A program made the position numbers and the translations under genes. DNA of 22,619 nucleotides, taken from the NCBI GenBank assembly GCA_029834535.1, contig JAQMWT010000426.1:1-22619 (forward strand), in the 5' to 3' direction. Numbering within the stretch: the first letter of the stretch is position 1; every line of letters starts with the position of its first letter. Under the pieces are notes generated by a model that saw only the letters and a list, made by a program, of their open reading frames with translations, searched no databases and had not been told where the DNA came from. Origin of the DNA: Chrysophaeum taylorii (lineage: Eukaryota > Sar > Pelagophyceae > Pelagomonadales > Pelagomonadaceae). Below, piece after piece: positions 1 to 22,619 of the stretch.

Positions 1-508
1 TCGTGACTCTCCGAAGGTTCATGATCGAAGCCGTCGTCGCAAACGGGATGTCGCAGTCCTCTCGAACGTCTTGGCCCCGCCCCATCCCTCTCGAGAGAAT
101 CCTCGATGTGTCCGTTCTGTCATCCACGCCGCGCGAAATATGTCCTTAATCCCCGCGGTTCTTGGCTCCGTGTCAGACGTGTCCGAGGGAAAAAAAAACC
201 CCCCCCCCCCGTTGTTTGTTTGCGCGATGAGGGCCGCGATCTTTGCGCCCGAGGAGCCCCGGACAGCCTTCACGCGCTTCGCTGAGCCGCCCTCAAACTC
301 TTTCGTCGAAGCGCGATCACGGCGCCCAGCGAGGCGCTCGCACAGCAGCCCCTGGGACACGCGACGGCGAACTTCTCCTCGCACAACCACTCGCGTAATG
401 TTGTCGTCGTCGTCATCCCGAATTAGTTCCCGGAATCTTTTTGTCGCAGGGAAAGAAAGAGAGAGGGAATCTGGAAGAATGAAGGGGGTCGAAGCACGGA
501 GGTACAGG
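1..508. other. Left flank of retrotransposon, no gene recognised
   Basis: Sequence outside the LTR element. Open frames exist on both strands but none shows a recognisable domain, and the 123-codon minus-strand frame is arginine-rich and crosses a low-complexity A9-C10 run near 189-209, so I do not call it a gene. The bases just left of the LTR (504-508, acagg) do not repeat at the right end of the element. Confidence 0.5.
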
Positions 509-881
509 TGTGTCGTACGGCTAGTTTTTTAGTGCTACCTGGCGTGCCACGAACTCCGAGCCGCCGCTCGCGTCCGTTGCCCTTGTGTGGGTCCAACTGG
601 ACGGGGAAAAACAAAAAATGGCTGTTCTCCCGCCACCGGGAGATGAAACTACACCAACAACTTCCTGTGCCTGGTCCTCGTCACTATGGAGTATGCGGCT
701 TTCTTTATTATCAATGAACGTATATCGATTGGTAAACACAGAAAATCAGGGTGACGCATGTCACTGAAAAGAAATGATGTCAGGGATGTGGGGAGACACT
801 GGCATCATCAGAACGGAGTAGGTGCCCCTGATAAAGGGGCCTAGACAGGGTAAGCCTTAGGAGGCGGAAGTTGCCGCCACA
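509..881 (-). repeat. 3' LTR of the retrotransposon
   Basis: Direct-repeat partner of 9229-9420. It is bounded on the plus strand by TGTGTCG at 509 and CGCCACA ending at 881, an imperfect TG...CA terminal inverted repeat. The inner boundary is placed where the polypurine tract ends, 37 bases after the stop codon of the last pol segment (919). On the element's own strand an AATAAA polyadenylation signal lies near 704-709. The portion 729-881 (U3 side) has no counterpart in the 5' LTR. Confidence 0.78.
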
Positions 882-893
882 GACCCCCCTGGT
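882..893 (-). promoter_or_regulatory. Polypurine tract (plus-strand primer)
   Basis: On the minus strand this reads accaggggggtc, directly before the LTR start TGTGGCGG. A purine-rich run abutting the 3' LTR is where LTR elements prime plus-strand DNA synthesis. Its position between the pol stop codon (919) and the LTR is as expected. Confidence 0.65.
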
Positions 894-918
894 AGAATTC
901 GAGCTGCCCCAGCGGGTG

Positions 919-1465
919 CTAGCGCGAGGAGCGCAGCTTCGCCTTACGATGCATCATCTCGTGAACGAATCTTCTGGTAAACACGGGTGATGATCGGTTC
1001 AGGAACCTCGACCACTGCGTAAGAGTAAACTTGGGGATCAACACATCAATCTCGTGCGGAGCGAAATCCGTGACACAAGGAGGTTGTGTTGGAGGAAATT
1101 CGGACTTGTCGGTGAAACTTCGACCTTCAACGTCCTTGAACTCGGGCTTGAGCTTTGCGGTGCGAAAGGTGAGAGGTCGGCTTGAAATAAGCGACATCAT
1201 CGTTCGGACCCAAATCAGAGAAATGTAGAGCAACACGATCATTTTGGTAATCGTAAGGCTCGTAAACTTCAGCAACATAAAATCTTCTTGCGCCAATCAG
1301 AGCGCTTCCGGTCGGGAATCCGGAAAACAACAAACTTCCGTGCTGATAATCATCACGGAAGGTTTCTTCGGGTTTGCGGATGGCTTGATCATGATCGGAG
1401 GTACCATCACAGGCGTGATCTGACTAACATGAACACGTCGTTCTTCGGGCGGAGAGTCGAGAGAC
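919..1465 (-). pseudogene. C-terminal tail of retrotransposon polyprotein
   Basis: This stretch follows the integrase C-terminal domain. Right after the break at 1466 the minus strand encodes RVHVSQITPV, resembling the VHVSxLKP segment that follows the GPY/F region in Ty3/gypsy integrases. It continues through two more frames: one with RRFYVAEVYEPYDYQND (around 1200-1270), and the last ending at the TAG at 919 with a basic tail (HRKAKLRSSR). I do not recognise a chromodomain with confidence. The stop codon sits 37 bases before the LTR, so this is the natural end of pol. Whether the tail is a separate targeting domain or only an integrase extension is open. Confidence 0.55.
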
Positions 1466-2400
1466 TCATCCTATAGGTTGACCGGGAAAGGGACGAAAGG
1501 CGTTCCTTGATAATAAACGGCCCTCGCCATTCCGGTCGAAGTTTGTTCTGAAGGAAAAAAAATGGTGAAGCAAAACGTGCGATCCTTCCTTGTATTCAAC
1601 ATCAACATGATGAGCATTGTAAGCCCAATCGTTGTTTCTTAAAGCTTTATCACGAGCCTCGCGGACGATCTTCGTATAATATTTCAAATCGTTCACGAGT
1701 TTCGGCGACTGCATCAGAGCGAGTCTTCGGCAATATCGCGGATCAAAGCGGATCCATAAATCCATGGCGTGTAGTCAGTCGGCAGCATCGGCTGACGGTT
1801 CAGGCGCAGCATAAAGGGAGAATCTGCGTGCCTGGAATAAACTTGCGGTCGTAGCAAAACGCAATATAATGAGAAAAGTCAGGCCAATCCGTAATGTTCC
1901 GGCCCTGAAGGCAAGCACGGAGGAAGGCCTTGATAAATCGGTTGACACGCTCAGCCGGGTTCGACTGGGCATGATAAAATCGTAGTTTGGTATCGTGTGT
2001 CGCAGTCTTATCGTTCAAAACATCCAGAATCAAGAAATGCGAGAACGGATCAAAAAATACTAGAAGATACGTCTCGGGACCAGCGCTGGGCAAGGGTCCA
2101 AATAAATCCATGCAGAGAACAGCACCATCACCATCGTAGACGGGCTGCTGCAAGAGTTTCGGCTCAGGCGTACGAGCTTCCTGGCAAACTAACATTCAGC
2201 AATGAAGACTCCAACTTCATTCGCATGTGAGGCCACCAAAATCGTTCTTGGATAGCCTGGACGGTACTGTGACGTCCCATATGACCACCGTTAACCGGAG
2301 TGTCATGGTAGAGTCGAATAATGCGCTTGCGCAACGTAGCAGGTGCAACAATCATCGGTGCAAATCAGCAGAAATGCGGTAAAGAACGTCTTTAACACGA
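1466..2400 (-). pseudogene. Retroviral-type integrase, internally deleted
   Basis: Integrase inserts the cDNA into host chromosomes. The N-terminal HHCC zinc-binding module is recognisable near 2190-2330 (LYHDTPVNGGHMGRH, then RFWWPHM); its CxxC half, AEC followed by LVCQ, is split by a frame break near 2191. The catalytic core follows at 1800-2195 with the first Asp in CMDLFGPLP. The region that should hold the second Asp (the DxG loop) is missing: about 20 residues after the FFDPFSHF strand the sequence jumps to YHAQSNPAERVNRF, which normally lies some 50-60 residues further on and carries the Glu region. The C-terminal GPY/F-like domain is at 1466-1765 (VEYKEGSHVLL). The loss is not explained by a frameshift, so the enzyme should be inactive. 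Confidence 0.85.
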
Positions 2401-2813
2401 CTTCGAATCGTTCGTTCGCTCGGGAACGTCGCGGCGTCTGACCTTGGGCCATTCGGTAGCGAATATCCTCGCAAGTAGCATCAGATTCTTGCTCACGTGC
2501 GATCTCAGCGAGCGTCATATTATCGGGTATCTTATCGATATAATCTTTGTAAGCTGCGTGGTCCTTGAAGACCTGTGGCTCATCGCGCGCACGGTTCTTC
2601 CGACGTTGTCTCGTAGCGTGAGACGTAGCCAATTTCATCGGATCCTTTTCAGATCTTCTTCCTCGTCTTCCGGCAGTTCGGTCGTAATAAACGACATTAT
2701 GAAGTGGCAGCCGGGGCGGGAACTCCTCGGTCATCAACAGGTCGGGAAGCTCTTGGAACACTAAATAAGCGTGGTTCAAAGTTCTCCAAACTCGTCAGTC
2801 TCGATGACATGAT
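2401..2813 (-). pseudogene. RNase H to integrase connector of pol
   Basis: This low-conservation linker lies between RNase H and the integrase zinc finger. It contains a charged stretch (about 2560-2690) and a segment near 2440-2520 reading LAEIAREQESDATCEDIRYR, typical of the LxxxQxxDxxLxxI helix that precedes the HHCC module in Ty3/gypsy pol. The frame changes on entry (near 2815-2820 and at the AAA run 2778-2780) and on exit (near 2340-2400). Each change is in the sense of one missing base. It is a domain boundary, not an independent gene. Confidence 0.75.
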
Positions 2814-3365
2814 CTATCGGTTGCGGGAGAGACAGTCAGGGATACTCATTCCCGGTGACTTTCCCGGCTTGTAACCAAGTTCAGGGTCAAAATTGGCGAG
2901 GCGCATCGCCCAACGAGCAAGCTGCCCAGACGAGTGCGTCGCCTTGCGTAAAACGTCAAATTTCGGTGATCGGTCTCCAAAACAGTCCGGTGCCCTTCGA
3001 TGTAGGCTCGAAAGTGCTCTAGAGAAAAGTATAACTGCCAGCAGCTCTAGCCGACGGGGCTCATAATTCCGCATCTCCTTCGGCACAGCTCGGCTCCAAT
3101 ATTCAATCACTCGTTCTTCTCGAGTCACTCTTCCGGCATCGTCCTTGACTTCGACAATCTGGAAGAGATATGCTCCAAGTCCATCCTTGAGCATCGGATC
3201 GGATCTGAAAAGGCAGATCATAATCGGGTGGTAGACTCCTCTGGAATCAACCAAAGCTTCAATAATCGTATCCCAGGCTTTCTGACACTCGGGCGTCCAC
3301 TCGAACTTTACACCTTCGAGGCATAATCGTCTCAGCGGTTCCACGATCTTCGAGTAGCCCTTCAC
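2814..3365 (-). pseudogene. Retrotransposon RNase H domain
   Basis: RNase H degrades the RNA strand of the RNA:cDNA hybrid. The segment begins with the reverse transcriptase connection (GYSKIVEPLRRL) and contains the family landmarks: an Asp-containing first strand with DGLGAYLFQ (normally DASxxGLGAVLxQ), IEYWSRAVPKEMRNYEPRRLELLAV, which holds the catalytic Glu, and an end GKSPGMSIPDCLSRNR resembling the usual PGxxNxxADxLSR. The TDH motif region (RAPDCFGDRSPKFDVL) is altered, so the third catalytic Asp cannot be assigned with confidence. It follows RT with a single missing base near 3366, where the RRF-KGYSK junction would otherwise be continuous. Confidence 0.88.
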
Positions 3366-4419
3366 AATCGCCGGCAGTAATTACTCATGCCGATGAAAGA
3401 GCGTATCTGGGTCTTCGGAGAAGTATTCGGCAAAGTACCTGGAATCGGCATCTTCTGTAGTGCTTCCAGCGTCTTCGGATTCGGCTTCAAGCCTTCTGGG
3501 GTCGAAATGTGTCCCAGAAACTCTATATCGTCCTTGAGAAGGTGGAACTTTGCGGTTCGACCGCTGTACCCTCTCTGTGCCAAATGACACATCACTTCGA
3601 TCAAAACTCGTAAGTGTCGATGAAGATCGTCGGATCCCATCATAATATCGTCAACAAACGCAACCAAGTTTTGATACATCCATTTCGAAAGGCCACTCGC
3701 CATTTGCTTGCAGAAAAGAACTCCGGCCGTCTTCACACCTAGAGGTAATCGCAAGAAACTATGAGCGCCAAGTGGGCTAACCATCGTGACAGCGTCCTGC
3801 GCTGCCGGATCCAAACGAAGGTTGTGGTATCCCCATCTAATATCGATGCATGTCCGCCATCGTCTCATGGCGAGAAAAGCTAAAGCATCATCTTGTCGAA
3901 TGTTCGGCCAACTGTTATTGACCAATTGATCGTTGAGCTGACGTAAGTCAACTGCAGCACGGAACGCGTTTGACGTTCCAATCTCAGCTCCTTTCTTTGG
4001 AAGCATCAACACAGGAAAGCCCCAAGGTGAGTTGGCCGGACGAATGACTCCATCCCGGCACCACTCGCTGATCTGCTTGCGGAGACAATCGAGCTTCGCA
4101 GGCGTCAATCGGTAGGGCGTCATCTTTATCGGTCGCGGATTCGCGTCTTTGAATCGTAGAGACACAGGAGGTGAGTCCACAGGTCTCATAATCGGGTCGA
4201 AAAAGGCCCAAGAATATTGCGCACAGTGACGGAGCATCAGTTTCGCATCGTCATCTAAGTGCGGATTGTCAGGAATTCCCAGCTCCTGCACAACCTTGTC
4301 TTCCTTCGTGGGAACTTGAACTTTCATAGCTTCATTATCCTTGACATGCTCGGGAATTTGCGGCAGCGGTGCACCCTCAGCATCGCGCGGCGCATCTTTC
4401 CATGGCACATCGAACTTTT
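3362..4419 (-). pseudogene. Reverse transcriptase domain (Ty3/gypsy type)
   Basis: RT copies the element RNA into DNA. The segment of about 350 residues holds the full fingers-palm-thumb order: DGVIRPANSPWGFPVLMLPKK (region 1), FRAAVDLRQLND, a catalytic Asp in CIDIRWGYHNLRL, FLRLPLGVKTAGVLFCKQM, and the catalytic pair in VAFVDDIMM (an FVDD variant of YVDD), followed by HLLKDDIEFLGH and the thumb (FIGMSNYCRR). This catalytic core is the best-preserved part of the element. The N-terminal side joins the upstream frame through a break at the T-run 4416-4419. There is no independent start codon; it is an internal part of the polyprotein. Confidence 0.95.
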
Positions 4420-4992
4420 CTCATATTTTAGCCTCACTTCCGGGTGGCTTTTGTTGATCCTCTCGCCTTTGACACGAACACTCGGCTCGCTCTTAATCTT
4501 CGGTTCCTGATCTCGCTCAGGATCTGGCGGAACGTCCAAATTTGATTGTCGGGGTGGTCCAGCAGAAGAAGCATGAGACGTCCCCGGCTCATCTGTTGCA
4601 GGCGGAATCAACGGTACCTCTGGAGGTTTCCATTTGGTGTGATCTTGGAGATCATCAGTCGACACCCATCTGACGACACGTGTGCGCGTGTTTAACAGCG
4701 GAACTTGTACGTGACGAAGGGTGGTTTCATCAATTTGCAAATAATAATCAAACGGTCGGTCTGCAGGACTCAACGCTGACGGCAAAGCTTCGCCGCTCAG
4801 GTGAAAATCCTTGGTCACAGAGTTGTGCAGATCGAGTACTAATAAGGTCATCGTGTCTGGTGGCACGACGGACGCCAAGTGTTTCAACGAGGTCGTCCTG
4901 GAGAAGCCAGCCCAATCAAAATCAAGGGGCATCGTCAGCAACTCCGAAGTCATTTTCAGATTCAGAGATTTGTAATCGGAATGGTGCGGTCC
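4420..4992 (-). pseudogene. Polyprotein segment between methyltransferase and RT, unknown
   Basis: This open stretch of about 190 residues is in the same frame as the C-terminal half of the methyltransferase. The first part is rich in hydrophobic strands (PDTMTLLVLDLHNSV near 4830; RPFDYYLQIDETTLRHVQVP near 4700-4760) and may be a folded domain. The later part (4420-4600) is Pro/Ser/Glu/Lys-rich and looks disordered (KIKSEPSVRVKGERI). I do not recognise a family. It could be a target-recognition or C-terminal extension of the methyltransferase, or a plain linker to RT. Confidence 0.55.
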
Positions 4993-5675
4993 TACGCGAA
5001 GCGGGACACGCGCAACGGTGTAAGCTGCGTCTGTCGCGGCTCGTGATGTTCCTAAATTGTTCATCTGAAGTAAATGTCGTTCGTCGGCGTAGCCAAGTGC
5101 TGCGGCGAACTCTTGCTGCATATTCTTGCAAGTCTTTGGAACTGCGCGCAAATGGAGCGGATGGCTGGAAACCAACAATCGCACGCGACAGCTCATCAAA
5201 CTGGGAGTTATGTCGTAAAATGGACGACGTACACGCAAGGGTGTAAACGCGCAACATAAGAAATAATCGAAGCCTCCAGCTCTATCAGCCAAATGAAGAA
5301 ACCAGCCATCTTGCATAATTTCATCGTCCAGTGGGTAGCGGTGACTCCTTTCCCAACATCTCTGGAGGTCAAGTTGCACAGAGCGGAGTGTACGCAGGGT
5401 GGCGACGCGACACACATCGACGACGACCATTCCGCGTAGGGTAAATAAGATTCGATCAACCGTAAGGTTGTAACATAGCGACCACACAGTGTGTGCTGCA
5501 CCACAGGAATGTTCGGAAAATTCTTATGGTGGATCTGGTTGGCTGTGTCCGACGCATCGAGTGCTAGCACGACTCGAAACGACGTCCCACACGTTTCGTT
5601 GGCTTGTTGGAGACCTAAAGTACTGCCTCCGGCTCCACTGAACAGCATCACCACCTTGCGATAAGTGATTGGAAG
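4993..5675 (-). pseudogene. C5 cytosine DNA methyltransferase domain inside pol
   Basis: Enzymes of this family transfer a methyl group from S-adenosylmethionine to carbon 5 of cytosine. Seen: motif I VVMLFSGAGGSTLGL (about 5620-5665, SAM binding), a motif II-like ALDASDTANQIHHKNFPN, motif IV CVASPPC with the catalytic Cys at 5394-5396, a motif VI-like WLIELEA near 5282 (Glu kept, ENV changed to IEL), and motif VIII SCRVRLLVSSHPL near 5160-5193. An ALGY...NNLGTS stretch may be the degenerate IX/X region. Motifs I-VI and VIII lie in two frames that join if one base is missing from the A-run 5217-5220. It shares the protease frame, separated only by an in-frame TAG at 5676-5678. Its position between protease and RT shows it belongs to the element. 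This copy is probably inactive as it stands. Confidence 0.85.
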
Positions 5676-7196
5676 CTATTGAACCTTTTCGTATCGGCGG
5701 CGGATCTCCGCTTCGGTGATCTCGCGGCATTTCTTTTCATCTTCTTCCGACCTTCGAGCGAAATCGTCGCTGCCTTCGGGTCGTTTGAGGGTGGACTTGT
5801 CCGCAACAGCGGTCGTAGCGTCCTTCTGCACCGTGCTCAGCAGCATCGGCGGGGGAGATTCGTCGCATCGCGTCAAGTGACTAGCGACAGAAACGGTGAA
5901 AGAAAGGTTCCCCTTGTCGTTTCCTTCTTCACATTCTTTCGTAAGTTCGTTGATCGTAGAGACGTTCAACTCATCTTCGTACCTAACGATACCGCCAATC
6001 GCAAGGACTTCGCCTTGAGTGACGACCGTCGGCACTTCTTCCGCGGCAGTAACCAAAACCCGAGCAGCGGACCGGTCGTGCTCTTCGCAAGAAGAACACA
6101 TTCCTCCGACAACTCCCAACTGCTCGTTTTCAGCAAACGTAGCGACCAAAACCTTTCCCATTTCCATAGGTTTCGACAAAATAACCGGTAGATTGTAAGC
6201 TCGACCGGGCTCAATTTGAAGCGTGCGCGCAGCATAAGCAACTACTTCCTGCTCGGCTTCTCCCGGAGCTGGGGAGAATTTTGTCGTAGCATGTCCCCGC
6301 GTAGCCAAGGCTACCGTACGTTCCGGCGGCGGGCTTCGGAGATCTTTAATCGTGCTCAAACGAGTGTAAACTCGAGTCTTGACCAGGTCGAGACTCTTCC
6401 GAAAGGCATCGTGTTGATGATTGTAAATCGGTACGGTTATCGGATCTCGATGGTAAATAGATCGAAAGGTTACGATGGGTGCATCGACTCGTTCATCCTT
6501 AACTTTAATCTTCTTGCGCCCGTAGACGACTTGGGTTCGATAAAAACAGATCCGATCGTGGGGATAGTCCACGACGGCTCCTAAAACTCGTATATCGCGC
6601 CCTCCCAACAGGAACAGATAGTTAGTATCGGCTACAGTAGCGACAATGGGGGCAGCGATGTCGTCGGCGAGGGCGACCCGAATCGCGATCCAACGATAGA
6701 TCGTCGTCGTATTCAACCCTGATCCGTACAGCTTGCGCTTAATCGGAAGTTCGCCTTCATCGAAAATCAACTGATCTTTGGCCAACTTTGTGACCATTTC
6801 TCGGCAAATATAAGAAACATCTGCCATGCCATCGACACCGATGGTCGTCGAGAATTTTGGTCCGTCACGATTCCTGTAGATGTGACAGGCTATAAACGTA
6901 AGAGTACCCGTATCTAAACAACTGAGGGTAACCAAATCATCTTCGATCGTCTTGCCGTCTCGCGGTGTCAACGAAGTGTGAGCACATCGGGCTCTGACTC
7001 GCTCATCTCCGGGGTTGGGCATCGATACCGCGGCTTGAGCTTTCGTATCATCTGTTGTTGGCGTCTTCGCCATAACGCTCGCGTCAGCCTCTTTATCTGG
7101 CGGCTTCCGCTCTTCCTCTAAGACAATCTCGGAGGGAATCAACGCTGGTAGGGGACCTGATCTTCGTAGTTCTTGGAAGCAAACGACCCCTCCCAT
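5676..7196 (-). pseudogene. Pol N-terminus: aspartic protease plus beta-rich domain
   Basis: The retropepsin-like protease cleaves the Gag-Pol polyprotein. The active-site region reads TTIGVDGMADVSYI near 6800-6850; aligned to the family pattern VDTGADVSYI, the DTG triad has become DGM, with the Asp kept. The second half has LLGGRDIRVLGAVVDYPHDRI, matching the ILGxDF...AxID strand of retropepsins. A further beta-rich segment (about 6000-6250, with IEPGRAYNLPVI and VTQGEVLAIGGIV) resembles the all-beta domain often found after protease in gypsy elements. The frame overlaps gag by 58 bases in the -1 frame, so it may be reached by -1 ribosomal frameshifting; I see no clear slippery heptamer. It ends at a TAG (5676-5678), after which the same frame runs on into the methyltransferase. 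Confidence 0.8.
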
Positions 7197-8812
7197 AAAT
7201 CATTCAGTTCGTCGTTCCAGAATGCATCTGTGAATTCATTCGTCGCCGGTTGATCCTCACCATCATCGGCGATCGGTTCTGTGTCGGCTGCGGCTTCGAG
7301 TCCGTAGCTGAGCGGTTGTTCTGGTGGCTTCTTTAGCAAGAAATTCTGAGTTTTCGTCCACCAATCCTGCAGGTTCCACGTCGGCTCGTCTTCGTCCCAC
7401 TTGAGAGCGCTGCTAATCTTCTTCTTAAATCTATCCTTTTCTTCCGGCGGCGTATCCGTGGCTCGATCCGTAGTAACCGAAACCGTTTCGGGGGGGTCCG
7501 CAGGAAAAGATGGCGTCGTCCCCGACGTCAACTCTATCGTAAGATCGTCGTCTGCATTACTCGCGCTGGTCATCGTCTCGTCAGTCGAATGAGCGCACAA
7601 GCTATCACTGCAGAAATCCATGTCTGGCTCACAGCCAGTTCGGTCGCCAACGGTCGTCTCTGGAGGGTCCAAAGATAAGCCGATGGCATCGAGGGCTTCC
7701 TCGTCAAAAATAAACGGCTCTCGGATATATTTCAAAATCTTGAGGCAATACTTCTCGTTCAATCCTCGTATCCGTCGTACCACGGAACCGTACTCCTCAT
7801 CGTCGACATCCCGACGTAAATAAAAAGACGCTGGGTGATCGAGGTCTTTACACAGGTCTTCATACTTCTTTAAGTGTTCTCGAAAAATCGGTGCGACTGT
7901 GTCGCGCAGGGTCGCGGGAAGCAGATATCGTAGTTTCTCCAAGCTGAAATGGTCTTCGGCTAACGCACTCATCACCGCGCCCGCATGTAAATCGAACTGG
8001 TCCTGATCGCGTCCATCGAGAACCAGTTTAAAAGCTTCGGTTTTTAATCCAGAGGCTGATCGCCGCTCCTTGTTGCGATCGTGTTTAGCTAACGCGCTGG
8101 CGAATCGATCTGTAAACCCCATCAAGAACTCTTGGGTGTCGATCCTTCCGTCGCCGCGCGTCTCCTCCTTTTCTTCTTCATCATCGTATTCATAGCGCGG
8201 CTTCCTAGCTTTCGAGCGTGATCGTGTAGTTGGCGGCTCCTCCTCAGCTCGGGACTCCGTGCTGCTCGCTCGCCTTGATCGACTCGGCGTACGCAACTCG
8301 TCTCTTTCACGTGTCAACGAGCTTACTTGATCTTGGAAGGCGTTTGCTCGAGCGTTGGCCCTACGCAGTTGCTGTTTTAATTCTTCTTTCTCCTTCCGTT
8401 GTAGCCGTTCTTTTCGTTCGTTCTCTTCCCCTATTTGTTTTAAAAGTCGTTCTTGCGCGCGTTCGTTCTCTTCGCGTAATGCCCGCGAGTGAGCCTCGTA
8501 GAACTCATTCATTTTCGTTGCATCCGGGGGTCCTGCACGCGTTGACGGAGCTGTCGATCGTCCTCCCGTCGGTCTCTCCGTGGGCTTGCCGTCGTTGTAG
8601 TCTAGCTCTTCTTCCTCGTCGTCAACTTCTGTGTCGTGCTCTTCTTCATCGTCGTCATTATCATCATCGTCATTCCGCTCGTTCGTCTAATCCTGACGGC
8701 TTGGCGGATCTTCATATCGTAGCTGCTCGACGGCAGCATCATCGTCTTCCATATCGGCTCTGGCTCGTTCTAGTCGGCCGAGATCAGAGCGGGTCCAAAA
8801 TAATTGAGTCAT
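7139..8812 (-). pseudogene. Gag-like structural protein with one in-frame TAG
   Basis: Gag forms the particle in which reverse transcription happens. I place the start at the ATG 8810-8812: the frame from there (MTQLFWTRSDLGRLERARAD) runs into a TAG at 8687-8689 and continues in the same frame through an acidic Asp/Glu run to the long open stretch beginning at ATG 8512. The total is about 557 codons with the TAG. Visible parts are an acidic N-terminal region, a long charged coiled coil (about 8290-8510, heptad-like, rich in Glu/Arg/Lys), an RS-rich patch, a helical capsid-like middle (FASALAKHDRNKE to RRIRGLNEKYCLKILKYI) and an acidic C-terminus. No CCHC zinc knuckle is seen. It is identified mainly by position, first gene after the LTR and leader, because Gag sequences diverge fast. 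Confidence 0.75.
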
Positions 8813-9203
8813 CGTCGTTCTCGTGCTCCTTCGACTCTGGAACTTCTAATCGTCCACGACACGCGTAATATCGTCGTTGCGTGCGTCTTCCACCGACAAA
8901 TCTATCAGTCCGGTGGGTGGCAGAACTCGTCTCTGCCCGGCAATCAATGCCTTATCCGTGAGTTGCTCCGTGAGTTGCGATCTCACTCCGCTCGCCTGCG
9001 GCAGCGGTACCCGGGTTGCGCGTCGGCTAGCACCGAATCGCGCGTCGTCACTTCCGACGACTAACGTATCCGGCCGGGGAACTTTCCCACGGCAGTGGTC
9101 CTTCTGGAATTCCTTGTCGGCGCGCTTGATCAGGGCGCGCACTGCTAGTCCGGACCGTGTAGAGAATGCAAGATGAACTAGTTCGCTGCGACCGATATAG
9201 TCG
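8813..9203 (-). other. Retrotransposon leader between PBS and gag
   Basis: About 390 bases of transcribed leader between the primer binding site and the gag ATG. Packaging signals would be expected here in LTR elements, but I see no motif I can name. Open frames on both strands lack recognisable domains. Confidence 0.55.
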
Positions 9204-9226
9204 CTCGAATCTCATATCCTCCACCA
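9204..9226 (-). promoter_or_regulatory. Primer binding site, complementary to a tRNA 3' end
   Basis: On the plus strand the stretch ends ...CTCATATCCTCCACCA at 9226. It has tRNA 3'-end geometry: a T-loop-like TCGAAT, five bases for the 3' side of the T stem (ctcat), seven acceptor bases (atcctcc), one discriminator A, then CCA. The element strand therefore starts TGGTGGAGGATATGAG two bases after the LTR end, as expected for a tRNA-primed element. The primer would be a tRNA whose acceptor starts GGAGGAT; I cannot name it without the host tRNA set. Confidence 0.75.
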
Positions 9227-9511
9227 CCTGTGGCGTAAGGAGAATTTTAGGGGCTACCTGGCGTGCCTTCGAATCCTGGCTCGCCGCTCGCGTCCGTGCC
9301 CTTGGTGGAGTCACTGGACGAGGACGGCCGTTCTCCCGCCACACGACCACAAACAACTTCCGTGCCTGGTCCTCACAACTTGAGGATCGGCTGTTGCTTT
9401 ATGATCAAGGTATATCGAAACCAGTGACTCCACCAAGGGCACGGACGCGAGCGGCGAGCCAGGATTCGAAGGCACGCCAGGTAGCCCCTAAAATTCTCCT
9501 TACGCCACAGG
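9227..9511. repeat. Perfect 91-bp inverted repeat with 103-bp spacer
   Basis: Bases 9227-9317 and 9421-9511 are exact reverse complements over 91 positions; pairing fails at 9226/9512 on the outside and at 9318/9420 on the inside. The left arm is the inner (U5) end of the 5' LTR plus the 2-base spacer before the primer binding site. As single-stranded DNA or RNA it would form a long perfect hairpin. Confidence 0.95.
9229..9420 (-). repeat. 5' LTR remnant (U5 side and part of the rest)
   Basis: Aligned to 509-728 of the other LTR: both start TGTG(T/G)CGTA, share the ctacctggcgtgcc block and the ctcgcgtccg block, and end at tatatcga. Sequence matching 729-881, which should contain the promoter, is absent; at 9421 the LTR is replaced by an inverted copy of its own start. 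The 5' LTR therefore lacks the U3 side, and this copy may be transcriptionally silent. Confidence 0.85.
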
Positions 9512-9585
9512 ACATTTTAGGTTTGAATTGAAGCGAAACGACGCTCGCGGGACAGTGTGCCGCACATCCCGAACAGGCTGCCGCC

Positions 9586-10161
9586 ATGCCTGGTTCTGCG
9601 GCCGGGCCAAGTTCGTGCGAACGCTTGTTGTCAACGACCGTCATTGGCATCCGCGGCACAGTTTTCAAATTGAGAAGAATGAATCTCCGCCGGCAACTGA
9701 CCGCGTTCGTAGTCAGTCACTCAAAAGCGGCGTCGGTGCCTTCTGCCCGTGGGAAAATAGAAGAAGAACAAATCTCGTCTTTAAATCGAGCACAAGGGAA
9801 GTGAGTCTGGTGAACAGATAAACGGGAAGTCGACTCGTTCCATAAGAAAAGCTATGTTTGCAGGTGCAAGATGACGAAGCATCATCGAAGTAGCCACCGC
9901 ATAAGTTTGTCGCGCCGACGTCAAAGGTGGGCGTCTGGTCGAAAAATGATGAAGCTACTTGGAAGAAAAGAACCCCCGCGCAGGAGAACAGAACGTTGCC
10001 TTAATATTGCGCCAAGAATGAGGGAATCAACCCGCGTGGCGCGTGCTGTGGAGGACTTTTGTTGCATGCCTACAATAGATAGATGCCCACGCAAGCAGAA
10101 GCAAAAGATGGTCGACATCCTCAGGCTCGTGTGCGAGCGAGAAGGCGCGCAAGCTGCGTGA
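9586..10161 (+). CDS. Small spliced gene, function unknown
   Basis: Two open segments join cleanly through a predicted 63-nt intron, 9801-9863 (GTGAGT ... TTTGCAG). The first exon starts at ATG 9586, the second runs 9864-10161 and ends in TGA. The join restores one frame (codon AA|G), giving a basic protein of about 170 residues. It is rich in Arg/Lys and contains a possible helix near the C-terminus (KQKMVDILRLVCEREGAQAA). No family is recognised, no targeting signal is obvious, and base composition is intermediate between the retroelement and the host genes. The start could lie further upstream. It could also be a chance pair of open frames; the in-frame splice is the main support. Confidence 0.35.
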
Positions 10162-11218
10162 GCCAAGTCGCGCAAATCCCATCAAAAAGACGACGCCGCT
10201 GGCAGAGCTCTGCGATGTTTATCGGCAAGGATGCTGGAAGATTCGACGAAAGTGAAGATTTGCGGCGTTCGGTGGATCATACAAGCGAAAATAAGCCGCG
10301 GCGGATCGTGCGCCGCACTCTCATTCCGAATACCGCCAGCAGTAACAGACGCGCGCTGCAAGAATCGTCGCGAGCACGGCGCCTTTAATAATGTCGAGAG
10401 GAGCAGCTTCTACTGATATCAATCTAACACTTGAGGGAGAAGTTCGCGAAGTAACCAAAGAACCGCAGCTTTCGCGACAAAGATGCCCATGATCTCAGCG
10501 CGATACGCGAAGAGATCCAAGCCCATCCAAGGAGAAGAGGAAGGGTGACAGGGTCGTCGATGGCACAACGCAATGGACCACAGTAGCAAAGTCCATCACA
10601 GACACCATTCGCAGAACAAAGCTTGGCCCACGCAGGAAACCAGCGGGCGAGAGTCGCTTGGTAGGTAGGTGCCCGAGCCGGGGTGAAACTTTTTTCACGC
10701 GGAGCCAGTGTATACCGACTCGAGAGACCATCGAGTGGCGTAGCAGCTGGGAAAAACAACACGCTGGGGGTTCCCAGTCCGTGTCCAAGCAAGCACAACA
10801 AGACGCGGAGGATTATTGGGTGGGTGGGTGCCTTCTTGAAGAATGATGTGTACACAACCCCCAAATTATTACCCCAAAACTTTAATTTCTACGTTCCGTG
10901 TCGCACATATTTATTTATTTATTTATTTATTCATAAATTTTTTTTTTTTTGTGGTGTGGCAAAACTTTTCGAGCGTTAAAAACCGACGGTCGAATAAAAA
11001 AACGTCGCAGGTTTCACGAACACGAGCTTCTTGCAATCACATATCGGCTCGAGAACAGAGTCCGTTCAAGGAAGGGACCGCCCCCAGCCCGCGCGCAGTC
11101 GAGGTCCCAAGGGAGGGGGGGGGGACCCAAGTGCGGTGGTCGGTCTCAGGGGGGGTTTATGTTATGTTATGTTATGTTATGTTATGGTCGGGAGTGTGTG
11201 ACGATAGTCTGATGACAA
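10162..11218. other. Intergenic region with short tandem repeats
   Basis: No gene recognised. A 146-codon minus-strand frame (10424-10864) has no recognisable domain. From about 10,860 the composition turns AT-rich, with an (ATTT)n run at about 10,910-10,932, a T-run at about 10,939-10,950, a G9 run near 11,115 and a (GTTAT)n run at about 11,160-11,185. These lie 3' of the minus-strand plastid-protein gene, so its 3' UTR and poly(A) signal fall here; I see no unambiguous AATAAA on the minus strand. Confidence 0.5.
11160..11186. repeat. (GTTAT)n pentanucleotide microsatellite
   Basis: About five consecutive copies of gttat directly downstream of the stop codon of the plastid-targeted gene, hence probably in its 3' UTR. 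Confidence 0.9.
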
Positions 11219-11956
11219 CTAGCCCTTGATGGGGTCGAGGAGGGCGCCCGCGGCGATGAAGCCGATGAAGACGAGGGCCGAGACGCCGACAATAATTTTG
11301 GTTTGGAGTTGTTGGCCCGAGGACTCGACGGAGACGCCGACCTGACAGGTGATGGCGCGGGAGCCGTCGGTCTGCTGGGCAACGACGCGGTAGATGAACT
11401 CGCCCTCCTCGGTGTCGACGTCGACGTAAGAGTAGGCGCCGCCGAGAGCGCCCTTAGACTTGAGGGGTTTCCAGGTTTTGTAGGTGGCGCACTCGCGCCA
11501 CTCGCTCGCGCCAACCCTCTTTTTTTCGACGATGAATCCCAGATTGGAGTCCTCGTCGTCGGTGCCCCAGACGAGCTCGACCTCCTCGTCCCTGACCTTG
11601 GCCTTCAAGCCCATGCCCGAGAGCTCCGAGGTGGCCGCCTCGAGGATGTTGACGACGCCTTGCGAGTCCATGAGTTGCTTCTTTTCCTTGCGCTTCTTCT
11701 CGGCGCGCAAGGCGCGCGCGACGGTGATGGCGTCCTCGTCGACTTGCCGAACCATCCACGGGGCGTAAGCGACACCCTTTTCGTTGAACATGTTGCTCCG
11801 CTTCTTCTTGGCGATCTTCTCGGCGTCTCGCATGATCTGGGCCTCCTCGTCGGCATCGAGCTCGGTGCTGCTGCGCCGCACGAGTCGTCGCACCGACGAG
11901 GTCGGGGGCTGCCAGGCGACCGACACCACACACAGAACGAAGGCCCACATCATCAT
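11219..11956 (-). CDS. Plastid-targeted membrane protein with fibronectin III-like domain
   Basis: A 245-residue protein, start ATG at 11956 (two further Met codons follow), stop TAG at 11219. The N-terminus is bipartite: a hydrophobic signal peptide (MMMWAFVLCVVSVA) followed by WQPPTSSVRRLVRRSS, a Ser/Arg-rich stretch like a transit peptide. A cut before an aromatic residue (A/W) is the hallmark of plastid import in algae with red secondary plastids. Then come a charged helical segment (residues about 35-100), a beta-rich region of about 90 residues with fibronectin III-like spacing (LVWGTDDEDSNLGFIVEKK ... YSYVDVDTEEGEFIYRVVA), and one C-terminal transmembrane helix (IIVGVSALVFIGFIAAGALL), probably anchoring it in the thylakoid or envelope. 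The function is unknown. Its ATG is 12 bases from the stop of the upstream transporter on the same strand. Confidence 0.8.
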   Translation of the reverse strand: MMMWAFVLCVVSVAWQPPTSSVRRLVRRSSTELDADEEAQIMRDAEKIAKKKRSNMFNEKGVAYAPWMVRQVDEDAITVARALRAEKKRKEKKQLMDSQGVVNILEAATSELSGMGLKAKVRDEEVELVWGTDDEDSNLGFIVEKKRVGASEWRECATYKTWKPLKSKGALGGAYSYVDVDTEEGEFIYRVVAQQTDGSRAITCQVGVSVESSGQQLQTKIIVGVSALVFIGFIAAGALLDPIKG

Positions 11957-11968
11957 TCCGTCAGTACG

Positions 11969-12990
11969 TCAGGAGAGCTCGACGTCCGTTAGAAGAAGGG
12001 GGGGGTGTTTTAATACGTCTTCCTCCTCCTCTTCTTCGGTCGCGGCCGTGATGTAGAGACCCCCGAGGACAAACGAGGCCGCGAGGAGCTCCTTGGGCCG
12101 CGGGGGCGGTGTGGCGCGGCCAGCGGCGTTGAGGGCCAAGGCGAGCGTCGCGGCGGCGACCGGCTGGAGGGCCGAGTAGGCCGAGACGACCGAGGCGCGG
12201 GCGTGCTTGGCCGCCCAGGTGAGGAGCGCGTAGGAAGCAACCGATTGGAAAAGAATCCAGTAGGCGAGGGCGGGGATTGCCGTTTTTGGGACGGCCCAGT
12301 ATGTCCCCTCGGCGCAGTCCGAGCACGCGAATCGCGGCGCGAGCGAGGTCGCGACCGCCGCCGTCACAAAGGTGATGGGCGTCGCGCAGCAATAGGCCAA
12401 AGCCGCGACCAGGAGGGGGGGTGTTTTGCGGACGACGGCTTTCGAAAGAACGACGTAACAGCTCGTCGCGAGGCAATTAAGGGGAAAAAGAATAAGTGAC
12501 CGACGAGTTCGTTCCGGTTTTTTCGTTTTTCCCGGTCTCTCAAAGCGACCATCGCCGCGCACCCCCCAAAGGCGCACGCGATGCCCGCGACGCGGCGTCC
12601 CGAGACTTTTTCGCGGCCGAGGATGACCGAGAGCGCGAGCGTCAGGACCGGCTGGCTCGGCTGCCAGAGGCTTCCGGCAACCCCGTTCGAGAACTTTATT
12701 CCGAGGATGTAGGCCGCCTGGTTGCCGAAGATGCAGACCCCCAGCACAATAACCGCGCCCCACGGAACGCGGCGGCGGCGGCGGCGGCGGCAGGAATTAC
12801 CTCTACTCCTCTCCGCCCAGAGGGCGGCGGCGAGGAGGAGCGGGCCGGCGCAGGCTTCGCGGATCGCGGCGAAGACGAGGGGATTGAAGGCGGGGAGGCC
12901 CAGGGAGGCGATGACGCTCCCGACGCCGAAGATGAGCTGCACGAGGACGAGGGCGCCGTGGACTACTACTGGTCGGCGGCCCGTCATCAT
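11969..12990 (-). CDS. EamA/DMT-family membrane transporter, one frame break
   Basis: A member of the drug/metabolite transporter superfamily (EamA, plant WAT1-like), whose members have ten transmembrane helices in two repeats and export small metabolites. The first half (12990 to about 12530) carries helices 1-5: VLVQLIFGVGSVIASLGLP, a substrate-site-like FAAIREACAGPLLLAAALW, then GNQAAYILGIKFSNGVAGSLWQPSQPVLTLALSVILGRE, typical of the family. The second half (about 12500 to 11969) carries helices 6-10, including ASVVSAYSALQPVAAATLALAL and ELLAASFVLGGLYI, and ends in an acidic tail. The halves are in different frames; one missing base in the T6/T5 runs at 12518-12530 would join them. A short intron does not fit because no AG acceptor lies nearby, so an assembly indel is the likeliest cause. 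A (CGG)n run at 12770-12792 encodes polyarginine. Confidence 0.85.
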
Positions 12991-13110
12991 AATAACTAAC
13001 TAACTCTCGGTCCAAGTTTTTTTTTTTTCCCCCTCGATTTCGAAACCCTCTTGTTTGGTTGTACCGCCGCCGCCTTGTTGTCGCCGCCGCAAGTATAGAG
13101 TATATATAGC
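12991..13110. promoter_or_regulatory. Divergent 120-bp promoter between EamA and STRAP genes
   Basis: Only 120 bases separate two divergent start codons. A tatatata box at 13099-13106 lies about 110 bases upstream of the EamA ATG on its strand, so it suits that gene. It is only about 5 bases before the STRAP ATG, too close to be a conventional TATA box for STRAP. Also present are a T12 run near 13017-13028 and repeated CCGCCG triplets. Confidence 0.5.
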
Positions 13111-14157
13111 ATGGCCGCCGTAGAGACGACGACGATCGAAGCTGCTGGTGCCGCACCGGCGGTGAGCCACCACCACCAGCAGCCGCCGATCGTGTGCCCC
13201 GGGCACGTGCGGCCTCTGGCGGAAGTCCACTTCTCGGGGGAAACCCCGGACGGGGTGTTTTTGATATCAGCATGCCTCGACGGATCACCGATGCTCCGCG
13301 ACGGTGCGACGGGGGACTGGATCGGGACCTTCGCCGGGCACAAGGGGGCCGTATGGTCGGCCAAGGTCGACGCCGAGGCCCGGCTCGCAGCGACGGGTTC
13401 GGGGGACTTCTCGGCAAAGCTATGGGACGCGGTCACGGGAAAGTGCGTCGCGACGCTGTCTCACGGTCACGTCGTAAAATCTGTGGACATAAGCGGAAAT
13501 CGCGCGACCCTCGCGACCGCGGGCCACGAGGGCGTCGTGCGGCTCTTCGACGTCGCGACGGCCTCGGACGTTCCGGTGCGCGAGCTCGCGGTCGGCGCGC
13601 AGCTCGCCAAGTGCTGCTGGGCCGACTCTGATTTGGTAGTCGCGGGCGCGAGCGACGGTTCGATCCGCGTCTGGGACACCCGCGGTCCCGCGTGCGTGGT
13701 GGACTTTGCGTTGGAGGGTGGCCCCATCATGGACATCGAGCTCAAGACGGCCGGCGGCCGCCCGACGATGACGGCTTGCTGCGGCGACGTCGTCGCCGTG
13801 TACGACGCGAAGACCTGGACGCCGCGGACCCGAGTCGCTGCCCCCGTTCATTTTCGGGAAGAGGGCGGGGCCTCCCTCGCTCCCTCGGGGGACCGCCTCG
13901 TCCTCGGGGGCGGCCGCCACGGCGGTTCCCGCCAGGGCGCTCTCGGCGTCGAGAAGGGCGCTACGCGCGTCGGCGACGTCGGCTCGGACCTCACCGTGTT
14001 CGCGGTCGACCTCGAGGGCAACGTGGTCCACGAACGCAAGGGCCACTGCGGCCCCGTCCGCTGCGTCCGCTTCCATCCCTCGGGCGCTACGGTCGCAACG
14101 GGATCGGAAGATGGCACCATTCGCATCTGGCCAATCAAGAATGCCACAGCAGATTAG
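13111..14157 (+). CDS. STRAP: STRAP-like WD40 repeat protein (unrip homologue)
   Basis: A 348-residue seven-bladed WD40 propeller. Known relatives are STRAP/unrip: in animals a TGF-beta receptor-associated adaptor and a partner of the SMN complex in snRNP assembly; the algal role is unknown. Diagnostic segments near the N-terminus match STRAP rather than generic WD40 proteins: CPGHVRPLAEVHFSG, GVFLISACLDGSPMLRDG, TGDWIGTFAGHKGAVW, AKLWDAVTG. The last blade reads GHCGPVRCVRFHPSG ... GSEDGTIRIW, the usual STRAP end, with only a short tail. The ATG at 13111 is the only in-frame candidate before the first blade and adds an Ala/Thr/His-rich leader of about 25 residues. There is no intron and the stop is TAG. 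GC is very high, unlike the flanking mobile elements. It is convergent with the RCC1-like gene. Confidence 0.92.
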   Translation: MAAVETTTIEAAGAAPAVSHHHQQPPIVCPGHVRPLAEVHFSGETPDGVFLISACLDGSPMLRDGATGDWIGTFAGHKGAVWSAKVDAEARLAATGSGDFSAKLWDAVTGKCVATLSHGHVVKSVDISGNRATLATAGHEGVVRLFDVATASDVPVRELAVGAQLAKCCWADSDLVVAGASDGSIRVWDTRGPACVVDFALEGGPIMDIELKTAGGRPTMTACCGDVVAVYDAKTWTPRTRVAAPVHFREEGGASLAPSGDRLVLGGGRHGGSRQGALGVEKGATRVGDVGSDLTVFAVDLEGNVVHERKGHCGPVRCVRFHPSGATVATGSEDGTIRIWPIKNATAD

Positions 14158-14313
14158 TAATAGTCCCGTGTTCGGACGATCCGTATCGCGACCCCGGTCG
14201 ATCCAGGATCACTTACCCGCGGCGCCGCCCGGAGGGACTCGAAGCGACCTCGCCGTCCTTTTCTGTGACATCGCACTCTCCTACGAGCCGCTTCCGTGAT
14301 CACCTGACCTGAC

Positions 14314-14353
<40 letters not shown>

Positions 14354-14733
14354 GCCGCGCGGAGACTTTTTTTCTGCGTCGACCGTTGTTGTTGCTTTAG
14401 AGGGTTGGTTTTTCAAAAAGCCGCGACGCCTTCTTCCTGCCTTCCTCCCTCCCTCGGAGACGAGAGACGAGAGACGAGAGACGAGAGACGAGACGAGAGA
14501 CGAGAGACGAGACTCTAAAAAAAACGCCGCCCCTCCTCCGACGACGACCTCGTGGTCTGCTGCTGCTGCTGCTGCTGCTGCTCGAACAGAACAGAACAAA
14601 TTCATCTGTACCCCTCCCTCCTCTGGCGTATTTTTTCTTCGCGCACCGCTTCTCCTTTCACCACCACCACCACCACCACCACCACCACCACCTTGCTCTC
14701 GTCGTGTTCCATACGACGCCGTCGTTGTTGTTG
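14158..14733. repeat. Cluster of microsatellites between convergent genes
   Basis: Within about 400 bases lie (GA)n at about 14,313-14,352, a CGAGAGA-type heptamer array at about 14,457-14,513, (CTG)n at about 14,558-14,583 and (CAC)n at about 14,660-14,692. A (GTT)n run at 14,722-14,735 precedes the RCC1 stop. This is the shared 3' space of STRAP and the RCC1 gene. No gene is seen; open frames here are repeat translations. Confidence 0.9.
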
Positions 14734-16053
14734 TTAAGGAGACTCTTCTTTCGTTGTTGTTACGAGGGCGAGCGCGTGCTTCCAGCCGACGGAGACGTCG
14801 AGGAAGCGGGCGCCGACGATCGGGGGGTGGAGCTCGGTGGCTACGCACCCCTCCGGCTCGAGGCTCGGACCGAAGACGGGGGTCGTCGGGGACTGCGGGT
14901 CGAAGAGGGCCACGGAGTCGATGCCGCTGCCTGCGGGAGTCACTCGGCGTCGTCGTCGTTATCAAAGAGTAAAGGCGCACGGAGAGCCAAGGTCGTCGAC
15001 GACGGGAGACCGGCGAGGGGTCTGGGCGCGGACACCATGTGCCGCGTGCGCCTCTCGAGGCCGAGAACCCAGACGGTCGAGTCGGCGTCGACGAGAACTG
15101 TATGAAAGGCCGAGCACGCGACCGCGGTCGCCGGGGCGCGCGGAGCGCGGCCGCGATACGACGCGCTCGTCTGCAGCGGAAGTCCGCGCGGCGAGAGAGC
15201 GTCCCCGAAAAGAAGCGGCTCCCTATTCGTCACTTGGGTGCCCCGGAGCTTTCCCCATACAAAAACCTCGCCGGCCTCCGTGAGCGCGGCGGAATGCGAG
15301 AGCCCGCATGCCACCGAAACGACGCCCGCGAGCTCCGGGACCCGCTCCGGAGCGAGAGCCGGGTCGCGACTCCCGAGACCCAGTTGGCCATTCTCGTTCT
15401 TGCCCCACGCCCAGACCCTGCCGTCAATCCCGACGGCAAGGCCGTGGCGGAACCCGAGGGCTACGCCCTTCACCGGACTTTCGACGCGCACGGCAGATAG
15501 CGATTCCACGACGGTCGACCGTTTTCCGACGCCGCACTGACCAAAGTCGTTACTCCCCGCGACCAAGAGATCGCCCGCGGCGCCAAGGACGACCGTCACG
15601 CCAGCGCCGCAGACGACACTCTGAGCGGGAACCTCATCGAGAAGCCGAGGGGCCAGACTCAAGGTCCTCGCGACGTCGAAAAAGAAGCTAGCCGCGTTCA
15701 CCGCTCCCGACACCAACGGCGACACGGCGTGAGCGCGCGCCTACCATCATCATCATCATCATCACCAAACTGGCCTTACCAGCTGGAGCGCCGACGATGG
15801 AGGATCGAGCCTGCGCGCTAGGTTCGCGTTTGGGACGAGAAGGCTCGGCGCACGGACGACCCCAAATGTGCACTTTGTCGTCTATGATGCTCGCAGAGTG
15901 CGCCCATCCGGCTGAGACGCTCCTCGCTCCGACCGCCACTTCCTCCAGCAACTCCCGTTCGGCCCAGTCTCCGTGACCCAAGCACCCGAGGTACCCGACA
16001 CCCCGAGACCAAACGCCGCCAGTCGTCGACAAGAAACGACCCGTTGACATCAT
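14734..16053 (-). CDS. RCC1-repeat (beta-propeller) protein
   Basis: The protein has RCC1-type repeats, each with the hallmark CGxxHxxAL and VWxWGxxxxGQLG pattern. Exon 1 (16053-15780) starts at ATG 16053 and holds the first blade (GVWSRGVGYLGCLGHGDW, SVSAGWAHSASI). The middle part (15703-14981) holds GDLLVAGSNDFGQCGVG, GFRHGLAVGIDGRVWAWGKNENGQLGLG and VACGLSHSAAL. The last part (14930-14734) holds VSVGWKHALALV. The first join fits a 76-nt GTAAGG...AG intron (15704-15779), the only choice nearby that restores frame. The second join is either a 50-nt intron (14931-14980, GTGCGC...CCGCAG) or one missing base near 14940. RCC1 proteins serve as GTPase exchange factors or scaffolds; the specific role is unknown. 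About 330-350 residues, short for a full seven-blade RCC1. Confidence 0.82.
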
Positions 16054-16259
16054 TTGATTTGTTGTTGTTGTTTGTTGTACCTCACTCTGAGTTCAATTCT
16101 CTTTATTTGATCCAAAACGTTTTAGTTGACGCATTAATTTGCTTACTTAGAACCAAATAGTTCACTCTTCCAGAAGAAAAAAAAAAATTGGTTCTAACTT
16201 TCTTTTTTTTCAACTTATTATTACAAGCCTAAAAAGTCATCGTGGGTCCCGAAGCTCCC
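16054..16259. other. AT-rich intergenic stretch with a 10-bp inverted repeat
   Basis: This lies upstream of the RCC1 gene on its strand, so it should contain that gene's promoter. It is AT-rich with GTT repeats, and ttagaaccaa at 16147-16156 is inverted at 16188-16197 across an A-rich loop. No gene is visible. Confidence 0.5.
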
Positions 16260-18320
16260 AGGCATCATCAGTCTTGGCACCTGTTCGCAGTGGGACTGGG
16301 TATGGCGGCCAAGGGAAGCAGAAGGAAGTTCACGACGAAGTTGGTTGTCAGTAAAATCGCGGTCTTCGCGTCGCATAGCGACAGGCCATCACTCTCAACC
16401 GACGCTCCTCCACAAGGCGGTCTGCAGGGGAAAAAAGCGGGCACGAGAACCTTGAGTCTCGACGGCAGGCATTGGCGGCGGCAGGGGCAGCCGCCTGTAA
16501 TGCCGACGACAGAGGTCGTTGACATCACGATGCGCCGGTACGTACTTGTGAGCTCGTTTTAGTCGGGAGCGCAGCCGTTGCGATGGTCTTAAGATGTGGT
16601 TCAACTCTGCCCAGCTGCGGACAGACATGCGAAGCTCCATGCCGTAGCGGAATTCACCGTCATGTTGTTGTCGCCCGCCGTTCTTGGTCGCCAACCAACC
16701 TGTTGTCTGTGGGCAGACGCCAGTGGACGGGGTCGGACGGGTAGCGCACGTCCCAGTAGTTCGAAGCAGGGCGTCCTTGCGTGGGGCTTGGGGATCTCGT
16801 TCTCGAAGTAGCATGTCTGAGGCTCGGCGTAGTCGCGCAATTGGGATCGGGTGCCGTGGGAACGGATTTGCCGCAGGGGTAGCGGACCTGCCGAAGTCAA
16901 TGAGTAATCATCGGATCCAATCGTCGTCTACCGTCGCTTCCTAGCAGGATTGACTGACGGCATTGCAGACAGCAGCCAAGTAGCACGCGATTTTAGCCAT
17001 CGCGGGCATCCCGCGGCCTAGTGAGCTGTGAGGTTGTGGACAATTCAATAACAGTCGACTTACGGATCAAATAGCCGTCGGCTGGTCCTGCAAAACGGTT
17101 TTACCCGAACAACATATTGCCTGGAGACGCACGTTCGCTGGCAGGTAGAAGTTTACGCCAATCTCGCTGGTGATGCAATGGTCGCCCTCCATTCGTGGGA
17201 GTCGGCAGTGGAGCCGTCGTCATATTCGACGACGACATACAAACCTGGCGGTGCTCGACCTTCGCAGTACCAGCGACATTATTTGTCGCGTTGGGACTTG
17301 TACTCTCTGGCGTGGACATGACTCGGACGGAGTCCGCGCAGCTCGTTGATCAGTTCGTCGATCAAACGACGCAGTCTGGCTTGGGCAGAGTGCTTGGCAG
17401 ACGCGGTCGTGGGAAAGCAAGAAGAAGCAGCGCTGGCCTCTTGAGATTCCGGATGACACTACTCGTCTCCAACAGCGCGGGGCAGCGAAAAAAACGGGCT
17501 GGTGACCATCTTCGCGGAGTCGTCCAGCGTCCCGCTTCTTCCGACGGCGCAAGCTGGACGCGGGAGGGTCTGCAGTCGGGCGTTTGCCTGCGTGTGTGCG
17601 CGCCTTGTTGTTTGAAGCGCCATCGTCGACCAAGTCGGTATCGCCGGTATTAAGAGTCGAAATCTCCGAGAGTTGGACGGAGTTGGCGGCGAGCTCGGCA
17701 TGTCCTTCATCCCATGATCCAGTTGATCCTGCGCCAGCGCCGCTGCTGCTTCCTCATCCGCTTCCTCCACCTCCTCTTCATCCTCGTCCTCCGCGCCCGT
17801 GGAAAAAGTGGTCCAGACCGAGCTCTGCACCCGAGTCTTTCTACCGCGATAAGACACCGCAAGTCCGCTGATTATGCCCTTCCGTGCCTTCTGCGTTATT
17901 CGTTTCATCTTCTTGGAGTCCTGGCCTCGTCCACGCTTGGTCTTGACCATCTGCGCTCGAGCAGGGTCCTCGGAACGCTTATTGCTTCTTAGGCCGTCAC
18001 GATTGCCTCGGCTTGATGCGGAGTGGCAGGACAGAACCACCCGCCACTTTCGATTCGATCCTGATATACGGCTTCGACGTCATCTTTGTCCAGAATTCGA
18101 AGGGGCTCGATTTAGCCATGTGATACTTGGCGTCACACTTCGCAGGCCGGCCGCCTACGACAATCTTGTGACACAACGCGCAGCCGCGTCGGGCGCCACT
18201 TTGCGGGTAGTCAGCGAAGACGAAGGTCATTTCAATGTCAAATGGCCCCTGGCCGACAATGCTCGCGAGGAATTCACTCGGTCATCATCGCCTCCCGAAA
18301 CTTCGTTGACGAAACTCTGA
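16260..18320 (-). pseudogene. Decayed minus-strand coding region with PHD-like zinc finger
   Basis: Read on the minus strand, a cysteine-rich segment near 17990-18190 has RGCALCHKIVVGGRPAKCDA, KYH and, after a frame change, IESGGWFCPATP. This is the C-x2-C ... C ... YH ... W-x-CP layout of a PHD finger, though the last Cys ligands are partly lost. It is followed by a basic segment (QMVKTKRGRGQDSKK), a Glu/Asp/Ala run (about 17710-17790) and a coherent helix ARLRRLIDELINELRGLRP near 17330-17390. Further down are CRWYCEGRAPPGLYVVVEYDD (about 17200-17280) and NYWDVRYPSDPVHW (about 16735-16780). Frames change repeatedly. I cannot tell whether this is one dead gene, a transposon-derived gene or several fragments. 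PHD fingers read histone H3 tails, so a chromatin role is possible but is inference only. Confidence 0.35.
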
Positions 18321-18526
18321 CTATGCACGTCGGGAATCTGTGAACTCAGCTGCGCTTGCGGCCGCTTCTCGACTACGGGACTGCCGTGTAGGTGAATGAT
18401 CGTCGCCCAGGAAGCGCATGTTGAGGATCCCGCCAGCCTCTATCCGAGGTAGTGCACCAACGACTATCATGGTTTGCAGCACGAAGGCGTAGAGTCATAA
18501 ACATATTTTGATAACTTGTTCGGTCA
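18321..18526. other. Left flank of hAT element, no gene recognised
   Basis: No convincing coding frame; AT-rich just before the target duplication. It may contain the 5' part of the decayed region to its left. Confidence 0.4.
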
Positions 18527-18534
18527 ATAATATT
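18527..18534. repeat. Target-site duplication of hAT element, left copy
   Basis: ATAATATT, identical to 21148-21155. Eight-base duplications are characteristic of hAT insertions. Confidence 0.92.
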
Positions 18535-21147
18535 CTGCGTTGGAATTCACTGGGCTCACTTCACTAGGTTCACTGAATTTCGTTCACTTCACTTCACTTC
18601 ACAGAAAATTTCCGTCCGAAATCCAATGTTCACTTCACGTTCATTCACTTTGGCTCACGACCCCGTCTGATGAGCGAAGTCGAGCCGCGCTACCTGGAGG
18701 TGGAGGATAATGTCGATGATGAGGAGGAATACGCGGAACAGAAGGAGGAGCTCAAGAACGAGCCCACTGCGACGTCGATGTTGTGACATGGAACACACCC
18801 GGCAAAAGTGGACGATCAACCAGGTCCAAGGTGTGGGACTGTGTGCGTCGACTGAATAAAAATCATCCTGACCGCGTTGACCAGTAGGAAGGCGACGCAT
18901 GTGTGTATCCGGTACAGGGAGCGCCTGAAGGTGACGAGAGACTTCAAGAAAGGCACATGGCAGACGACCAAGCCTCTTGCCCACTTCAAGGCTGCGCATA
19001 TCCGGAGGATGAGCTAGGACGTCAACAGCTCACCAAGAAACAGAAGACAGACCAAGAAAAGGAGGGCGTTATGACGGCCGTGGGCGTTGTGGCAGCCTCG
19101 AAGGGTAAATCGGATATTACGAGATACTTCATGGCCATGCCCAGCCAGGCAAAGCACTCTTCCCTGATGGCGTTCTCGGCTCGGCACTACGCGTACACGT
19201 CGCAGCGGATTTCCAAGCGCACCTTTGACGACGAAGATCATCGCAACCTAATTGAGGTGTATTACCGTGGCGGTGGCGGGAAAGGCAAGTGCCCGTTCGT
19301 GACTCGAAAGGCGCTGTTTGAATGGGTGGACGCTGAATATCGTTGCTTTGTTCAAATCTTGAAGCACGTCGTTACGGAGTGTTAATTATGAAGCGGCTTT
19401 CGGCAATCCATTCGCCCAGGTGGTGCATGACGGCGGGACACTCAAGGATAAGTTCAAGCGACAGGCCATTGGCCTATCCTTCATCTGGCCCGATTGGAGT
19501 GGCGTTGAGACGGTGTGCGTGGGCCTCGTTCCAGCTGACGACGGAACCGATTCCGGCAGGGCTTCTCTGCTCCGTTCTGTGGTCGCGGAGCGTGCGGGAA
19601 TCGATATCGATTTGGCGGCCGCAACCATTGTTCAAGACCGGGCTGCAATTGGCGTCGCCGAAGAATTTTTTTTTGAGGTCGAAGCGTGTGACATACATAA
19701 TATCTCAAAGATCTCGGCAGCGGCATGTGGCGACTTGACACGATCCAGAGGCAAGCAGGTGATTAATCCATTCCGAGCAGGCCAGGAGCTGCTGAACAGT
19801 GCCCACGATGGAGCCAAGTACTTTTCTTACGGCACACACATTTGAAGGATCTGCATGCGCTTTTGCCATTACAGCCGGGGAAATCGCCGAAGCTCAAGCT
19901 CGACCTCAATAAGACGAGGTTCCGGGCGCGATGCCAACTTATTCGTTCCTTGCTGCGTATGCACCACGTGCTCAACTGTATACGGCGACCAACATTGGAC
20001 TACCCTGGACAACCAGTGATGAGCAATGGGTGGGGTTGGCCGAATTCGAGGCGATTTTTGCAGTAATTATGAGGCTGTTGTTTTCGTGCAACATGAACAC
20101 TAATACCTGGGGGCGTGCGCCGCATTGATCAAGCACAGCATGATCGAGTCTCTGCGAGCTGGGACGCTAGAAGTCATTAATCTCCCGAACATAAGTGCAA
20201 AATCCATGCCACGTAAGACTATCGATGTTGACGACCTCGGCGAGACCGGCAAAATCTGTCTTGAACGGGCTATTCTCGAATGTGAGCGTCGGTTTTGCGA
20301 GCATAATGAAGAAAACTACGTGCGTCACTTCGACTACGAATTCAACGATCGCGAGCTGATTGCCTTCCTTCTTGACTTTCGGACTATCAACTGCCGGCAC
20401 CTGTCGTCTAATCAGAGAGCTCAGCCCAGGAAGTTGCTCAAGGAAGAATATGTGATTTACGCACGGACTGCATTCCACCACGAAAAGGCAAAGACTTCCT
20501 CCGAGTCTGCGCCGCCCTCCGAACGCCTGCCCGCAGCCTCTTGGCGGCACTCGACGCACCCGACGCTTGGGACGACATTAGTGGCGATGTGCCTTCTTTT
20601 GCTATGCCTGAGAACCAGATACCCGATTTCAATGTGGAGTTTTGAACAGGCCTTCACTCTATGGATCAGGCTCTCGAGATCGCTCAACTGGAAAGAGCAT
20701 TATCCTGAACTTGAGAAGAAGGATGAAGTCGGCTTCACAGATCTGGCTGTGCTCGACGTTGGAAAGCTGTATCGACCGCGCACCAAGAAGCAGTATGGGT
20801 TCCTTCCGGACATGGCGAGAGCCTCTAAGGGTTCAATTGGTACACATGGCGCGCAGAGCTACTGTGAGCGCTACCTGAGCATTGGAAATCTTGTCCTGAC
20901 CGAGGGAAACACGTTTCTCGGCGCGGACGAGACGGACAAAGTTGCCCTACTACGCACGAACAAGACTTTCATTGCGGCGGCCCGGATTAAGTACAGGGGC
21001 GTTAAAAAAAAAAAAAAAAGTGGCGTTCACTTCACAAAGGTTCACGATGGCCACGTAGGTGACGTGTTCACTTCAAATCACTTCACCAATACTGCCTGAC
21101 TGGTGAAGTGGTTCACGTTCACTTGCTGAAGTGAATTCCCAACGCTG
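18535..21147 (+). mobile_element. hAT-superfamily DNA transposon, 2.6 kb
   Basis: The element is delimited by a perfect 8-bp target duplication and terminal inverted repeats: left CTGCGTTGGAATTCACT, right end (reverse complement) CAGCGTTGGGAATTCACT, differing by one substitution and one G. Both ends carry clustered subterminal repeats of TTCACTT / GTTCACG type (left about 18,546-18,658; right about 21,023-21,135), which in hAT elements bind transposase. Inside is a broken transposase on the plus strand. Perfect duplications with a damaged gene suggest a single insertion that has since lost function. Confidence 0.93.
18669..21099 (+). pseudogene. hAT transposase, several frame breaks
   Basis: Cut-and-paste transposase of the hAT superfamily. 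The probable start is ATG 18669 (acidic leader MSEVEPRYLEVEDN), broken by TGA near 18784. A BED-type zinc finger follows, spread over two frames at about 18,822-19,000: SKVWDCVRRLNKNHPDR, VCIRYRERL and LAHFKAAH (HxxxxH). The catalytic region (19,420-19,845) shows FIWPDWSGVETVCVG, where hAT enzymes carry the first Asp, then TIVQDRAAIGVA as the second-Asp region and CDIHNISKI matching the CxxH block. The C-terminal dimerisation region at about 20,820-20,990 has GAQSYCERYLSIGNLV and VALLRTNKTF, the hAT C-terminal signature (SxxxERxFSxxG...L). Stops and shifts near 18,784, 18,886, 19,383, 19,842 and 20,067-20,125 make it nonfunctional as read. Confidence 0.88.
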
Positions 21148-21155
21148 ATAATATT
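21148..21155. repeat. Target-site duplication of hAT element, right copy
   Basis: ATAATATT, identical to 18527-18534, immediately after the right terminal repeat (CCCAACGCTG). Confidence 0.92.
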
Positions 21156-21263
21156 ACAATCTCTGTTAGATGTTCGTACTACGACTTGTTTCATAGAAAT
21201 GTAATGTTGTCTGCTTCAATACAGCTTACTTTGATACGACGAACAGCGACCTCGGCAAGTATG

Positions 21264-21614
21264 TCAGCCGAGCATTAAAAATTTTACGTTCACGTTGTTT
21301 CGCGACTCGGCCAAGTCGGTCGTCGTCTTGCCAATCAGGCTCTTTCCCGCGTTTAGAGCGCTGGAGGTGATCTTGGCTTGGTGCTTCGAGACGATGTCAT
21401 TGGCGGATTTCAGGATTTGTGCGAGCTGTAGAAGCGGACTGAGTAGTAACCTAGTTGGCACTTACCCATTCCTTTGTGGTGACATCTGGCCAAGACCCCG
21501 ATTCAGCTCGGGCATGGTCGTAGCCGGACATGGTCGTAGCCGTCGCCCACTCGCGGTATTTCTCGCCGTCACCCTCCCTGTCTGACATGGAGCAGTTTTC
21601 CCCGCCGTTGTTGC
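21264..21614 (-). CDS. Last two exons of an unrecognised gene
   Basis: On the minus strand an exon (21614 to 21476) preceded by an acceptor CTTTTGCAG ends at a consensus donor GTAAGT. A 40-nt intron (21475-21436, ending CTTCTACAG) joins it in phase 0 to an exon running to TGA at 21264. The encoded C-terminus reads NNGGENCSMSDREGDGEKYR in the first exon and AQILKSANDIVSKHQAKITS, ALNAGKSLIGKTTTDLAESR in the second. The second exon looks like one long amphipathic helix. No family is recognised. Upstream exons would lie beyond 21614; an open frame at 21569-21763 may or may not belong. The stop is about 110 bases from the hAT insertion, so the hAT element landed just 3' of, or in the 3' UTR of, this gene. 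Confidence 0.45.
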
Positions 21615-21863
21615 CTGCAAAAGCGCAATGTGCCGTGAAGCACTCCAGGGTAGAAGAGTAAACACAAGGGTAAAGAGCAGTGCGCGCGGAACGGGTGCAG
21701 ATCAGAATGGCAGATCAGGGCGTCGAACGTCATGCCAATGGGGAGCGGGGTGAGTGAGGACAAGACAAGAAGACGTAGACGCAGGCCGTTCGAAGGAGAC
21801 GGCAGAGCGCGAGCCTAATAACCGAGACTAGAAACAGTCCTAGTGCCGCCAAGAACCTGGCAG

Positions 21864-22095
21864 CACTCTAGGGTTTAAGAGTAAACTCTAAGGTTAGCGA
21901 ACGTGCGATGATCAAAGCAGCGTAGATTAGCGGGGGTAGCTGAAAGGAGAGTGGGTGGGGCGCGTGGGTGTATGGGGCACTCTCGGGTTTAAGAGTAAAC
22001 TCAAAGATAAGAGGGCGGAGCGCGCGCTGATCAAAGCAGCTTAGAATGGCGGGGGTGAGAGCGTCAAGCTGACAGGAGAGTGAGGAAGGACGCTG
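21864..22095. repeat. Two diverged tandem copies of a 114-119 bp unit
   Basis: Units at about 21864-21977 and 21978-22095 share CACTCT(A/C)GGGTTTAAG, AGAGTAAACTC, GATCAAAGCAGC and AGGAGAGTG blocks. A third partial AGGAGAGTGGGG follows near 22130. Each unit contains the small palindrome GTTTAAGAGTAAAC. Open frames here repeat the same peptide and are not real genes. Confidence 0.8.
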
Positions 22096-22619
22096 ACACA
22101 CGCCGATTATAGGGGACGGCCAGGCGCTAGGAGAGTGGGGTTAGTGCACGATGGCGTGGCACATGGTGGCGTCCAAAGGGCATGCGAAGAACACGACACG
22201 CTCGCCGTATCCAGCATGAAACCGCGAGTCCATCGAATTGGCCCGCGCGACGTACGGACATCTCCTGCGCGGGCGCCTCGAGAAAACGTCGGAGATCGCC
22301 TCGGAGGCAAACGAAGCGCCACCTGAAGATCTCTATAGAGCAAGCGCGGGCGGCCTCGCGATATTCGTACATAACGTTCATGCCCGTGCTGTGCAGCTTT
22401 CGGGGCGGTACGGTTCCACCGTTCCGTGCGGATGTGCCCCGTGTGGCACGGCACGAAAAACGGCGTGCAGATTTTTGTACTGCACGTCCCAATCCTACCG
22501 TTCAGTTTGAGTCACGTACACTCAGTTTGGTACCATGTGGATCAAAATGAGCCATCGACTTTGCTTTAATTAAAAAATATAAACAAGCTCTAGTTAAACC
22601 ACGGACGAGCTGGATCCTA
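22096..22619. other. Right end of window, nothing recognised
   Basis: Open frames of 60-120 codons on both strands overlap one another and show no known domain. The last 100 bases are AT-rich. Confidence 0.45.

Follow-up and report, generated by a model that had tools for sequence, protein, structure and literature searches.

The minus strand of the window, as the whole stretch of 22,619 nucleotides analysed here is called, carries a broken copy of a Ty3/Gypsy LTR retrotransposon. Its features, in the order of the element, are the following.

9227..9424, minus strand: 5' LTR piece; the stretch 8823-9424 is a 93% match to another genomic copy, L081, including the LTR stretch of L081, and the LTR end reads CGCCACA.
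7139..8686, minus strand: gag-like open frame, acidic, without Pfam family; the order is the same in L081, there in one frame with the downstream part.
6594..6842, minus strand: protease-like stretch, by motif reading, from GVDGMAD (6819-6842) to LLGGRD (6594-6611).
5208..5675, minus strand: putative methyltransferase domain, first part (PF00145, 22.3 bits; hhalign and shuffles; five-element alignment).
4840..5220, minus strand: putative methyltransferase domain, second part, in another frame in the window copy (five-element and C5 profile alignments).
3362..4420, minus strand: reverse transcriptase (RT), with FVDDIM at 3641-3658 (RVT_1, 52.5 bits).
2814..3380, minus strand: RNase H (RT_RNaseH, 34.3 bits).
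1800..2195, minus strand: piece of the integrase core, frame broken (rve, 15.1 bits, under the rve cut-off; in the copy L062, Integrase_H2C2 66.2 bits and rve 37.1 bits).
512..881, minus strand: 3' LTR, TGTGGCGG...CACA, by likeness to LTR stretches of other copies.

The label protease-like for 6594..6842 (minus strand) is a presumption from motifs, and a Pfam search of the corresponding frame (5676-7199) matched no family. The two LTR pieces, one on either side of the window copy, are about 72% alike, with the ends TGTGGCG...CGCCACA. The 3' LTR is 71-74% like the LTR stretches of L081, L080 and L039 and the 5' piece of the window itself, and resembles L020 more closely (87-89%, the match being longer). 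The 5' end is rearranged: a 91-nt perfect inverted repeat of LTR sequence (9421-9511 against 9227-9317) replaces the outer part of the 5' LTR piece and is a local rearrangement at the edge of the element. Positions 1-2000 are far more diverged (LTR about 72% to the 5' piece of the same copy, 89% to L020) than positions 2002-5921 (97-98% to L052 and L053), and this diverged 3' part may be either a patchwork copy or a poor contig end. Host genes for an EamA transporter, an EIF3I-like WD40 protein and RCC1 repeats lie beside the element, at 11219-15740.

The window copy is a pseudogene, since a stop codon (5676-5678) precedes the methyltransferase domain and splits its first part from the protease-like frame, the frame changes within the domain near 5215, and RT lies in a third frame. 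Another genomic copy reads through the position of this stop.

Motifs I (LFSGAGG, 5625-5645), II (ALDASD, 5547-5564), IV (SPPCVHS, 5385-5405) and VI (WLIELEA, 5271-5291) of C5 methyltransferases were read in one frame of the minus strand, 5208-5675, the translation of which is LPITYRKVVMLFSGAGGS...VLALDASD...ASPPCVHS...WLIELEAS. The domain continues in a second frame of the same strand, 4324-5523 (FYDITPSLMSCRVRLLV...YTVARVPL...VVPPDTM), with CRVRLLV (motif VIII, 5170-5190), YTVARVPL (IX-like, 4999-5022) and VVPP (X-like, 4840-4869). PF00145 matched aa 7-63 of the translation of 5208-5675 with 22.3 bits (E 9.9e-5), which is marginal against the gathering cut-off of 22. A previous sequence-only reading had placed cytosine methyltransferase motifs on the strand of the element, between the protease-like stretch and RT, and this was borne out, PF00145 being matched, if barely. 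The extent of 4993..5675 that it had given to the domain was too short, as the domain runs to the motif X-like end at about 4840. Its first half had been assigned to the frame of the protease; the frame is indeed the same, but in the window copy the stop at 5676-5678 parts the two open frames.

The family of this element, named family A, occupies at least 150 places on many contigs of the 70.8-Mb assembly. The part 5208-5675 was matched at all 150 places scored (of 778 candidates; window included), with identities of 83-100%, so that the segment, far from being peculiar to the window, is carried by many genomic copies. Of these places, 140 were stop-free and 35 lay in open frames of at least 1,000 aa, two of them in frames of 3,067 and 3,063 aa. 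L062 is stop-free over 1,352 aa and encodes, in one Pol frame, the methyltransferase with a linker on either side, then RT, RNase H, H2C2 integrase and rve (RVT_1 642-806, RT_RNaseH 901-1013, Integrase_H2C2 1197-1255, rve 1273-1352). In L081 and L050 a gag-like and protease-like frame precedes the methyltransferase. On intact copies PF00145 gave 20.6 and 21.4 bits (cut-off 22). Motif VI reads IEQ in 25 of 25 other copies examined (29 loaded, four dropped); the motif-IV Cys, the motif-VI Glu and R-x-R are likewise kept in 25 of 25. The PPCVH codon pattern occurs 350 times in the genome, versus 9 times for the reversed pattern; synonymous variety among its matches proves nothing alone, because the pattern by design finds PPCVH codings only. 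On contigs C1-C153 (complete listing) PPCVH is kept in 7 of 8 copies 83-87% identical to the window, the diverged subfamilies of family A being known solely from scores and pattern counts. Among the RVT_1 matches listed, those of contigs C25 and C521 have nearly equal offsets and equal scores; these contigs are perhaps two haplotypes or a duplicated contig, and copy counts may be inflated.

Two C5 references were used for profile comparison, one of 11 sequences (10 phage methyltransferases, two cut to their later part, and the host DNMT2-type gene) and one of 13, with the host DNMT5-type domain and a piece of the second family described below (family B) added. The family of the window aligned with the 11 enzymes over motifs I-IV (P 1.8e-7). 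The N-terminal half of the intact copy L062 scored 55.9 against them, far over 100 shuffles (mean 12.4, maximum 22.7), which upheld the motifs I and IV as read before. The C-terminal half of the family was not above chance against the C5 reference, 67 of 100 shuffles reaching its score. A DRM-like rearrangement of motifs was sought in windows along the polyprotein, and no second stretch as strong was found (best elsewhere in RNase H, P 0.0085). Motif VI was doubted at first, with SYV set by eye against ENV and the C-terminal half equal to shuffles; this doubt was overturned by the alignment of relatives.

The methyltransferase segment of intact copies, used as a protein query, yielded 1,426 candidates with none at E ≤ 0.01 and 1,731 candidates with none at E ≤ 10, and scans of IMG/VR and GTDB found no relative. 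Relatives were found by an RT-integrase query, the domain being then sought upstream in the best 120 of 176. In four distant Gypsy polyproteins, P0004 (MMETSP) and P0005, P0006 and P0013 (metagenomes), RT is preceded by a homologous methyltransferase domain, which shares 22.6-31.0% identity with that of family A; the best match of P0005 is Ty3 Gag-Pol. A Chrysocystis transcript (Pelagophyceae), P0003, begins in the C-terminal part of the domain (aa 2-121, 55 bits) and is the nearest relative with a eukaryote name among the best 120 of 176; P0001 and P0002, ranked above it under bacterial-MAG names, are taken for mis-binned. The other nearest relatives with an RT match start too near RT, or past its start, to tell the presence of the domain. 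It was not seen in any of P0014-P0120, although at least 500 aa lie upstream in 36 of those 106 that have an RT match. The proposal of a different algal lineage from those already reported agrees with these data, since a chlorophyll a/b-binding gene indicates an alga as host and the nearest named eukaryote relative is a pelagophyte, neither a dinoflagellate nor a charophyte.

The five elements (family A and the four relatives) aligned with the 13 C5 sequences over 273 columns, extending into the motif X region (P 2e-14), and with the 11 at P 1.4e-13; the four relatives without family A gave P 1.7e-12 against the C5 set. Family A matched the domain of the relatives at P 1e-42, and its C-terminal half alone at P 9e-22. 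Motif IV reads PPC, PSC or PDC (PSC or PDC in the relatives) with Cys invariant in the five elements, as is the Glu of motif VI; R-x-R (motif VIII) is common to all five, and VPP of motif X is found in four (IPP counted). It is absent in P0004, where motif I is altered as well (AGISIGAAG) and motif IV reads PDC. The Glu of EQ aligns on the Glu of ENV, the Asn of which is replaced by Gln. Motifs VI and VIII could not be recovered from the family of the window alone, but stood once the relatives were aligned. As to the divergent motif VI noted before, IEL is a variant of the window copy; EQ in place of ENV, with the Glu invariant, is shared by the five elements.

By descent, as judged from these alignments, the domain is almost certainly a C5 methyltransferase. 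It would most likely be a divergent yet complete enzyme: it has the AdoMet loop, the catalytic Cys within S/T-P-x-C, the Glu of EQ in place of ENV, the R-x-R motif, a target-recognition part that is short, and an end resembling motif X. The homologous domain of the relatives, its alignment with C5 enzymes, the kept catalytic residues and the dN/dS values given below point to a Gypsy clade with a divergent C5 methyltransferase. PF00145 enzymes (M.HaeIII, M.HhaI, DNMT1, DNMT2) and family A have motifs I, II, IV, VI, VIII and X in the same order and, by the model of a relative, the same fold; the clade differs in EQ for ENV, in the short target-recognition part, in PSC or PDC in relatives and in PF00145 results ranging from no match to 22.3 bits (P0005 13.2 bits; P0004 and P0013 without match). 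Methyltransferase and RT identities among the five elements were weakly correlated (Spearman 0.38, p 0.28, 10 pairs), which makes strict common descent a supposition and was weighed against the explanation preferred below.

The window piece modelled by itself gave no usable fold (pLDDT 33). For the domain of P0005 (335 aa, five-row alignment) a model of moderate confidence was obtained (pLDDT 51, pTM 0.51). With it, all top 50 Foldseek rows were C5 methyltransferases, at low TM-scores of about 0.3-0.4; VIA ranked C5 enzymes first, with the non-C5 Rossmann methyltransferases 8i9v_CS (10.4) and METTL16 (10.2) within 1.6 Z of the best; and C5 methyltransferases also came first in the viral-model comparison. 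A C5 methyltransferase fold is thus predicted with moderate confidence, as read from the relative P0005 and not from the sequence of the window itself.

For dN/dS, 29 copies were picked by RT likeness, of which four were dropped for the domain (deleted, broken or misaligned) and eight for the stretch before it; pairs are not independent and values carry no p-value. The catalytic part (aa 82-310 of L062; 25 of 29 copies) gave 0.122, compared with 0.057 for RT, 0.127 for RNase H and 0.142 for integrase, and the stretch before the domain 0.28 (21 of 29 copies). In aa 311-430 (domain end and linker) the value was 0.44, by blocks it was 0.43 in aa 301-350 and 0.39 in aa 351-400, and in the linker at aa 431-560 it was 0.187, so that constraint is no mark of the methyltransferase domain alone. 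Stop-free copies picked by methyltransferase or RT likeness gave 0.082 (25 copies), a value biased towards low dN. These values indicate that constraint on the catalytic part matches that on RNase H and integrase, whereas the domain end (aa 301-372) is under less; the methyltransferase has very probably been kept for a function. Since intact copies and distant relatives keep the key residues, the domain is regarded as a working part of the element and not as an accident. A chance or decayed insertion of a host gene in a single copy, or an assembly artefact, could explain the stop and the frame changes of the window copy, but can be practically dismissed in view of the at least 150 places on many contigs, the equivalent position of a homologous domain in further elements and the low dN/dS. 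The location first suggested, a methyltransferase in Pol of an LTR element between the protease-like stretch and RT, was supported by many open genomic copies, four homologous elements, the fold matches of one of them and selection.

CpG depletion was sought and not found in the window element (CpG o/e 1.29, versus 1.28 in the adjoining host DNA), and values across three element stretches were 1.2-1.4. C>T/G>A changes among copies were not commoner at CpG (120 of 627 columns, 0.191) than at other C/G (336 of 1,697, 0.198), and third codon positions had a weak CG excess at most. This lack of a mutational trace means that the mark may be rare, not hypermutable here or placed elsewhere, or that the enzyme does something else.

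In agreement with the missing mutational mark, the domain could have lost catalysis and bind AdoMet or nucleic acid, with a structural or RNA/cDNA-binding role in the polyprotein. The motif I-IV half being the only one recognisable within the window's own family, and the changed motif I (AGISIGAAG) and PDC of P0004, would also fit. This is nevertheless rather unlikely, as the Cys, the Glu and the two Arg recur in all 25 copies examined and in five elements, the relatives being 22.6-31.0% identical to family A; the domain is probably catalytically active. Action on RNA (element RNA or primer tRNA) instead of DNA, as in DNMT2, appears improbable. It would account for the absent DNA footprint, and by sequence an intact copy matches DNMT2 best in the PDB (17 bits, E 0.02); however, the two best matches span aa 7-66 only, that is, motifs I-II, which are general to C5 enzymes, the five-row profile matches a phage-type enzyme ahead of DNMT2 (both weakly), and the fold matches of the P0005 model do not favour DNMT2. 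The Dnmt2 signature, CFTxxYxxY, is unmatched in the five-element alignment, though an FT or YT pair is shared.

The PF00145 scan of the genome gave at least 57 matches from 123 of 474 candidates scored, and 20 loci were read; intron-split genes can escape such a scan. Two host-type matches stand out, L001 (67.1 bits) and L002 (61.2 bits). One host methyltransferase frame has a partial SNF2 match (37 bits), which is the DNMT5 layout. The second host methyltransferase is complete, with a CFTKSYGRY stretch, and we take it to be DNMT2 from this signature. With this host set, the domain could act in trans on the host genome, for example as the sole source of new DNA methylation where the host otherwise has DNMT5 and DNMT2 types only. 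The DNMT5 layout and the finding of L001 and L002 as the only host-type matches among the 20 loci read (the other 18 being family B elements) speak for this, whereas the reading of 20 of 57 matches, the scoring of 123 of 474 candidates and the possible loss of intron-split genes weaken it, and such a role is considered a minor candidate of low probability. Cryptococcus DNMT5 is described as being involved in maintenance (PMC9998398); this role makes the retroelement an attractive candidate for the supplier of new methylation.

Overall, a Gypsy element with a selected, perhaps cDNA-marking C5 methyltransferase in Pol is the explanation favoured here, with moderate confidence. The polyprotein would be ordered as gag-like, protease-like, C5 cytosine methyltransferase, RT, RNase H and integrase. 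The methyltransferase would have been gained before the split of the Gypsy clade found in several unrelated samples, and then kept by selection. In the likeliest mechanism, it would presumably be made in a fixed ratio with RT, be packed together with it and, at about the time of reverse transcription, methylate cytosines in the cDNA (or RNA) of its own element, and a new copy would so enter the genome already marked; the DNMT5-type enzyme of the host could keep the mark through replication. The own cDNA as main substrate is a tentative suggestion. More doubtful is the wider proposal that an algal Ty3/Gypsy clade gained a C5 enzyme once and retained it as RT identity fell to about 45%, in a host with a maintenance-type DNMT5; by marking its own cDNA the element would supply the new CG methylation of this host, and such enzymes would escape PF00145-based surveys.

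Retrotransposon-borne DNA methyltransferases are known from few lineages. KnitGypsy-Dnmt3 (Klebsormidium nitens) and SymbioDIRS-Dnmt3 and SymbioLINE-Dnmt (Symbiodinium) were reported by de Mendoza et al. 2018 (PMC5890265). KnitGypsy-Dnmt3 and family A both have a C5 methyltransferase inside a Gypsy Pol frame, intronless copies and purifying selection; for the former, Ka/Ks is under 0.2 and self-methylation is suggested (PMC5890265). The KnitGypsy-Dnmt3 enzyme is placed among the Dnmt3 methyltransferases, and the element has repeats described as DIRS-like, whereas family A has LTR-type ends, EQ for ENV and PF00145 scores around the cut-off. The two are also set apart by description, the relatives of family A coming from MMETSP, metagenomes and a pelagophyte, and KnitGypsy-Dnmt3 from Klebsormidium nitens. 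SymbioDIRS-Dnmt3 and SymbioLINE-Dnmt are, like family A, multi-copy retrotransposon-encoded C5 methyltransferases, but belong to other retrotransposon orders (SymbioDIRS a tyrosine-recombinase DIRS, SymbioLINE a LINE ORF1). In SymbioDIRS, DNMT and RT lie within one Pol, and CG does not differ from that of DIRS without DNMT (PMC5890265); its enzymes were shown to methylate CG in yeast (PMC5890265), while that of family A is known from sequence. Other articles treat DNMT3 in LTR and DIRS elements and orphan DNMTs (PMC12344493), transposon-borne methylases in defence (PMC6338049) and an Ectocarpus Sola DNA transposon with a 4mC/6mA-type enzyme (PMC12477816). No publication on this Gypsy clade was found among the open-access matches listed. 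Retrotransposon-borne C5 methyltransferases are thus already known; what appears to be new is the enzyme lineage (EQ motif, Pfam score near the cut-off), its occurrence across a Gypsy clade, and the hosts. The enzyme lies around or under the standard Pfam cut-off, yet its catalytic residues and its position in Pol are kept and the family is found at hundreds of places in a 71-Mb genome, which suggests that counts of methyltransferases in retroelements are too low. With its DNMT5 layout, the host offers a setting in which a retroelement might start DNA methylation and the host maintain it.

The same genome holds a second retroelement family, family B (L003-L020, 18 loci; L017 487-3423), with a C5 methyltransferase that has ENV, after a protease-like motif. 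All 18 loci were confirmed by tblastn, and the 979-aa frame of the family had at least 64 matches (47 of 883 candidates scored). Both families are multi-copy, and in both a large open frame encodes a C5 methyltransferase behind a protease-like motif; the enzyme of family B, which keeps IVENV and TLPC, is unrelated to that of family A by profile (P 0.26). An RT of family B was not found among the RVT_1 and RVT_2 matches listed. L020 has at 1-1453 a family A 3' end, the LTR of which (start near 1166) is cut near 1450 and followed directly by family B methyltransferase sequence; this junction may be either a nested insertion or a recombination. Contig C696 has at least eight RVT_1 matches within about 45 kb, including the four strongest among the matches listed, and is perhaps an organelle contig with group II introns.
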